Positions 1-64,000 of a stretch of DNA of 64,000 nt are shown here, in pieces. Both the position numbers and the translations under genes were made by a program. Origin of the DNA: Ferroplasma sp. (GTDB lineage: Archaea > Thermoplasmatota > Thermoplasmata > Thermoplasmatales > Thermoplasmataceae); contig NZ_CP133597.1 in the NCBI RefSeq assembly GCF_031200575.1, forward strand, positions 1,426,001-1,490,000, read 5' to 3'. The notes under the pieces were generated by a model. It searched no databases, had not been told where the DNA came from, and saw only the letters and a program-made list of their open reading frames with translations. Every line of letters starts with the position of its first letter. Within the stretch, counting starts at the first letter, position 1.

Positions 1-143
1 TCTCTCTAAATGACAGTATTGGGAGTACTTTTCCTTTTAACATTCCATTCCATCCAGGAGAGGGGCCCGAGATTGATTACCCGGATGGACCATATGAACC
101 GGAATACCCAGAAGAAGATCCAGGAGATGATCCGGATGATTAA
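1..143 (+). CDS. C-terminal end of an unidentified protein with an acidic, proline-rich tail
   Basis: An open frame enters from the left edge and stops at TAA 141-143. The visible 46 residues change from a neutral stretch (IGSTFPFNIPFHPGEGPE) to a tail dominated by Asp, Glu, Pro and Tyr, ending in DPGDDPDD. A strong Shine-Dalgarno (aaggagggg) sits immediately after the stop and serves the next gene at 154, which supports this frame as the real one. The longer frame that reads through this region from position 10 is therefore an artefact. It appears to be the upstream member of a three-gene operon. I do not recognise the family; such acidic tails occur on DNA-mimic, viral or plasmid proteins, but that is only a suggestion. 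Confidence 0.5.
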   Translation, partial: SLNDSIGSTFPFNIPFHPGEGPEIDYPDGPYEPEYPEEDPGDDPDD

Positions 144-153
144 GGAGGGGAAA

Positions 154-348
154 ATGTTTTTAGACCTTCCTGAAGACTGGAAGAAAATAATAAGGACCCT
201 TAAAGATGGACCAGCTTCCAGGGAAGAGATAGTTAAGAGATCCGGGGTAGATGAGAAGAAGGCCACTAAAATTATAAAGGCCATGAAAGATCTTGCAATA
301 GTAGATAAGGGCCCGGACTGGATAATAACATTGAGGGATAAGAAATGA
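154..348 (+). CDS. Small winged-helix-like DNA-binding protein, 64 aa
   Basis: The start is set by a near-perfect ribosome binding site (ggagggg at 144-150) four bases before ATG 154. An upstream in-frame extension overlaps the preceding gene and is rejected. Residues about 12-64 read as a compact winged helix: WKKIIRTLKDGPASREEIVK resembles helices 1-2, then a Val-Asp-Glu-Lys-Lys recognition helix and a beta wing ending in WIITLRDKK. It is probably a transcriptional regulator. The following gene overlaps it by four bases (ATGA), so the two are translationally coupled. Family membership beyond a generic winged helix cannot be settled by eye. Confidence 0.6.
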   Translation: MFLDLPEDWKKIIRTLKDGPASREEIVKRSGVDEKKATKIIKAMKDLAIVDKGPDWIITLRDKK

Positions 349-593
349 TGCAGGCCACATTAGAGGAGTTCAGGCCCAGGGGAAAGATCTTCCAGGAATT
401 CGATTACCTTATCCGGGAATACATAAGATCCACTGGAACCGATAACTTTGACAAATACGATTTATATGACTTTACCTGGAAATGCCCGGGAAGAATGAGG
501 ATTAAATCTATGCAGAGAAATGGATTCTTTGCAGTGTATCGACTGTACCTGGTGGATAAGGCCAGGAGACATGAATACAGATCTGAGGAATAA
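345..593 (+). CDS. Hypothetical protein, 82 aa
   Basis: It overlaps the winged-helix gene by four bases and so probably shares its transcript. The protein is basic and soluble, with FQEFDYLIREYIR near residue 16 and a central Lys-Trp-Cys-Pro-Gly segment; there is no signal peptide or membrane helix. I do not recognise it. It is the last gene before an AT-rich gap and the 3' end of tRNA-Asp. That position, together with two companions of unknown family, suggests cargo of an integrated genetic element rather than a housekeeping gene. Confidence 0.5.
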   Translation: MMQATLEEFRPRGKIFQEFDYLIREYIRSTGTDNFDKYDLYDFTWKCPGRMRIKSMQRNGFFAVYRLYLVDKARRHEYRSEE

Positions 594-731
594 TAATATT
601 TATTTTAAGTATAATATAATCCAGTAATTATATAATATTATTTTTATATTACAAAAACAGGATCGGGAGTATATAAATAGGGCTAAGATATTTCTATCAA
701 TGTATTACAGGGAGTTTAATACTTATAAATG

Positions 732-804
732 CGCCCCGAACGGGATTTGAACCCGTGTCACAGGCTCGACAGGCCTGTATGATAGGCCGCTACACTATCG
801 GGGC
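732..804 (-). tRNA. tRNA-Asp (anticodon GTC)
   Basis: Read on the minus strand, GCCCCGA at the 5' end pairs fully with TCGGGGC at the 3' end. The anticodon stem CAGGC/GCCTG encloses loop CTGTCGA with anticodon GTC. The T arm CGGG TTCAAAT CCCG is canonical, the discriminator is G, and CCA is not encoded. There is no intron. A TATA-like box (tttatataaaa on the minus strand) lies about 30 nt upstream near 830-841. The 3' end faces the small unknown genes at 1-593, the usual side for tRNA-targeted integration. Confidence 0.95.
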
Positions 805-847
805 AGCGTTGTATTCCCGTAATTCTATCGTTTTATATAAACATTTT

Positions 848-1075
848 TTATTTTCTGTAGAATCTGAAGAAGAACCATATAAAGAATCCAGTTATCAGTA
901 TCCCTGAGATCGATACAAGAATCATTCTAATATAAATTACTGAGGTAAACATAGAGAGCAGAACAAGGACTGCATTGGTTCCCATAATAGATATGAGAAT
1001 AACAAGGAACTTTCCAGCAGGCATCCTTTTTTTCTCCTCGAACAGTTCCTTAATTTCCATGTCAATTTTATCCAT
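848..1075 (-). CDS. Small membrane protein, 75 aa
   Basis: A charged N-terminus (MDKIDMEIKELFEEKKRM) is followed by two predicted membrane helices (about residues 22-43 and 49-70) and a basic end FRFYRK. It is divergent from hemA and lies behind tRNA-Asp. No family is recognised. The charged head and two-helix hairpin resemble small archaeal membrane proteins of unknown role. The frame is well formed with no competing one, so it is probably real. Confidence 0.5.
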   Translation of the reverse strand: MDKIDMEIKELFEEKKRMPAGKFLVILISIMGTNAVLVLLSMFTSVIYIRMILVSISGILITGFFIWFFFRFYRK

Positions 1076-1172
1076 TTATTAGATATTCCATTCAAGCTAT
1101 TACGCTTTTATTATCAATATATACTGTTTATCACAAAATACTTTATTACTATATAATTTAACTACCAATTGC

Positions 1173-1180
1173 TTTATATA
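1173..1180 (+). promoter_or_regulatory. TATA box for hemA
   Basis: TTTATATA ends 22 nt before ATG 1203 with no Shine-Dalgarno between them, the spacing expected for an archaeal leaderless transcript. Confidence 0.55.
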
Positions 1181-1202
1181 ACAATTTAGTATTCACATTC
1201 AT

Positions 1203-2405
1203 ATGGGTGATATAGAGTTATTATCCTGGAACTATAAAGATACCCCGGAAGCATTCAGTGAAATCATCAAGCATGACCCCTCGTATTTTGAAAATATCAT
1301 GGAGGAGAATGGAATAGGAAAATATGTACTTTTAATTACGTGCAACCGTGTTGAAATTTATTTTTCAGGCAATGGAAAAGTTCCTATTATTTCTAAAAAC
1401 CCCATCTATATTAAATACCCAGAATCTATCAGGCACCTGTTTATGGTCTCATCCGGGCTTGAATCCATGGCCCTGGGGGAAAACGACATTTTACGCCAGA
1501 TCAAGACTGCATACGATCTCTCCAGTAAAAGGAAGCATATGGACAAGTTCCTTTCATATACATTCCAGAAAGCACTTTCTGTGGGGAAGGATGTAAGGAC
1601 CAGGACAGATATATCACATGGTAAAACATCCCTGTCAACAATAAGCCTGGATATAGTGGAAAAGAATTATGGACTTAAAAATAAAAAAATTGCAATCGTG
1701 GGAACAGGCAAGATGGCGGTTTCCCTTCTGAATTACTTATCAGGGTCCGGATCATCAGTCACCGTGGCCGGAAGGTCACCAGAGCATGCAAGAAACCTTG
1801 CAATCCTTTACGGTGCCTCATATACAGACCTTTCAGAAGTGCATGAGCTCATAGAATCAAATGACATAATAATTACAGCCACCTCCTCTAAAAATTATAT
1901 AATCAGAAAATCACATGTAGAAAATATAGAAAAACCCAAAATAATGGTGGACCTTTCAAATCCTCCCAACATTGAAAAAAACCTTCCTGATAACATATCA
2001 TTATATGACCTGGATATGATATACAGAATCTCATCGGAGACAAAGGGCCAGAGAAGGATGGAGATACAGAGAAGCAGGGAGATCATTGATGGGGAGCTCG
2101 AAATCTATAAGGACAGGATAAATCAGATGAAATCTGATGATATCATATCACTGTTCTACCGCTATTCAGGAGAAATCATGAATGAGGAAATAGATGAGTT
2201 AAAGAGGAAAATAAATATTACAGATGACCAGGAAAAGGTAATAAAAATAATGATGAATTCATTTACGAATAAGCTTCTGGCCCCCTATACCAGTTCCATG
2301 AAAAACTTCATCAAAAACAATGAAAATTACTCCTATATTTTAAGAGAATATGATACAATGCTGGATAGAATATTAACAAAGAAGGATAAAAAAATTATAA
2401 AATAA
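1203..2405 (+). CDS. hemA: Glutamyl-tRNA reductase
   Basis: It catalyses NADPH-dependent reduction of glutamyl-tRNA to glutamate-1-semialdehyde, the first step of C5 tetrapyrrole synthesis. The N-terminal catalytic domain carries the family signature TCNRVEIY with the nucleophilic Cys at residue 47. GLESMALGENDILRQIK is the conserved active-site segment near residue 85. A Rossmann NADPH domain begins at IAIVGTGKMA (about 162-171), followed by the long helical dimerisation tail. Length 400 aa is normal for the family. The gene stands alone; hemL and hemB are not in the window. The start is fixed by the TATA box 22 nt upstream. Confidence 0.93.
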   Translation: MGDIELLSWNYKDTPEAFSEIIKHDPSYFENIMEENGIGKYVLLITCNRVEIYFSGNGKVPIISKNPIYIKYPESIRHLFMVSSGLESMALGENDILRQIKTAYDLSSKRKHMDKFLSYTFQKALSVGKDVRTRTDISHGKTSLSTISLDIVEKNYGLKNKKIAIVGTGKMAVSLLNYLSGSGSSVTVAGRSPEHARNLAILYGASYTDLSEVHELIESNDIIITATSSKNYIIRKSHVENIEKPKIMVDLSNPPNIEKNLPDNISLYDLDMIYRISSETKGQRRMEIQRSREIIDGELEIYKDRINQMKSDDIISLFYRYSGEIMNEEIDELKRKINITDDQEKVIKIMMNSFTNKLLAPYTSSMKNFIKNNENYSYILREYDTMLDRILTKKDKKIIK

Positions 2406-2413
2406 ATTTTATT

Positions 2414-4669
2414 TTACCACCAGAAAAACAGGAAGAAGGGCTGCAGGGGGACATAATCCCCGCCATATGCTATGAGCCCGTCATTGTTGTAGGGTATTGC
2501 CCCGTTGAAGTTGTACCAGTAATTCCCTCCCTGGTAGAAGGTAAATGCTATGCTTCCCCGGAGTGCAAATCCATTTACGTAATGGGCGATGAATGCAGGC
2601 TGCTTTGTTATATTCCAGTGGTTTATGTACATTGCAGTGTTGTCAGAGTATATGGAATAGTCCGGGCTGTATGCTGTTATGGTTACCGTGAAGTAGTTAT
2701 TGTATATTGTATCTCCGGAGGAGAATTCTGCAACTCCCAGTGGTGCGCCCCATATATTTGAAATTGCCTGGAAGGTTGAGTTGTCTGTCATTGTTGAGTT
2801 TACAAAGTAGTTTCCCCATATGGTCACATCCGGGCTCTTGTATGCAAGCAGGCCACTGTCCATTACATTGAAGTAATTTCCACCTATTAGATCATTGGTG
2901 GAATTCCAGATAAGCACATTCGCCACCGGGAATCCAGTCAGCGATGCTGAGAAGTACCCTGTAACGTCATTTGACTTCCATAGTGTTGCATTCGAGGCAT
3001 TGTACATTTCATAGTTAAGGAAATTGTAGTTAGGGAAGCCATAGAATGAAACATATAATTCATATGTGGGGTTCGTGCTGGTATAGCCTATGTACATCGA
3101 AGGCATATTTGCCATCACAACACTTGCATTGGTATTCTTCAGCAGGACACCTGCAAATACAGGGAATGCATAGTCGTTGAATTCCTCGAACAGCGGGCTT
3201 ATGGGCATGACCTGGCGGTTATCCATGATATAGGGATTTCCAGGTGTTCCATTTCCATGCATGGATATATTTGCAATCTGTGCATTGTCAAAGGCGTATA
3301 ATGGCGTGTATATTCCCATTCTGTAATCATGCTGAAGCATTACATTGCTTCCCGGTGCAAAGTAAGCCTCCCTGTAGTCACTCAGTAGGGCTGTGGCAGA
3401 ATAGCTTCCGGCTGGAAGTGTAAAGCTGTAATGCCCTGATAATGATAGGGGTGCCCATGCAGCAGTTGCAATGTTGAATGTGCTTCCCTGTGATACAAAC
3501 ATGAATGCATTGGATGGACCTACCGTCCCGGAGTAATGTGCCATGGCATTGCTGGATGATATGTTCCACATTCCATAGACCATGGATGGCCCCGGAGTAA
3601 GGTATGCTGTATCATTGTCCCATGAAACTGCAACTCCCTCAGATGTCTCTCCAGTTTCAGATCCAACATCGTATGCAGATGGCACATTCACATACCTGTT
3701 GCCATCCTGGTATTTCAGGTTCATTGTTGCATTTACATCATATATGGATGTCGTGCTTCCTCCTCCCGGACCGCCGACCATTATTTCGAAATCAAATGGT
3801 ATGAATCCTGTTGGTGTTACATGTGTACCGCTGGCAAGGTATGTTGGTGCCGGTGCAGTGTAATTAGCAGGCTGGCCGTATGTCGAGTTAAATATTGCAT
3901 AGTCATAGCTTCCTGACTGTATATGGTTATCGCTTGCTATGGAATAATTGAAGAACACGGCGCTGTCCCTGTCCACAACAGTGGAGTTCAGGTACAGGTT
4001 GAGTGTAAATGGGGTTGTCACGTGTATTGTTGGGCCTATGGCATAGTAGAATGTGGGTGCGTCAAGTATTCCACCATATGAATGGAAAACATTGCTGCTG
4101 ATTTCCACTGCCGGTGATGAAAAGTTCCATATGTTTGTCAGGAATTCAATTGTCTGCGTCCTCTCAGAGTAGAATGCAACGTTCTGCGTCCAGAATGTGT
4201 ATGTTGAGTTCCCGAATAATGTAACGTTTGTCAGGACAGAGTTCAGCTGGAATGTTTCACTGGTAGGGCCATCATTCAGCAGGTAGAAATCACTCATGTT
4301 GTTTATGTTTATGCTGGCCATGACACTGGGCGTTGTCAGGTTGTATCCAACCAGATGACCTGATACGTTCTGTGTCCCGTAGAAACCAATTCCCATCGGA
4401 GCTGGTGCACTTAAATATGAAGGCTCCACAACACCGTTTTCCATGGTGACATGGTTTACCATAGCAGGAAAACTGGCATCCTTCATGGGTATCCCCTTTG
4501 CCTCGAGGCTCTTCTCAATAGCAAGCAATCTTGCATTGCTCCCCTGTGCAGAAGCTGTCTGTGCTGCAGCGGGAGACGCTGCCGTGGATGTGGTTCCCTG
4601 TGACGTCACCACAGCCATTGCAAGTGCCACAAATATTATGGCTACTATAACTGCTAATATCTTTTTCAT
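2414..4669 (-). CDS. Thermopsin-family secreted acid protease
   Basis: A signal segment (MKKILAVIVAIIFVALAMAV) is followed by a Ser/Thr/Ala-rich linker and a long Asn/Tyr/Ser-rich extracellular chain. MGIGFYGTQN, the TPSVMASININN region and GGPGGGSTTSIYDVNATMNL are characteristic of thermopsin (peptidase family A5), pepstatin-insensitive acid proteases of acidophilic archaea. At 751 aa it is about twice the size of Sulfolobus thermopsin. The second half (from about residue 430) has repeated short beta-like segments such as VTIWGNYFVN and IYNNYFTV that resemble a parallel beta-helix. Many NxS/T sequons fit surface glycosylation. It probably digests proteins outside the cell and feeds the peptide transporter at 18.4-30.1 kb. 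The gene converges with hemA, with only 8 nt between the stops. Confidence 0.85.
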   Translation of the reverse strand: MKKILAVIVAIIFVALAMAVVTSQGTTSTAASPAAAQTASAQGSNARLLAIEKSLEAKGIPMKDASFPAMVNHVTMENGVVEPSYLSAPAPMGIGFYGTQNVSGHLVGYNLTTPSVMASININNMSDFYLLNDGPTSETFQLNSVLTNVTLFGNSTYTFWTQNVAFYSERTQTIEFLTNIWNFSSPAVEISSNVFHSYGGILDAPTFYYAIGPTIHVTTPFTLNLYLNSTVVDRDSAVFFNYSIASDNHIQSGSYDYAIFNSTYGQPANYTAPAPTYLASGTHVTPTGFIPFDFEIMVGGPGGGSTTSIYDVNATMNLKYQDGNRYVNVPSAYDVGSETGETSEGVAVSWDNDTAYLTPGPSMVYGMWNISSSNAMAHYSGTVGPSNAFMFVSQGSTFNIATAAWAPLSLSGHYSFTLPAGSYSATALLSDYREAYFAPGSNVMLQHDYRMGIYTPLYAFDNAQIANISMHGNGTPGNPYIMDNRQVMPISPLFEEFNDYAFPVFAGVLLKNTNASVVMANMPSMYIGYTSTNPTYELYVSFYGFPNYNFLNYEMYNASNATLWKSNDVTGYFSASLTGFPVANVLIWNSTNDLIGGNYFNVMDSGLLAYKSPDVTIWGNYFVNSTMTDNSTFQAISNIWGAPLGVAEFSSGDTIYNNYFTVTITAYSPDYSIYSDNTAMYINHWNITKQPAFIAHYVNGFALRGSIAFTFYQGGNYWYNFNGAIPYNNDGLIAYGGDYVPLQPFFLFFWW

Positions 4670-4684
4670 GAAAATATAATAGAT

Positions 4685-4696
4685 ATTTATATAAAA
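4685..4696 (-). promoter_or_regulatory. TATA box for the thermopsin gene
   Basis: On the minus strand TTTTTATATAAA-type sequence lies about 20-25 nt before ATG 4669 with no Shine-Dalgarno, consistent with a leaderless transcript. Confidence 0.5.
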
Positions 4697-4816
4697 ACTT
4701 TTCCAGAGGCTTTAATATTATTATGAATAACGCCTGAAAATCCTTTAATATTAAGGATTTTAGTGCAGGACATGGTAAGACAGTGACATATATGTATTCT
4801 CATGCAATACATTATT

Positions 4817-5164
4817 ATGAACAGAAAACTGGAGGAGGCAGTTGCGGGATTGAGATGCATGAATAAGCCTGTGAAACAGATAGCAAGAACCCTGGCAGTG
4901 AGAAAGGATGACATCGAGAAAATTATCAAGGACTGGATTATAGAAACAGAACCATTCCTGGATAAACTTGTGAGGGAAAGAAAGGTGAAAAGCATCCCGG
5001 ATCCGAAAAAAATGATTTCACTTATGAAGAACGATACGGAGACAATAATAGAAAATCCTGAAATTTTAGATTACATTGCAAAAAAAAGAAATGACCACCA
5101 TGATAGGTTCATGGATTGCATAAGGTACAAAATTAAAATATATTTAGATGAAAAAAAAGATTAA
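4817..5164 (+). CDS. Hypothetical protein with possible helix-turn-helix, 115 aa
   Basis: The start at ATG 4817 is preferred over ATG 4802 because an acatatatg box lies about 25 nt before it. Residues 1-35 (RKLEEAVAGLRCMNKPVKQ followed by IARTLAVRKDDIEKIIKDW) look like a helix-turn-helix of the type used to sense or bind DNA. The rest is charged and helical with no membrane segment. It is divergent from thermopsin and convergent with the symporter gene. I do not recognise the family; a regulator of the neighbouring protease is possible but unsupported. Confidence 0.5.
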   Translation: MNRKLEEAVAGLRCMNKPVKQIARTLAVRKDDIEKIIKDWIIETEPFLDKLVRERKVKSIPDPKKMISLMKNDTETIIENPEILDYIAKKRNDHHDRFMDCIRYKIKIYLDEKKD

Positions 5165-5166
5165 TT

Positions 5167-6666
5167 TTATTCTATGTCCTCGAACTCGGAATTTTCTATG
5201 ATTCCCTCATCCTTAACTTTGTTCATAGCCTTCATCACAGCCATGCCTATTCCAACAACTACCAGGTTAAGGACAAGTGCAAATATTCCTATATAAACGA
5301 AATCCAGGTTCTTATACAGGGAGGATTTGAAGTCCAGTTCTGTAAGCAGCACTATGGTTGTGGTGAGCCCAACTGCCCATCCAGCAGCAACCGGGTATTT
5401 GTTTAATTTCCTTGTGTACAGTGCAAGGTAAACAGCCGGAAGCGTCTGCATTATAAATGCACCGCCGATGGTCTGAAGGTATACAATTTCCCCTGAGGCA
5501 GCCGGTACCAGTGAGAATAGAAGTGCCACTATGATTACAACCATAACAAGTATCCTTGATAGGTTTGTCTGGCTCCTGTCTGAAGCCTTCGGGTTTATGT
5601 ATTCCAGGTAAACATTTCTGGTAAGCAGGTTTGCTGATGCAAGGGCCATGATGGATGCCGGGACTATGCTTCCCACAACCACTGCTGCGAATGCAAAGGC
5701 TGTAAATGATGCAGGGAATATATGAAGCACCAGCAATGGAAGTGCCTCACTGCTGACCTTTGGATATGCATTAAAATACACCACTGCCATTATTCCCACT
5801 ATGGCAACGAACATTAAGAGGACGTTATATAGTGGAAGCAGGGAGGCATTTCTCCTTATGGTCTTTGTGTCCTTCGATCCCAGTGTGCCGGTTATGGCAT
5901 GAGGATACAGAAAGAGTGCCAGTGCTGAACCCAGTGCCAGGGTTGTGTAACCAACATCGATTACAGGATTTATGCTCAGAAGGTTCGGGCTTATTGTCCC
6001 TGCAGTGTGGAATATTGCCCCGAAGCCACCCAGCTTTATGGGTATGTATATAATTATGACTATTACTGCAACCCATATTATGGAATCCTTCAGTATGGAT
6101 GTAAGTGCAGGGCCCCTCATACCACTGACAAATGTAAATCCTGCCACAAGGAGGAAGGCTATTATCAGGCTCACTGTAATTGGCAGTGAAAGTGCTGCAA
6201 GGACGTATTTTATTCCTGTTATCTGCAGTGCTATGTAGGGTAATTCTGCCAGAACACCGGTCAGTGCTATGAGCATTGCCAGTGACCTGGATGAGAACCT
6301 GTCCTTAACGAAGTCCGATGCAGTTATGTATCCCCTTCTCTTGGACACGTTCCAGAGCCTGGGCATGGTTGCGTAAACTATTGGATATATCATTACACCG
6401 TAGGCTATGGCGAACATTGCAAATGCACCGCCACCAACACCTGAAGTGGCTGCTGCACCAGGAACTGCTATAAGCGTATATGCGGTGTACAAATCTCCCC
6501 CAAGCAGGAACCACATGACAACAGTGCCGAATCTTCTTCCTCCAAGGCTCCATTCTCCACTGGCATCCATATCCTTGGGCTTTCTCCAGAAGTACGCCAT
6601 ATACCCTGCAAAGAGGACTATGAAAATTATCACAAAGAACAGGGCTAAATCAAGATCTGTAAACAT
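5167..6666 (-). CDS. Sodium:solute symporter (SSS family)
   Basis: A membrane protein with about 13 predicted helices. The core includes GGRRFGTVVMWFLLGGDLYT and the following Gly/Ala-rich helix with VPGAAATSGVGGGAFAMFA, typical of the sodium:solute symporter superfamily. The length of 499 aa is normal. The nearest functional types by eye are monocarboxylate or organic-acid permeases of the MctP/YhjB kind, but the substrate cannot be read from sequence. Its start codon overlaps by one base the stop of the DUF3311 gene upstream, so the two form a transcriptional and probably physical pair. Confidence 0.85.
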   Translation of the reverse strand: MFTDLDLALFFVIIFIVLFAGYMAYFWRKPKDMDASGEWSLGGRRFGTVVMWFLLGGDLYTAYTLIAVPGAAATSGVGGGAFAMFAIAYGVMIYPIVYATMPRLWNVSKRRGYITASDFVKDRFSSRSLAMLIALTGVLAELPYIALQITGIKYVLAALSLPITVSLIIAFLLVAGFTFVSGMRGPALTSILKDSIIWVAVIVIIIYIPIKLGGFGAIFHTAGTISPNLLSINPVIDVGYTTLALGSALALFLYPHAITGTLGSKDTKTIRRNASLLPLYNVLLMFVAIVGIMAVVYFNAYPKVSSEALPLLVLHIFPASFTAFAFAAVVVGSIVPASIMALASANLLTRNVYLEYINPKASDRSQTNLSRILVMVVIIVALLFSLVPAASGEIVYLQTIGGAFIMQTLPAVYLALYTRKLNKYPVAAGWAVGLTTTIVLLTELDFKSSLYKNLDFVYIGIFALVLNLVVVGIGMAVMKAMNKVKDEGIIENSEFEDIE

Positions 6667-6893
6667 CAGGACGCCACCTTCTTCCTTTTCTTCTCGCTAT
6701 TCTCTATGGAATAGACCGTAAACGTCAGGGCCGCTGCTATGAAAATCCAGACAAGCTGGTACCAGTAAAAGAATGGTATGCCTCCAAGCTCAGGATTTAC
6801 TCTATCGTATATTCCAACTCCAAGCACCATAAAAAAGTATGGAAGTGCTAAAAGTATGAATTTCAATACAGGATTTATTTTATAGCTTAACAA
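6666..6893 (-). CDS. DUF3311-type small membrane partner of the symporter
   Basis: A 75-aa protein with two predicted helices and the conserved pattern LPYFFMVLGVGIYDRVNPEL then PFFYWYQLVWIF, matching the DUF3311 family. Such proteins are usually encoded just before SSS permeases (for example Bacillus yhjC-yhjB) and are thought to be small subunits. Here the stop and the symporter start overlap, which supports coupled translation. The C-terminus is basic (SEKKRKKVAS). Confidence 0.8.
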   Translation of the reverse strand: MLSYKINPVLKFILLALPYFFMVLGVGIYDRVNPELGGIPFFYWYQLVWIFIAAALTFTVYSIENSEKKRKKVAS

Positions 6894-7172
6894 TTACTTA
6901 TATTTTAAGTTTATTATTCTTAGATAAACCAATTTTTTTTCAACTTAATATTATTACATAATATTTATATATTATTATTAGACATATTTTACATACATAT
7001 ACTATTATTTAGATATTATTTAAGAGTGTGAATGATTGACACGAAATTTACATATTTAATAACATTTTTGACAGATAAATAGCAAAAAATTGAATATTTC
7101 TTTATCATGCCCGGTAAGATATGGCAGTAAATTCAGCTAAATATTTATTTAATCCCATTTTATTATCTTAAT
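6894..7172. other. AT-rich divergent intergenic region
   Basis: 279 bases between the divergent DUF3311 and nadE genes. It is very AT-rich with several TATA-like stretches. I see no RNA gene, clear palindrome or short coding frame. It must hold both promoters. Confidence 0.5.
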
Positions 7173-7892
7173 GTGAATGATGAAAACATAAAGAAAATTG
7201 AAGCAATACGGGAGTTTTTGAGGGAGAAAATCGGAAATGCATATGCTGTTGTTGGAATAAGTTCTGGCATTGACAGCTCCCTGGTAATAACACTGCTGGC
7301 CACGTCCATTGACATCGATAAAATCAAGGCAGTATTCATGCCGGATAAATTTACGAAAAAGGAGGATTATGATCATGTCCGCTTACTATCAAAATCCACA
7401 GGAATAGCCATAGATGAAATAAATATTGAGAGTATTGTTGAATCCTACAGGAAATTGCTGGATTCAGATGATAAAAGGATCGAGGGGAACATTAGGTCTA
7501 GGATACGTGCAAATATACTCTATTATTATGCCAATAAGCTGGGGGGCCTGGTAATAGGGACAACAAACCGCACGGAATATTTGCTTGGCTATTACACAAA
7601 ATATGGTGATGGTGCATGCGACATTGAGCCTATTGAAACATTATACAAAACAGATGTAAGGGAGATATCTAAAATCCTTAAGGTGCCTGAACCCATAATC
7701 CACAAAAAACCATCTGCTGGGCTATGGGATAACCAGTACGATGAGGATGAGCTTAACATGACATATGATGAAATCGACAGGGTACTGAAAGACGTATTTG
7801 ATCTGCATATTCTCCGTGGGAATTATGAAAAGCTGGTTGAAATATATTTAAGGTCTATGCATAAAAGGGAAATGCCAAGGTCTATGAGCTGA
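7173..7892 (+). CDS. nadE: NAD+ synthetase, ammonia-dependent
   Basis: It amidates nicotinate adenine dinucleotide to NAD+. VVGISSGIDSSLVITLL near residues 23-39 is the N-type ATP-pyrophosphatase P-loop; the canonical SGGxDS is here SSGIDSS. GTTNRTEYLLGYYTKYGDGA and the KKPSAGLWDNQYDEDELN segment are family hallmarks of the substrate site. At 239 aa there is no glutaminase domain, so free ammonia is the donor. The start is GTG 7173. The antiporter gene begins one base after the stop, suggesting co-transcription. It completes the NAD route together with the salvage pair at 48.4-50.1 kb. Confidence 0.93.
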   Translation: MNDENIKKIEAIREFLREKIGNAYAVVGISSGIDSSLVITLLATSIDIDKIKAVFMPDKFTKKEDYDHVRLLSKSTGIAIDEINIESIVESYRKLLDSDDKRIEGNIRSRIRANILYYYANKLGGLVIGTTNRTEYLLGYYTKYGDGACDIEPIETLYKTDVREISKILKVPEPIIHKKPSAGLWDNQYDEDELNMTYDEIDRVLKDVFDLHILRGNYEKLVEIYLRSMHKREMPRSMS

Positions 7893-7893
7893 A

Positions 7894-9180
7894 ATGATTA
7901 TATCACCGGTTACATATGATTACTATGAAATCAGCTTCATTCTCATAGTTGCGGCATTTTCAATCCCAATATCCAGGAAATCATCCATGGTGTATATACC
8001 AGTGCTTATCATCATGGGCCTAGTTTTCGGGCCATTGCTTGGTTTCATCAAGCATAGCTTTGCCATATACATGCTGTCATCATTCGCAACCATTGGCATC
8101 GGAATGCTGGGACTGGTAATAATATTATACTACGAGTCACATAATTTCAGCCCCAGGATACTCAGGAAATATTTCACAAAGATAGTATCCCTGGATACCA
8201 TAGGAATGGTAATCACTGCTGTTGGTGCCGGCATATTCTTTTCCCTTTTGACAGGTGCGCCGTTCATTGTTGGATTCATATTCGGGGCTATTATATCGCC
8301 CACTGACCCGGCATCATTAATACCCACATTCAGGAAGCTGAACATAAGGGATGACATATCGGGAACTCTCATAGGAGAAAGCCTTTTCAATGACCCATTA
8401 GGAATTATACTGCTCAGCATTGGAATCGGCATCATAGCTCCAGATGTTTCCTATTCCTCATTCTTCACACTGCTTACATCACATACAGGATTGATACTGG
8501 GTTCCGGTGCATTCCTCATACTTGAGATACTGATACCGGCCGCTGTCGGCATTGCATTCGGATTTTTTATAATATATCTAAACAGGTACTTCAACTTTGA
8601 ATCCCTCTTAATTGCCCTTACACTGGGAATAGTGCTCTTTGAGTTTACATCCCTTGAGGCCGCTGGCATAACACCATTCCCTGCAATAATTGCCACCGGC
8701 GCAATAGTGGGAAACTATTCAGATAAGAGCATATTCTGGAACAGGGAAACAAACTTCAATGAGAATTTATCATTCATGGCACAGTCCATCATATTCATAC
8801 TTCTGGGGAGTATACTTACCAGGACCCAGATATTCAACTATATAGTGCTGGGATTCATTATTGCCCTTCTTGTAATATTCGTGATCAGACCCCTGGCTGT
8901 ATTCATCTCCATAGGAATTTCAGATATGGGCAAGAACGTAATAAAATTCGATCTCAGGACAAAGACCTTTATGTCTCTTGTTGGCCCAAGGGGAGTCGTT
9001 CCTGTTGTGCTTTCAACGGTACCATTTGTTATAGGGCAGGCAGACCATATACCACTGCTTATAAAGTATGGTACTGTTATTTATGCTGCTGTATCCTTTG
9101 TTGTCCTGATTTCAATAATTCTTCAGACAGTTTATGTGCCTTATGTCGGCAGGCTTCTACTTGGGGAAATAAAGCACTGA
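7894..9180 (+). CDS. Cation/proton antiporter, CPA1 (NhaP) type
   Basis: A membrane protein with about 12 helices. GAIISPTDPASLIPTFRKL and the motif FNDPLG near residues 168-173 mark the CPA1 Na+/H+ exchanger family, with the Asn-Asp pair of the ion site. A second conserved segment is LVGPRGVVPVVLST near residue 366. There is no C-terminal cytosolic regulatory domain. It begins one base after nadE. In an acidophile its likely job is cytoplasmic pH and cation control. Confidence 0.88.
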   Translation: MIISPVTYDYYEISFILIVAAFSIPISRKSSMVYIPVLIIMGLVFGPLLGFIKHSFAIYMLSSFATIGIGMLGLVIILYYESHNFSPRILRKYFTKIVSLDTIGMVITAVGAGIFFSLLTGAPFIVGFIFGAIISPTDPASLIPTFRKLNIRDDISGTLIGESLFNDPLGIILLSIGIGIIAPDVSYSSFFTLLTSHTGLILGSGAFLILEILIPAAVGIAFGFFIIYLNRYFNFESLLIALTLGIVLFEFTSLEAAGITPFPAIIATGAIVGNYSDKSIFWNRETNFNENLSFMAQSIIFILLGSILTRTQIFNYIVLGFIIALLVIFVIRPLAVFISIGISDMGKNVIKFDLRTKTFMSLVGPRGVVPVVLSTVPFVIGQADHIPLLIKYGTVIYAAVSFVVLISIILQTVYVPYVGRLLLGEIKH

Positions 9181-9220
9181 TATGATAAAATTTATACCTT
9201 ATATTGTGATACTGCAAGCA

Positions 9221-9292
9221 GGGCTCATAGATCAGCGGTAGATCGCTTCCTTGGCATGGAAGAGGGCAGGGGTTCAAATCCCCTTGAGTCCA
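9221..9292 (+). tRNA. tRNA-Ala (anticodon GGC)
   Basis: Acceptor GGGCTCA pairs with TGAGTCC (one G-T pair). The D stem is GATC/GATC. The anticodon stem CTTCC/GGAAG holds loop TTGGCAT with anticodon GGC, and the T arm is AGGGG TTCAAAT CCCCT. The discriminator is A and CCA is not encoded. A TATA-like tttatacc lies about 28 nt upstream. Confidence 0.95.
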
Positions 9293-9427
9293 TTACTCCC
9301 TGGACAGGATGCTAGGGATTTGTACCCATTGCAAATATTTTTCAGTTATACGATTTATAAAAATGTTCTATAATTTATATTTTAATAAGATGCAAATATA
9401 TTTTTAGTGCCTGTAGATACACCTGCA

Positions 9428-9877
9428 ATGCGATTATGGTCTATTGATTTTTCATACCTGGACAGGCAGGGCCTTTTAGCATGCTGGAGGGAATCGCTAC
9501 TGGCAAGAAATGTTTTATACGGGCTCACAAAAGGATATAAAAACCATCCACAGATCAGCAGGTTTAAGCTCTCAGGAGAACCGGTTACGGCTATCAACAC
9601 GTATATTTACTACCTTTTTCTGGAATCAAAAGAGCGGAATTATTCATTCAATGAGAGTAAGCTGGAATACAGCATGATCAATAGGGATTTTCACATACCG
9701 GTTACTGCAGGCCAGGTCACCTATGAATTCAAGCTTTTATTATCAAAGCTGAAAACAAGGTCCCAGGAGAATTTCAACAGAGTTAAAGGCATAGACAGGC
9801 CAGCTACCTGCAGTCTGTTTATTCAGGTAGAGGGAAATATTGAAAACTGGGAGAGGGTAAAAGATATAAAAATTTAG
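9428..9877 (+). CDS. Pyrimidine dimer DNA glycosylase homologue (T4 endonuclease V family)
   Basis: MRLWSIDFSYLDRQGLLACW then RESLLARN, LTKGYKNHPQISRFK and the later AINTYIYYLFLESKERNYSFN-like segment match the Pyr_excise family. Members excise UV dimers or are uncharacterised homologues. The start is placed at ATG 9428, where family members begin; a GTG seven codons upstream would add residues not seen in relatives. In T4 endonuclease V the processed N-terminal Thr is the nucleophile. Here Arg follows Met, so classical chemistry is not assured. At 149 aa it is of normal size. It is convergent with the methyltransferase gene, three bases apart. Confidence 0.75.
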   Translation: MRLWSIDFSYLDRQGLLACWRESLLARNVLYGLTKGYKNHPQISRFKLSGEPVTAINTYIYYLFLESKERNYSFNESKLEYSMINRDFHIPVTAGQVTYEFKLLLSKLKTRSQENFNRVKGIDRPATCSLFIQVEGNIENWERVKDIKI

Positions 9878-9880
9878 AGT

Positions 9881-10642
9881 CTACACCATGGCGAGGAGAA
9901 CCATATTATTTGTATACTTCCATGGGAAATCTATTATGGAGAATCCTGCATCCTTCAAGAATTCCACATGTTCTTCCATGCTGACTTTCTGGTCATGCCC
10001 TCCGGTGCCGAATCTTTCATCCCTTATCTGGAAAAGATCTGGTGCCCATCCTGTTCCCCTCAGATTATTCCACCATGCATCCCAGTCCATTGCGCCTGAA
10101 CTGAGGCCATTTTCCTGATATCTGTTTTTTATGAATTTGTATATCTCATCAATTTTTTCTGGAATGCTATCTGATCTGAAATGGTCCCCATCCAGGAATA
10201 TGCCATCAGTGGCAAGCAGGCGGTAAATTTTCCTATAGGCTGTCATTAACCTATCCGCCGGAAGCCAGTGAAGGGCGGTTGTGCTGAATATAACATTGTA
10301 TTTTCCCGGTGCAATTCCTGAATCCCAGGTATCCGACCTGAGGTCACGCTCCAGCATTTCTACCCTGCTGCTTTTAAATGTCTCCCTGAATATTTTAAGC
10401 TGTACCGGGTCATAGTCCATGGCTGTTACCATGCCACCAGGGAACCGTTCCATAAATCTCCTGCTGAATGATCCAGGTCCACACCCAAGGTCCAGAGCCT
10501 TGATTTTTCCTGAAAATTTTGACTCCATTACATCCAGCATAAAATCAAAGCGTTCCTCCCGCATGCTGATAAGAGCATTCTGCTGTTTTTCCCATTCCCT
10601 GTACCAGTAATCCAGGTTTATATTGTCTTCCTGATTGACCAT
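9881..10642 (-). CDS. Class I SAM-dependent methyltransferase
   Basis: KALDLGCGPGSFSRRFMERF is motif I of the SAM-binding fold, VTAMDYDPVQL is motif II and NVIFSTTALHWL is motif IV with the typical Trp. The overall arrangement resembles trans-aconitate 2-methyltransferases, but the substrate is unknown. ATG 10642 is chosen over the upstream ATG 10678 because a TATA box lies 16-27 nt before it and the upstream extension would overlap that box. The resulting length is 253 aa. Confidence 0.8.
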   Translation of the reverse strand: MVNQEDNINLDYWYREWEKQQNALISMREERFDFMLDVMESKFSGKIKALDLGCGPGSFSRRFMERFPGGMVTAMDYDPVQLKIFRETFKSSRVEMLERDLRSDTWDSGIAPGKYNVIFSTTALHWLPADRLMTAYRKIYRLLATDGIFLDGDHFRSDSIPEKIDEIYKFIKNRYQENGLSSGAMDWDAWWNNLRGTGWAPDLFQIRDERFGTGGHDQKVSMEEHVEFLKDAGFSIIDFPWKYTNNMVLLAMV

Positions 10643-10657
10643 GGTTGAATATATGAT

Positions 10658-10669
10658 TATAAATATAAA
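10658..10669 (-). promoter_or_regulatory. TATA box deciding the methyltransferase start
   Basis: TTTATATTTATA on the minus strand is centred 21 nt before ATG 10642, the archaeal leaderless spacing. Confidence 0.5.
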
Positions 10670-10746
10670 GTATGCCATTTTTAAAATTCAGGATTCCAGT
10701 ATATCCAGATCAGAAAAATTTATCAGCAGGCTTGCGTTGAAATTGC

Positions 10747-11445
10747 ATGTGCAGGATGTTCGGATACACCGGCAATTCTATGGATGATGTTAGAAAGCTG
10801 TATTACTCTCTCAGGGAGGCATCAAGGAATGATATAATTGGTGCAAAGTATGGCTATTCAAACCATAGTGATGGTTACGGCGTGGTTATTTATGGCATGG
10901 ATAACCTATTTTATTTCAGGTCCAGAAAACCTGTGTACGACGAGGAAATTCCGCTTCCAGAATTTACAGGGAAAATTTATGCGGTTTTCCACGCACTGAA
11001 CGCGCATGATAAGGAACTTGTTACACCAGTATTTGAGCACCCATTTATGGAATCAAACGGCGAAAGCGTTATATTCATGGCCCATAACGGTGTTGTTGAT
11101 AAAGATTCCATAATGGGAAAACTCGGCATCCATGGCATATACAATGATACAGAGGCTGCACTGGCATATATCAATGAAAAGGGCATAGAATCTGTTGATG
11201 ATCTTGAAAAATATACCGTTAGTTCCTTGAATCTTATAATTCTGGCCATCGGGAAGTCTTCAAGAAGCGGCACAATTTACTATAAAAATTTCTACAGAGG
11301 CACCGGCAGGGAAGATTACCTTAAAATGTATACTGCACCAATGCCAGGTGGAATTGCAGTCATCTCATCAACCCTAATGGAATACGGAGTTTCCGGTGCA
11401 GTCCCGGTAAATGGCACCGGGCTAATTAAGCTTGAAAATGAATGA
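10747..11445 (+). CDS. Class II glutamine amidotransferase domain protein (YafJ type)
   Basis: The protein begins Met-Cys-Arg-Met-Phe-Gly, placing Cys2 as the N-terminal nucleophile after Met removal. NHSDGYGVVIY near residue 40, AVFHALNA (about 79) and VIFMAHNGVVDKDS (about 109) are conserved class II amidotransferase elements. There is no second synthetase domain, as in YafJ/EgtC/DUG3-like proteins that hydrolyse gamma-glutamyl bonds. The substrate is unknown. Length 232 aa. The end overlaps by a few bases the broken membrane-protein reading frame that follows. Confidence 0.82.
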   Translation: MCRMFGYTGNSMDDVRKLYYSLREASRNDIIGAKYGYSNHSDGYGVVIYGMDNLFYFRSRKPVYDEEIPLPEFTGKIYAVFHALNAHDKELVTPVFEHPFMESNGESVIFMAHNGVVDKDSIMGKLGIHGIYNDTEAALAYINEKGIESVDDLEKYTVSSLNLIILAIGKSSRSGTIYYKNFYRGTGREDYLKMYTAPMPGGIAVISSTLMEYGVSGAVPVNGTGLIKLENE

Positions 11446-11709
11446 AACCATGAGTATTCATGCCTATTCTGGCACAACTATCTTGTTTCCCAGAGATTTT
11501 ATAACTATATTTGTGAATAGGTGGTCAATGCCATCCATATCCACTGTAATAGTGGTGCTGGCCATTTATTACTCTGTGGTTTCCCTAACATTTCCCATTG
11601 ATCTGGGCCGCTGGTAATCCTCGCATATGGAATATGTGCTGTTGCCTATATATTTATCAAGAAAAGATATATTTTAAAAATAGATTTCACGGAGGATTTA
11701 TATGAATAA
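11438..11709 (+). pseudogene. Frameshifted small membrane protein
   Basis: Frame one runs from ATG 11438 to TAA 11615-11617 and has one clear membrane helix (STVIVVLAIYYSVVSLTFPI). Immediately before the stop, another frame continues as GPLVILAYGICAVAYIFIKK and then a basic tail until TAA 11707-11709. Joined by a one-base change near 11605 the two give a coherent two-helix protein of about 90 aa. This looks like a decayed or recently frameshifted gene, possibly the tail of a larger membrane protein. It ends inside the start of the aminotransferase gene. The family is not recognised. Confidence 0.4.
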
Positions 11710-12820
11710 GGAAAAAATACGGAATGAGTTTTACGGGCTGGATGAAATAGACCACCTCGCTGCCTGCTCAAAATCACCAATGCTCAAAAGTGTCAGGCTT
11801 GCCCTTGATAGATATGCAGATGATGTCATTACCCTTGGAAATCCTTGGGAGATGTGGACAGGAAAGGTAGATGAGGCCAGGAGGCTGTTTGCCGATATAA
11901 TACATGGAGAACCTGAAAATGTTGCAGTGCTTTATTCCGTTTCATCTGCGCTGAATGCATTGATGAGCTCCTTCACATTTGGCCGGGAAAGCAATATAGT
12001 CACCAGCGATCTGGAATTCCCAACAACAAATTTTGCCCTGCAGGCATACAGGAAATACGGGACTAACGTAAAAACCATCAGGAACAGGAATGGCATAATT
12101 AATCCCGGTGACTATGAGAATGCCATTGATGAAAATACATTAATGGCAACAGCAATTCATGTATCATCCCTTAACGGCTTCAGACAGGATGTTGGTGAGA
12201 TCTCAAAAATTGCCCATGAGAAGGGTTCATACATATATGTGGATGATTACCAGTCACTTGGTGGTGTAAACATAGATGTGAAAAAAAGCAAAATAGATTT
12301 CCTGGCATCGGGCAATCTGAAATGGCTCCTGGGTGTTTCCGGAATTGCCTTTCTGTATGTGAATCCTGAGGCTGGAAGGGAGCTTCTGCCGGCTGATATA
12401 GGATGGTTCTCGCAGAAGAACCCATTTAAATTCGGATCAGAGGAAGTAGAATACGCGGGGGGTGCAAAAAAATTTGAGAATGGAACATGGTCCATCCCAT
12501 CAGTATACGCATCTATTGAGGGAATGAAATGCATACTGAATCATTACCATGAAATTGAAAATGAAGATAGAAGGCTGTTCCAGCATGTGAAGGACGAACT
12601 TCACCGGCAGGGCATTGCCACATCAACATCTGAGGAATCTGCCAATATTGTGGCAATACCCATGAAAAATCCCCCTGAGGCAGAGGCAATACTGAAGGAG
12701 AAATATAGAATCATCACATCTGCAAGGGCGGAATCACTGAGGATTGCTCCGCACTTTTACAATACATTTGAGGAAATTGACAGGGCTGTGGCTTCCATAA
12801 AAAAAGAATTTTTCACATAA
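11702..12820 (+). CDS. Class V aminotransferase (cysteine desulfurase / isopenicillin-N epimerase superfamily)
   Basis: A PLP enzyme of fold type I. IYVDDYQSLGGVNIDVKKS contains the PLP-ring Asp, and FLASGNLKWLLGVSGIAFLY has the Schiff-base Lys near residue 207. The C-terminal small domain is complete at 372 aa. The mobile active-site Cys loop of cysteine desulfurases is not evident, so an aminotransferase or epimerase role is as likely as desulfuration. A strong Shine-Dalgarno GGAGG (11691-11695) six bases before ATG 11702 sets the start and suggests translation from a leadered transcript. Confidence 0.82.
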   Translation: MNKEKIRNEFYGLDEIDHLAACSKSPMLKSVRLALDRYADDVITLGNPWEMWTGKVDEARRLFADIIHGEPENVAVLYSVSSALNALMSSFTFGRESNIVTSDLEFPTTNFALQAYRKYGTNVKTIRNRNGIINPGDYENAIDENTLMATAIHVSSLNGFRQDVGEISKIAHEKGSYIYVDDYQSLGGVNIDVKKSKIDFLASGNLKWLLGVSGIAFLYVNPEAGRELLPADIGWFSQKNPFKFGSEEVEYAGGAKKFENGTWSIPSVYASIEGMKCILNHYHEIENEDRRLFQHVKDELHRQGIATSTSEESANIVAIPMKNPPEAEAILKEKYRIITSARAESLRIAPHFYNTFEEIDRAVASIKKEFFT

Positions 12821-12908
12821 AATTATTTCAGTTAACCATGTTGGTACATTTATTGACGATGTATTTATTAATATAAACATTTATATATGTATATAAAAGT
12901 TACACTAC

Positions 12909-12920
12909 TTCAATATTGAA
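12909..12920. promoter_or_regulatory. 12-bp perfect palindrome upstream of the acetate operon
   Basis: TTCAATATTGAA is a perfect palindrome, flanked by the partly symmetric CACT and AGTG. It lies about 65 nt before the acetyl-CoA synthetase TATA region and about 90 nt after the aminotransferase stop. It is a candidate operator for acetate-responsive control. AT-rich palindromes also arise by chance. Confidence 0.3.
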
Positions 12921-12983
12921 ATAAGTGATATAAATTACTCAATGACTATATATATCATTATGGTGCACTTATTAACTATCCAG

Positions 12984-12995
12984 AAAAATTAAATA
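12984..12995 (+). promoter_or_regulatory. TATA box for the acetate operon
   Basis: AAAAATTAAATA is centred about 27 nt before ATG 13017 with no Shine-Dalgarno between, so the acetyl-CoA synthetase mRNA is probably leaderless. Confidence 0.45.
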
Positions 12996-13016
12996 CCACC
13001 ACAGATTGTATTTTAT

Positions 13017-14939
13017 ATGAATGAAACATTGCCAATGGATGAAAAATATAAGGTTACCCTATCAGGATACCTGAAGGAGTATAATGAATCGCTGGAGTCC
13101 CCGGAATCATTCTGGAATAGAAAATCCAGGATAATAGACTGGTTCGAGCCCTATACAAAGGTGCTAGATGAAACTGATAAGCCATTTTATAAATGGTTTG
13201 TAAATGGGAAGACAAATATGTCATATAACTGCCTTGATCGTTATATGGGCACTGAAAAAAGGAACAAGGTCGCGTATATATGGATTCCTGAGCATGGAGA
13301 GGAAAAGGTTGTAACTTATTTTGGACTTTACAGGAGGGTAAACGCATTTGCCAAGGCATTATTAGACCTTGGAGTTAAGAAGGGTGACGGTGTTACAATA
13401 TATCTTCCCATGATACTTGAGGCACCCATAGCCATGCTGGCATGTGCCAGAATCGGGGCTGTATTCAATGTTGTATTCTCAGGATTCGGCGAGGAGGCGC
13501 TGGCGCAGAGAATTAATGATTCTAATTCAAAGACAGTTATCACTGCTGACGGTGGCTACAGAAAGGGAAATATAATCCAGCTCAAGAAAATTGTTGATGC
13601 TGCTGTAGAACTCAGCAACGGTGTGGATAATGTTATAGTTGTGAAAAATGTACACAATAAAATCGATATGGTTCAGGACAGAGATTATTACTATGACGAA
13701 ATACTGCAGGACGGTTATGTTAAGCCAGAGGAGCTGGATTCCAGTGACCCATTATTCATACTTTATACATCAGGAACCACAGGAAAGCCCAAGGGAATAG
13801 TCCATGGAAATGGTGGATACCCTGTATGGGTTGCAAATACAATGAGGTGGGCATTCAACCCCGGAGAGGAGGACAGGTGGTGGTGTGCAGCAGACATAGG
13901 GTGGATAACAGGGCACAGCTATATTGTGTTTGCCCCATTGTTACTGGGTGTAACATCCATAATGTACGAGGGTGCAATAGATTACCCAAAACCTGACAGG
14001 ATGTGGGACATTGTGGAAAGGTACGGTGTAAATATGCTCTATACATCCCCAACCGCAATAAGATTATTAATGAAGTACGGGGAGAAATATCCACTTATGC
14101 ATGACCTATCATCCCTGAGGGTGCTGGGCACTGTTGGAGAGCCCATAAACCCTGCAGCATGGCACTGGTTCTATGAAGAAATTGGAAAGAGCAGGTGCCC
14201 GATAATAGATACATACTGGCAGACAGAAACAGGAGGATTCACCATAGCACCATCCATGGCACTTGGAATGCCTGACCTGAAGCCCGGTTCTGCCACATTC
14301 CCCATGCCAGGCATTGATCCCGTCATCCTGGATGAAGCGGGAAATGAGGTGAAAGTAGGTGAAAAGGGATACATTGTACTGAGAAAACCCTGGCCAGGGT
14401 TGATGCTTACCGTAAATGGCGACCCAAAAAGATATGTAGAAACCTATTTTTCCAAATTCAAGAATCTATATCTAATGGGCGATTATGCAATTAAAGATAA
14501 TGAGGGTTATTACTGGCTCCTGGGAAGAAGCGATGAGGTACTGAAGGTTTCAGGCCACAGAATCGGAACAATAGAAATCGAGGATGGTCTTGTATCCATG
14601 AAAGAAGTTGCAGAGGCAGCAGTCTTTGGAAAGCCGGATACCGTCAAGGGCGATACTATAATCGCTTTCATAACCCTAAAAGATGGCTATGATAAGAATG
14701 TTGACACCATTGTAAGCATAAAAAAGAGGATGCGATCTGAACTTGGCCCCATCATGGTTCCCGAGGAAATACACATAGTTGATGCCCTTCCAAAAACAAG
14801 GTCTGGAAAAATCATGAGGCGTGTAATAAAGGCAGTGTACCTGAACCAGGTAACTGGCGATGTCAGCACCCTGGAAAATGAGGCATCTGTTGAAGAAATT
14901 AAAAAGGCAATGGATCTTATAAGAAAGGAGGATGATTAA
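13017..14939 (+). CDS. acsA: Acetyl-CoA synthetase (AMP-forming)
   Basis: It activates acetate to acetyl-CoA via acetyl-AMP. FILYTSGTTGKPKG near residues 247-260 is the adenylate-forming P-loop. DTYWQTETGG (about 399) is the acetyl-CoA-synthetase-specific substrate motif, GRSDEVLKVSGHRIG is motif A8 with the hinge, and PKTRSGKIMRR near the C-terminus carries the catalytic and acetylatable Lys. Length 640 aa is normal. The transporter gene begins at the base after its stop, so the two form an acetate uptake and activation operon. Confidence 0.94.
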   Translation: MNETLPMDEKYKVTLSGYLKEYNESLESPESFWNRKSRIIDWFEPYTKVLDETDKPFYKWFVNGKTNMSYNCLDRYMGTEKRNKVAYIWIPEHGEEKVVTYFGLYRRVNAFAKALLDLGVKKGDGVTIYLPMILEAPIAMLACARIGAVFNVVFSGFGEEALAQRINDSNSKTVITADGGYRKGNIIQLKKIVDAAVELSNGVDNVIVVKNVHNKIDMVQDRDYYYDEILQDGYVKPEELDSSDPLFILYTSGTTGKPKGIVHGNGGYPVWVANTMRWAFNPGEEDRWWCAADIGWITGHSYIVFAPLLLGVTSIMYEGAIDYPKPDRMWDIVERYGVNMLYTSPTAIRLLMKYGEKYPLMHDLSSLRVLGTVGEPINPAAWHWFYEEIGKSRCPIIDTYWQTETGGFTIAPSMALGMPDLKPGSATFPMPGIDPVILDEAGNEVKVGEKGYIVLRKPWPGLMLTVNGDPKRYVETYFSKFKNLYLMGDYAIKDNEGYYWLLGRSDEVLKVSGHRIGTIEIEDGLVSMKEVAEAAVFGKPDTVKGDTIIAFITLKDGYDKNVDTIVSIKKRMRSELGPIMVPEEIHIVDALPKTRSGKIMRRVIKAVYLNQVTGDVSTLENEASVEEIKKAMDLIRKEDD

Positions 14940-15596
14940 ATGGAAAGCAATAAGGATATAAAATCTGAAGAACAGGCAATGAATAAAATGAGACAGGAAG
15001 ATTTGTTGAATGTAAACCAGATCAATAAATCATTTCTGGCGGATCCTGCCCCTCTGGGTCTGGCAGCATTTGGTTTCACCACATTTCTCCTGAGCTTTGT
15101 GAACGCAGGGATTCTTTCTGCTGCTTCTGTTTCTGTAGTTATGCCTCTCGCTTTTACATACGGTGGATTCGCACAGCTGCTTACTGGTGCATTTGAGATG
15201 AGGCGTGGAAACACCTTCGGTTTTACTGCCTTCACAAGCTATGGCTCTTTCTGGTTTTTCTATGGTTTTCTTGTACTGTTTGCCAGCCTTAAAATTATAA
15301 CGATACCTGCAACTGGACTCGGTATAGCTCTAATACTCTGGGGATTATTTACTCTCTATATGTGGATAAACACATTGAGGCTAAACCTTTCACTCAACCT
15401 GACATTCCTGTTCCTCTGGCTTGCTTTTATAACGCTTGGCTTCGGTTCATACTATTCATTAACAGTACTTACAAGACTTGGTGGTGCCTTCGGATTCTTA
15501 ACAGCCTTTTTCGCAGTCTATACAAGTTTCGCAATAGTCAGTAACTCCATAAAGGAAGGTTCCATACCGGTTGGCCCCGCTATAATAAAAAAATAG
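14940..15596 (+). CDS. Acetate transporter family (GPR1/FUN34/YaaH, SatP)
   Basis: The protein has six predicted helices and 218 aa. The first helix begins DPAPLGLAAFGFTTFLLSF, the variant of the NPxG-type signature of the acetate/succinate transporter family; the usual Asn is Asp here. A cytosolic N-terminus of about 36 charged residues precedes it. The ATG follows the acetyl-CoA synthetase stop directly, which supports acetate as substrate. At low pH acetic acid also diffuses freely, so the direction and benefit of transport in this organism are open. Confidence 0.88.
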   Translation: MESNKDIKSEEQAMNKMRQEDLLNVNQINKSFLADPAPLGLAAFGFTTFLLSFVNAGILSAASVSVVMPLAFTYGGFAQLLTGAFEMRRGNTFGFTAFTSYGSFWFFYGFLVLFASLKIITIPATGLGIALILWGLFTLYMWINTLRLNLSLNLTFLFLWLAFITLGFGSYYSLTVLTRLGGAFGFLTAFFAVYTSFAIVSNSIKEGSIPVGPAIIKK

Positions 15597-15699
15597 GTAT
15601 AGCAGGGAATTTTTAATTTTTTATAGAATATTTTTTTGAGTTCGTTATAATTGATATGATATAAATAGATGGCGGGATAAATTACATATTATTTTAATT

Positions 15700-16632
15700 T
15701 TATATATACTGAAGTATATAATCGCTCAGATCGCTTACAAGCTCAACTGCAACATCATTTCTTTTGATCTCCTCTAAGGAAGTATTATATAATATTTGTA
15801 TGTAGCTCATCGCCATCATTTTCGGGACAAACTGGGTGAAAATAATCCTGCCATTTTCAATCCTGATAAAGTTTATATCAAGGTATATCCCACGTGAATT
15901 GGCTTTCCTCAGCAATTTGCCCAGAAGCGGGCTTTCTAAATTTACCCAGTATGCCATTTCCATGCCCGGTATGCTTTCTATGGATACATTCAATGGAAGG
16001 GGCTTTTTTGTAAGCACTGCAATATGGAACTTATCGCCGGACCCGTAATCATTCACAACCCTTCCCAGTGAGTCTACCTCTTCCAGAGCTGATATGAGAT
16101 TTCTGTCTGTGTGTGCACCAGCAGAAACAGAAAACCTCAGCACCTTTACGGGCCTTTCCCTGTTCCTCCTCTGCAGGATCTCCAGGGTGCCACCTACTGG
16201 GTGTATTTCCACATCTGTAACCATTCCCGGGATTACTGTCATTGGAAGAATCGCATCAGATATTTCCCTGGAAAAAGTGTGCCTGTATGAAACCGGGATG
16301 TATAATTTCCCATCCTTCAGGTAGGGCTGGTGTAACATTGCAGTTTTTATTTTCACAAGGGATTCCATAAATTCCAGTATTGCTGGATTTTCAAATTTTT
16401 CTGTGTAGGAAAGATATCCTGATATGCTCTGGAAGGCATCGGGATTGAGCATGAGTTTTTCCTTAAGGGAGCTATCCATGAATGTTTGCATGAATATGCC
16501 TTCCGGCTCTTTTTTAATGAATACTGTAAAGGTTTTCCCAATAATTTTCAGGTTTTCTGCCATGAGCGATTTAATATTAAGTTCAATCACACATTCAGTA
16601 TCTATTATCCCTAGATTTTCATGGATAAGCAT
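15700..16632 (-). CDS. Hypothetical protein, 310 aa
   Basis: A soluble protein without signal peptide or membrane helix. The second half has a regular alternating pattern (MVTDVEIHPVGGTLEILQ, KVLRFSVSAGAHTDRNLI, FHIAVLTKKPLPLNV) suggesting a mixed alpha/beta ligand-binding fold. Archaeal HTH-10 (bacterio-opsin activator) proteins have similar sensor halves, but no C-terminal helix-turn-helix is visible. A TATA-like atttttatactttaa lies about 25-35 nt before ATG 16632. It is the last chromosomal gene before the transposon-rich island. I do not recognise the family. Confidence 0.6.
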   Translation of the reverse strand: MLIHENLGIIDTECVIELNIKSLMAENLKIIGKTFTVFIKKEPEGIFMQTFMDSSLKEKLMLNPDAFQSISGYLSYTEKFENPAILEFMESLVKIKTAMLHQPYLKDGKLYIPVSYRHTFSREISDAILPMTVIPGMVTDVEIHPVGGTLEILQRRNRERPVKVLRFSVSAGAHTDRNLISALEEVDSLGRVVNDYGSGDKFHIAVLTKKPLPLNVSIESIPGMEMAYWVNLESPLLGKLLRKANSRGIYLDINFIRIENGRIIFTQFVPKMMAMSYIQILYNTSLEEIKRNDVAVELVSDLSDYILQYI

Positions 16633-16689
16633 AAATAATCCATAAGATTAAAGTATAAAAATATTTCAATAAGTAAATATTTTTATGTT

Positions 16690-16792
16690 ATCCCTAATTG
16701 AGTTCGTATTTAAAGATCACTTAAATATAGATAGAAATGCTAAACCCGGGGTGAAACTAAACAATAAGAAATTAAAATACATAATAAATCAG
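16690..16792 (+). mobile_element. Truncated left end of an IS481-type element
   Basis: This stretch matches, with a few differences, the reverse complement of about 36,340-36,435, which precedes and starts the intact IS481-type transposase. It includes the GTG start and the first 14 codons (KLNNKKLKYIINQ). It stops abruptly at 16792 where the next IS begins, so that IS probably inserted into it. It lies in inverted orientation to the complete copy. Confidence 0.7.
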
Positions 16793-16805
16793 AACAATAC
16801 TTTTG

Positions 16806-17294
16806 CATTTATCCTGAAAATAACTTCGATTTATAGTTATTTTTTAGAATTAGAATCTCCTTTATAGCCCTGAAACATTCACCTATTGTCTTTAAAATCC
16901 TTCCAAACAGTTTCCCTGATGGTCTGGTCATAATGGACAGGAGGGTATAGGCCACCTAGTGATCCTCGCGTGTATAAGCGACAATTCACTATCCCGTACC
17001 TGGTACTCTCCCAAACATAAAGCCTTTGAATCCATATGAAAGTTTTCTATTGACCATCTTATGCTCCATGCATTTATCATTTCTTTACCTGAAAGATAGT
17101 CTGATGCTATGAATTTCTCCTTTTATTATCAGGATTGTAGAGAATTATAAGGTTGACAGGATTTCCATTGGATAAATATACTGTAAACTCCCTCTGAAGC
17201 GGGAACTCCCTTAAAGTATCAGAATCCATTTCATGCATGAGGAATGTTGATTCAATAATCTCATCCATGTTGTAAAACAAATCACTGTTCTTCA
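16806..17294. repeat. 489-bp perfect direct repeat, left copy
   Basis: Identical base for base to 37866-38354 at an offset of 21,060 bp. It covers the right-end-proximal part of the IS and the C-terminal third of its broken transposase. Together the copies bracket the peptide-uptake island. Confidence 0.95.
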
Positions 17295-17970
17295 CTGATA
17301 TCCTTACCATATCATAAAATGATGCCTTCCTGTTGGCTTTAAGTTCTGTAACATAGTTATTTCCAGGGAACCTTACTTGAGTACCGTGAATCAACAACCT
17401 TCCCTGCCACATTGAAGTTGTTTTCTGCTGTATTGAATATGTCTTCCATGATCTCAAGCTTTGTTTTAAATTCTTTTCCTGACTGTGCCCTCTTAAGGTA
17501 AAGCCCTGTAAGGAATGGATAGAATGCATCAGTATCAATATCGTACAGTACCGAGGTAACGGATTGGTGTGCAAGCACATTGCTTCCTGATGCATGGTCA
17601 AAGAACCATCCTACATACTCCATAGTCTTAGATCCTGGATGATCCAGCAGTGATCGTCACCTATGAACATAACCCTATGGTTTCCTATTATTGTTTTCAG
17701 AGATCCAATATAGTTCTGTTCCAGTAGTGGTGAATCTATTCCGTGGAATGCCCTGTTGATTGTGATCTGATCGTACTCAGATACAGGTGATGATATGTTT
17801 GAGATGCTCTTCCTCCTGTTCTCAGGAGGGATCATTATTCCGGGAAGGTATTCCCTGAAGTGCTTCCTCACAGACCTCTTCATTCCACATGTCATGTTAT
17901 CAGAAAATTTACCTATTCGTTTAGTAAGTTTAGCTACAGGAATTGTTGAAATTAGACTAATATCTTGCAA
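16870..17970 (-). pseudogene. Broken DDE transposase (IS4/IS701-like)
   Basis: Pieces in different frames give one transposase in order: an N-terminal part ending GNHRVMFIGDDHCWIIQD (first acidic pair), a middle part MEYVGWFFDHASGSN to NVAGKVVDSRY (second Asp), and a C-terminal part with SDLFYNMDEIIESTFLMHE and then, in another frame, WSIENFHMDSKAL and GEYQVRD (third acidic residue). At least three frame changes are needed (near 17640, 17370 and 17115). The gene is inactive unless a copy elsewhere supplies the protein. The family assignment rests on the DD...D...IENFH pattern only. Confidence 0.7.
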
Positions 17971-18044
17971 ATATTCAATTATGGTTATATCTTTTCACTT
18001 TAAGGTTCATTTTGCAAAAGTATTGTTAATATTACATACAAAAA

Positions 18045-18386
18045 CTAAAGATAATTTATAACCAAGGCAACGCATATATAAATAAATCCATCTATGATAA
18101 AAATTAGTGTCATTATTAACTGCTGACGATTTATATACTTAACATCAAATTCTCCTACTGGTTTTCCCTCTTCCATAACCTCTCTAAGATAATTTCTAGC
18201 ACCGAAATCCCACCAGGCCCCGAAAAAGAATATGATAAAAGCTGATAAAAAAATAATTAATGGCATTGTACCGCGATAATCAAAGGATTTATAAAAGTAA
18301 AATGGTAACGGTGCCAGCATAATAGCTAATAAAATTATAAGTGGGATGATCGCAAATTTTAGTCTGATTTTAGCTGTATTGTTCAT
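18045..18386 (-). CDS. Small membrane protein at the end of the peptide ABC operon
   Basis: A 113-aa protein with three predicted helices (about 11-32, 41-59 and 92-112) separated by a charged segment YLREVMEEGKPVGEFDVKYI. Its start lies 17 bases inside the end of the ATPase gene, so it is translationally coupled to the transporter operon. The family is unknown. The position suggests a transporter accessory subunit, but a chance passenger gene is possible. The IS with 15-bp repeats begins 17 bases beyond its stop. Confidence 0.6.
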   Translation of the reverse strand: MNNTAKIRLKFAIIPLIILLAIMLAPLPFYFYKSFDYRGTMPLIIFLSAFIIFFFGAWWDFGARNYLREVMEEGKPVGEFDVKYINRQQLIMTLIFIIDGFIYICVALVINYL

Positions 18387-20487
18387 TTTTTAAATGCTCT
18401 AATTCGTTTTCAGCAAAATGACATTTATACCAGTGATCTCCACGTGACTTTATAGGTGGTACAGTGTTTTTGCATATATTTTGCCTATATACACAGCGAT
18501 CATAAAATCTGCATCCCTTCGGGATATCAATGGAATTGCCTATTTCTCCTATGATGTCAATATGGCCTGGATTCCATGACGGTTCAGGGTTTGGAACAGA
18601 CTTTATTAATGCTTTAGTGTATGGGTGTAGTGGTAATTTTATAATGTCATCAGCTTTTCCACCTTCTACCATGGAACCTAGGTACATTACATAAATTCTA
18701 TCTGCGAGGTAGTAAACAGAAGCAATGTCATGTGAAATATATAAAATCGACATTCCGCGCTCTATCCTTATTTTATTAAGTCTGTTCATGAATGAAGCCC
18801 TTAAAGATACGTCAAGCATTGATGTGGGTTCATCGGCTACGATAAATTTAGAGTTTATAACTGTTGCTCTGGCGATTCCAACCCTCTGCTTTTCACCTCC
18901 TGAGAGCTCATACGGAAATCTATCCATATATGATTCTACAGGGAAAAGATCAGCGTTAGCAATTGATAATTTTACTGCTTCTTGCATTTCCATGACATCC
19001 TTAGTTATATGATTTCCTATCATGGGCTCTGAAACCGTATTGAAAACTGTCATTTTTGGATTTAATGAATCGAATGGATCTTGGAATATCATCTGAGTAT
19101 TTTTCCTAAATTCTATGTAATCTTTATGATTTGGCTTCATTTTATTTACATATACAACATTATTTTCATCGAGGTAATATTTAATATCACCAGAAGTTGG
19201 TTTTAAAAGACCAATCAAAAGACGTGCAAGTGTGCTTTTGCCAGATCCAGATTCACCCACCAGGCCTACTATTTCACCCTCCCTAATCTCCATACTTACA
19301 TCGCTTACTGCATGTACTGTTGGTTTCTCCTTCGAATATAAAGAAGAAATAATATTTTTCTTTAAATCGAAATTTTTAGTTAGATGTTCTACCTCTATTA
19401 ATTTGGTATTTTTAATGTAATTATGCCCGAAATTTGGAGGTTTTGGGTAGTTCTCTTTGATATTTTTGGCAAAATAGCATCTACTGTAATGTACACTATC
19501 TATATACTGCGGCTCAGGTTCTTCAGTTGTACATATAGAATCTTTCATGTAACACCTGTCTGCGAATTTACAGCCAATAGGTAATCTAGACGGATCGGGC
19601 AATCTTCCAGGTATGCCTTCAACATGCTGTTTCGCATTGGATAAGTTTGGATAACTCTTTAGTAATTCTATTGTATAGGGATTGTGTGAATTCTTATATA
19701 TGTCAGAAACGGTTCCATATTCCATTATGCCTCCTGCATAAAGCACAGCGATTTTATCTGCTAACTGTGATACTACACCAATATCATGGGATATTATAAT
19801 GAAAGATTTTATTCTTCCTGTTTGTTTTAACCTCTTCAAAGTTGCAATAATCTCAGCCTGAGTTATTACGTCCAGACCAGTTGTTGGTTCATCTGCTATA
19901 ACAATTTTGGGATTCAGGGCAAGAGCCATAGCTATAACAGCTCTCTGCTTCATTCCTCCAGATAGTTCGTGTGGGTATGAATCCTTAACAGCAGGAGTGA
20001 GCCCCGCGTCTTTCAGAAGTTCGACAATCTTTTTATCTATCTGCTGCTTATTCAAATCTGTATGTAGCCTGAATACTTCCCCTATCTGGCGACCTATAGT
20101 ATATACTGGATTAAATGAATTCATTGCCCCTTGAAAAACCATGGAAATATCTTTCCATCTCATATTTCTTAATTTTTGGTCTAGAATTTTCATTCTTTTC
20201 CTATCCTTAGGTTTTGTGCTACTGTCAACGTATTTATCGTCATATAACGATATTGACCCTGTAGTTATAGCATTCTCAGGTAAGAGTGACAAGATTGCAA
20301 GGGCGATGGTACTTTTTCCAGAACCTGATTCTCCAAGTATGCCGAGTGATTCCCCCTCTTTTATTTGTAGATTAACATCTCTAACAGCCTTAACCAGACC
20401 ACCATAAACCTTAAAGTCAATATTCAAATTTTTAATATCAAGGAGTACACTCCCTCTATGATACATACTTTCTTCTTGTTCGATCAT
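18370..20487 (-). CDS. Peptide ABC transporter, fused double ATP-binding protein (DppD-DppF type)
   Basis: Two complete ABC ATPase domains lie in one 705-aa chain. The first has Walker A GESGSGKST at residues 52-60, signature LSGGMKQRAVIAMA and Walker B IVIADEPTTGLD. The second has Walker A GESGSGKST near 412-420, signature LSGGEKQRVGIARA and FIVADEPTSMLD. Each is followed by an oligopeptide-transporter C-terminal module with Cys residues (IGCKFADRCYMKDSICTTEE and CRFYDRCVYRQNICK). Separate genes are usual; the fusion fixes a heterodimer in one chain. The start overlaps the permease stop by four bases. Confidence 0.92.
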   Translation of the reverse strand: MIEQEESMYHRGSVLLDIKNLNIDFKVYGGLVKAVRDVNLQIKEGESLGILGESGSGKSTIALAILSLLPENAITTGSISLYDDKYVDSSTKPKDRKRMKILDQKLRNMRWKDISMVFQGAMNSFNPVYTIGRQIGEVFRLHTDLNKQQIDKKIVELLKDAGLTPAVKDSYPHELSGGMKQRAVIAMALALNPKIVIADEPTTGLDVITQAEIIATLKRLKQTGRIKSFIIISHDIGVVSQLADKIAVLYAGGIMEYGTVSDIYKNSHNPYTIELLKSYPNLSNAKQHVEGIPGRLPDPSRLPIGCKFADRCYMKDSICTTEEPEPQYIDSVHYSRCYFAKNIKENYPKPPNFGHNYIKNTKLIEVEHLTKNFDLKKNIISSLYSKEKPTVHAVSDVSMEIREGEIVGLVGESGSGKSTLARLLIGLLKPTSGDIKYYLDENNVVYVNKMKPNHKDYIEFRKNTQMIFQDPFDSLNPKMTVFNTVSEPMIGNHITKDVMEMQEAVKLSIANADLFPVESYMDRFPYELSGGEKQRVGIARATVINSKFIVADEPTSMLDVSLRASFMNRLNKIRIERGMSILYISHDIASVYYLADRIYVMYLGSMVEGGKADDIIKLPLHPYTKALIKSVPNPEPSWNPGHIDIIGEIGNSIDIPKGCRFYDRCVYRQNICKNTVPPIKSRGDHWYKCHFAENELEHLKNEQYS

Positions 20488-22664
20488 TTTCTACCACCTA
20501 ATGTTGGATTTGCGACCTCATCTATACCCCTAGAAATGAATATAAACGCCAGTATGAATAGGGTGAGTGCCGCTATTGGAGGTATAGTAGCATACGGATA
20601 AACTGATATAGAATAGAAATCTCCTAGAAATGAACTAAGCATTCCGCCCCATGTAGGTATAGCTACGCTAACTAGACCGAGAATTTCAAAAGTAGAGACA
20701 GCCGCAACAGCACCCCCAATATTAATCGCAGTCAGATATACCAGCAATGTCCCCATATTTGGGATAAAATGACGTTTCATTATGCTCAATGTCTTCATAT
20801 TTGATACCTTGGCCGATTCTACAAATGTCCTCGTTTTAACACTTCTTACAATACCTATAAGGGAGAAAGTTACAAACGGCCAACCAAGCAATGAAAATAT
20901 GAATATGAGGTTAAGAAGTGATGGACCCAATACAGATGCGAGTACTATGAATAACGGTAATGTTGGTATTAGGAATATAGAAAGTGCCAAAGTTTCCATA
21001 AAAGAACTCACCAGTCCAGAATAATACCCAATAAACATTGCTACCACCAATGATATTAGTATGGTCATAATTCCTGCCGCAAAGCCCACTTCAAGATCTG
21101 GTGGGAAACTATCAATAAATAATGCAAATACATTATCATGGGCTATATTAGTTCCCAATGGTAACGGGATACCTGATACAGTATGTAAGGTTGGCCCTAT
21201 TACTATAGGAATCCCCTCAAAACTGTCAAAAATAATATTATTACCATTTAAATATGCAATAGTAGGAGATTCTGCATCTGTGACGTTTTTTCCAACTTTA
21301 AATCCATAAGGTTCTTCAAAGAGTATTGGAGTACCTATAGGTGCTTTTAGATTGGAATGCCATGAATATGGATATTTTTGGAATGGGCTTATTAAATATA
21401 TCATTTGCCCAGTAGTAGTATTGGTAAGCAAGAATTTACCACTATGATAATATTCAATATTATTAACACCGAAGGGCAATTTAATTTGATTTACAGCCTG
21501 TAATACCCCTGCTTTTGATTTTTCTAGCGCATAATAATAATTACCAGAGGATATAATTAGATCTGATGGAAAACCGCTAGACCCGCTGCTTACACCAACC
21601 GAACTTATGTCTTTAGAAGCTGTGTATATCTTATTCATCGATCCATTCTTTAAGTTTATAGTATATAGCGAATTATTTGATGCTGTAAAAGCATCATGAG
21701 TTCCGGCTACATCCTGGTAGGCTCTAGGAATTTCAAGTTTCCCTACATCAAAAGAGTATCTGGCATTAAATTCCATGCTACCATTTACTTCATAAGCAGC
21801 AACACTTTTCCCCTCTGTAACTATAACGATCGGACGTGAAGTGGTTAAGTAATTATCACCCAAAAAGTAAATATGAGGTGTGCCAGCTAATTCTAGCTTG
21901 TGAGACCACAATTCATGTAAGTTATAACTGTAATATTCATTTAAATATCTACCAGTATTATTTTGTATTACTGCATATGTATATGAACCGTATGGGGATA
22001 CTGTTGAGGTATTTGTAGGTCCCATAAATTCATCAGTTATAGCTTGGGGTTGTACGAATCTTAAATTGTTTGTACTGACAGTTGCTGTTATGATTGTTCC
22101 ATTAACAGAAGCCTGTGCAATCTGGTTTGCTTTAACTGAAGTTCCAGAAGAAGAACATATCGCCTGATAAACATATAAGCTATTATTTGTCGACGCAAAA
22201 ATATCAGTTTCAAATGATAAAGTTGTTGGATTCTCAGGAGAGAAAGCCTTCAAGCTAGTGATTGAGCCATTGGTTTTAAATAGTAAACAGCTCTTTCCAC
22301 TATCATTCGCTGTAATTGCAAATATCCCATACTGCCCCCCAGTTTTACCACCAGTAAATAGGTAATAGTTACCTGCCTTGTGTTCGCCAACTGAAGCAGA
22401 AATCTGATTCAAGCTATTTTCCACGGTAAAATTTAGTTTCTTATCCTCTATAGTTAGTGGTTTAAAATAGTCTTCCGATGGAACAGCGCTAAAAGGGTTA
22501 CCGTGTACGAGTACAGGAGCGAGTAGCGCAATTATTATAAATGCTATTAATATATAAAAACCGGCTTTACCGTACCATGATCTATAAAAGACTTTAAATT
22601 GTTTTCCGAAATTCTTTAATTTAAACTGAATGTTATCCTTTAAAATTTTTTTATTCGTTTTCAT
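20484..22664 (-). CDS. dppC: Peptide ABC transporter permease (DppC type) with a large extracellular insertion
   Basis: The start is set at ATG 22664, which overlaps the upstream permease stop as ATGA and has Shine-Dalgarno aagggtga; an earlier ATG would extend into the upstream gene. Residues 35-54 form the first membrane helix. Residues about 65-500 are a soluble, Asn/Ser/Gly/Tyr-rich, all-beta-looking region with repeated segments (NNSLYVYQ, NNSLYTIN, SGNYYYALEKS) resembling a PQQ/WD-type propeller. Normal DppC has about 40-60 residues here. From LPLGTNIAHDNVFA (501) the standard permease core resumes with five helices and the coupling loop VESAKVSNMKTLSIMKRHF. Topology puts the insertion outside the cell. 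Confidence 0.85.
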   Translation of the reverse strand: MKTNKKILKDNIQFKLKNFGKQFKVFYRSWYGKAGFYILIAFIIIALLAPVLVHGNPFSAVPSEDYFKPLTIEDKKLNFTVENSLNQISASVGEHKAGNYYLFTGGKTGGQYGIFAITANDSGKSCLLFKTNGSITSLKAFSPENPTTLSFETDIFASTNNSLYVYQAICSSSGTSVKANQIAQASVNGTIITATVSTNNLRFVQPQAITDEFMGPTNTSTVSPYGSYTYAVIQNNTGRYLNEYYSYNLHELWSHKLELAGTPHIYFLGDNYLTTSRPIVIVTEGKSVAAYEVNGSMEFNARYSFDVGKLEIPRAYQDVAGTHDAFTASNNSLYTINLKNGSMNKIYTASKDISSVGVSSGSSGFPSDLIISSGNYYYALEKSKAGVLQAVNQIKLPFGVNNIEYYHSGKFLLTNTTTGQMIYLISPFQKYPYSWHSNLKAPIGTPILFEEPYGFKVGKNVTDAESPTIAYLNGNNIIFDSFEGIPIVIGPTLHTVSGIPLPLGTNIAHDNVFALFIDSFPPDLEVGFAAGIMTILISLVVAMFIGYYSGLVSSFMETLALSIFLIPTLPLFIVLASVLGPSLLNLIFIFSLLGWPFVTFSLIGIVRSVKTRTFVESAKVSNMKTLSIMKRHFIPNMGTLLVYLTAINIGGAVAAVSTFEILGLVSVAIPTWGGMLSSFLGDFYSISVYPYATIPPIAALTLFILAFIFISRGIDEVANPTLGGRK

Positions 22665-23650
22665 ACTCTCACCCTTGGGTCTAACCATGCGTGTATAAAA
22701 TCTACTGAAGAATACGACACAATAACAACTAAAGATAAGATAAATAATGATGCTTCTATAACAGGATAATTCTCAATCAAAATGTTATCATATAATAGTA
22801 TGCCCATACCCGGTATTTCAAAAATTATACCTGTTATCACTGCACCACTCATAAGAAGGGCAAACTCGAGAGCCATTCGGGTTGATTCTGGAACCATAGC
22901 ATTTCTTGCGGCATGGTGAAACATAATTGACGATTGAGCTACCCCTTTAGCCTTAGCCGTTTGTATGAAATCTTCTCCTAATACGGATACCATAATACTC
23001 CTCATAGTAATTAAGTGGCCCATAATTTCAATAATTAAAAGAGTTAGAATTGGCATTGCAAAATAGTGTAATAAAACAAGAAAACCACTGAATGAAGGTG
23101 ATCTAAGAAATGGCCCTAATCTATAATGAGAAGCAGCTAATGGAAATATAGGATAATAAACAGCAAAAATTAGATATACTATTATAGCCATTACAAAAAA
23201 TGGGATGGAGTTTAATATTGTTGCAGTGACTAATGTAGGGCCTTCAGATTTTTTCCCTCTAATAAATGCAGTTACTATCCCTAATGGTATACCAATAGCG
23301 AATGAGCCAACTGACGCAACTCCAAAGATGATCAGTGTATATGGAAGTGCAGTTGCTATCATTGAGTAAATACTTTGGCTTAATTCAGCCGGATTATAGC
23401 CGAAATGAAATGTGAACATTTGGTGCAAATATACTAAAAATGAACTAAGGGCAAATTTATTATTAGGATTTATACCATACATTTTGTAAATACTATTTAT
23501 GGCTGCTTTAGTAGGATGCTTTAAATTACGGATATATAACTCGGCAGGATTACCAGGCATTAACCGTAATAGGACATATAAGATTACTACTACAAACAAT
23601 ATCAAAAATACTGCTTGTAATACTTTTCTACTAATAAGGTACACATTCAT
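22661..23650 (-). CDS. dppB: Peptide ABC transporter permease (DppB type)
   Basis: A six-helix permease of 329 aa from ATG 23650 (a TTG one codon upstream is less likely). LMPGNPAELYI near residue 29 and the coupling loop EDFIQTAKAKGVAQSSIM identify the DppB half of dipeptide/oligopeptide importers. The final segment ends SSVDFIHAWLDPRVRV, the usual DppB tail. It leads the minus-strand operon dppB-dppC-ATPase-small membrane protein. The binding protein gene lies upstream at 26.2-30.1 kb, now separated from it by two broken IS elements. Confidence 0.92.
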   Translation of the reverse strand: MNVYLISRKVLQAVFLILFVVVILYVLLRLMPGNPAELYIRNLKHPTKAAINSIYKMYGINPNNKFALSSFLVYLHQMFTFHFGYNPAELSQSIYSMIATALPYTLIIFGVASVGSFAIGIPLGIVTAFIRGKKSEGPTLVTATILNSIPFFVMAIIVYLIFAVYYPIFPLAASHYRLGPFLRSPSFSGFLVLLHYFAMPILTLLIIEIMGHLITMRSIMVSVLGEDFIQTAKAKGVAQSSIMFHHAARNAMVPESTRMALEFALLMSGAVITGIIFEIPGMGILLYDNILIENYPVIEASLFILSLVVIVSYSSVDFIHAWLDPRVRV

Positions 23651-23899
23651 CAAGTATCAATGGTGCAATTCATATTATTTATAAAAACCTTTTGGAAAGC
23701 GAATTTATTATTTTAATTACCAATGTCTTATATTAAAAGGCTTCTCTCCATATTCTTTTTATATTGCTCCTTAAATATTTCCTATGTATGCCCAATAAAA
23801 ATATAAGAAGAGAATACAAGCCAAGAATGAAGTGATAATGTAATACTTTCACTGTAAATTGAAAATGACTCTTTGCAATATCATAATGAGGTAAACAAA

Positions 23900-24882
23900 A
23901 TGACAAATGCAAAGAGTCAATTAATAAGTATAGAAGAACTAATAAAGCTTTTCATAAATGATAGAAAAGAGGGAAAGAAGGAATTGATTACATGGTTTTT
24001 AAACAATGTAATGGATCAGGAGGCCATTGAACAATTAAATGCTGATAAATATGAAAGGAATAATAAAAGGACAGGATACAGGAATGGGACAAAGAAGAGG
24101 AAATTAAAGACTGTGGATGGAGAATTAACATTAGACAAGCCTGATATAAGGTCAGGTTTATTCACAACCACTGTATTTGACAAGTATTCAACTGTAGAAA
24201 AGGCTTTAGACTCTGTAATAGCTGAGTCATACATTAATGGAGTATTAACCAGGTCAGTAAACAATATAATAAATAATCTGGGTGTAAATGTATCTCCTGA
24301 GTATGTATCATCACTGAATAAGGAACTTGATGCCAAGGTTAAAGAGTTCCTGGAAACAAGGATAGATGATAAATAAGATACCTGTACATAGATGCAATAT
24401 ACTTTAAAGTCAGGGAAAATAGTAAATACAGACCAATGGCATTATACACATCAATAGTTGTAAACAGCAATGGAATAAGGCAGATTCTTTCCATGGATGT
24501 TTATAATTCAGAGGATGAGCTGGACTTGAATAATTTCTTCTTCAAGCTCCAGGAAAGGGGATTGACAGGTCTTAAATCTGTAATATCAGATGGTCATAAT
24601 GGTATAATGAAATCTATTAAGGAATCGTTCCCAGGATCATTATGGCAGTACTGCCATTTCCATTTCATAAGGAATTTAAGGAAGACCATGGAAAGGGAAC
24701 AGTGGAAGAATATATCAAAGTTAGTGCCAGAGGCATTAATGGATGAATCACTGTTTAAGATAGCAATAGATAGAATGGAGGAAATGAAATTAAATAAATC
24801 CATTGACATGCTGTATAAGTGGTATGATTCATTATATTCATACACATCATTCCCTGGAGAACATCAAGGAAAGAAATCATGA
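23900..24882 (+). pseudogene. Broken IS256/Mutator-type transposase
   Basis: The first frame runs from ATG 23900 (Shine-Dalgarno gaggt) to a stop at 24374-24376 and matches the N-terminal half of IS256 transposases (YERNNKRTGYRNGTKKRKL and a first Asp region). The second frame picks up at once as RYLYIDAIYFKVREN, then LKSVISDGHNGIMKSI (second Asp) and CHFHFIRNL, and ends at 24880 after FPGEHQGKKS. A one-base frameshift near 24376 and loss of the C-terminal quarter, including the catalytic Glu region, make it inactive. The IS110-type element follows directly and does not resume IS256 sequence on its far side, so a deletion accompanied or followed its arrival. Confidence 0.8.
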
Positions 24883-24892
24883 AAAACCTTAT

Positions 24893-25079
24893 TTAGCCTC
24901 AGCTATATGACGATATAGCTGTGAGAATCGAAGGCGGTTGTTATGCAGCTTGACCCTTGAGGCCGTTAGAAAGAATAGCCGCCCTTCGACTCGATTTCTT
25001 ACCTCATTAACATCTAATAAGGTGAATAGGAGTTTGTCGAGTCTACGATTCTAAATCTCACAGAATCAGAGGCGATTAA
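24893..25079 (+). ncRNA. Structured left end of an IS110-type element, candidate bridge RNA
   Basis: 187 non-coding bases before an IS110-family recombinase frame. AGCTATAT GACG ATATAGCT (24901-24920) is a perfect 8-bp hairpin. CGAAGGCGG (24929-24937) pairs with CCGCCCTTCG (24979-24988) with one bulge, closing a loop of about 41 nt. GATTCT and AGAATC (25047-25052, 25062-25067) form a third stem. IS110-group elements are known to carry a bridge RNA between the left end and the recombinase gene, with loops pairing to target and donor DNA. The position and folding fit. Loop-to-target pairing was not established. Confidence 0.4.
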
Positions 25080-25981
25080 ATGGTAAGCGGCTTGGATGTA
25101 CATAAACGTTCCGTATATGCTACGGCTATGGAGGATAATGTGGCTCTTATTGTCCAGAGGAATATGGAGAATAATATAGAGGTGGTTAATGGATTTTTAT
25201 TTAATTACAGGGATCATGATATTGTAATAGAATCATCAACATCAGGCAAGTATCTCTCTAAGGAGTTGTCAATGCTTGGCTATAAGGTTCACCTGATAAA
25301 TCCTGCAAAGGTTCCTGAAATAGCAAATAACTGCAAGAAGACAGACAGGGAGGATTCATTCCAGCTTGCAGATGTATTCAGGAAGGGAGGAATGAAGGAG
25401 ATATACATTCTATCAGGAGATATAGAGAATGTAAGGTCCCTGGTAAGGTACAGGCATTCACTTGGAGGGGAGATAACATTAAAGAAGAATAAGGCACATG
25501 CACTGTTAACATCCTATGGAATAATAATTAAGGCTACAGACCCGTTCGGTAAGAAGGGATTAAGGGAAATTGAAAATAATTATAACAATCTTAATTATTC
25601 TGATAAGATAGTCTTAAGATCCTTAATAATGACATATCATTTATTAAGGAAAGATTTGCATCATACACCGGTTTAATACCTAGGGAGCATTCATCTGGTG
25701 AAAAGGCAATAAAGGGCCATATAACAAAGCATGGTCCATCATTATTAAGATTCTTTTTGGTTGAAACAGTACATTCATTAATAAAGTATACAAGGAAATT
25801 TAAATCAAAATATCTTAGCATGGTAAGAAGATTGGGAAAGAAAAGATCTATAATAGCAAGAATATTAGCAGAAACAATCTATGCAATGTTAAAAAACAAT
25901 GTAAGATACATTGAAAGGGAAAGAGGTGAAACAGCCAATCCTGATGAATTTATATATAGCGAGTCTACTTTGTTATACTGA
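25080..25981 (+). pseudogene. IS110-family DEDD recombinase with internal deletion
   Basis: The first frame (198 codons) holds the RuvC-like DEDD domain: GLDVHKRSVYATA (Asp), VIESSTSGKYL (Glu) and KKTDREDSFQLADVF (Asp-Asp pair). At about 25650 the frame changes without the usual 50-70 residue linker, and the C-terminal Tnp20-type domain follows in another frame: RFASYTGLIPREHSSGEKA then KGHITKHGPSLL with the Ser/Gly-rich active-site loop. An out-of-frame deletion joined the two, so the protein is dead. Both catalytic domains are otherwise well preserved, suggesting recent inactivation. The element's right end is near 25990. Confidence 0.85.
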
Positions 25982-26243
25982 TTAATTTTTGGCCTCTTTC
26001 AAAGACTCACAATCATACTGGAATCACATGGAAAGCCCCTTCTCCAGAATCCTTGGAAACCTTTCATGGCATACCTTGGCAATCATTTTTTCTCTCAATG
26101 AGATACAACCGTTTTTTGAGGATTAATATGTAATACTTATACGTATGATAAGATAGGAAATTAATTATAAACGGAACACAATTATGAAAAATAAAATTCA
26201 AATTTTAGTAATTATGAAAAAAATAAAAAATTTATAAAATATC
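25982..26243. other. Non-coding gap downstream of the IS110 remnant
   Basis: 262 bases holding the right end of the IS110 element and the 3' region of the solute-binding protein gene. No convincing gene or repeat is seen. The minus-strand stretch REKMIAKVCHERFPRILEKG may be a further transposase shred, but I cannot place it. Confidence 0.35.
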
Positions 26244-29200
26244 TTATGTCTTTTGTTTTTTTCTTTTTGTTATAAAGAAGAGTCCAAGTCCAATGACAAC
26301 TATGGCAGCTATTACCCCACCTATGATGTAATAGTCTGTATAATTGGATATACTCTTGAATGTAACATCCACAGTTTGGTTAGAGCCGTTTATGGTTACA
26401 TTACCTGAACTATTCTTTAGTATTTTGTATCCAGATATGTTTCCCACTTTATAAACATATGTTCCATTTAGCTCTGCAAATACTATTTTGGAGGTGGATG
26501 ACTTTTCAGTGACCCCATTTAGTGCTACAGACCATGTGGTTCCAGATCTCAATCCACTTTCTGCAAATGTCACATTATACATATATTCTATCTGATTTTG
26601 TTGTAAATTAGTAGTTTGGATTGCTACAGCTCCATCTCCATACGCGGTTATCTGGAATTCATCATATGGGAGTATCGAACTATTAACAGTTTCTGGCATT
26701 ATGACTCCAGTAGTCTTGTTGTACTGATAGAACTCTGATGTGAAATTCGCATATGCGATTCCATTTGCATTGGTTACTAAATGTATAGCAGGTTCAAATC
26801 CACTGCCAGTAGCAGGCCCACAGGTTGTTAATAACAAACCATTCGGGTTTGACATTGACATATTTGAATTCAGGAAGTAACCTCTGTTTGCACCCAGCGC
26901 ATTTTGAGAGCTTACATTCAAACTGTATCCTGCAACAGCTTTCCCATTATCAGTTACCTTATACATCAGCTCTGTTACTTTAGAAGATATCTGTTTCTGG
27001 CTTACTGATATAGCATAACTATTTGGGGATTTCTCCAGCTCTATTGGAAGTTCAACTGGTTCCCCGGACCCATACCCGTTTGGATTCTCTGAGGATGTCA
27101 CCTCACCGATTACCATATAGGGAGCTTCACCGTATACCGGGGCGTCTAGAGCATAATCTCCTAGGTATATATACTGTAATACATTAGCCCCATTCAGTGT
27201 ATAATTGAAAGTTGAATTTACGGCAATTAACACAGATATGTTTCCATTTGCACCAGTCTGGCCCGTTATAGATGTCATCATAGTGCTATTGTATGTACTA
27301 TTTACTGGTATAGATACTTCTGTGTAATCACATAATGCACTGTAAGTACTTACATTAGAGATGCTTTGGACCGAAGACGTTCTTTTCATTGTAATGGCTG
27401 CCCGCATAGCCTGTATAGTATATTCATAACCTGAGATAGGTTTACCTGTTATCGGATTATATACTGTTATATTGTAATAATTATATCCAGTTCCAGAGAT
27501 TGCAGAAGGTCCTGATACTTTGTATGCTACACTGTGAGGTAGATCATTTACGTTGACTATTCCTATTCCAGAGGCTATGCTTGTGTTAGTAGGAACCACT
27601 GTAGCTGTCACCGGTACTAATCCATTGTATCCAAGTACATTAATGAAGGAGTTATCAGGCGAGACCTGGAATTTATACACTGCCATACCTTGGCTATTAG
27701 TGGTAAGTGTGTACGAAGTTATATTCAGCAGTGATGGTTCCTCTGTAACTGTCACCTTAGCCCCGGATATAGGATTTCCGTTCAAACTGTTAGTGGCTAT
27801 ATAAGTTATTTGACCGTACTGTCCATCGGTATATACAGTCTGATTCGCATACCCAGTAACCACTACATGTGCAGTTGGTTTAGATATTACCGTGGGCTTG
27901 CTTTTCAGATGAACTGACATTTCATTATAATACCAGAACCCGTTTATATCTGACGGCACGTCAGTTATGCCCGTAAATGTACTGGTTTGCCATGCTATAT
28001 TGTCCTTGGGCCCGTATCCAATAGGCATCATAGTAGACTCATTATCCTCTATATATTGCATCACGTCCATTGCAGACACAACTGTGCGGACGCTAGAGGA
28101 AGAAGTTGCTATATTGGTTAAATTAGTCATTAACGAATCTATCTGTTTGCCAGTCATGTATGTATCAGGTATATTGAATATACTATTTAATGGCGTGGTT
28201 ACATTCATGCCAGAAAATGGCCCCTGATAGTCTCCTGTGCCTATAGAGGAGGAATAGTTGTAGTCATCTATTACATCTACAGCCGTATCTCCAAGGAGAC
28301 CAGATACTCCAAGCGTTATTATATTATAGGATGTAGACGGGCTCGCACCAGCGTTATCATATGCATCTAAATGTGTAATCTCAGTTGAAAAGCTTTCAGA
28401 CTCGATTGTAGTAGCTATACCTATCTTATCCCAGTCTGAAGCGATGGCCTCGTAACCGGTAAATATCTGTGGTATAAGGGATGAGGATGGAGATTGTATT
28501 GTCGCTGTTACCTCTGTGCCTTTATAATACCAATGCCCGCCCTTATATGTCATTCCCGGTATACTGGCTATGGTGCTATTAGCCTTTGACGGGTTATATG
28601 AAAATGATGGTACAGCCGAATAGTAGTAAGGAGAATCTATTGCAGGTATGGTAGAATAACCTGGCGTAAGATACCCGTCACAAATTGACGACTGTATGTA
28701 ACCAAGGGGAGATGCCATTCTCAATGCCTGTCTGAATGCAGTAATATTGTATGGTGCGTCATCTGCATATGAGTTAAATTTGAAATATGCATATCCAGTA
28801 GAAGGTTTTTCCAGTACATTAACGCCAGGAATCCCCTCAACTGTTGGTAAAAACTCACTAGATAAATCGCTTTCTATTGCATCGACTTTCCCGGTACTTA
28901 AAGCCCCAACAGCTCCTGAAGGACTAGCGTAAATAGATACATTTACACTATATATTTTTGGAGCAAACTGGCTTACATCATATACAGGATTAGGGCTAAC
29001 TGGTAATGCATCATTTATGCTATTACTAATAGTTCTCAAAAAGAAATGCGGATTAACATAAACAGACCAGTAATCGCTGGTAAATAAATGCCCTACGGGT
29101 TCGCCAAATCCACCATTCATCATGAATGGGCCAGTACCAACAAGTCCCGGATATAGCCCATTTCCTGTACCGAATGCTCCGCTATGCCCCATGTCCCATT

Positions 29201-30104
29201 CATTATATGCACCTGAACTAGGTAAAGTTGATGATGATGCTGTTTCATTCCACAGTCCACTCCCTGCCGAAGCATAATCATGTGATACCCATATGTGATA
29301 TGGTAGTATAGGCGTTTCCAGAGTATCTGGAACAAATATACCACTTGGTCCATTAAGGAAATATTCAACGGTGAGATTATTCAATGGCATTACATTTACT
29401 ACATGTGCATATTCCCCAGATAGATCTTCAGCACTGTTCAATAGTTTCCATGATAATATGAAGTCTGCAGCCTGCACATATTCTGTTCTCATTGTAATTG
29501 GTACTGCTGCCTGATATTTTCCTGAAGTTGCGTTATATACCTGTTTATATGTATGTGAAAATGAAACGCCAGTATCGTTTGTAAATGATGTGTGGTTAGA
29601 ATATATATATGTGTCAGCTGAGTTTGTTGAATTGTAATCGCTCCATTCAACACCCGGTCTTATATGCACTGTATATATTTCATAAACACTTGAATCTGCA
29701 CCAGTTAGTGGATCAAAAGTTGTTATAGGTGTTGCTGGTTTTGAAACTGTATAGTTATCTGCCAAACAATATATTAAGCTCCCGTTCGGAAGCTCTGTAG
29801 TTGCAGAACTATACAATAAATCAAGTATGTAAAAGTCACATACAGTTGCTGCCTCGTAATAGTTAACGTGATCAGGATTACCTATTTGTGCAAGTTTTAA
29901 CGTGCCATTAGCTGATGTGGGGACTGCTGGTGATGCACTTACAGGCAATGCCGTCTGACCTGCACTTCCAGATACCAACCCAGAATTTTGAGTGGCGTTG
30001 CCCCCAATATTACCACTGAGAGGTTCCATCAAAAACAGCAATGCCACAATTATAGCAAAAGCTATAACTAATTTCTTGCTTCCTAAAATACCCTTTTTAT
30101 TCAT
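26244..30104 (-). CDS. Membrane-anchored peptide-binding protein of the ABC transporter, 1286 aa
   Basis: A signal/anchor (KKLVIAFAIIVALLFLMEPL) is followed by a family-5 solute-binding domain (about residues 60-740) with HIRPGVEWSDYNSTNSADTY and the later YFKFNSYADDAPYNITAFRQ-type lobe. Immunoglobulin-like beta domains then fill about 760-1160, for example GNPISGAKVTVTEE and TGKPISGYEYTI. A short domain beginning YNVTFAESGLRSGTTWSVAL, common in archaeal surface proteins, precedes a C-terminal helix (YYIIGGVIAAIVVIGLGLFF) and basic tail. It would stand off the membrane and hand peptides to the permeases at 20.5-23.7 kb. A TATA box (gtttatatataac) lies about 25-37 nt before the ATG. Confidence 0.88.
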   Translation of the reverse strand: MNKKGILGSKKLVIAFAIIVALLFLMEPLSGNIGGNATQNSGLVSGSAGQTALPVSASPAVPTSANGTLKLAQIGNPDHVNYYEAATVCDFYILDLLYSSATTELPNGSLIYCLADNYTVSKPATPITTFDPLTGADSSVYEIYTVHIRPGVEWSDYNSTNSADTYIYSNHTSFTNDTGVSFSHTYKQVYNATSGKYQAAVPITMRTEYVQAADFILSWKLLNSAEDLSGEYAHVVNVMPLNNLTVEYFLNGPSGIFVPDTLETPILPYHIWVSHDYASAGSGLWNETASSSTLPSSGAYNEWDMGHSGAFGTGNGLYPGLVGTGPFMMNGGFGEPVGHLFTSDYWSVYVNPHFFLRTISNSINDALPVSPNPVYDVSQFAPKIYSVNVSIYASPSGAVGALSTGKVDAIESDLSSEFLPTVEGIPGVNVLEKPSTGYAYFKFNSYADDAPYNITAFRQALRMASPLGYIQSSICDGYLTPGYSTIPAIDSPYYYSAVPSFSYNPSKANSTIASIPGMTYKGGHWYYKGTEVTATIQSPSSSLIPQIFTGYEAIASDWDKIGIATTIESESFSTEITHLDAYDNAGASPSTSYNIITLGVSGLLGDTAVDVIDDYNYSSSIGTGDYQGPFSGMNVTTPLNSIFNIPDTYMTGKQIDSLMTNLTNIATSSSSVRTVVSAMDVMQYIEDNESTMMPIGYGPKDNIAWQTSTFTGITDVPSDINGFWYYNEMSVHLKSKPTVISKPTAHVVVTGYANQTVYTDGQYGQITYIATNSLNGNPISGAKVTVTEEPSLLNITSYTLTTNSQGMAVYKFQVSPDNSFINVLGYNGLVPVTATVVPTNTSIASGIGIVNVNDLPHSVAYKVSGPSAISGTGYNYYNITVYNPITGKPISGYEYTIQAMRAAITMKRTSSVQSISNVSTYSALCDYTEVSIPVNSTYNSTMMTSITGQTGANGNISVLIAVNSTFNYTLNGANVLQYIYLGDYALDAPVYGEAPYMVIGEVTSSENPNGYGSGEPVELPIELEKSPNSYAISVSQKQISSKVTELMYKVTDNGKAVAGYSLNVSSQNALGANRGYFLNSNMSMSNPNGLLLTTCGPATGSGFEPAIHLVTNANGIAYANFTSEFYQYNKTTGVIMPETVNSSILPYDEFQITAYGDGAVAIQTTNLQQNQIEYMYNVTFAESGLRSGTTWSVALNGVTEKSSTSKIVFAELNGTYVYKVGNISGYKILKNSSGNVTINGSNQTVDVTFKSISNYTDYYIIGGVIAAIVVIGLGLFFITKRKKQKT

Positions 30105-30376
30105 TAAAAATATAATATATAGTTATATATAAACTTTACTTTACAATCAGACTCTCCGCATATGTAAATAGCAGATGGTGAAACATAGCCCTTTAACATG
30201 AAAACATTATGTTATTCTATCCGTTTGATGCATGAACTGCCATGACTGTAGTGCTATGAGTAACACATAAATGGATATTTTACCCAGTTCAGGAGGAGAA
30301 ACGTGTTTTAGCTCCATGGCTGAAGCTATCAATGCACATCGAATACCAGTAATTCATTGCCTCGCCCTACTATTAC

Positions 30377-30718
30377 TCATCCATTGCTGTTTATAATCAT
30401 ATTGCACCTTCTTCCCATGGAGATGATAAAGTCCATGAGAGTAATCCATCCAGATCCTGCTGTTCTTCTAATAAGATTAAGAAGAACCCACATATTATAC
30501 AGCAGGATTGAGAGGTGGAAGAGGAAATGCCTTACACCCATATCAGGTGAATGTGTCTTCTCCTTTGCATCCTTCTTCTCCAGGTGGCCGTTCTCTATTC
30601 CCCACCTCTCCCGGTATATCTCTGCTATTTCCCTTACATTGTCTTCATTTACATTTATAGCTGTGTAAAAGGAGAAGTAGTGCCTCTTCCTGTCAGGATA
30701 ATATACTATATAAAGTGG
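30377..30718 (-). pseudogene. C-terminal fragment of a DDE transposase (ISH3/IS4-like)
   Basis: The minus strand reads DRKRHYFSFYTAINVNED then IAEIYRERWGIENGHLEKKD and VRHFLFHLSILLYNMWVLLN, ending in TGA at 30377-30379. The YRERWGIEN pattern with the KT(x)SP and LYNMWVL segments is the conserved end of ISH3/IS4-type transposases. The fragment is cut off exactly where the IS3 element begins (30722), so the IS3 insertion or an associated deletion removed the N-terminal part. The region 30105-30376 beyond its stop has no further gene. Confidence 0.65.
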
Positions 30719-30799
30719 TTATGGATAGTTTAAACTTATACACATCTAAAGAGATATATAATGAATAATTTATATAAATATATAAGGGGGGCAATCTAA

Positions 30800-31069
30800 A
30801 TGCCTGGAAGAATATGGAGTAGTGAGGAGAATTACAGTATTATAATGGAATCATTCCAGAATCCTGATATTACCATATCAGAGATATGCAGGAACCATGG
30901 AATAGCAGTTTCAATGTTCTATAAATGGAAGGATCAGTTCTTAGAAGGAGGAAGAAAGGGATTAGAGGGAAAGGACCCTGATAAAGCATTAATTAAAGAG
31001 AATGAGGAGCTAAAGGCAATAATAGGTGAAATGACCATAGCAAATATAATTTTAAAAAAAATTACATGA
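30800..31069 (+). CDS. IS3-family transposase OrfA
   Basis: An 89-aa protein with a helix-turn-helix (ISEICRNHGIAVSMFYKWKD near 28-47) and a C-terminal coiled coil from LIKENEELKAIIGEM, the usual OrfA layout for DNA-end binding and contact with OrfB. A purine-rich ribosome site (aaggggggc) lies six bases upstream. The end of the gene contains a run of eight A just before the OrfB start region. Such a run could allow frameshifting, but OrfB lies in the +1, not the -1, frame here. Confidence 0.85.
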   Translation: MPGRIWSSEENYSIIMESFQNPDITISEICRNHGIAVSMFYKWKDQFLEGGRKGLEGKDPDKALIKENEELKAIIGEMTIANIILKKIT

Positions 31070-31079
31070 GGAGGAAAAG

Positions 31080-32016
31080 GTGAGTTCAGTGGATGAAATG
31101 GATAATAATGGAATAAAAATAAAAAATGCATGTTATTATTCTGGAATAAATAGAATAACATACTGTTACAGGAAGAAGCATGAAAGCATTGAAGACAGCA
31201 GATATATAACAAGGATTGACAGCAGCATTATTAGTAAAATAATAGAGCTATGCAGGGAAAGAGTAACCTATGGCTATAACAGGATATACATTATTAAGGA
31301 ATTCTGGCACAAGAATAGCCAAGAAGACCGTGTATAAGATAATGAAAAATAATAATCTAACCTTGCCAGTGCATAGCCATAAGAATAGAAGGGAACTGAA
31401 GCTGTTAAGAGCCGACAGGCCTAAAATGCTCATAGAAACAGATATAACATATATTCCAACAAACAATGGAATGGCATATTTAATGTGCATAAAGGATGTG
31501 TTCTCTAAAGAATGGTATGGCTATAGCTATAATACATCATGCACTTCGAGGGATGCAATAAATGCCATGGATGATTCCATTATGCGGAAGTTCAATGGTA
31601 TAATACCAGAGAATATTACATTAAGAACAGATAATGGTCCACAGTATATCTCTAGGGAATTCAATAATTATTTGAAAACAATGGGGATTAACCATGAATA
31701 CATAGAAAGGGAAACACCTGAGGAGAATGGAGATATTGAATCATTCCATAATTCAAAAAAGACAGATTATATATGGATCAATGAAATCAATAATTTCAAT
31801 GATGGCAAGGAAATAATAGAGAATGCATTCCATGATTATAACAGTATAAGGCCCCATTCCACATTAGATTACTATTCACCATTGCAGTTTCTTGACAAAT
31901 GGAACAATGACAGCAGCTTCAGGGAGTATTACAGAGCATTCTTAAAGAATTTAAAGGATGGCTACAGAAGGAGAAAGCATAATTATTATAGGAGGTCGAT
32001 GCTCAATGTCTCATGA
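31080..32016 (+). pseudogene. IS3-family OrfB integrase, frameshifted
   Basis: The N-terminal helix-turn-helix part reads in one frame up to ELCRERVTYGYNRIY. The retroviral-integrase part continues in another as TLLRNSGTRIAKKTVYKIMK. A two-base loss near 31290 explains the join. The DDE triad is present: IETDITYIP, LRTDNGPQYIS and the ERETPEENGDIESFHNSKK region with Glu, followed by the typical YNSIRPHSTLDYYSP end. Only a frameshift separates it from an active protein, so the copy is recent. An assembly error should be ruled out. Confidence 0.85.
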
Positions 32017-32104
32017 AATGGAAAGATTTTTGTTTAAGAATCACTATCCAACATCAATATTAAATAGCACTAATAGATTAAACAATAGATAATAAGGTGA
32101 TTTA

Positions 32105-32269
32105 ATGGATGAATATAAAAAGAAAGAACAGGAGGAGATGAAGCAGCAGGAAAAGTATCTTAAAGATAGAAAAAAGATTTTATTAAGTGAGGAACAAGAA
32201 AATTCAGCAGAAAATGCTGCAGACGCGGAGGAGAAGTCTGGTGGTGGGGCATTTGAACATACATCTTGA
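32105..32269 (+). CDS. Small highly charged protein, 54 aa
   Basis: ATG 32105 has a clear Shine-Dalgarno (aaggtga) five bases upstream and a TATA-like caatattaaatag about 40 nt upstream. The protein starts MDEYKKKEQEEMKQQEKYLK, a helix rich in Lys/Glu/Gln, and ends in an acidic Ala/Asn-rich stretch and Gly-Gly-Gly-Ala-Phe-Glu-His-Thr-Ser. No family is recognised. It sits between the IS3 right end (55 bases away) and tricorn protease. A role with tricorn is possible but rests only on position. Confidence 0.5.
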   Translation: MDEYKKKEQEEMKQQEKYLKDRKKILLSEEQENSAENAADAEEKSGGGAFEHTS

Positions 32270-32325
32270 TATCATGTACACACTTTATAAATTTTAATTA
32301 CAATAAATTGTGCCAGCCGTATCAT

Positions 32326-32334
32326 TTTATATAT
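32326..32334 (+). promoter_or_regulatory. TATA box for tricorn protease
   Basis: TTTATATAT centred 24 nt before ATG 32354, with no Shine-Dalgarno, indicates a leaderless transcript. Confidence 0.5.
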
Positions 32335-32353
32335 TTATTACAAATACATAAGA

Positions 32354-35300
32354 ATGTACAGATATCTAATGTATCCTGACATTAAGGATGATATGATAGT
32401 CTTTGTGAATGATAACGATCTTTGGTCTTATAATCTGACAACGAAAGTACCTGAAAGACTGACAAATAATCTAGGTATAGTCACATTTCCAAGGATCAGC
32501 CCCGATAAAAAATTAGTGTACTTTAGGTTGATGACTGGAAAATCAGCTGATAATTCCGATATATATTCAGTTGAACTTGATTCTGGGAAACTTAGACGAA
32601 TTACATATGTTTTCGGCAAAAGCGTGAGTAGGAGAATGTACACATCTATTGCTGGTTTTGACGATGAGAATAAATTAATTGTATCTACAGATGCCTATTA
32701 TCCTTTCGGAACTCCCATGCTTTATAGAGTGGAAAACGGTAATTTATATGCGTTGAATTTGGGACCTGCTCTGAACATCATATACAACGATGACAATATA
32801 TTTCTAGGCAGGAATACAATAGATATGCCACATTGGAAGCATTATAGAGGAGGCACACGTGGGAAGATACTTTCCGGGAAAAAAGGGAATTTCAAAATAT
32901 TAGTTGACCTAGAATCCAACGTAAATTCACCTATGATATACAATGATAAATTATGTTTTATTTCTGATCACGAGGGATCAGGAAATATCTATTCCATGTC
33001 AACCGAAGGAAAACTGATAAAAATAACTGATTTCGGAGATTACTATGTTAGAAATGCAAATTCTGATGGGAAAAGCATAATTTTTCAGAAAGCCGGTTCA
33101 TTGTTTTTAATACGTGATGGTAATGTATCAGAACTCAATATTGAAATAAATATACCTTCGGTCAATACTGAGATGAGGATGTTAAAAGCTGTAGACTATT
33201 TAACAGGATATGATTTGAATTATTCCGGTGAAATGATGGCTTTAACAGCACGTGGCCAGGTTATCTATACCGGTATAAAAGGCGGTCCGATAGTAACTGT
33301 AAGCCCTTTGAAAAACCAGATAGCAAAAATATCAAGAAATGACTTAATCATTTACAGATACTCTGAAAATGAGAATTTGATTTTAATATACGGTTTAAAC
33401 AATGAAATCATAAAGAGCTTCAATTTTGATAAAGGAATTGTTGTAAATATGAAAGTCTCTCCAGATGGCAAAAAAATTGCAATTTCTAACAACAGATTTG
33501 AGTTATTTATATTGGCTCTGGATAACGACAAAATAGAAAAAATCGATGAAAGCCAATCTGATACCTTGGTTGATTGTTCATGGTCCAACGATTCAAGGCT
33601 TCTGGCATATTCGTTCCCGGAATCGGCTTATTTCGGATACAATGGTAGCAGTTATATAAAAATATATGACAGTGTAGATAAAAAGTTATACAGATGTACC
33701 ACATCAGGTTCGGTAGACTTCAAGCCGGTTTTTAGCATGGACGATAATTATTTGTATTACCTATCAAAGAGATCACTTGATCCTGTCATGGATCAGCTTG
33801 TTTTTAACTTAGGATACCCTGCTATAACAAAACCATATGCATTATCGTTGAAAGGAAACAGCATGCCGATTTTTTCAGATATCCCAGAAGATCTTGCCAA
33901 AAAAGTGGAAGATAAATATTTACTTAATGATATAGTTAGATTTAGCCAGGTATTTCCTGTGGAAGCTATGGATTATGTTGATATTTACCCTGTTGATGGT
34001 GGTGTACTTTTACTTCATATGCCTGTTGAAGGAGCCATGAAAAGTTATTTATTCAACAATGGAGAAAAATCTGGGCAATTACAGTTGTTCAGCTTTAAAA
34101 CCAATAAAGCCGAATCATATGAGGAGGGTACTGTTAGCTTCTGCGTCTCTGGAAATGGTAAATATCTTATGATTAGAAAACCAGGGAATAAATTTCTAAA
34201 AAGAGAAATAAGCACGAAAAAGGATGAGGACATAAATATAGATAGGCTGAAGCTGACAGTTAACCCCAAGGAAGAGTGGAAGAATATGCTATACGATGCT
34301 TATAAACTCATAAATGAAAATTTCTGGAGTAAGGAAAAGCTCAGAATGATGGGCGATGAACCTTATATTAAATATAAAAAACTCCTAGATAAGGTGAGCT
34401 GCAGATTTGAACTTTCAGATATTTTGCGTGAAATGCAGGGCGAATATGGCACTTCCCATTCCTATGAGATCGGAGGAGATTTATCTGAAGTTGAATCAAA
34501 AACAATAGGGAAACTTGGCATAGATTACACCTACGAGGGTGGAAAGTATATAATAAAGAAAATATATAGTGGTGATTTATCTAATGAAAATGAGAAATCC
34601 CCGTTGCTTTATACTGATATTAAAGAAAATGATATTTTAAAATCCATAAATGGTATAGAACTGAACGAGGATTATAATCCTGACAGGGCATTATTAAACC
34701 ATTCAGAGGAAATTATAAGGATAGAAATTCAGAGAAATAATAACATAAAAAGTTATTTTGTAAAAACCCTGAGTGATGAAAAATATTTGAGATACCGCAA
34801 TTTCGTTGAAACTAATAGAGAATATGTGCATAGAATTACAGGGGAGAAGGTGGGCTACATACATATTCCTGATATGGGTATGAATGGTTATAACGAATTT
34901 TTCCGGCTTTACGACCGTGAATCCAACAGAGAAGCATTAATTGTTGACTTAAGATTCAATGGTGGTGGCTTTGTTTCACAGCTCCTCTTGGAAAAAATTG
35001 CCAGAAGAAGAATAGGATATGACGTGCCAAGGCGTGGGATTATTACACCCTATCCTGTTGATTCGGTTGATGGACCACTGGTTGCACTCACAAATGAATA
35101 CGCTGGGTCCGATGGCGACATAGGAACTCATGTATTCAAACTCATGCATCTTGGTAAAGTTATAGGCACCAGAACATGGGGCGGGGTTGTCGGAATAAAT
35201 CCTAAAATTAAGCTGCTAGACGGAACGATTGTAACACAGCCACAGTTTGCAACGTGGTTCTCCGACGTTAAATATGGCCTGGAAAACTATGGAACCGATC

Positions 35301-35425
35301 CTGATATAAATGTTGAGTATATGCCACAGGATTTCCTTAAAAATAAGGACCCACAGTTAGAAAAAGGCATTGAACTTGCGCTGGAGGAAATTAAGACATA
35401 CACAAAACTTAATTTGGACAAGTAA
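32354..35425 (+). CDS. tri: Tricorn protease
   Basis: A cytosolic giant hexameric protease that trims oligopeptides from the proteasome or from uptake to di- to tetrapeptides. Two N-terminal beta-propellers (about 1-280 and 290-630, with segments such as KKLVYFRLMTG and DGKKIAISNNRFELF) feed a mixed C-terminal catalytic part. The catalytic Ser-His pair lies in YGTSHSYE (Ser701, His702). A PDZ domain follows (YTDIKENDILKSINGIEL). The nucleophile is Ser919 in YAGSDGDIG, matching Ser965 of the Thermoplasma enzyme. The acidic C-terminal part with DPQLEKGIELALEE is present. At 1023 aa it is slightly shorter than the Thermoplasma protein (1071). It lies in the peptide-uptake island, consistent with a joint function. 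Confidence 0.95.
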   Translation: MYRYLMYPDIKDDMIVFVNDNDLWSYNLTTKVPERLTNNLGIVTFPRISPDKKLVYFRLMTGKSADNSDIYSVELDSGKLRRITYVFGKSVSRRMYTSIAGFDDENKLIVSTDAYYPFGTPMLYRVENGNLYALNLGPALNIIYNDDNIFLGRNTIDMPHWKHYRGGTRGKILSGKKGNFKILVDLESNVNSPMIYNDKLCFISDHEGSGNIYSMSTEGKLIKITDFGDYYVRNANSDGKSIIFQKAGSLFLIRDGNVSELNIEINIPSVNTEMRMLKAVDYLTGYDLNYSGEMMALTARGQVIYTGIKGGPIVTVSPLKNQIAKISRNDLIIYRYSENENLILIYGLNNEIIKSFNFDKGIVVNMKVSPDGKKIAISNNRFELFILALDNDKIEKIDESQSDTLVDCSWSNDSRLLAYSFPESAYFGYNGSSYIKIYDSVDKKLYRCTTSGSVDFKPVFSMDDNYLYYLSKRSLDPVMDQLVFNLGYPAITKPYALSLKGNSMPIFSDIPEDLAKKVEDKYLLNDIVRFSQVFPVEAMDYVDIYPVDGGVLLLHMPVEGAMKSYLFNNGEKSGQLQLFSFKTNKAESYEEGTVSFCVSGNGKYLMIRKPGNKFLKREISTKKDEDINIDRLKLTVNPKEEWKNMLYDAYKLINENFWSKEKLRMMGDEPYIKYKKLLDKVSCRFELSDILREMQGEYGTSHSYEIGGDLSEVESKTIGKLGIDYTYEGGKYIIKKIYSGDLSNENEKSPLLYTDIKENDILKSINGIELNEDYNPDRALLNHSEEIIRIEIQRNNNIKSYFVKTLSDEKYLRYRNFVETNREYVHRITGEKVGYIHIPDMGMNGYNEFFRLYDRESNREALIVDLRFNGGGFVSQLLLEKIARRRIGYDVPRRGIITPYPVDSVDGPLVALTNEYAGSDGDIGTHVFKLMHLGKVIGTRTWGGVVGINPKIKLLDGTIVTQPQFATWFSDVKYGLENYGTDPDINVEYMPQDFLKNKDPQLEKGIELALEEIKTYTKLNLDK

Positions 35426-35499
35426 ATGCTATTGATAAAACTTTAACCCATCTAAGTTGTACTAATTATAATGCTTTTGCATTTATCCTGTAATTAGTT

Positions 35500-36440
35500 C
35501 CCATATATATCTATTGTTCCTTAACATTTAACTTACCTCCCTTTTCTTCATATGCCATGGCAGGTGTTACAACCGGCCTTCCATCTATGGATAATGACAT
35601 ATGCCTTCTCCTATAATTATAGTAATATATTACCTCCTCCCAGGTGGAGAAGTATGGCTTCAATGGCTTTACTGTACCATTCAACCTCTCTAACTTCCCA
35701 TTGGTCTGTGGATGATCCACCCTTCCTAATATATGCTTTATATTGTTATTATCAAGGTATTCCTGGAACTTATTATGGTCTCCATGTATACCATTCTTTC
35801 CATTTGAAAAGAACTGTGTACCATGGTCTGTTAATATTTCTAATGATTTACCGTATAACCCTATTGCATGCACCAGTGTTTCTACTGTATTGCCTATTGT
35901 TTCCTCTTCATATATTCTAAATCCCACTATGAACCTTGAAGCATCATCCTCTATGATGATTAGCCTCTCTTTATCACTGTAATTAGACCAGTCAATATGC
36001 CACAGTGTATTGCTGTGCTTCCTCTCATGCTTTACATACTTCCTCTGCTTTTTCCTGTTAATACTCTGGTCTACCATATTATATTTCAACAATACCCTGT
36101 ATATAATATTGTGGGATACTTTAATTCCTGATTCCATAAGGCAGTTCTCTATTGCCATAGGCCCTGACAGTGGATGGGTATTTCTTATACCTATTATGAG
36201 TTCCTCAGTATATTCATCTATAACCTTTGTCTTCCTTCCAGGACTGTATAACTCTGTTTTACCGTAGTTGATGTAATTGTAATAGATCTTATTGATATAT
36301 CCTGTACTTACCCTGTATATTGCTGCTAATTCAGCAGATGATACTCCTTTCTTTTTCTGATTTATTATGTATTTTAATTTCTTATTGTTTAACTTCACCC
36401 TGGGTTGAGCATTTCTATCTATATTTAAGTGGTCTTTAAA
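35500..36440 (-). mobile_element. IS481-type element, apparently intact
   Basis: A complete transposase with short flanks; exact ends were not resolved. Sequence upstream of the gene (about 36,340-36,435) is repeated, inverted, at 16690-16792. On the other side CTTTTGCATTTATCCTG at 35474-35490 is identical to 16800-16816, an end of the neighbouring IS4/IS701-like element, so a solo IS end lies beside it. Confidence 0.6.
35511..36398 (-). CDS. IS481-family transposase
   Basis: A 295-aa protein starting at GTG 36398 with Shine-Dalgarno cagggtg overlapping it. An N-terminal helix-turn-helix (GVSSAELAAIYRVSTGYINK) and a second DNA-binding region precede a retroviral-integrase catalytic core: LWHIDWSNY (Asp), LEILTDHGTQF (Asp) and GKLERLNGTVKPL (Glu). 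The YNYRRRHMSLSIDGRPVV end is typical. No frameshift is visible. It is the only transposase in the island that looks functional. Confidence 0.88.
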   Translation of the reverse strand: MKLNNKKLKYIINQKKKGVSSAELAAIYRVSTGYINKIYYNYINYGKTELYSPGRKTKVIDEYTEELIIGIRNTHPLSGPMAIENCLMESGIKVSHNIIYRVLLKYNMVDQSINRKKQRKYVKHERKHSNTLWHIDWSNYSDKERLIIIEDDASRFIVGFRIYEEETIGNTVETLVHAIGLYGKSLEILTDHGTQFFSNGKNGIHGDHNKFQEYLDNNNIKHILGRVDHPQTNGKLERLNGTVKPLKPYFSTWEEVIYYYNYRRRHMSLSIDGRPVVTPAMAYEEKGGKLNVKEQ

Positions 36441-36541
36441 GAGTATATCATATTAATTTTACTATTTTCTATTTATTTTACTTTATTGCCATAGCTTAAG
36501 CTAATGCTATTGCAAATCACGAATAGATTATTATAGAAGTT

Positions 36542-37639
36542 TTAATTTCTTGCTTCAGGATCCTTAAATTCCTGATTGTTCTTCAATACGGAATATATGA
36601 TATTCAATAATTTATTGGAACAGGATATTATTAGTTCGTTTCCACTCATTCCTGCTTCCTTTTTACGGCAATAATACCTCTTGACAACAGGATTAAACCT
36701 TATTGCTGATATAGTTGAAAGGTATAATGTATGCCTTATTATAGAATTGCCACTCTTAGATATGTGTGATGATGTATTATATCTGCCTGATTGTTTAGTT
36801 ACAGGGACCACTCCTGTATATGCCCTTAATTTTACCACACTATCAAACGTTTATATCACCTATATTTGATAAAATAACTGAACCTGTTATTATTCCTATT
36901 CCAGACATTGTCTTTATCTTTGAATCTATATTATTGTATATACCTTCCATTATTGCTAATGTTTCATTCAACTGTTTGTTCAATAATGCAATTGCATCAA
37001 TATTTATTTTTATATCATATTTTTACTGCATTGCTGTTATTGCCTGATATGCTCAGTATTGCATTCTTTCCTGTATCTATGTACTTTATTTTATAATTGC
37101 CATTCTTTATATTATCAATATTGCTTATTATTTCATTAAGGTACTTTGCATTTATATCTATTATTGATGGCATTCCCGGATACAGTAAATCTAAATCCCT
37201 GATTAAGGCATTCTTAACTGCTGTTATCTTCTTATTTATCCTGAAATATGTATTTGCATATTCCTTTAATTCAGGATAATTAAACATATTAACAGTATTA
37301 TTCCCTGATATTATAGGATACCTTGCTATAGCTTCTGAATCTATTTTATCGGTCTTGTTCTTCCTTATTCTTGATTTCTTTATTATTTTTGTCTCTATTG
37401 AGTTTAACAGCAAAGGATTAAAGTTATGGCCAATTAAAAAGCTTGTATAAATTTAAATGGTATATGTTAGTTGATTCCATTCCTATCCTTGCATTGCCAT
37501 AGTTTCCTATAATGTTTAACATCTCATTAAAGCCATTACTGTTGTTTGATATAATGCCAGACCTTATCCTGTTTAAATCACTGTCTATAATGCAGTAATC
37601 AAACTTTCTCTTGGCTATGTCTATTCCAATATATATCAT
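36542..37639 (-). pseudogene. Second IS110-family recombinase, frameshifted
   Basis: The full 366-codon length is present but in pieces. IYIGIDIAKRKFDYCIIDSD (Asp) and ARIGMESTNIYHL (Glu) lie in 37424-37639, RKNKTDKIDSEAIARYP (Asp-Asp) in 37015-37413, an unframed linker with KTMSGIGIITGSVILSN follows, and the C-terminal LRAYTGVVPVTKQSGRYNTS to HISKSGNSIIRHTL part lies in 36542-36838. Changes of frame near 37418, 37018 and 36845 inactivate it. The sequence is far from the 25.1-kb IS110 copy, so two independent IS110 lineages reached this island. Confidence 0.85.
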
Positions 37640-37778
37640 ATATTCTCTCCTGACCTGTTATATCCTTCCATATTCTTAGCAGTCTTGCTTATTATCAGTG
37701 TATTAAACACAATATATCATATCAGCATACATGAATATGAAAAGGGTAAATACAGACTATTTATAGTGGATTAAACCA

Positions 37779-37850
37779 CAAGGAACTCACAGTACTCCCT
37801 GATCATGGCCATAATGGAGTTATGGTTAAAATCATTATACAAGGAACTCA
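37779..37850. repeat. 12-bp direct repeats flanking an imperfect hairpin
   Basis: ACAAGGAACTCA occurs at 37779-37790 and again at 37839-37850. Between them TGAT...CCATAA and TTATGG...ATCA can fold into a stem with internal loops. This lies in the 226-bp non-coding region upstream of the second IS110 recombinase, where a structured left end would sit. It may be part of that element or a small insertion with target duplication. Confidence 0.45.
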
Positions 37851-37865
37851 ATTCGGGATAAAATA

Positions 37866-38354
37866 CATTTATCCTGAAAATAACTTCGATTTATAGTTAT
37901 TTTTTAGAATTAGAATCTCCTTTATAGCCCTGAAACATTCACCTATTGTCTTTAAAATCCTTCCAAACAGTTTCCCTGATGGTCTGGTCATAATGGACAG
38001 GAGGGTATAGGCCACCTAGTGATCCTCGCGTGTATAAGCGACAATTCACTATCCCGTACCTGGTACTCTCCCAAACATAAAGCCTTTGAATCCATATGAA
38101 AGTTTTCTATTGACCATCTTATGCTCCATGCATTTATCATTTCTTTACCTGAAAGATAGTCTGATGCTATGAATTTCTCCTTTTATTATCAGGATTGTAG
38201 AGAATTATAAGGTTGACAGGATTTCCATTGGATAAATATACTGTAAACTCCCTCTGAAGCGGGAACTCCCTTAAAGTATCAGAATCCATTTCATGCATGA
38301 GGAATGTTGATTCAATAATCTCATCCATGTTGTAAAACAAATCACTGTTCTTCA
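37866..38354. repeat. 489-bp perfect direct repeat, right copy (partial IS)
   Basis: Identical to 16806-17294, including the transposase frameshift near the end of the shared coding part. It lacks both the N-terminal two thirds of the transposase and a complete terminal repeat, so it is a truncated copy, not an independent insertion. It ends 31 bases before the stop codon of the acyl-CoA synthetase gene. Confidence 0.95.
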
Positions 38355-38384
38355 TTGTCATTCTATTTTCCATTGAGTACCTTT

Positions 38385-40064
38385 TCAAAGCCTGAACTCA
38401 TGATCCACTGCCACATTGTTATTCCTTCTTTCCTGCTCTATTTCCCTGAGCTCATGGCGCTTTATCTTTCCACTGATTGTTTTGGGAAGTTCCTCAGTAA
38501 ATTCTATGATCCTTGGCTGTTTATAGTATGGCAGGAATGATTTTACAGTTTCATGTATGTATTTTGCTGTTTCAATATCCGGGTTGTATCCCTCTTTCAG
38601 GACAATGAAGGCTTTTATTTTTTCATATTTCATCGGGTCAGGGACACCTATGACAGCAGATTCAAGAACAGCTTCATTTTTTATTATGGCACTTTCAACC
38701 TCAAATGGGCCAACACGGTAATCGGAGGTTTTTATGACATCATCCGATCTGCTCACAAAGTAATAATAGCCCTGGGCATCCCTGTAGGCCCGGTCACCAG
38801 TGAGGTAATAATTATTAATAAATACCTGGCTGTTTTTATCGCTGTCTGAGTAGCCCAGGAAAAGACCGAATGTGCCCCTGTAATCTTTCACTGCCATGTT
38901 GCCTATGGTATCCGGTTCAGTTATTTCATTCATTTCATCGTCAACCAGGGCTATGTTATAGGAGCCAAGTGGAAGCCCCATGGAACCGGGAATTAATTTA
39001 TTTCCTGAGAGGTTTGCCAGCATTGCGGTAGATTCGCTCTGCCCGTAGAAATCCCTTATTAAGGTTCCGTATCGATTCTTCCATCTGTTGATGATCTCCC
39101 CATTTAATGGTTCTCCTGCACTGACAGTCTCCCTGAGATTGCCCAGTGAGACATCTACGTCCTTTAGGGAAAGGAACTGCCTCCATGCTGTGGGAGGTGC
39201 ACAGAAGGAGTTTACATTGTATTTGTATATGAGCCTCAGATATGCGGCTGAATCCAGCCTCCCTGAATAATCTATGGAAAGCACTGTTGCACCGGCGCAT
39301 AGCGGCGCAAAGAATGAACTCCAGGCAAATTTTGCCCATCCAGGGGAACTGAGATTGCAGTGTATGTAATCGCTTTTTATTCCGATAGCTGTTAGGGTGC
39401 TCAGCTGCCCCAGTGGATACAATATCGCACTGTGCCTTACTGCCTTGGGCATTCCAGTAGTACCGGAGGTGAAATATTTTACGAATATGTCTTCAGTGGA
39501 AAGCCTTTCTCCCTCAGCATCCGGTGGCATTTTATCAACATCTTCAAAGCTATTCCACCCCTTTCTATGCCCTACAATAATGAGGAGTGGTTTCCCCTTA
39601 AGTGACTTTTCCAGCTTTGAGGCACTGTTCTCATCTGAGATTATTACATCCGGAGGGTCCTGTGAGAAACGGAAATTCAGTTCATACTCAGTCAGGTTCG
39701 GTGCGGTAGGTATAACAGTATAGCCTGCCTTCAATGCATCCATCATGACAGTCCACTGTTCCGGTACAGGCCCTGCCATTATGTATATGTTAGAGCCTTT
39801 CTTTATTCCATTAGACCGAAGAAAGTTAATGAATTTATTATAATTCTTTACGAATTCCCTGTAGGAAATTCTTTTCTCCATTCCTGTGGTGGTGTTTACA
39901 TATATAACTGCATCTTTCTCCAGTTTAGCGAAAAGCTGCTCAAAAACATCTGTAACAAAATTTATGTCAGTGCTTCCTTCCATGGTTTTCAGGTTGCCCA
40001 GCATCTGATTTTTCACGGCTGTGTCAGAATTTATAAATTCACGGTAAAAATCCAGAAATTCCAT
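38385..40064 (-). CDS. Acyl-CoA synthetase (AMP-forming, medium-chain type)
   Basis: An adenylate-forming ligase of 559 aa. KYFTSGTTGMPKAVRHS is the P-loop near residue 200, DFYGQSESTAM is the acyl-adenylate motif, SRSDDVIKTSDYRVGPFEVE is motif A8, and LPKTISGKIKRHELRE carries the C-terminal catalytic Lys. The Gly-Gln-Ser-Glu form and overall pattern fit medium-chain or aromatic acyl-CoA synthetases rather than acetyl-CoA synthetase. The last residues (NVAVDHEFRL) lie almost against the truncated IS copy, which may have altered the gene's 3' end. The gene stands alone. Confidence 0.88.
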   Translation of the reverse strand: MEFLDFYREFINSDTAVKNQMLGNLKTMEGSTDINFVTDVFEQLFAKLEKDAVIYVNTTTGMEKRISYREFVKNYNKFINFLRSNGIKKGSNIYIMAGPVPEQWTVMMDALKAGYTVIPTAPNLTEYELNFRFSQDPPDVIISDENSASKLEKSLKGKPLLIIVGHRKGWNSFEDVDKMPPDAEGERLSTEDIFVKYFTSGTTGMPKAVRHSAILYPLGQLSTLTAIGIKSDYIHCNLSSPGWAKFAWSSFFAPLCAGATVLSIDYSGRLDSAAYLRLIYKYNVNSFCAPPTAWRQFLSLKDVDVSLGNLRETVSAGEPLNGEIINRWKNRYGTLIRDFYGQSESTAMLANLSGNKLIPGSMGLPLGSYNIALVDDEMNEITEPDTIGNMAVKDYRGTFGLFLGYSDSDKNSQVFINNYYLTGDRAYRDAQGYYYFVSRSDDVIKTSDYRVGPFEVESAIIKNEAVLESAVIGVPDPMKYEKIKAFIVLKEGYNPDIETAKYIHETVKSFLPYYKQPRIIEFTEELPKTISGKIKRHELREIEQERRNNNVAVDHEFRL

Positions 40065-40155
40065 AAAAATATAAGAATAAAATGCTTATAAATGTTGCTT
40101 TTTCCCTAAATATATATAAATCACATCAAAATAATAATAAATTATTAAAGAAAAT

Positions 40156-41955
40156 TTATTCGTCGGTAACCCCACCTGTTGCCTGGTACTCCTTCAGCTT
40201 ATCGGTGTGGTATCCGGTATTTATTGCAATGAAATATATTGCAAGGCTCATTATTGCAAATATGATATAATCGTAGGGATAGGGTATTATATTTATTCCA
40301 AGGGAGCCGTAATAGGACATTGTGCCCAGCAGGATGCTGTATACCACAACCCATATTGAGGCCCTTAAATGCAGCAATGCTTTCCCGCCTGATAACCTGT
40401 ACAGCACAAGTGGAGTAACTATAATTACAGCAGAAAATACAGCGAAGTACTCAAAGAATGGAAGGAGGGAAAGTGCATATACAATGCCTATGAGTATGAA
40501 GATTATCCAGTATACCAGTGAGAAAAGAGATGCTGTTTTAAGTGAAATCCCGAATGTTTTCCTGCCATAGTTGCTCAGGATGAATATGGGAAATCCCCCA
40601 TCCACTATTAAAAGAAGAAGGGAGACTATGCTCCATCCTGAGAAGTATACCAGCAAAGAGGCAATAACAAATCCCAGGGGGGCCATTACTGTGAGAAATG
40701 GCGTTTTATAAGGCCTCTCCATATCAGGCGCCGTCTTTCTCAGTGAGGTATTTGTAATTCCCGCAGCCAGATATGCAAATACAGTGAACGATGAGTTTAT
40801 TCCAACAAGGGCATACCAGCTGGGGAATGGAAGCAGGAACATTGCACCTATTATGAAGGTTACCACCAGGGATATCCATGGTGTCCTGAACCGGGGATGT
40901 ATCCTTCCGAAGAAATCAGGTATATAGTTCATCCTGGCCATGCCGAAAAGGGACCTTGCCGATGAACCTACATAAACCCCCAGGGTTGCTGCAGATGATA
41001 TTACCGCAACTATAATCAGGAATATAGAAAATCCCACAAGGAGATAAACATTGGTTGAATTGAACGCATAATAAAATGGGTTTGCAGACCATGTTGAGGA
41101 AAGAAGGGCGCTCCAGTCGCCAACAGGAACTCCTGCGGCTTTCCAGTTTATGGCACCTATAAAGGCTATCTGAAGCAGTATGTACGTTGCCATGGCCGCA
41201 AGCATGGCTCCTATCATGCCAAGGGGCACAGACCTTTTGGGATTTTTGGTTTCTCCTGCATAATCAAGCCCCTGCCTGAAACCCTCATATGAGAATATTA
41301 CGCCTGCAGGCACCATAGCAGCGAATATGGAGGATGAACCATACGGAAGGAATCCGTGAGGCAGTGCAAAGAAGTTCTTTGCGTGGAATATGAAGGCAAA
41401 TACGAATATTATTGTAAGGATAATTGCTGCCATCTTAAACCATGTCATGATAGCGTTGGATTTTCCGAATATATTGACACCTACGTACTGGATTATAATA
41501 AATATGGCAAGGAGGGCCAGTGCGAGGCCAACGCCTGCTGGTGTCAGGAGTGATATGGTTGAATTGTATATTCCCGGTATATAGCTGCTCAGGAACCCTG
41601 TCAGTGCAGCTGCCTCAACCGGTGGTGTTGCTATTGCCCCGATCATATAAGCCCATCCAAGGTAGAAATTGCTGACCGGGCCGTGGGAAAACTCATTGAA
41701 ACGTACCAGCGAGCCACTGTATGGGAAAAGTGTGCCCAGCTCGCTGAATACCAGTGCAAGTATAATGAAAAATACACCTGCAACAACCCATGTGAGTATG
41801 GCTCCAGGCCCTGCATATGCTGGGCCGGCCAGAACCCCGAGAAGCCACCCGGACCCCACCATTCCACTGAAGCTGATAAGAAATATATCCACAGAGGATA
41901 ATGATTTCTTCAATTTCTGATTTGCATTGCTATTGGAAACCTCTGAATTATTCAT
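40156..41955 (-). CDS. APC-superfamily amino acid permease
   Basis: A permease of 599 aa with 12-14 predicted helices. The first helix SVDIFLISFSGMVGSGWLLG carries the APC Gly-rich unwound segment that binds substrate, followed by ALVFSELGTLFPYSGSLVRF (Glu of helix 2). A short Asn/Ser-rich cytosolic N-terminus precedes it, and the C-terminus carries extra helices that make it longer than the usual 450-500 aa. The substrate is unknown. The lysA-like gene upstream on the same strand is separated by 76 bp. Confidence 0.88.
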   Translation of the reverse strand: MNNSEVSNSNANQKLKKSLSSVDIFLISFSGMVGSGWLLGVLAGPAYAGPGAILTWVVAGVFFIILALVFSELGTLFPYSGSLVRFNEFSHGPVSNFYLGWAYMIGAIATPPVEAAALTGFLSSYIPGIYNSTISLLTPAGVGLALALLAIFIIIQYVGVNIFGKSNAIMTWFKMAAIILTIIFVFAFIFHAKNFFALPHGFLPYGSSSIFAAMVPAGVIFSYEGFRQGLDYAGETKNPKRSVPLGMIGAMLAAMATYILLQIAFIGAINWKAAGVPVGDWSALLSSTWSANPFYYAFNSTNVYLLVGFSIFLIIVAVISSAATLGVYVGSSARSLFGMARMNYIPDFFGRIHPRFRTPWISLVVTFIIGAMFLLPFPSWYALVGINSSFTVFAYLAAGITNTSLRKTAPDMERPYKTPFLTVMAPLGFVIASLLVYFSGWSIVSLLLLIVDGGFPIFILSNYGRKTFGISLKTASLFSLVYWIIFILIGIVYALSLLPFFEYFAVFSAVIIVTPLVLYRLSGGKALLHLRASIWVVVYSILLGTMSYYGSLGINIIPYPYDYIIFAIMSLAIYFIAINTGYHTDKLKEYQATGGVTDE

Positions 41956-42031
41956 TTTGACCTTAATTAAATTATACGTATATAAATGTGTTTATACGAA
42001 ATACGAATTAAAATGTAAACTGCATTGATGT

Positions 42032-43300
42032 TTACATCAGGAATCCATGGAGCATGGTGTCCAGCGTGCTGTGTTTTCTTATGAGTTTATCCTTCCCTCG
42101 CTCTATGGCAACCTCTGCTGGGCTGCCCAGAAGGTTGTAGTTGGATGCCATAGAAGAGACGTAGGCACCGGCATTTAGTATTATTGCCAGGTCACCTATA
42201 TGTGCCTCTGGAAGTAAAATATCATGTGTAAGATAATCTGTGTTCTCACATACCTGTCCCACAACATCGAATATGGTATTGTAATCCTGATCACTGTATC
42301 CGGATATCTTAATCTCATGATGGGCCCCGTATAGCGGTATCCTGATCATTGTGTTCATGCCTGTATCCAGGCCAATGATTCTGTGATCAGAGTTTTTCAT
42401 AGATGTTATTTCAGAAATGAGTATGGCCGCATCAGAGATTATGTACCTCCCTGGTTCAATTATAAGGTCGGAACCCTTAAAATATCCTCTATTCCTGTAT
42501 TTTAAGAAATTATCTTTTATGTAACCGGCAGTTTTATCAATATCCAGGGGTTCAGTATACAAATTATATGGTACGCCGAATCCACCCCCTATGTCGAGAA
42601 AGGAAAATTCAATTCCAAGGGAATCTGATATCTTCGTTGCAATTGAAAAAAATCTTTCGGTGGATTCCTTAAAAAATTCAGGGTCAAGGACATTGGATCC
42701 TGTCATCATATGAATGCCGAATCTTTTCGCACCGTATTTTCTTGCAGATGCATATGCCTTAATTGCATCTTCCGGAGAAATTCCAAATTTTACATTATGT
42801 CCTGCTGTTGTAATTCCGGCAAATTCTCCCATGCCAATGCCGGGATTTATCCTGAAGGAAACAGTTTCAGGCAGGCTATCCTTTATGAGCTGCATTTGCC
42901 CCTCGTGGTCGAAGTTTATGGCTATATTTAATTTTGATAGCTCCAGAAGTTCTCTTCCGGAGAGATTGTTGGGCGTGGCTATAATGTCTGATGCATGAGA
43001 CCCTAGCTGAATAGCAAGTTTTGCCTCATTTAGGTTTGCCGCATCTATCCCCACGCTATTTTTAATTATTCTGGAAACTATGTATGGATTGTAATTTGCC
43101 TTTACTGCGTAATGAATTTTAATCTGGGAATTTAAGAAGGCATATTTCAATCTTGATATATTATCCTGCAATCTTTTCATGCTATAAGCAATCATCGGCG
43201 TTCCGTATTTTTTAGCTAAATATGTTACTGGTATATCAGAGTAAAAATCATATTTAGGGGACAGTTCTGGATAATTTGATGATAAAGTCATACTCTGCAT
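42032..43300 (-). CDS. lysA: Diaminopimelate decarboxylase-like PLP enzyme
   Basis: An alanine-racemase-fold decarboxylase of 422 aa. IHYAVKANYNPYIVSRI has the PLP Lys near residue 67. SFRINPGIGMGEFAGITTAG, HMMTGSNVLDPEF and FLDIGGGFGVPY are the phosphate- and substrate-binding segments. VGQVCENTDYLTHD holds the Cys that acts from the partner subunit (CESGD in classic enzymes, here CENTD). The altered motif makes meso-diaminopimelate less certain than for canonical LysA; lysine is often made by other routes in archaea. No other lysine genes are nearby. Confidence 0.75.
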   Translation of the reverse strand: MQSMTLSSNYPELSPKYDFYSDIPVTYLAKKYGTPMIAYSMKRLQDNISRLKYAFLNSQIKIHYAVKANYNPYIVSRIIKNSVGIDAANLNEAKLAIQLGSHASDIIATPNNLSGRELLELSKLNIAINFDHEGQMQLIKDSLPETVSFRINPGIGMGEFAGITTAGHNVKFGISPEDAIKAYASARKYGAKRFGIHMMTGSNVLDPEFFKESTERFFSIATKISDSLGIEFSFLDIGGGFGVPYNLYTEPLDIDKTAGYIKDNFLKYRNRGYFKGSDLIIEPGRYIISDAAILISEITSMKNSDHRIIGLDTGMNTMIRIPLYGAHHEIKISGYSDQDYNTIFDVVGQVCENTDYLTHDILLPEAHIGDLAIILNAGAYVSSMASNYNLLGSPAEVAIERGKDKLIRKHSTLDTMLHGFLM

Positions 43301-43372
43301 AAAGTTATAATCAAAATAAATCTATCTATAAAAATTTGAATAATACTATTTAAAATATTTTAAAAATAAAAA

Positions 43373-45367
43373 TTAAAATTTGGGAGCCATATCGGTTATG
43401 GCCATCTCTATGTTTGCCACCAGTGTGTATATGCTCATAAAGCCCACAGAGCTGGTAAGCTTTCCGCTAACGGTCATCATATTGTAGAAGTATGATGAGG
43501 TTATGGAGTTGAATACAAATCCATGTACATCTGGAGCTACAAAGAATACATCGTTGGGCATTGGGACCCACATATATGCGTACTGATCGTATGTTAAATT
43601 CTGAACATTGTACATATCATGTTGCTGTACTGTTGTATTTACGAAATCAAGATAGGTAAATATGTGATTTAATGTTGTATTGTTTACCCATGCATCATTA
43701 CCTCCAAATGCTCCTCCGTCAGCTGTATCATATACAGGTATTAACTGTTGTCCTATTGGGTCTGGATAATCAGGTAACCAACCAAGGTCTACAAAATGAG
43801 GCGTTGCTGATGCGTTTGTCCATCCACTTACAGTTGATTCAGTCACACCTGTTGTTGTAAACGCTAAACCTATTTTCGCAAAAGAATCAACTGCAATAGT
43901 CAGTTCGGATGTCTCTACAGTATTGAAAGGCGATATACCAGTTAAGTGGAATGTGTGTGTAAGAGCCGTACCTGATGTATCACCTATTTTCGTGCCGTTG
44001 GGTAGTTTAACATAGAAATGCATTTCATTTCCTGCCAATGTCAAGTTCTGTACAGCCGCTGTTAAATTCTGTGTTGGTAGTGGATAATGATTTGGATTAT
44101 AATATGCTGTTCCATATACTGGTGATAATGGGCCAAGCTCCTCATAAGCCTCTGGTGTGCCGTTATAGTTATTGTCATATACGGCAAGCTCAGCCGAATA
44201 GTTCAGTGCATCATACAGTGCCTCCCTGAAATGGGTGTTATTTGTATATGCATCATGCACGTTCATTGATATGTAGAAGTTTCCTACTGTTTTATATGAC
44301 TTCACGAGTGAGCTATTCCTGTCAGCTGCTATGTGGTAACCATCTATCATCTGCTTGAACGATGTTGGGGCTATTGTGGATATCTGTGATATCCCCCTGT
44401 CGAAGTCTTCCAGCCTGTCAGCATGAGATAGTCCGTACTTTATTACCACTGTCTTTATGTGTGCAGGCTGTGCTATTGCAGGAACGCTGCTGTTATGGCC
44501 ATCTACCCAGTAGTTGGGGTTTGCCTTCAGCACTATGGTTGAGAAACCTTTTCCAACGCTGGATATTATATATGGCCCGGAACCTATTACGCCGTTTGCA
44601 TCAAGGTATGAGTTTGTAGTATTGTATGTAACCCCGCCGTGTGCATCCACGTAGCTGGGTTCCACTATGTCTCCCCACCATCCTGCTATATCCTGCAGGA
44701 GGTAAGCATATGGAACCATGGTGTTTATTGATACATTGTCCTTTGAGTTGACAACAAGTGCCTGCCCCGGATATGACATTACCTTCATTTCAGTTGCATT
44801 GTAATTGAAATGTGATAGTATATTGTCAAGGTCCATGGCTGCTGTCTTGTACTGCTGGGACATATTGCCTGTTATTTTATAGCCTGCTGATTCCAGTGCA
44901 GGTATTGTTCCATTGGGAAGGGCTATTCCTATGCTTGTGTTTGCATAGCATGTCCCATTGAACAGTATCCCAGAGTAATCAGATGCATAAGGGCCCTAGC
45001 CCATTATTATTCCCCTTTCAAATGAGAACCATACTGAGGATGCATTCAACTGCTGTCCATTGCTGAAGTTTGCATACGACCTTATGTCAAAAGTATAGTT
45101 TTTGTCATTTGGATTATAAACATGGTTGGCTAAAACAGGGACAACGCTTGTTGAGCTTCCGTTGAACTCAACTAAAGTATTAAACACCGCTGAGAATAGA
45201 GGTCCATTAGTTGTAAAGAAACCTGTTGCCGGATCCAATTGCTCCGGGGCTGCCGTCTGAGCTGTATCAGTGAACTGTTCTGTCGGATGGTATAACACCA
45301 AAAATGCGGTTCCGATCAGAATAATAGCCACTATAACTACTATTACTACCTTCAAACTATTTTTCAT
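43373..45367 (-). pseudogene. Second peptide-binding protein, interrupted by an in-frame TAG
   Basis: One continuous frame of 665 codons encodes a family-5 solute-binding protein: signal segment VVIVVIVAIILIGTAFLVLY, then LDPATGFFTTNGPLFSAVFN and ASSVWFSFERGIIMG. Codon 124 is TAG (44996-44998). The same frame then continues without further lesions through GPYASDYSGI and YIISSVGKGFSTIVLKANPN to the end. TAG is an ordinary stop elsewhere in the window (for example 9875-9877), so this is most simply a nonsense mutation, perhaps of CAG or TGG. There is no permease beside it, and unlike the 26-kb protein it lacks a C-terminal anchor. Confidence 0.8.
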
Positions 45368-45764
45368 TAATTAGACAATTTATAAATATATTTAAACTTT
45401 GCTATACAGAAAATAAATCTGTGATATTCCACATTCTATATATAAAGGCTTTTCATTGTAATTTCTTATTTTATGCTATCCAGGAAAGTTATAATGTTAG
45501 ACGAAATTCCCGTTTTTACCTATAGTTGTTCCTATAATTAATATGCGTAGCCTAAAAAATCCGATAATGCCGGTTTAAGTTATCGAAATTTTGTTTTAAC
45601 CAAAATTTAATGGTATAATTTTACAGTATGCTAAAACAGTTAAACAAATTTAAAATTCATATTATTTATCAATAAATACTATTCTCAGTATTGTTTTTGT
45701 AATAAAGTGGAGTTGCAAAGGCACATTACTGTTAAGTTTTATAACATCCACGATATACAGAAAC
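45368..45764. other. 397-bp intergenic region between divergent genes
   Basis: No coding frame or RNA gene is recognised. It holds a TATA-like stretch for the solute-binding gene (aaatatatttataaa on the minus strand, about 45,375-45,400) and a hairpin-forming palindrome at 45586-45608. The rest is plain AT-rich sequence. Confidence 0.5.
45586..45608. promoter_or_regulatory. Perfect 8-bp inverted repeat
   Basis: AAATTTTG, a 7-base loop TTTTAAC, then CAAAATTT. It lies about 157 bp before the glycosyltransferase start and 220 bp before the divergent solute-binding gene. It could be a regulator site or a weak transcript hairpin; AT-rich composition makes chance plausible. Confidence 0.25.
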
Positions 45765-46883
45765 ATGAATAACCCTGTTATGGTTCAGATATGCCATGGA
45801 AAAATTTACCCTCCGTATATTTCAGCATATGCCCTCAGGGCAAACAATCTTTTAAAAGGTTATAACACAACCATCGTATCCACAGGGGGAATGATAATAA
45901 AGGATAATATTAAAGATAACGTAAAAGAGTACAGGTCAATACTCACCACCCTTTATGCAATTGTAAAGGGCAACAGGTATCTTGAAATCGCTTTATCCAG
46001 AGGCCAGTTTGTCAGGGGAAGGTACATAGAATCTGTAAAATCAATAATATCTAAATCGGATATAGTTGTACTGGAAGGCCCATGGCAGTATTCGCTCTTT
46101 AAGGATTCCCTAAAAGGAAAATTTATAGTATACGATGCCCATAATGCAGAGTCTCTCCTAAGAAAAAATAACAAATATTACGAATATACACTAAACCTTG
46201 AAAAAGACATTGTAAATTCTTCTGATTTAATTCTAACAGTATCCCCAAGGGATATGGATTACTTTACTAAAACCTTCAATGCAAAAAACATCTATCTTGC
46301 AACACATATACTGGGAAACAGGGTGTTTCAATGGAATGGAGAAAATTCAAGGAACATTGTCTTTATAGGTTCTATCTACGGCCCAAACATAGAGGCTGTT
46401 AATTTTATACTGTCCATAGCCAGGGAGCTTTCTGAATTCCAGTTCAGCATAATTGGAAACGTAAACCTGCACAGATTTCCCCATGTCCCTGGCAATGTAA
46501 AATTCCATGGAATGATTGATGAGGCTGAAAAGAATAAAATCCTGTCGTCCAGCTTTCTGGCCCTGAATCCAGTATTTGAGGGTGGAGGTAGAAATGTAAA
46601 AATGGTAGACTACATAATGCATGGCATACCTATTATTACAACAGAAATAGGGGCCAGGGGATTTTCTGAATATAACATAAAGGATGCATTTATTATTGAT
46701 GGCGGTAAAAATTACGTTTCGATTATTAAGCAAATTGCTTCAAACAGGGAAGCTCTGAAATCAATGTCCAGGTCCGTTGAAGAACTGAGGTCCGAAATGC
46801 TGGAAAAAGAGGGTGATGGAGATGCTTCTGGAATAATTATGGGGGAGTACAGCAAATGGAAGGCTTTAAAAGAGAAAATATAA
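45765..46883 (+). CDS. Glycosyltransferase, family 4-like (GT-B fold)
   Basis: A 372-aa retaining-type glycosyltransferase. The N-terminal domain has IVVLEGPWQYSLFKD and YDAHNAESLLRKN. The C-terminal nucleotide-sugar domain starts at NIVFIGSIYGPNIEAVNFIL and includes FHGMIDEAEKNKIL and the donor site NPVFEGGGRNVKMVDYIMHG with following Ile-Pro-Ile-Ile-Thr-Thr. There is no signal or membrane helix, so it acts in the cytosol or at the inner face. A role in surface glycan or glycolipid synthesis is likely but the sugar is unknown. The gene is followed closely by cysS on the same strand. Confidence 0.82.
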   Translation: MNNPVMVQICHGKIYPPYISAYALRANNLLKGYNTTIVSTGGMIIKDNIKDNVKEYRSILTTLYAIVKGNRYLEIALSRGQFVRGRYIESVKSIISKSDIVVLEGPWQYSLFKDSLKGKFIVYDAHNAESLLRKNNKYYEYTLNLEKDIVNSSDLILTVSPRDMDYFTKTFNAKNIYLATHILGNRVFQWNGENSRNIVFIGSIYGPNIEAVNFILSIARELSEFQFSIIGNVNLHRFPHVPGNVKFHGMIDEAEKNKILSSSFLALNPVFEGGGRNVKMVDYIMHGIPIITTEIGARGFSEYNIKDAFIIDGGKNYVSIIKQIASNREALKSMSRSVEELRSEMLEKEGDGDASGIIMGEYSKWKALKEKI

Positions 46884-46941
46884 AGCCTCGTGAAACATGA
46901 ATAAATTCTCGCTAGATTAAATTTATTTATTATACAATGAT

Positions 46942-48321
46942 ATGACCTGGATGATAATTCACAATACATTTGGTGGGGAGGATCAGGAATTCGTTCCAGA
47001 ACATCCGGGAAGGGTACATATGTTTGTATGCGGGCCGACAGTGTATGATGATTCGCATATAGGCCATGCAAGAACCAACATATTCTTTGATGTCATGGTT
47101 AAATACCTCAGGGCCAGAGGGTATTCTGTATTTTATCTTCAGAATATTACAGATATTGATGACAAAATTATCAAAAGGGCAAATGAGGAGGGAAAGAAAT
47201 ACAGCGACATATCAGATTATTATTTCAGGAAGTACCTATCTGTAATGAAGTCCCTGCGAATAGACAGCATAAATTATTATGCAAGGGCAAGCCTCTACAT
47301 AGATGAAATAATAGGCCAGATTAAAAGGATTATGGAGGCAGGATATGCCTACGAAACTGCCGATGGTGTCTATTTCAAAGTAAGAAAATTCAGTGACTAT
47401 GGAAAACTATCAGGCCAGAATATGGATGAGATAAGGGCAAATGCCAGGGGCACAATTAATGAGGAAAAGGAATATCCTGAGGATTTCGCCCTGTGGAAAA
47501 AGATGAAGCCGGGAGAGCCTTACTGGGAATCTCCATGGGGAAGGGGAAGGCCTGGATGGCACATAGAGGACACGGCAATCACTGAGGCGTATTTCGGAAC
47601 AAAATATGATATCCATGGTGGCGGCAGTGACCTTATATTCCCGCATCATGAGGCTGAAATTGCACAGATGAGATCCATCAGCGGTGAGAAGTATCTGGCA
47701 CACTACTGGATACATACGGGAATGGTAAACATAAACAGTGAAAAAATGTCAAAATCCCTGAAAAATTTCATAAAAACCGCAGATGTTCTTGAGAGATACA
47801 GGCCAGAGGTTCTCAGACTCGCCATGGTGAACTCAAACTACAATACGGTAATAGACTACTCAGAGCAGCTCATGGAAGAATCCAGGAATTCAGTAGAAAA
47901 AATAAATATACTGTACAGGAAACTCAAGGATATAGGAAAAACATCTGGAGTTTATGAGGTCAAGAGCAAGGAAATAATTCACAAACTGAATGAAATTATG
48001 GATAGGAATTTCGATACACGTTCCCTTATCAGGGAGCTTCTTTCATTTGTTTCCGATCTCAATAAAAATCTGGATAATATGGGCAGTGAATCAGCTGTAG
48101 AGGCCACAAATGTTCTTGAATACGTGGATTCATTCCTTTGCATTCTGTACAGCTCAAACACGGATGCTGATAAAATAATCAAAATGGCACTGGACGTGAG
48201 AAATATTGCAAGAAAGGAAAAAAACTACCAGATCTCGGATTATATAAGGCAAAAGCTTCAGGAAAATAATATCTATATCGAGGATAATGGTGACAAAACT
48301 ACCTATTGGTCACGTTCCTGA
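46942..48321 (+). CDS. cysS: Cysteinyl-tRNA synthetase
   Basis: A class I synthetase of 459 aa. MFVCGPTVYDDSHIGHARTN contains the zinc Cys and the HIGH motif. GWHIEDTAI and IHGGGSDLIFPHHEAEIAQ supply the zinc and cysteine site, and NSEKMSKSLKNF is the KMSKS loop. The DALR-type anticodon-binding tail is complete. Its presence means this archaeon charges tRNA-Cys directly rather than by the SepRS/SepCysS route. Confidence 0.96.
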   Translation: MTWMIIHNTFGGEDQEFVPEHPGRVHMFVCGPTVYDDSHIGHARTNIFFDVMVKYLRARGYSVFYLQNITDIDDKIIKRANEEGKKYSDISDYYFRKYLSVMKSLRIDSINYYARASLYIDEIIGQIKRIMEAGYAYETADGVYFKVRKFSDYGKLSGQNMDEIRANARGTINEEKEYPEDFALWKKMKPGEPYWESPWGRGRPGWHIEDTAITEAYFGTKYDIHGGGSDLIFPHHEAEIAQMRSISGEKYLAHYWIHTGMVNINSEKMSKSLKNFIKTADVLERYRPEVLRLAMVNSNYNTVIDYSEQLMEESRNSVEKINILYRKLKDIGKTSGVYEVKSKEIIHKLNEIMDRNFDTRSLIRELLSFVSDLNKNLDNMGSESAVEATNVLEYVDSFLCILYSSNTDADKIIKMALDVRNIARKEKNYQISDYIRQKLQENNIYIEDNGDKTTYWSRS

Positions 48322-48392
48322 GTGCATTGAACTTTAAATTATCTTATATTCGCAGTTCATAAAGGATTAATATATATTATTTATTCCATGTT

Positions 48393-48944
48393 ATGGATCA
48401 GAACAGATCATGCATCCTGGTTGTTGATATGATCAATGACTTTGTTACAGGAAAATTCGGGAATGCCATAGCCGTGGCGGCAGTAAAAAATGCAGAAACC
48501 CTGTTAAATGGCCTGAAGGGAAAAATACCGGTGATATTCGCAAGAGATGACCACATTAAAAATGACCCTGAATTCAGGGTATGGGGCGAACATGCACTGC
48601 ACGGGACATGGGGTTCTGAAATTGTGCAGGAGCTGGGAGGGATCCCGGACTATACAGTAACTAAAAGGCATTTTAATGCATTTTATGATACGGACCTTGA
48701 TTCACTCCTGAGGGCCCTCGAAATTCAGAAAATATATATATTCGGCATTTCAACCGATATCTGCGTTGAGCATACCTGTGCCGGTGCATTTTACAGATAT
48801 TATGATGTGGAGGTTGTTTCAGATTTATGCGCGTGCATAGACAGCTCCAGGCAGGTCTCTTCCCTGAACAACATTAAAATAAATTATGGATATAAGGCTA
48901 TAAATTCACAGAACCTGAAAGAAGAGGTACTTAAAAATGAATAA
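48393..48944 (+). CDS. pncA: Nicotinamidase / isochorismatase-family hydrolase
   Basis: It hydrolyses nicotinamide to nicotinate. ILVVDMINDFVTGKFG holds the catalytic Asp, VIFARDDHIKNDPEF the metal-binding region, and IFGISTDICVEHTCAGAFY the nucleophilic Cys in the family cis-peptide loop. Length 183 aa is normal for archaeal PncA. It overlaps the nicotinate phosphoribosyltransferase gene by eight bases, which makes the nicotinamidase assignment much stronger than the domain alone. Confidence 0.85.
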   Translation: MDQNRSCILVVDMINDFVTGKFGNAIAVAAVKNAETLLNGLKGKIPVIFARDDHIKNDPEFRVWGEHALHGTWGSEIVQELGGIPDYTVTKRHFNAFYDTDLDSLLRALEIQKIYIFGISTDICVEHTCAGAFYRYYDVEVVSDLCACIDSSRQVSSLNNIKINYGYKAINSQNLKEEVLKNE

Positions 48945-50091
48945 ATTCGTAATGGCTAACGATTCTGACATAATGAGCGGGGAGGTTACCGATGTATATT
49001 TTGAGAAAACAAAGGAATACCTTGAACTGATGCATTCAAACCCAACTGTTACCATGGAGGTTACAACACAGTCATCTGTGTATAATTTTATTAACTTCAC
49101 CGGTCTGAATGACGTCATTTCCCTACTGAAGTCAAGGGGTGTAAGGGTGGATGCAATACCTGAGGGCACCGTAATTCAACCCAGGGATGTAAATGGCATA
49201 CCTGTGCCCTTCGTCAGGATCCAGGGAAGGTACCTTGACTTTGCCGAGCTTGAGACGCCACTTCTGGGATTCCTCTGCCAGGCTTCCGGCATTTCCTCAT
49301 ACTCTTCATTGATAAAAAAAGCCCTTGGGAATATACCATTCATATCATTCGGAATAAGGAGAATGCATCCTGCAATATCCGCCATGATTGACAGGTCCTC
49401 CTACATTGGAGGTGCATCAGGGGTTTCAGGTGTATTCAGCTCGAAGGTGCTTGGAATCAGGCCATCGGGCACAATGCCACATGCACTGTCGCTCATACTG
49501 GGAGACCATGATGCATGGAAGGTGCAGTATGAAAACTCTGATTTCAGGGTATTCCTGATTGATACGTACATGGATGAGAAGTTTGCTGCCATAAAGGCTG
49601 CAGAGGAGTTCCCTGATATAGATTATATCAGGCTTGATACCCCATCCTCACGTAGGGGCAATTTCCCAAACCTTATCAGGGAAATAAGATGGGAGCTTGA
49701 CATCAGAAACCATAGAAATGTGAAAATAATGGTATCAGGTGGCATAAAGCTGGAGGACATACCTGAATTAATCGATGCAGGTGTTGAATCATTCGGCATA
49801 GGAACATCAATATCATCTGCAAAGCCTGTTGATTTCGGGATGGATATTGTAAACATAGATGGCAGGGATATAACCAAGCGGGGAAAGTTTTCAGGAATAA
49901 AAAATGTATTCAGGTGCCGGGAATGCCATGAGGTGATGGTCCAGGCATCATCTGATGCTCCAAAGTGCTCCTGTGGAAATATCATGGAAAATCTCCTTGT
50001 CAACTATATGGAAAATGGAAAGGCAATTGTTAATGAAGACCTGGGCACAATCCGGAAGAGGTCGCTTGAGGAAATAAATAATATTGTGTAA
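48937..50091 (+). CDS. pncB: Nicotinate phosphoribosyltransferase
   Basis: It converts nicotinate and PRPP to nicotinate mononucleotide. The N-terminal part (YLELMHSNPTVTMEVTTQSS) and the barrel segments RRMHPAISAMIDRSSYIGGA with the conserved His, then KIMVSGGIKLEDIPELIDAG and GIGTSISSAKPVDF, fit the archaeal NAPRTase branch. The end carries a zinc ribbon (CRECHEV...CSCGN). At 384 aa it matches the short archaeal form. It lies in an operon with nicotinamidase; together with nadE at 7.2 kb most of the salvage route to NAD is covered. Confidence 0.9.
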   Translation: MNKFVMANDSDIMSGEVTDVYFEKTKEYLELMHSNPTVTMEVTTQSSVYNFINFTGLNDVISLLKSRGVRVDAIPEGTVIQPRDVNGIPVPFVRIQGRYLDFAELETPLLGFLCQASGISSYSSLIKKALGNIPFISFGIRRMHPAISAMIDRSSYIGGASGVSGVFSSKVLGIRPSGTMPHALSLILGDHDAWKVQYENSDFRVFLIDTYMDEKFAAIKAAEEFPDIDYIRLDTPSSRRGNFPNLIREIRWELDIRNHRNVKIMVSGGIKLEDIPELIDAGVESFGIGTSISSAKPVDFGMDIVNIDGRDITKRGKFSGIKNVFRCRECHEVMVQASSDAPKCSCGNIMENLLVNYMENGKAIVNEDLGTIRKRSLEEINNIV

Positions 50092-51603
50092 TCAGAGGGA
50101 GAAATCCCCGAGATTATCCAGATTTTTCCTGTATTTTGTATACATTACAGCAACTGTAATTGCTATGACAACCACCCAGACAAGGGAACCGTAGACGCCG
50201 TATATATATGGGGCGCTGAGGTCAAAATAAACAGCTGCAATTATTGCCCCTACAAGAGTGATGCTGGATATTCCCGGTATGATTATATGCCTGAATACAT
50301 GTGTTTTCATGCCCCTTTTTTTCAGATACATATGAAGTGATGTGTTTGTCAGTATATGGACAATATATGATATGGGCGATTCCAGCACCAGGAGAAATAC
50401 AGAGGAATACAGAAGGGCATCTATAATTTTTCCGGGATACAGCAGTTCAAAGGATATGCCCGTGGTGAGTACAATTGCAATGGAGACAGCTGTAATGAAA
50501 ATAATTGCATAAACTGGAACCCCTTTTAAATTGGTCCTTGACAGCTTTTCAGGTATTACACCTTCCCTTGACAGTGAGAAAATAACACGTGAAGCATTTG
50601 TTCCCAGGGAAACAGTTGCAGTGAAAAATGAGTTTATTACTATAATGAGAAGAACGACAAACGGTATTACGCCGAGCCCGGCGAATCCGTCCTTATAAAT
50701 TGAAAGAACAGGGTAGGCACCGATGCCCGACCCGGTACCGAAACTGGACATATTTACATATCCCCATGATATGACCTCGGCATATGATGCCAGTATTATG
50801 GTTATTCCCAGTATTAAAATGCTGGCAATTATGGACCTGGGAACGTTTTTTTTAGGGTTCTTGGTTTCCTCAGCAATTGGTATTGAGCCCCCAACGCCAA
50901 CGAAGGACCCTATTGCATAAACCATCATGGCTACTAGAATGAAAAAATTTCCGCCCACAGGTATTGCAGTGAAGGGCTTAATTGATAAAGAAGCATGGTT
51001 CACACCTATAAGATAAATTGATGATGAAATGAAAAATATTACCTCAATGAGTATCGCATATGAGACATATTTCAGGGAAGGCTTTATGCCCTTATAAATC
51101 AGGATGCTTACAAATAAAATGAATGCAACGGTAACAGGAATCCACAAAATATTCACGTATGGCACGGTAATTCCGATACTGGGCAGAATTGCATAGGCAA
51201 ATCCAATGAATCCAAGGATGCCGAAACCGGTAAAGCTCAGAATCTGGTAACTTATATACGAAAGGGCAGTTGTAAGCCCTGCCCCGCGTCCCAGGCCATT
51301 GGCCACAAATGTATAGTATCCGCCGGAACTGGAAAGGTATTTTGAGAATTCATATGATGAATAGCTCATCATGGAATAAACAATAAGAGCCATCAACAGT
51401 ATAAGTGGAATAGAAAAAGCACCGTCAGGATATTTTGAAAATGTAAATGTCAACAGGGCTGCCGTGCCGGCAACATAGAGGACGATCGTCCCTCCAGGTG
51501 CATTCAGGCCAATTGCCTGTGACACTGCATGTCTCAATGATAACTGATTATAACCAAGGTGTTTATATTCCTTTTCAGGACGAAAAGCCTCCTCTTCTAT
51601 CAC
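50092..51603 (-). CDS. APC-superfamily amino acid permease
   Basis: A 503-aa protein with 12 predicted helices. LSLRHAVSQAIGLNAPGGTI is the Gly-containing first helix, and VGVGGSIPIAEETKNPKKNV is the conserved loop after helix 6. It is unrelated in detail to the permease at 40.2 kb apart from the superfamily fold. The stop directly abuts the convergent nicotinate phosphoribosyltransferase stop. The substrate is unknown. Confidence 0.87.
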   Translation of the reverse strand: MIEEEAFRPEKEYKHLGYNQLSLRHAVSQAIGLNAPGGTIVLYVAGTAALLTFTFSKYPDGAFSIPLILLMALIVYSMMSYSSYEFSKYLSSSGGYYTFVANGLGRGAGLTTALSYISYQILSFTGFGILGFIGFAYAILPSIGITVPYVNILWIPVTVAFILFVSILIYKGIKPSLKYVSYAILIEVIFFISSSIYLIGVNHASLSIKPFTAIPVGGNFFILVAMMVYAIGSFVGVGGSIPIAEETKNPKKNVPRSIIASILILGITIILASYAEVISWGYVNMSSFGTGSGIGAYPVLSIYKDGFAGLGVIPFVVLLIIVINSFFTATVSLGTNASRVIFSLSREGVIPEKLSRTNLKGVPVYAIIFITAVSIAIVLTTGISFELLYPGKIIDALLYSSVFLLVLESPISYIVHILTNTSLHMYLKKRGMKTHVFRHIIIPGISSITLVGAIIAAVYFDLSAPYIYGVYGSLVWVVVIAITVAVMYTKYRKNLDNLGDFSL

Positions 51604-51784
51604 GTAACACTTAATAGCTGGATTATATTTTAATTTTTGTCACCATTCGTTTTTTCGTGGCGTTCGAATTTCGAATTATATGATAAATATATATTTTCTG
51701 GAAACATGCTGCACCCATTCCATATGGTCTGACTCAATTAATGTGAATAATAAAAGGTTAAAAACCCTGCATGTATACATTTTC

Positions 51785-53059
51785 ATGAAAATTGCCAACA
51801 TGGATGAGATAGGAACCACAGAAAAAAGGCGGTATATCCTTGGAATAATGGAGGATGTAATGAATGAGCTTACACCAGAGAAAGCTATTAAAAATAATTT
51901 CCATGCTGACATTGCAAAATATGATAAAGTATTCGTAATAGGATTCGGAAAAGCCGCTTACAACATGTACGCTGGCATACGGGATTATATTATAAAAAAA
52001 CTCTGCTATGCTGGAATAATAATTCCTGAGGACGAAAATCCGCCGGCCCAGTTTCCGGAGCTGGAAATACTGAGAGGTACACATCCCTATGTAAGCCAGC
52101 TTACTGTGGATTCCTCAGAGAAGCTTCTCTCAGGAGTCAGGAATGCCTCGCAGGATGATCTCATAATAGTGCTCATATCAGGGGGTGGATCGTCACTTTT
52201 CGAAATACCTGAATCGGGAATAAGCATAAATGAAATAATGGAGGTATCAAGGGAAATCATGGATAATGACGGGGATATATACACCCTGAACAGGATAAGG
52301 TCCATGCTATCCTCGGTGAAGGGCGGTAAGCTGGCAAAAATACTGTATCCTGCATCTGTTGTATCCTATATCATATCAGATGTTATATACGATGATATGG
52401 GCATCATAGCATCTGGGCCACTGGTGAGGCCGGAACCGGTGGAAGACATCTCAAAACTGATTGACAGATATGTAACCAATAAAAATCTTGTATCACTCCT
52501 GAAAGGGAGTGATGTTTCCGGCAGCCTGGATGATAAATATTATTCCTCAATAGAAAACCATATTATTCTGCGCAATAATGATTTTGTAAATGCAATTTTC
52601 TCACGGATAGGGGAAGAAAAGGTTAACCTGGGAAGCAACATCAACGGCGATGTGAAACCCGTGTCACAGAATATTATATCCCTCTTGAGGAATATATACA
52701 GCCTAAAGGGCAGGGGCTTCTGGTTTGTCTTCGGCGGCGAAACAACTGTAAATGTCCGGGGAAATGGTTCCGGCGGAAGAAACCAGGAACTTGTCCTCAG
52801 ATTGCTTGAGGCCATGAAAACAGGTGAAGAATGCACATTCTGCTCCATGGGCACGGACGGCATCGATGGAAAGAGCACGGCCGCCGGAGGCATAGTGGAC
52901 CAGGAAACTAGGATTCCTGAACTTGAGAGATACCTGCAGAACAACGACAGCAATTCTGCACTCTCTCTATGCCACGGAACTATAATAACAGGCCGCACGG
53001 GAAACAATGTTTCAGATATAATGGCAGGTTATTATTCAGGCATAAATGGCAATTTTTAA
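51785..53059 (+). CDS. Glycerate 2-kinase (MOFRL family)
   Basis: It phosphorylates glycerate to 2-phosphoglycerate, the final specific step of the non-phosphorylative Entner-Doudoroff pathway used by Thermoplasmatales. The N-terminal half has KVFVIGFGKAAYNMY and IIVLISGGGSSLFEIPE, and the C-terminal MOFRL domain has VFGGETTVNVRGNGSGGRNQ and FCSMGTDGIDGKSTAAGGIV. The start is ATG 51785 (or 51800); the 35 residues upstream in the same frame are Cys/His/Trp-rich and unlike family N-termini. Length from 51785 is 424 aa. The molybdenum hydroxylase at 58.6-61.9 kb could supply glycerate from glyceraldehyde. Confidence 0.88.
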   Translation: MKIANMDEIGTTEKRRYILGIMEDVMNELTPEKAIKNNFHADIAKYDKVFVIGFGKAAYNMYAGIRDYIIKKLCYAGIIIPEDENPPAQFPELEILRGTHPYVSQLTVDSSEKLLSGVRNASQDDLIIVLISGGGSSLFEIPESGISINEIMEVSREIMDNDGDIYTLNRIRSMLSSVKGGKLAKILYPASVVSYIISDVIYDDMGIIASGPLVRPEPVEDISKLIDRYVTNKNLVSLLKGSDVSGSLDDKYYSSIENHIILRNNDFVNAIFSRIGEEKVNLGSNINGDVKPVSQNIISLLRNIYSLKGRGFWFVFGGETTVNVRGNGSGGRNQELVLRLLEAMKTGEECTFCSMGTDGIDGKSTAAGGIVDQETRIPELERYLQNNDSNSALSLCHGTIITGRTGNNVSDIMAGYYSGINGNF

Positions 53060-53088
53060 ATATTGGCTGTAATTATGGAGTGATTGGC

Positions 53089-53250
53089 ATGGAAGAATTG
53101 CTTTGTAATATAGAATTTGAAAAGGATGAAAAGGGTTACAGTGCTAGGCTGAGGACCGACATGGGAGGTCTCAGGGAATACAGTGGACTCACCCTGGAAG
53201 AGGTAATAAATGAGGTTATACTTGAACTTCAGGAGGAGTTCTCACCATAA
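53089..53250 (+). CDS. Small conserved-looking protein, 53 aa
   Basis: The sequence begins MEELLCNIEFEKDEKGYSAR and continues with a helix ELTLEEVINEVILELQEEF-like end, a compact beta-alpha design seen in small archaeal proteins of unknown role. ATG 53089 is preferred; the longer frame runs back into the kinase gene. It lies 29 bases downstream of glycerate kinase on the same strand and probably shares its transcript. Function unknown. Confidence 0.5.
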   Translation: MEELLCNIEFEKDEKGYSARLRTDMGGLREYSGLTLEEVINEVILELQEEFSP

Positions 53251-53270
53251 ATTCCTTTTAAGATTGATTT

Positions 53271-56200
53271 TTAGCTTGAAAGAATGTATCCCGCGCTGTT
53301 AAATTCTGTTTTTGCCATGTCCCTGTAGCTGGAATCACCTGTTATCTTCTTGATGGTAAGGTATTTCCCGCTCTTCTTTACTGATACCGCCATTTTTACG
53401 GCACCGTTGGTAAAGTACAGGTAATTGCTGGTTGAATGGTATTTAGACCTGATATACCCTGCAAATATCAATGCAATGATATCCCTGGGCGGTATGATCC
53501 GTGAGACATTTCCCATATGGCTTTCCATCTTCATTCCGTATGGGATATATATTATCCTGCTCTCCGATGGCACAAGAGCTTCCCTTATTACCTTCTCCCT
53601 TGAAAGCTTCCTGACGCAGAGGTTATACTCGGCGTAGTCCTGCTGGCCTGTAAGCTCTGTATATACAGAAATATCAAAAAATCCTATTCTTGTTATAAGC
53701 TCCCTTAAGAGAATTTCTATTGCCTCAAGCTTGCTGTATTCATCATTTATTGTTATATAACGCCTTCCCTTATCCTTGGCAATCGCATTCATTTTGTAAA
53801 GGGATTTTATGGACTCCTTGATGAGAAGGGAATTCATTTTCATGGATTTTATAAGTTCATTTTCTGACATGCTTTTAGATATCAGGAATTTATATACTTC
53901 TTCCTCGGCTTCTGTGAGGTCACGCCTTTTTATTGCCCTGTAAAGTGCAATGACGTTCCTGGTTCCCAGTGCGGGTACATTGAATGGCCCGTCAAAATTA
54001 TAGATAAGCATGGAATTATAGTAGTTTGTCAGCTCCAGGCTCCTGATTCCCGTATAGTATGCCTCCATATCACTCCTTATCCCAAGGAATATCCTGCTAA
54101 GTGCATTGTAATTCATGGTGGTCTTGCATGAGTTGTAACGGTATACCGCCATGGAAAGGAGATTATCCGTGTTTGCAGCTATAACATCGAAATTGCCTAT
54201 ATAGATTACATTGTCTGATCTTCTGTAGCCCCTTGCCTCCCCCTCCCTCAGCAGATCGAGATTAGGGCTGTTTATAATTATGGAATCAGCACCTATTCTA
54301 TTTGAAACAGATTCAAGTGTCTCCAGGAACTCAGTGATCTTCCCTGTTTCAAAATCTAAATTTTCGATCCATATTCCTGGAGATTTTTCCTGCATGTAGA
54401 ACATTGATTCCTCGGTTCCCTCAAAAATGAAGCGTGCATTGAAGTCGTCATTCCTTACGTACCTGCCGAGGTATATGGACACCGGGTCGTTTTTCATGAC
54501 TATAAGCGATCCACGTTCGGGATTTGTTTCCACACTGCCGTAATAGATTTCGTTCCTGTAATAGTAGGGTGGAAATCTGGAATAATCAATGCGGGCAGGG
54601 TTGAACCAGAAAAATCTGGAAAGCTCCCTGGATGTCACGGGGCCGTACTTTTCAATAATTTTACCGGTGTCAACATCCTTTTCAGGTCTGTAAATTTCCC
54701 ACGCGCCTGATTTTGCAGGGATTACCATTATGCGGAACTCCAGATTTTTTATTACGCTCTTTATAATTTTTCCATCCATGCCGGTCATTTCTATTATCTT
54801 ATCATCGGTGTCTATTCCACGCCCTATCAATGCCAGCACCTGATCCTCTATCTCACTGCTTTTTTCCTCCCTGAGGCTGTAAAGTACGTCCATGAGCCAT
54901 CTGGATATGTAAACATACCTGTTTTTTATAGCCCTGGCATAGTAAATATCACCTGATGCCAGCAGCCTTTCAACCTCTTCCCTCCTGTAATTTTTAACCC
55001 TGACACGTATATCGAAGAGGTCAAAGGCAAATCCATATTTGCTGAAATAATCCTCAACGCCAGGAACGGTGGATGTGAAGTTTAATATTCTCTTTCTGGA
55101 AATGTCCTCATCGGTGCTGTTCACAATGGCATCGAAATCTGATTTCATCATGTACTGCTTCATGAATATTGGTGTAATGTAATCATATATTACACTACCC
55201 TTTTTTACCATGGCATTCAGGGCTTCTTCCAGCCTTTCACTGTTTACTGGTAGCCTGATCAGCAGCTCGTCCATGGAGAGTGGACCGTATGAGGAAAGTA
55301 TCCTTGTAACTGCGGTATCCATGGCATCCCCGGGTATCTCCGGAATGGTTTCATTCTTTATATAGTACTGCCTGTCACCGTGTACTTCCTTTCTAATCAT
55401 GTATGCGGACTCCAGCTTAATCAGGCTATCCCTGATTTCCTGTTCACTGAAGCCTGACTTCTTTATTTCACTGAACTTCGTGTCATTTAGTGAATTATAA
55501 ATCTCCATGTCCCGTTCGGTCAGCTGGACATCCCTTTTAAACAGGCTGTATACAACAGGGTAATATTCTGAATATACCCACTGGTCAGATCGTATAAAGC
55601 AGTAATTGATGGTGCCGGATTTTATTAATTCCTCAGTTATATCCTCAATATCAGTATCACTGTACTCAATTGGTGAATTATACTTTTTCTTGAATGGATC
55701 GATGTAAAGGAAATGCCTTGCAAATTCCATATAGCTTTCCCTGTCAGTTACAGCCGGTATTTTATTTTTGAAGTAATTTTCAACCAGCTTGGAATCTTTT
55801 ATTAGAAAATCAATGCCCTCTGTCCCGTAGATTTTATCCAGCAATTTGCTCCTTAAATCCTTGAGCAATTTTGAACGGTCCTCCATGAGAACTATGTCTG
55901 ATACTCCGGAAAGTATGAGGTTATATGAGAATGGGCTTGTTTCTGTGGAATAATCACGCACTGTAAACTTCTTTTTTGATATTATGTCATCCACATACCA
56001 TGATGCACGTTCAACGTCCATGACATCATACTTTACCTCGTTGAAGGCTTCCTTTATTACCGGAAAATTATTCATTGCCTCAAGGGTTCTCAGCAGGCGG
56101 TCGCTGCGCAGCTGCTGCCTTGCCACAGATATATCGGTCTGCTTGTACTTCCTCAGAACCATCAGGGATCTTGTGGCGCAGTACCTGAAACGCTGCTTGA

Positions 56201-58367
56201 AGAGTTCTGTGTTGACTATTGAACGGTCAACAAGGTCCCTGAAATTTGAAGGGGTAAGCAATGTGACAACGTCCTTAATAGGGACCCTCCTGTTCAGGGT
56301 TAGTGTAAATCCATTGTCATTAACACTTATCCTTGTATTCAATCCATATTTATTTGATACAGCAAGGCCGTATGCCCTTGAAAGGGCATCGTTAACCCTT
56401 CTGCCCAGTGGAATATGAAATATAATGCTGTAAAGGTCGTTGTCTATATACCCCTCAACGTAGAGAGAATCATGTGCCGGTATGGCGAACTCCCCCTGGG
56501 ACTTAACATAGGATATGAGGCTTCTGGCCCCGAAAGAATCCACACGGTAATTTTCCATGAGCCACTGTTCTGTTTCCTCGCCATTTTGTATCCTCCTGTA
56601 AAGCTCCTTCCTGAATTCCCCGATGAGTATCCCCAGGTCATAGCTCCTGGGAAGCAGTTCTCCGGTCCAGGATGGCACTGTGGGCTTCATTCCAGTTGCT
56701 GTTTTTACTGTGATGTTGTTCCGGGACACCCTGAGGTACATGTATGTTTTTGCGCCCAGGACAAATATATCCCCAGCCTTCAGGCGCTCAACAAATTTAT
56801 CGCTGAGCTGCCCCAGCATCCTGCCCTTTTCATTGACAACATTATAATTAGCCTCTTCTGGAATTGTTCCCACGTTCATGAAGTAAATCATCCTGGTGCT
56901 TGCCTTCTTGCCGAATTTTTTTTCATCCTCATCATACCATATCTTGGAGAAAAGGGTATTTCCCTCTATCTTTCCGGAGAGATAGCTCAGGGTTGAGAGG
57001 TAATCCTCGTATTCCAGGGTGTGGAAGGCGTATGAATTCCTTATTACAGAATAGGCCTCATCAACGCCCCATGCCTTTTCCAGGGACATGCTTATTATTC
57101 CCTGTGAAAGCACATCCAGTGGGTTTACCGGCACCGTGACCTTATCTATTTCATGGTCATATGCCGCCTTTGTCATGACTGCACATTCCATGAGGTCGTC
57201 AAGGTCGAAAACAATGAACCTGCCCAGTGAGAGGTCCCTAACACCATGGCCTGACCTGCCTATTCTCTGGAGCGCCCTTGAAACAGATTTCGGGCTTCCT
57301 ATCTGTATGACCATATCGATATAGCCTATATCTATGCCCAGCTCAAGGGATGTGGATGTAATTACGCATTTTAAATCACCGTCCTTAAGGCGGTTTTCCA
57401 CCTCGATCCTTGTCTGTTTTCCCAGTGAAGAGTGGTGGGCTTCTATGTTTTCTATGCCACGTGCCTTTAGCCTCATGGCAACATGCTCTGTAGAGCTCCT
57501 TGTGTTTGTGAATATAAGCGTGGTTTTATGGCTGTTGACCAGGTCAACCAGTATATCGTACATTTTTTCATTTGCCACCTCATAGCTTACCAGGGTAAGG
57601 TCCTTTACCGGTGTTATGATCTTCAAATCCAGGTATTTATTGGTATTCACCTCTATTATGCTGAATTCCCTTCTTTTATCGCCGTTATAGCCGCAGAGAT
57701 ATGTCCCGATCAGGTCCAGCGGGGCCTGGGTTGCAGATAATCCTATCCTGACAAAACCAGGTGATAGGTTCTCCAGGCGCTCAAGATTCAGGGAGAGCAG
57801 GGAACCCCTCTTGGTGGATGACACCTCATGGATTTCATCAACAATGACGTATTCCACCCCGGTAAATTTTTCCTTGAACTTTGTTGCGGTTATGGCCAGG
57901 GAAAAGGACTCAGGGGTGGTTATGATTATATGGGGCGGTTTTTTGAGCATTCTATTTCTATCGCTCTGGGCTGTATCCCCAGATCTTACAGCCACCTTTA
58001 TTGGTGGAACCTTGATGCCTTTTCTTGCAGCGAGGTCGTAAATTTCATCAAGCGGTTCATTAAGGTTCTTATTAATGTCATTTGCCAGAGCCTTCAGTGG
58101 TGAAATATAAACACAGTATATTTTTTCCTGCAGTTCACCGTTCCTGGCCTTCTTGAACAGTTCATTTATTATTGAAAGGAATCCTGTAAGGGTTTTTCCT
58201 GTACCTGTTGGGGATGAAACCAGAACGTTTTTTTTATCATGAATAAGTGGAATTGCCTTTTTTTGGGGTTCACTAAGGTCACTGTACTTATTATTGAACC
58301 ATTCTGCAACAATGTCATCGAGGAAAGGCAGTGCCTCCTCTACTCTAAATTCATTTCTGTATATCAT
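53271..58367 (-). CDS. lhr: Full-length Lhr-type superfamily 2 helicase, 1698 aa
   Basis: The helicase core has SSPTGTGKT (51-59), TPESFSLAIT, VDEIHEV with DEIH at 177-180, RIGLSATQAPLDLIG, FTNTRSSTEHVAMRL, SLELGIDIGYIDMVIQ and LQRIGRSGHG. The Lhr-specific winged helix and beta region follow to about residue 850. The remaining 800 or so residues form several winged-helix-like units (for example TEAEEEVYKFLISKSMSENE and SSYGPLSMDELLIRLP) comparable in size to the C-terminal part of bacterial Lhr, which is linked to uracil glycosylase activity. Common archaeal Lhr/Hel308-like proteins are about 850-950 aa. The likely role is DNA repair. The gene is single and minus-strand. Confidence 0.9.
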   Translation of the reverse strand: MIYRNEFRVEEALPFLDDIVAEWFNNKYSDLSEPQKKAIPLIHDKKNVLVSSPTGTGKTLTGFLSIINELFKKARNGELQEKIYCVYISPLKALANDINKNLNEPLDEIYDLAARKGIKVPPIKVAVRSGDTAQSDRNRMLKKPPHIIITTPESFSLAITATKFKEKFTGVEYVIVDEIHEVSSTKRGSLLSLNLERLENLSPGFVRIGLSATQAPLDLIGTYLCGYNGDKRREFSIIEVNTNKYLDLKIITPVKDLTLVSYEVANEKMYDILVDLVNSHKTTLIFTNTRSSTEHVAMRLKARGIENIEAHHSSLGKQTRIEVENRLKDGDLKCVITSTSLELGIDIGYIDMVIQIGSPKSVSRALQRIGRSGHGVRDLSLGRFIVFDLDDLMECAVMTKAAYDHEIDKVTVPVNPLDVLSQGIISMSLEKAWGVDEAYSVIRNSYAFHTLEYEDYLSTLSYLSGKIEGNTLFSKIWYDEDEKKFGKKASTRMIYFMNVGTIPEEANYNVVNEKGRMLGQLSDKFVERLKAGDIFVLGAKTYMYLRVSRNNITVKTATGMKPTVPSWTGELLPRSYDLGILIGEFRKELYRRIQNGEETEQWLMENYRVDSFGARSLISYVKSQGEFAIPAHDSLYVEGYIDNDLYSIIFHIPLGRRVNDALSRAYGLAVSNKYGLNTRISVNDNGFTLTLNRRVPIKDVVTLLTPSNFRDLVDRSIVNTELFKQRFRYCATRSLMVLRKYKQTDISVARQQLRSDRLLRTLEAMNNFPVIKEAFNEVKYDVMDVERASWYVDDIISKKKFTVRDYSTETSPFSYNLILSGVSDIVLMEDRSKLLKDLRSKLLDKIYGTEGIDFLIKDSKLVENYFKNKIPAVTDRESYMEFARHFLYIDPFKKKYNSPIEYSDTDIEDITEELIKSGTINYCFIRSDQWVYSEYYPVVYSLFKRDVQLTERDMEIYNSLNDTKFSEIKKSGFSEQEIRDSLIKLESAYMIRKEVHGDRQYYIKNETIPEIPGDAMDTAVTRILSSYGPLSMDELLIRLPVNSERLEEALNAMVKKGSVIYDYITPIFMKQYMMKSDFDAIVNSTDEDISRKRILNFTSTVPGVEDYFSKYGFAFDLFDIRVRVKNYRREEVERLLASGDIYYARAIKNRYVYISRWLMDVLYSLREEKSSEIEDQVLALIGRGIDTDDKIIEMTGMDGKIIKSVIKNLEFRIMVIPAKSGAWEIYRPEKDVDTGKIIEKYGPVTSRELSRFFWFNPARIDYSRFPPYYYRNEIYYGSVETNPERGSLIVMKNDPVSIYLGRYVRNDDFNARFIFEGTEESMFYMQEKSPGIWIENLDFETGKITEFLETLESVSNRIGADSIIINSPNLDLLREGEARGYRRSDNVIYIGNFDVIAANTDNLLSMAVYRYNSCKTTMNYNALSRIFLGIRSDMEAYYTGIRSLELTNYYNSMLIYNFDGPFNVPALGTRNVIALYRAIKRRDLTEAEEEVYKFLISKSMSENELIKSMKMNSLLIKESIKSLYKMNAIAKDKGRRYITINDEYSKLEAIEILLRELITRIGFFDISVYTELTGQQDYAEYNLCVRKLSREKVIREALVPSESRIIYIPYGMKMESHMGNVSRIIPPRDIIALIFAGYIRSKYHSTSNYLYFTNGAVKMAVSVKKSGKYLTIKKITGDSSYRDMAKTEFNSAGYILSS

Positions 58368-58436
58368 CGGCGATAATCCGTAAGATAATTCATATTTATA
58401 TTTAACATTTATGAGAAAGTGGATTTCTGGGAATCT

Positions 58437-58565
58437 TTAATAGGATATAGCATAACCTATTGCATCTACCAGTGACCGATATAACTTACCTATTACATAA
58501 GTTTGTGAATTGGTGATCAGCCTGTTGATTCCTTCACTATAAACAGCCATGCACGGCAGAAGCAT
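58437..58565 (-). CDS. Possible small protein, 42 aa
   Basis: An uninterrupted frame begins ATG 58565 and reads MLLPCMAVYSEGINRLITNS then QTYVIGKLYRSLVDAIGYAI before TAA 58437. It lies alone between the Mo-subunit gene and lhr in a 241-bp gap. No Shine-Dalgarno is obvious, and no family is recognised. It may be a small gene, a relic, or chance. Confidence 0.2.
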   Translation of the reverse strand: MLLPCMAVYSEGINRLITNSQTYVIGKLYRSLVDAIGYAISY

Positions 58566-58608
58566 AGAAGATTAATTACGGTATCAAGAAAAGAGTTAAA
58601 GAATAAAA

Positions 58609-60615
58609 TTATAAACTGTCGAAGAGCAATTCCCTGCTTATGGGCATTACATTTATTCTTTTGTGTATCTGTGTCTCCAGTGACCTGGCAAGGCCTTCCG
58701 GTATGCCTATCATGGGAGATTCTCCAAGGCCCTTTGCGCCATCCTTGAGCACCGAGGGATTTTCCACGATTTTGATGTCAAATTCAGGGGTATGTTCTGC
58801 TGTAAGTACACCGGAATCGGTAATGCTGGTTGTCATTAACTGCCCCTCCTCAGAGTATCTCAGTGTTTCAGAAAGCACCTCTCCAATGGCCTGAAGTGCG
58901 CCTCCCTCTGTCTGCCCCATTACATTTGCAAGGTTCAGCACCTTTCCAAGGTCATAGTAAGCCCCGATTTTCAGGTATTCAAAGTCACCCATTTCATTGA
59001 TTTTTGAGGTAACAATATTGAAGTTTACCTGGTTGTCGTTGTAGTCAAAGTTATAGAATGATGTCTGGTCAAAGTCATGTGATAGCAGTATTTCAGGAGA
59101 GTATTTCCCGTATTTTTTCTCAACCTGTTTTTTCAGCTCCTCGGCAGCCTGCATAAGCACAGACCCATGTGTCATGGCGGATTTTGATCCCCATGTCCCG
59201 ACGCCTTTCGGCAGTGTTTCGGTATCCTGAAGGTCCAGTGATATGGAGTCCTGCTCTATATCCAGCTCCTCGCTGAGTATGCTTTTTACAAACATTTCAT
59301 GGCCCTGGCCTGAAACATTCCCCCCAAGGTATGTGTGCACCTTTCCATCCTTTACAATAATTCTTGCACTTTCGCCAGGTGCAGTATCCTCATCCAGTAT
59401 GAAAAGTGATATGCCCACGTGCTCTTTCTTCGCCAGTTCCCTGTAATTGAAGTATCTGAGTGCATCTTCCAGGAATGGCTTTGTTGGGTATCTCATTTCA
59501 AGCCCCAGTGGTGATTTGAATGGCTTCTCCAGTGCATTTTTCAGCCTTATGTCTGCTATATCCATGTTCAGCTTATCAGCCAGCAGGTCCATCATCCTTT
59601 CCATCAATATGGATGCCTCCGGTTTTCCAGCACCGCGGTAGTATCCATTGGGAGCCTTGTTTGTTATTACATACTTTCCTGTGAGGTGTGCCTTTTCTAT
59701 GTGGTACGGGCCGGTTACCTCATGTATTACATTCCCCAGGTCAACAGCCGCAGCATCAACAAGATATGGCCCGTTGTCAAGAAGCACCTCACCGTCCAGC
59801 CCTGTAACTGTACCGTCCTTCTTTGCATAGAGGGTTAGGGTGCCTTCAACTCCACGCCCGGCATGGCATGCCTGCAGGTGCTCTGTCCTGGTTTCCTGCC
59901 ACTTGACAGGTTTTCCATACTTCATGGATGCGTAGCATGCAATTATGTATTCCGGATAGAATAGGGCCTTTACACCGAAGGCACCGCCGTTGTCAATCAG
60001 GAAAACCCTAACTTTCTCTGGAGGCAGCCCAAGGGATTTTACTATTCCTGTTTTCGACCTGACGATAGACTGTGATGGCAGGTATACATTCAGTATCCCA
60101 TCCCTGTAATCGGCAACTATTCCCCTTGTTTCCATGGGATTTGCAGATACGCGGTCAAGAAGTATTGTATCGGTTATCTTCACATCATAATCAATATCCT
60201 TTTCACTGAACTTTACCCCGACATCCTCCACTGCCAGGACGTTATCCTTTCTGTCAGGATAAATCGGTGCCTTTTTCTTTGCGTCATCAATGCTGGATAT
60301 TGCTTCAAGTGGATCATAATCCACCGTTACTGTTGAAAGCAAATCCTCAGCCTCATACCTGTTTTTCCCGAATACGGCAGCAACAGCCTGCCCCTGGTAG
60401 TTCACCTCGTCAATGGCAAGCACTGGCTCCCTGTGGTCACCCTCTGCAATAGTGTAATACGCCTTCAGGTCCTTCGAGGTCAGCCCGCCCTCAACACTTC
60501 TGATTTTTGCCCTGGCGTATGGACTTCTCACAACTGACATATAGAGCATGTTATCGAGCTTTATATCATCAAGGTACCTGCCCTTTCCATTTGCAAACCT
60601 ATCAAGATATGTCAT
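58609..60615 (-). CDS. Molybdenum hydroxylase large (Mo-cofactor) subunit
   Basis: The catalytic subunit of an aldehyde oxidase / xanthine dehydrogenase / CO dehydrogenase family enzyme. DRFANGKGRYLDDI is the N-terminal signature, GGAFGVKALFYPEYI a cofactor-binding loop, GYYRGAGKPEASILMER the active-site loop, and GLGESPMIGIP contains the catalytic Glu near the end. The form I CO dehydrogenase motif AYxCSFR is absent, so CO is unlikely. At 668 aa it is shorter than the usual 750-800. Its start overlaps the 2Fe-2S gene by four bases. In related archaea such enzymes oxidise glyceraldehyde or other aldehydes; the neighbouring glycerate kinase agrees with that. Confidence 0.88.
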   Translation of the reverse strand: MTYLDRFANGKGRYLDDIKLDNMLYMSVVRSPYARAKIRSVEGGLTSKDLKAYYTIAEGDHREPVLAIDEVNYQGQAVAAVFGKNRYEAEDLLSTVTVDYDPLEAISSIDDAKKKAPIYPDRKDNVLAVEDVGVKFSEKDIDYDVKITDTILLDRVSANPMETRGIVADYRDGILNVYLPSQSIVRSKTGIVKSLGLPPEKVRVFLIDNGGAFGVKALFYPEYIIACYASMKYGKPVKWQETRTEHLQACHAGRGVEGTLTLYAKKDGTVTGLDGEVLLDNGPYLVDAAAVDLGNVIHEVTGPYHIEKAHLTGKYVITNKAPNGYYRGAGKPEASILMERMMDLLADKLNMDIADIRLKNALEKPFKSPLGLEMRYPTKPFLEDALRYFNYRELAKKEHVGISLFILDEDTAPGESARIIVKDGKVHTYLGGNVSGQGHEMFVKSILSEELDIEQDSISLDLQDTETLPKGVGTWGSKSAMTHGSVLMQAAEELKKQVEKKYGKYSPEILLSHDFDQTSFYNFDYNDNQVNFNIVTSKINEMGDFEYLKIGAYYDLGKVLNLANVMGQTEGGALQAIGEVLSETLRYSEEGQLMTTSITDSGVLTAEHTPEFDIKIVENPSVLKDGAKGLGESPMIGIPEGLARSLETQIHKRINVMPISRELLFDSL

Positions 60616-61091
60616 TTGGCAACCGCCTCCTTACCATTTATTTTCTCATTTGCCTTCTTTATGGAGCTTATAATTGACACGTAGCCGGTGCATCTGCATA
60701 GATTGCCTGCAAGGCTGCTTTTTATGTAATCATCACTGGGGTTTTTGTTCTTCCTGAGCATGTAAAGGCTTGTCATGATCATTCCTGGAGTGCAGAACCC
60801 ACACTGTAGCCCGTTCTCCTCCACAAAGCTTTCCTTCACCTTTGTGAGTTCTGTATCTCCCTCATTCTCTATTGTTTCTATCTCATGCCCATCTGCCTGG
60901 ACTGCCAGGACCGTGCATGACTTCACAGCCTTTCCATCCATTAATACAGTGCATGCCCCGCAGTTGGTGGTATCACACCCTATATGTGTTCCTGTGAGGC
61001 CAAGATCATCCCTGATAAATGTAGCAAGAAGAGTTCTTGGCTCAACATCTTTTTTGTACTCCTTTCCGTTCACCTTAACATTAACCATCAT
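60612..61091 (-). CDS. Molybdenum hydroxylase 2Fe-2S subunit
   Basis: A small iron-sulphur subunit of 159 aa. The plant-type ferredoxin cluster is bound by GCDTTNCGACTVLMDGK and a later Cys, and the second cluster by LQCGFCTPGMIM and NLCRCTGY. It passes electrons from the Mo centre to the FAD subunit. The start (ATGATG at 61091) overlaps the FAD-subunit stop as ATGA, and its stop overlaps the large-subunit start, so the three are made in fixed order and ratio. Confidence 0.93.
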   Translation of the reverse strand: MMVNVKVNGKEYKKDVEPRTLLATFIRDDLGLTGTHIGCDTTNCGACTVLMDGKAVKSCTVLAVQADGHEIETIENEGDTELTKVKESFVEENGLQCGFCTPGMIMTSLYMLRKNKNPSDDYIKSSLAGNLCRCTGYVSIISSIKKANEKINGKEAVAK

Positions 61092-61942
61092 TTCGGTACA
61101 CCTCCTATTCCCCTAACTGCCCTTATAAACAGATATTTGAGCAGTTTTTCCTTAAACTTAACGCTTCCATTGTCATCGTCCACAAAGTCCGTCACCTTCA
61201 GAAGCAGTTCTGAGGCCTTTTCAAGATTGTCATCGCTCAGCTCTTTGCCTGCAAGGTACTCTTCAGCCTCCCTAGCCTTCAATGCTGTGGGGCCGCAGTT
61301 TGTGAGCCCTATTCCAGCCTTTCTGACCTTTTTTCCGTCCATGGAAAGATTTACTGCAATTCCCAGAATTGAAAAATCTCCGGCATATTTCTTGTATTTC
61401 ATATATCTCCCTGATGAGCCTGTATCGGGTATTTTTATTTTTGTCAGTATTTCACCCTGTTCAAGTGCAGTTGAGAATGTATCAACGAAAAAGTCCTCAG
61501 CCTTCACTGTTCTCTTCCTGGTGGCTGATGAGATTTCAAATTCTGCATCCATTGCCAGCATTACAGCCGGAAAATCATTTGCAGGATCGCCGTGGCAGAT
61601 ATCACCGCCTATGGTTCCCCTGTTCCTTACAAGTGGATCGGCTATCTGCCCCGCAGCCTCACTGAGGGCTGGAAACTTCTTCCTTATGGATGAATTCTCA
61701 GCTATTTCAGATGTGCATACCATAGAGCCAATCTCCAGGTAGTTTCCCTGGAATGTTATGCCGTCCAGGCCCTTTATCCTTCCTATGTCCACAATCTCTG
61801 GAACAGATGTAAATCTCAATTTCAGCAGCGGTATAAGACTCTGCCCGCCGGCAAGCACCTTCGCATCCTCGTGTCCGCTTAAAAATTTTGCAGCCTCCTC
61901 TATGCTTTTCGGAGCATAGTAATCAAATTTGTCGGGAAACAT
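61088..61942 (-). CDS. Molybdenum hydroxylase FAD-binding subunit
   Basis: A medium subunit of 284 aa. AKVLAGGQSLIPLLKLR near residue 34 and GTIGGDICHGDPANDFPA near 108 are the two FAD pyrophosphate- and flavin-binding motifs of the CoxM/xanthine dehydrogenase FAD domain. It is the first gene of the operon FAD - 2Fe-2S - Mo. No maturation genes (CoxD/XdhC type) lie in the window. Confidence 0.92.
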   Translation of the reverse strand: MFPDKFDYYAPKSIEEAAKFLSGHEDAKVLAGGQSLIPLLKLRFTSVPEIVDIGRIKGLDGITFQGNYLEIGSMVCTSEIAENSSIRKKFPALSEAAGQIADPLVRNRGTIGGDICHGDPANDFPAVMLAMDAEFEISSATRKRTVKAEDFFVDTFSTALEQGEILTKIKIPDTGSSGRYMKYKKYAGDFSILGIAVNLSMDGKKVRKAGIGLTNCGPTALKAREAEEYLAGKELSDDNLEKASELLLKVTDFVDDDNGSVKFKEKLLKYLFIRAVRGIGGVPK

Positions 61943-62046
61943 AGTAATACAATAGAGAATTGTATAAAAACGTTATGGAAGAACCATTTCATTTTTTAAA
62001 TGAAGAATTTAGTGATTATATAAGGTTACGATTTCTGTTAACCATG

Positions 62047-62297
62047 TTAACAAACCTCTTTATAAGTTATCATCTCTTTGATGCTCAAACTTCCTGGATA
62101 CAATCCAATACCCCCTATCCCGTTGGCAAAAGCTTCAGGGATTGCTTTTTTTATAATGTTGTATGAAGCCTGTAGGTCAGCATGCATAAGTATTCCATTT
62201 GCTGACCTGAATACTCCTCTCTTTATCCTTTTTCCAGGGTAAGTTTCATGCTTCTCAATGCTTTCATTATCAAGAAAAGAGTTAATTGTATAAATGG
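62047..62297 (-). pseudogene. TnpB (IS200/IS605 OrfB) C-terminal relic
   Basis: The minus strand reads SFLDNESIEKHETYPGKRIK then RGVFRSANGILMHADLQASY and NIIKKAIPEAFANGIG before TAA 62047-62049. This is the conserved end of TnpB, with the third RuvC Asp kept in HADLQASYNI. The rest of the nuclease, including the first catalytic Asp, is missing. TnpB proteins are RNA-guided nucleases; the right end of intact elements encodes the guide RNA downstream of the gene. Here only the shred remains, between the molybdenum hydroxylase operon and a Rieske gene. Confidence 0.75.
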
Positions 62298-62363
62298 TTA
62301 TTTGAATTATTCATAATATCTATTTTAAATGATTTAATAATGGCATCTTAAAATAAGTAGGGA

Positions 62364-62699
62364 TTAAATTCCGATCTCAATATTACCATTTTCTTCCCTA
62401 ATTTCATATGCATGTAGATCCATGGCCTCCTTTCTGGTCATTGCCCGGAAGAAACCGTTGATATTTTTCATCACATGGCCGTTTTTAAGGTTGAATACAG
62501 CGTGGTGCTTTGGACATATGACATTGTTATTTTCAGTTTTGCCCTTTCCCAGGTCTCCGCCCATATGGGAACAGAGGCCGTCAATGGCATATAATTTATC
62601 ATCTATCCGGGATACAAGGAATTTCTTTCCATCAATTTCAAAACTTTCGTGGCTTCCGTTATTTAATTTGTCAATGCTGCATACCGTTTTCCATTCCAT
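62364..62699 (-). CDS. Rieske-type 2Fe-2S ferredoxin
   Basis: A 111-aa soluble Rieske protein. The cluster ligands are Cys-x-His in GLCSHMGGDLG and Cys-x-x-His in VICPKHHAVFNLKNG. There is no membrane anchor, so it resembles the ferredoxins of ring-hydroxylating oxygenases or NirD-like proteins rather than respiratory Rieske subunits. ATG 62699 is preferred over the TTG three codons upstream because a TATA box is centred 18 nt before it. No reductase or oxygenase is adjacent, so its redox partner is unknown. Confidence 0.88.
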   Translation of the reverse strand: MEWKTVCSIDKLNNGSHESFEIDGKKFLVSRIDDKLYAIDGLCSHMGGDLGKGKTENNNVICPKHHAVFNLKNGHVMKNINGFFRAMTRKEAMDLHAYEIREENGNIEIGI

Positions 62700-62710
62700 G
62701 ACTATCAAGT

Positions 62711-62722
62711 TAATATAAAAAT
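62711..62722 (-). promoter_or_regulatory. TATA box for the Rieske gene
   Basis: ATTTTTATATTA on the minus strand, centred 18 nt before ATG 62699; leaderless transcription likely. Confidence 0.45.
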
Positions 62723-62789
62723 TTGAGTATTTAAGCGCTTCTGTTTATATCCAAAAGAAGAAACAGAGGATCTTAAAAATAACTTCATA

Positions 62790-62862
62790 TGCGAGTGCCG
62801 GGATTTGGACCCGGGGCACGAGCTTGGCAAGCTCGCGTGTTGCCAGGCTACACCACACTCGC
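62790..62862 (-). tRNA. tRNA-Gly (anticodon GCC)
   Basis: On the minus strand, GCGAGTG pairs with CACTCGC. The anticodon stem CGAGC/GCTCG holds loop TTGCCAA with anticodon GCC. The T arm is CCGGG TCCAAAT CCCGG. The discriminator is A, with no encoded CCA and no intron. Confidence 0.95.
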
Positions 62863-62923
62863 TTTAACTCTAAAATACAACAGGGTATATATATTTTGAC
62901 ATTAGCCTGCGGCAGTACCTATT

Positions 62924-63886
62924 TCAAAGCATTGATATTATTAGATGCAGCACAACAATCGATACAGGGATTGTTATGTTGTCGTCTGCCACTTTATTGG
63001 ATATGGATTCTGCGAAGGTCCCTCCCAGGGCATATATCGCAGAATAGAAATAGATAAAGAAGAATATGCCGAAGACAAAGGAAGGAATTAACATTGCCAG
63101 AAAGCCCGCTATAGATTTTTTCCTGTTGTAGAATAGCTTTCTGCTTCTTATTTTCATCCCTATAATTGTGGCGAGAGAGTCCCCAATCATTATCATGAAT
63201 GCAGAAATATATATTAACGGAAGTGACCTTGTAAATGCAAGAACCAGCAAAAATCCTGCTGCGAGGTACATGGATCCTAATCCCAGTTTTGTGTCCTCCC
63301 TTTCCATGCGGTACACAATATCTGCCAGCCTGTTTTTATTATTAAGGTACAGAATATTTCCTGCAAGGTATATGAGCAGAACTGCAAGAAGTACCAGTAC
63401 CCTTCCCTTTATCCCATCCAGAAAAAATATTAATATGGTAATTACACCGGTGGATATTTGAAAGTAGTCCCTATATGTTTCCCTTTTGATATCCTTGCCT
63501 TTTTTCTCATTGTTCATCAGATCGTATTTTTTCATATTCTTATCCAGGAACATGGATAGAAGGATTGATATTGATATTGCCGCGAAAACATACCTTACAG
63601 GAACAAAATTGCCGAATATTGCCATGACAATAAGTATAAAATCAACCGCAAATGGAAAGTAGAAGAATACCGTGTAAAGGTATGTACTTACCATCAAGGA
63701 AATAAGGTATATTGGCAGTATGTAAAAGGTTCCAGTAAGGTACACCATGATAGCCATAATCGGTATGGACACGGCTATTTTGAGGAGGAAAGATTCCCGA
63801 TTTTTGGTTAGAAGGTAAACAAGTACGACCATGAATATGCCAAGATAGGCATAGTTGAATAATTCCATAAGAAACTGATTTATCAC
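62924..63886 (-). CDS. Polyprenol/dolichol/phytol kinase-like membrane protein
   Basis: A membrane protein of 320 aa with about nine helices. The C-terminal half has MIMIGDSLATIIGMKIRSRK and then FYNRKKSIAGFLAML, the CTP-binding signature of the SEC59/VTE5/DGK1 kinase group, followed by AESISNKVADDNITIPV, the conserved DDN(I/L)T(I/V)P end. It probably phosphorylates an isoprenoid alcohol (geranylgeraniol or dolichol) for lipid or glycan carriers. The N-terminal half is poorly conserved membrane sequence. The remaining 114 bases to the window edge show no clear gene. Confidence 0.78.
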   Translation of the reverse strand: MINQFLMELFNYAYLGIFMVVLVYLLTKNRESFLLKIAVSIPIMAIMVYLTGTFYILPIYLISLMVSTYLYTVFFYFPFAVDFILIVMAIFGNFVPVRYVFAAISISILLSMFLDKNMKKYDLMNNEKKGKDIKRETYRDYFQISTGVITILIFFLDGIKGRVLVLLAVLLIYLAGNILYLNNKNRLADIVYRMEREDTKLGLGSMYLAAGFLLVLAFTRSLPLIYISAFMIMIGDSLATIIGMKIRSRKLFYNRKKSIAGFLAMLIPSFVFGIFFFIYFYSAIYALGGTFAESISNKVADDNITIPVSIVVLHLIISML

Positions 63887-64000
63887 TTGGACTTAAATTT
63901 TTGTTTATTTTGAGATGCTTGGTTGCATTATGATTAGCCCATAAAGTGTTCGGCTGCATAGAAAATGCAAATTACTTTTTATAGGGCAGATAATATATTA

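Follow-up and report, generated by a model that had tools for sequence, protein, structure and literature searches.

The window, which is the whole stretch of 64,000 nucleotides of Ferroplasma sp. DNA that was analyzed, carries the genes for an importer whose substrates are presumably peptides, judging from its family. The permease gene dppC is encoded with dppB, a DppD/DppF-type ATPase gene, and a nearby SBP_bac_5 gene for the substrate-binding protein (SBP). The features of the locus are listed below.

18045-18386, minus strand: small membrane protein of 113 aa, whose gene overlaps that of the ATPase at its end
18370-20487, minus strand: fused dppD-dppF ATPase, from domain matches and motifs
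20484-22664, minus strand: dppC with propeller insert, in a reading frame open from the ATG at 22688
20487-21158, minus strand: canonical DppC/MetI core, with five helices and the EAA coupling loop
21159-22499, minus strand: extracellular insert (residues 64-510), composed of an AP.ED-like linker, a predicted PQQ/BamB-type beta-propeller, and a PPT..SG linker
22506-22562, minus strand: DppC TM1 (residues 43-61 of 734), from hydropathy
22661-23653, minus strand: dppB, of ordinary length (330 aa), with a TM1-TM2 loop of about 66 residues
26244-30104, minus strand: family-5 SBP, 1286 aa, with an Ig-like stalk and a C-terminal membrane anchor
27525-27890, minus strand: Ig1, the stalk domain adjoining the SBP fold (SBP residues 739-860)

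Four-base overlaps of stop and start codons link dppB to dppC and dppC to dppDF, with the ATPase gene starting within the dppC stop, and thus the three genes form one tightly packed unit. Walker A/B and signature motifs each occur twice in the fused ATPase, which also has two groups of four cysteines, spaced as in the [4Fe-4S] sites of E. coli. The 113-aa protein has several membrane helices and matches no Pfam family above the cut-off. A homolog occupies this position in 13 of the 13 other operons of its subclade (subclade A, defined below), and the protein is a possible further subunit of the importer. The SBP gene no longer adjoins its permease, because dppB is separated from it by fragments of two transposases (23873-25676, plus strand), one of the Mutator family, in two frames, and one of the IS110 type. 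Also near the importer is a Tricorn protease gene (32354-35425, plus strand), located between integrase-core reading frames at 31270-32016 and 35511-36398. The same genome has a second Dpp locus (L053:7129-13527; C1 about 1,502-1,508.5 kb) with a plain DppC of 309 aa and a dppB that is divided between two frames; upstream of it is a gene of the thermopsin family, and no SBP was found there in the stretch read.

The minus-strand reading frame of dppC (20484-22688) encodes 734 aa from its first ATG. An earlier note on this DNA placed the start at 22664, which is probably correct since this ATG follows GGGTGA and shares the sequence ATGA with the stop codon of dppB. The protein has the MetI-type core, the six hydrophobic helices, and the EAA loop of a DppC subunit. 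PF00528 matches residues 547-728 (E=1.4e-8), OppC_N matches weakly at residues 32-65, and Opp4C and further OppC/DppC models match from about residue 511. According to hydropathy, no helix follows TM1 until the one at residue 535, after which there are four more, for a total of six. Solved DppC/OppC chains that match the core are 287-302 aa long and lack such an insert, and therefore the extra stretch of about 440 residues (about 64-505) sits in the extracellular TM1-TM2 loop. The insert faces outside, because the N terminus is rich in Lys/Arg and the EAA coupling loop falls between TM4 and TM5. Hydropathy and domain matches thereby confirm the earlier claim of a large extracellular region between the first helix and the DppC core, and the solved chains agree with the claim that a typical DppC has only a short loop at this position. 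The insert carries 12 N-glycosylation sequons versus 6.9 expected from its composition (p=0.025), and the DppC core carries zero.

This form of DppC is not unique to the window, but is the standard form of one Thermoplasmata DppC lineage. When 300 genomes of the class were searched, about 30 other genomes proved to have homologous full-length genes with 28-78% identity, of which nearly all lack internal stops and several come from single-contig assemblies; many further long DppC genes matched in the core only. In a search of 395 genomes of the phylum, propeller-sized DppCs were present only inside the class Thermoplasmata, among the matches listed, and the listed matches from outside the class are frames of 288-436 aa. 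No relatives were found in viral contigs. In a tree of 42 DppC cores, all 22 that come from long proteins fall on one side of one branch (support 92/96), and the propeller DppCs form two subclades: A, which has fused ATPases and includes the window, and B, which has separate ATPase genes. The insertion marks one old DppC clade, so far only within the class.

The insert is almost certainly a beta-propeller of the PQQ/BamB type, as judged by sequence homology. Inserts from subclade B match Pfam PQQ_2 (E=4e-20) and Beta-prop_ACSF4 (2e-21), and match BamB by phmmer (9e-10); the subclade-B insert profile matches many solved PQQ propellers, with natural ones from 2e-23 and BamB at 5e-16. The window-family and subclade-B insert profiles align over their full length, both linkers included (E=1.5e-18), and still align when the linkers are trimmed (E=5.7e-10), whereas control comparisons with the SBP Ig tail, the SBP domain, and a reversed profile all gave values of 0.15 or above. 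Shifted-register alignments of the same two profiles (7e-6, 3e-5, and 1e-4) are as blade-unit repeats would give, and off-diagonal self-alignments indicate internal repeats within the window-family insert (E 2e-4 to 1e-3). The window-family profile matched no solved structure in the PDB. The window's own insert is too diverged for a direct match, and its propeller homology is indirect. An AlphaFold2 model of the insert built from two sequences only (window and L032) reached pLDDT 37 and pTM 0.31. A CCL2 lectin-like Pfam hint on the window insert (E=0.005, below the family cut-off) was dropped as probable chance. Some inserts are larger, including that of L039 (1095-3485), where the DppC insert includes a Kelch propeller (Pfam E=2e-34), and those of L034:1158-3818 and L035:2856-5531, which carry a run of 'PxIAYYDxxxxxLKxA'-type repeats.

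The earlier description of the region as beta-rich and propeller-like is supported by the homology of related inserts to PQQ/BamB-type propellers, and the survey of DppC homologs it proposed has revealed the insertion in about 30 other Thermoplasmata genomes. The two refutations it had named, a separate gene joined by misassembly and a disordered linker, can be set aside because homologous genes occur in those genomes. The same architecture, nearly always free of stops, recurs in separately assembled genomes, on which grounds a misassembled or split gene was rejected, and homology to folded propellers contradicts a linker. The probability of an artefact of either sort is negligible.

The surroundings of DppC genes with and without the propeller were compared over stretches of at most 20 kb. 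An SBP was detected in 26 propeller operons, and in all 26 it has the Ig1 domain, which is absent from the 41 other operons. This domain is the element common to all propeller-type SBPs, and is the first domain of an Ig-like stalk that connects the SBP fold to the C-terminal membrane anchor; Pfam names the stalk domain Big_1 in several of these proteins. Sequences from subclade A went into the Ig1 model, so the pairing is tested independently only by the operons outside that subclade, of which 12 of 12 have the domain. Ten genomes (G067, G122, G024, G082, G089, G148, G206, G059, G249, and G027) carry both kinds of importer. Two of the 41 non-propeller operons have PKD-tailed SBPs (L120, with a short DppC, and L097, with a PKD-DppC). 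The SBPs of propeller operons are 866-1848 aa long, with one more cut by a contig end, and those of a first set of 20 short-DppC operons are 563-664 aa. Propeller and stalk trace to one branch, and their co-occurrence, which amounts to about one event, may reflect a single evolutionary event. Therefore, neither the counts nor a Mann-Whitney p of 7e-8 is to be read as a statistical test. Nonetheless, co-occurrence of the insertion with Ig-tailed SBPs, which the earlier note had raised, is borne out, and the pairing in every operon checked suggests that the propeller and the Ig-stalked SBP work together.

Given these observations, the importer is a type-I system of the Opp/Dpp family, and there is about an even chance that the TM1-TM2 propeller of its DppC serves as an outer platform that docks or positions the stalked SBP. 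The insert lies on the SBP-facing side of the permease, where it would offer a surface for protein-protein contacts on the outside of the translocator and would hold or position the membrane-tethered SBP via its stalk, its body, or both. The held SBP would stay beside the channel, swing onto the ordinary docking site formed by the DppB scoop loop and DppC, and deliver peptides there. Ordinary docking and transport are likely retained in the window importer because its DppB loop is of ordinary length and its ATPase keeps the Walker, signature, and Fe-S cysteine motifs, and so the propeller would be additional, an extra tethering module rather than a new transport mechanism. BamB-type propellers are known scaffolds. 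The earlier suggestion that the domain docks the oversized SBP is favored by the contrast of 26 of 26 with 0 of 41, drawn partly from genomes that hold both importers; the direct contact of propeller and SBP, the tethering, and any effect on uptake are what we infer.

Rates of sequence change bear on this proposal in both directions. Mean pairwise identity in subclade A is 57% for the DppC core, 56% for DppB, 55% for the ATPase, 46% for the SBP domain, and 42% for Ig1, and is lowest (26%) for the insert, where a docking role might lead one to expect a conserved interface. Partial correlations of evolutionary distance with the insert, given the core, are 0.35 for Ig1, 0.26 for the SBP domain, 0.27 for DppB, and -0.02 for the ATPase. 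These values would weakly support joint change of the insert and the SBP and count for docking, as do the purely structural character of the conserved insert columns and the precedents for outer permease segments that bind SBPs; however, the correlations are weak, and that for DppB is similar. Also against docking are the five propeller operons (L073, L107, L111, L113, and L114) in which no SBP was detected in the stretch examined, and the large DppB insert that is often present in subclade B as well. Furthermore, stalk length varies widely, from 1286 aa for the whole SBP of the window to 1848 aa for that of its closest relative. The idea that the stalk is a ruler for propeller size was rejected, since within propeller operons longer loops in DppC and DppB go with slightly shorter SBPs, as no more than a weak trend (rho about -0.4, p about 0.08), and SBP length differs by 560 aa between close relatives. 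The tail of one stalked SBP (L062:13705-18870) itself has propeller-like repeats (NHL, YNCE-like, weak).

The main rival to docking, although somewhat unlikely, is that the propeller acts passively as a spacer or shield. It would then be only one of the bulky domains, interchangeable with one another, that Thermoplasmata attach to the outside of their surface proteins. Its uses would be acid protection, glycan anchoring, or envelope spacing, and the stalk would only give the SBP the reach to clear the propeller. Fast evolution of the insert with no conserved surface fits this explanation, as does the enrichment of sequons, and in other lineages DppC has gained PKD domains, DppB has gained Ig-like inserts, or a Kelch propeller is present in addition. 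However, the same fold has been kept at the same place throughout the clade despite divergence, and bulk alone does not predict a stalk because the SBP is unstalked in most operons with a PKD-DppC. Between the spacer and docking explanations, the data give no decisive answer. The PKD-type DppCs of L095, L096, L102, L103, L106, and L097 begin with a hydrophobic segment, followed by a PKD-like domain or two such domains, an extra helix, and then a complete DppC. Pfam confirms the PKD assignment for L095, L102, and L097, and the SBPs of this group are mostly unstalked. In subclade B, DppB often has a large TM1-TM2 insert, for a total of 460-649 aa (L068, L069, L070, L073, L074, L108, L109, L111, and L114); the insert of L070 is Ig-like.

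Active roles for the propeller other than docking were also considered. Propellers often bind peptides, and this one would sit above the entry gate, such that it might bind peptides or a signal and feed or gate the channel. Among 29 homologs, only 14 of 432 insert columns are conserved, comprising Gly, Pro, Trp, and Tyr along with one Asp that lies in the linker after TM1. This structural type of conservation in a fast-evolving insert argues against catalysis or a fixed ligand pocket. With no polar surface residue conserved, the peptide capture or substrate sensing entertained in the earlier note is not supported. Separate family-5 SBPs are present, and the ATPase of E. coli Dpp is activated by the SBP-bound state (PMC12136057), which leaves such a role improbable. 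Even less probable is that the propeller anchors the importer to another surface protein, either a secreted protease, for example thermopsin, or a glycoprotein layer, which would let peptides be imported at the site of their production. There is a thermopsin gene in the window's genome, but it lies beside the second, non-propeller importer, and otherwise only the analogy with BamB scaffolds favors this role. The only gene associations found to track the propeller are the stalked SBP and, in subclade A, the small membrane protein.

A bolder version of docking, itself somewhat unlikely, is that in Thermoplasmata the propeller permanently grips the Ig stalk of the anchored SBP to make a stable surface machine. 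Such a captive SBP would hand over peptides without free diffusion, and would represent another way of coupling capture to transport, in addition to fusing SBP and permease or using an SBP that is soluble or tethered by a lipid. In the usual picture of a type-I importer, the outer face is compact and is docked by an SBP that is either free or lipid-tethered. The archaeal lineage with a 440-residue propeller at this face and a stalked SBP offers a natural experiment on how SBP and translocator come together, and the comparison has a built-in control because many members carry a propeller importer and a plain one in the same genome. More broadly, the outside segments of Thermoplasmata Dpp permeases have repeatedly acquired domains, including PQQ propellers, Kelch propellers, Ig-like domains, and PKD domains. 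The parts are known, but no description of the permease-propeller combination was found in the open-licence literature searched.

There are several known systems with which this importer can be compared. The SBPs of the E. coli and M. tuberculosis peptide importers are not known to have an Ig stalk. E. coli DppABCDF and M. tuberculosis Opp/DppABCD (8z1v, 8z21, 8j5q, 8wd9) share with the window the DppB/DppC core, the EAA loop, two ATPase domains, and a family-5 SBP, and the Fe-S cysteine spacing is the same in E. coli Dpp, but their DppC chains of 287-302 aa have no propeller. In the E. coli system, the TM1-TM2 region of DppB (the scoop) fills the DppA cleft, and is thus likewise an outside TM1-TM2 loop of a Dpp permease subunit that docks the SBP (PMC12136057). 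The scoop is helical, spans about 30 residues, and belongs to DppB, and the DppB of the window keeps its own loop of ordinary length.

MalF-P2 of the maltose importer has an Ig-like fold and occupies a loop other than TM1-TM2 of DppC, whereas the insert described here is a probable propeller within that DppC loop. Similarly to what is proposed for the propeller, MalF-P2 is a large folded outside segment of a type-I permease subunit (about 180 residues, 91-271) that contacts the SBP (PMC3150292), a contact proven there and presumed here. The most economical reading is that the propeller is a platform that tethers or orients the stalked SBP, functionally like MalF-P2 but unrelated to it. Solved BamB and other PQQ-type propellers are homologous to subclade-B inserts at the sequence level, although BamB is a lipoprotein in its own right, working in outer-membrane assembly, and the propeller here is inserted in a permease loop. 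SBP-permease fusions such as GlnPQ keep the binding domain at the translocator. These fusions would serve the same end as the propeller, but in the present importer the SBP is separate and anchored, and the permease carries a propeller rather than a binding domain.

Follow-up and report, generated by a model that had tools for sequence, protein, structure and literature searches.

A predicted bridge RNA at the left end of a decayed IS110-family element in a thermoplasmatal archaeon

What is the role of the 187 bp of non-coding DNA that precede a broken recombinase gene in the genome of a Ferroplasma strain? The stretch (24893..25079) lies within a window of 64,000 nucleotides, i.e., the whole stretch of DNA analyzed here, to which all coordinates refer (all features are on the + strand). 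The initial annotation took it for the left end of an IS110 element with a candidate archaeal bridge RNA, the kind of guide that pairs with donor and target DNA. The archaeal origin agreed with the closest named records, whose sources are archaea of the Thermoplasmata and Thermoplasmatales, E-plasma and Acidiplasma aeolicum among them. From the comparisons described below we consider, with a probability of about 0.93, that the stretch is the left end and the putative bridge RNA gene of a dead IS110-family element of a thermoplasmatal archaeon.

A dead copy and its intact relatives

A sequence search found 13 matching places in the same genome. The copies in this genome and in the rest of the genus differ in their left flanks, which are unrelated, and become alike from AG-AAATC-ATGAAAAACC on; the left end was therefore placed where this homology starts, at 24872. 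The start at 24893 proposed before was thus 21 bases too far to the right, and both the core dinucleotide and the subterminal repeat lie in the added bases. The end begins with the core AG (24872..24873), which is also present in an uninserted paralogue, followed by the donor half AAATC (24874..24878), both forming a 7-bp left extension (24872..24878), and by the left subterminal inverted repeat ATGAAAAACC (24879..24888), recognized by comparison of the copies and by a repeat scan of relatives. The partner of this repeat, GGTTTTTCAT, is missing from the window copy; intact copies have it at their right end. As the right end of the intact relatives is GGTTTTTCAT-AGG-AG, their ends have a perfect 10-bp subterminal inverted repeat, with a left extension of 7 bp and a right one of 3 bp followed by the core. 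The core had first been assigned as GA, which was rejected for AG because the frames of the interrupted IS3-type genes (L056a, L016) and the empty IS256-type site give AG.

The recombinase of the window copy is broken, as the initial annotation had stated. Its remnants are an N-terminal DEDD domain (25080..25676; Pfam DEDD_Tnp_IS110, E 2e-17) and a C-terminal part (25655..25950) recognized by homology to intact copies. This homology is interrupted near 25650 and does not continue beyond about 25950, and the right end has been lost. This copy is dead, but intact relatives exist. No full-length open recombinase frame was listed among the copies of the same genome; intact frames of 384–388 aa were found in genomes G005, G006 and G008, and in intact copies both ends could be defined. 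Three intact relatives (384–385 aa) have both the DEDD_Tnp_IS110 and the Transposase_20 domains, of which the window copy keeps only the first. In 12 aligned recombinase rows D6, E51, D89, D92 and S256-G257 are invariant, S256 being aligned with the SG of IS621.

The element had entered an IS256-type (Mutator) transposase gene (23873..24871; Pfam Transposase_mut, with uninterrupted relatives available), the frame of which is already broken. These nested insertions are located between two frames that we judged by eye, one with the look of an ABC-transporter permease (22661-23653) and one of 1286 aa with the look of a secreted solute-binding protein (26244-30104).

Several copies consist of little more than the left end, and they were considered as a family of mobile mini-elements. 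This was mostly rejected because several of them are cut off by the end of a contig (L048, L034, L026, L065) or run into an unrelated repeat (L019, L049, L050); the end of the latter, TGATRTTGGRTAGTGATTC, is separate from the element and interrupts or adjoins these three copies. The only short copy with a right junction at the donor-guide DNA was L042 (G006:C23, about 505-667), a left-end-only copy of ~160 bp with the junction GAATAGG-AG and target matches on both sides. The right end necessarily repeats the donor-guide DNA in direct orientation (ATAGGAG), and a deletion between the two, or the recombinase, could therefore trim elements to the bare RNA gene; going by its junction, L042 could be one such case. 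Left-end remnants of only 24 bases, AGAAATCATGAAAAACCTTATTTA, were found in L089 (G006:C38) and L047 (G008:C32); behind one of them there is an internal deletion, located at a TTATTTA repeat. In L112 and L113 (E-plasma and a related MAG) an element of group B directly abuts the end of an element of group C, with the AG core in common.

Fold and covariation of the predicted RNA

The predicted bridge RNA extends from 24893 to 25062 (ends approximate). The three structures described in the initial annotation, a perfect 8-bp hairpin, a stem closing a loop of about 41 nt and a third stem near the start codon, are all present. The first is a 5' stem-loop, CAGCTATA/TATAGCTG (24900..24921), seen in the sequence, the fold and the alignment. 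The second would be the target-binding loop (24930..24987), with an outer stem in which GAAGGCGG (24930-24937) pairs with CCGCC-CTTC (24979-24987) and encloses exactly 41 nt, containing two guides and an inner hairpin. The third would be the donor-binding loop (24989..25042), with an outer stem ACTCGA/TCGAGT (24989-24994 and 25037-25042) and an inner stem TTACCT/AGGTGA. Both loops were identified from fold and covariation.

The 187-nt strand folds at -60.9 kcal/mol, compared to -43.2 +/- 3.9 for shuffled sequences (z -4.5, 0/200). The opposite strand also folds well (z -3.65), so the strand is not fixed by the fold alone, and a comparison of G-U with A-C pairs drew most of its G-U cells from two nearly constant pairs. 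We chose the sense strand since it is the only one on which the two guides both terminate in the core, like those of IS621. Covariation was analyzed in an alignment (A3) of 20 RNAs from the order Thermoplasmatales, leaving the 5' hairpin out of the pair count because there the two groups are offset by one base. The 17 pairs of three helices were 94.4% paired versus 79.1% after shuffling (0/500), and 13 of them had double changes; slid versions of the same pairing never exceeded 55%. The structure thus covaries across genera, which was one of the expectations raised by the bridge RNA proposal. At gathering thresholds Rfam recognized in the window only three tRNAs, and the RNA had no match there.

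A structured region directly 5' of a recombinase frame that folds well on both strands might also be a set of DNA-level hairpins bound by the recombinase, or an attenuator preceding its gene, with no guide RNA involved. We consider this highly implausible, given that it would leave unexplained three observations detailed in the next section: only two internal positions match the target flanks, donor-loop bases change jointly with distant element ends, and the guides predict an uninserted site.

Guides, element ends and insertion sites

A bridge RNA should carry in its loops the sequences of its own element ends and of its target, and matches of both kinds were found, one target match being to a site that is still uninserted elsewhere in this genome, so that the candidate put forward by the initial annotation gained support from covarying structure and from predicted donor and target guides. 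On its 5' side the donor loop has the guide GATTT-CT (24993..24999), complement of the AG-AAATC at the left end. At fixed alignment columns, this side was the exact complement of the five core-adjacent bases of the 7-bp end in 26/29 elements, in four compensatory versions (GATTT, GACAT, GACCT, GACAC). On its 3' side the guide ATAGG-AG (25026..25032) reads in the same direction as CATAGG-AG, with which intact copies end on the right, and equaled the five bases at this other end in 24 of the 26 elements that could be scored (three had no usable right end), in three versions (ATAGG, ATAGA, ATAGT). As read from the aligned copies, the changes in the donor loop and in the ends are compensatory, with one of the ends more than 1 kilobase away from the putative RNA loop. 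A point against the guide reading is that the second position of the donor-guide core is often A instead of T. Core changes track the guides in part: L057 has a guide core TT and a right-end core AA, and L015 a guide core CC and a left-end core GG, but L056b and L014 have a guide core TT although both ends are AG.

In the target loop, guide 1 (TATGCAG plus the core CT, 24942..24950) would pair with AG-CTGCATA, located to the right of the insertion point, and guide 2 (TAGAA plus the core AG, 24967..24973) has the sense of the left flank. Guide 1 matched at 7/7 positions the CTGCATA of an uninserted transposase gene of the same genome (L105). Guide 2 matched 4/5 positions of this paralogue and 3/5 of the window's own left flank. 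Among seven distinct uninterrupted relatives of the insertion stretch, three (L104, L105, L091) have CTGCATAC right after the insertion point, and over the seven positions that follow this point L098 and L101 differ by one base and L092 and L097 by two. Shuffled versions of the window RNA gave a 7/7 match anywhere in 1.2% of the trials, and the real match is at the predicted place. A second empty site was available for L016, inserted in an IS3-type gene whose uninterrupted relative in L019 is GTGCATAA-AG-GATGTATTC. Guide 2 of this element is CATAAAGGAT; to match ATGTATTC, guide 1 has to be shifted by three bases. The reconstructed empty sites have only AG in common, indicating insertion without target duplication at the shared core. 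No empty site was obtained for L015, whose flanking homology ends before the junction is reached, or for L057, whose right flank is away from the syntenic place.

We compared guides and flanks over 29 elements, taking the register from the core and permuting the guides among the elements. Guide 1 (7 nt) matched at 109/203 positions versus 63.5 after permutation, and guide 2 (5 nt) at 91/145 versus 46.4 (0/20000 in both cases). For the window row we used the flanks of the uninserted paralogue L105 in place of those of the window copy. The set, which also served for the donor guides and for the scan described below, excludes L017 (same insertion as the window), L113 (sequence identical to L112), L127 and L157 (RNA decayed or right end missing), L154 and the copies of the genus without a right end. 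Three copies of G019 (L117, L030, L040) were counted separately, and L038 and L025 were assumed to be one element over two contigs, the guides of which mismatch and count against the guide reading. The matching is uneven: guide 1 reaches at least 5/7 in 13/29 elements and guide 2 at least 4/5 in 11/29, and the fit is poor on at least one side in L014, L056b, L038, L058, L112, L119, L120, L121 and L168. Group C alone, with five elements too small by itself, gave p 0.45 for guide 1 and p 0.025 for guide 2 with one base of play.

Could these matches come from flanks that are shared by descent, or from windows picked by eye? Related rows can inflate permutation tests, the left flanks of L116 and L126 are alike, and the guide windows had initially been read by eye. 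Since they had been chosen after viewing the sequences, we ran an unbiased scan of every RNA column, in both senses and against both flanks (612 tests), and this choice-free procedure found the same two places, guide 2 at z 7.6 and guide 1 at z 5.6, with the third at 3.8. As for descent, the left flanks of the copies of the genus are unrelated except for the window/L017 pair, and L017, like L113, was excluded; restricting the permutation to the 26 distinct guide pairs left the result unchanged; and the covariation of the donor guides is independent of the flanks. Using only left flanks, 24 copies of the genus gave 70/120 matches versus 43.5 (0/100000); reduced to a single copy for each of the 14 distinct guides, the set gave 39 versus 24.9 (p 0.0005). 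We therefore give next to no credence to shared descent or choice of windows as the source of the matches.

In addition, the right flank of L042 coincides with L255 (G003:C133, 200-416), a MITE-like repeat of ~215 bp with the ends TTGCATAA/TTATGCAA, and a guide for its terminal sequence is present in the RNAs of L042, L048, L049, L038 and L044. Given that several predicted RNAs guide to the end of this repeat, other mobile elements seem to be preferred targets.

With the stretch read as a bridge RNA gene, the recombinase of the live ancestor would have bound an RNA transcribed from the left end. The donor loop (GATTT-CT, ATAGG-AG) would have paired with the joined element ends of a presumed circular form, whose junction is expected to be GGTTTTTCATAGG-AG-AAATCATG, and the target loop (TATGCAG-CT, TAGAA-AG) with both strands of the site in the IS256-type transposase gene. 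By analogy with IS621, the shared AG core would then have been the site of strand exchange by the recombinase, with no duplication of the target.

Placement between IS110 and IS1111

The assignment to IS110 in the initial annotation stands at the level of the family: the relatives have both domains, the guide RNA predicted from sequence is structured, and insertion occurs without target duplication. The subterminal repeats, the terminal extensions and the guide order are IS1111-like. The repeats, of 10 bp in the genus and 9–14 bp in relatives, are not the short ones of IS110 in the narrow sense and are within the 7–17 bp of IS1111, as are the 7-bp and 3-bp extensions (8 bp at the left in L114, L115, L116 and L119). 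The complement of the top strand comes first in the RNA, so that in the recombinase frame the narrow IS110 order (left before right target guide) is reversed. As in IS110, the RNA is upstream of the recombinase, in the left end, instead of downstream as in IS1111. By these sequence traits the element is a mosaic of IS1111 and IS110 types. The upstream RNA and the two-loop shape like that of IS621 would also fit a plain IS110-group element that resembles IS1111 by chance, which is very unlikely since perfect repeats of 9–14 bp with 7- or 8-bp and 3-bp extensions recur in the scanned relatives and are accompanied by the order with the top-strand complement first.

Among the described systems, IS621, of the IS110 group, also has the RNA upstream, with a 5' stem-loop, a target loop and a donor loop, two guides per loop including the core, a catalytic SG motif and, in the RNA frame, the core CT; its group has, however, repeats of 2–3 bp versus the 10-bp subterminal repeat found here (PMC11208160, PMC11208158), and in the recombinase frame the element described here has the reverse guide order and the core AG. 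The seekRNA elements of the IS1111 group (ISEc11 and relatives, PMC11187229) share the subterminal repeats, the 7-bp and 3-bp extensions and the top-strand complement in first place, but have their RNA gene downstream of the recombinase. An upstream RNA is considered the IS110 layout (PMC11187229, PMC11208160), with a few exceptions in IS1111 such as ISMtsp17 (PMC11187229). ISC1229 of Sulfolobales is likewise an archaeal IS110-family element with mostly decayed copies, for which the text consulted in PMC10883916 discusses Cbp1 binding and the circle promoter and mentions no guide RNA. The recombinase motif GLIP-4-SG fits the published IS1111 motif and also the looser one of IS110. In a recombinase tree, built without labelled IS1111 or IS110 rows and disregarding L232, which had been read out of frame, the clade with the layout of the window (12 rows) had a support of 100/99; the branch of group C was weakly supported (67/27) and the tree is silent on the ancestral orientation.

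The sister group, group C, contributed five elements to the tests. Its RNA is homologous and its donor asymmetry unchanged, with the block of RNA and recombinase inverted relative to the ends, so that the 3-bp end is upstream and the 7-bp one downstream. Seen in the recombinase frame, group C has the IS110 guide order and core CT, and the window group the IS1111 order and core AG. In the RNA's own frame the guide arrangement is identical in both. Micrarchaeal L160 has the canonical IS1111 layout with the same pairing (read by eye). Canonical downstream layouts were seen in Micrarchaeota (L160, L164, L184), and the same ends with an upstream RNA also in Leptospiraceae and Acidobacteria (L173, L190, L217). 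We conclude that block orientation, RNA side and repeat length appear to vary independently, with a constant predicted pairing geometry. The flipped block suggests that the opposite guide order reported for IS110 and IS1111 may be a matter of orientation rather than of different chemistry. It is rather probable that orientation and not mechanism accounts for it and that repeats, RNA side and guide order are separable traits. Within one genus, 24 copies have 14 distinct left guides and conserved donor guides. Jointly with the orientation reading, we find it fairly likely that the target guides have been rewritten many times in one genus while the donor guides stayed fixed.

Judging by their names, we take the worked examples in the bridge RNA and seekRNA papers to be bacterial, and no paper working out the guides and targets of an archaeal element was found in a search that left aside supplements, ISfinder and most subscription papers. 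As far as searched, the worked-out archaeal set, the prediction of an empty site, the many guide sets in one genus and the inverted block are new. The widening of the known range anticipated by the initial annotation is thus partial, because archaea were already included in the general seekRNA claim for IS1111 elements of bacteria and archaea (PMC11187229) and bridge RNAs had been predicted for most IS110 and IS1111 elements of ISfinder (PMC11208160, 2024); natural redirection of single elements had also been reported (PMC11187229).

Bridge-RNA recombinases are under development as programmable tools for DNA rearrangement, and a set from acid-loving archaea could yield enzymes for harsher conditions. 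The copies of this genus, with their varied left guides and conserved donor guides, are a natural record of retargeting. Finally, the flipped block of group C bears on the difference in mechanism between IS110 and IS1111, which the accessible text of PMC11187229 leaves open.
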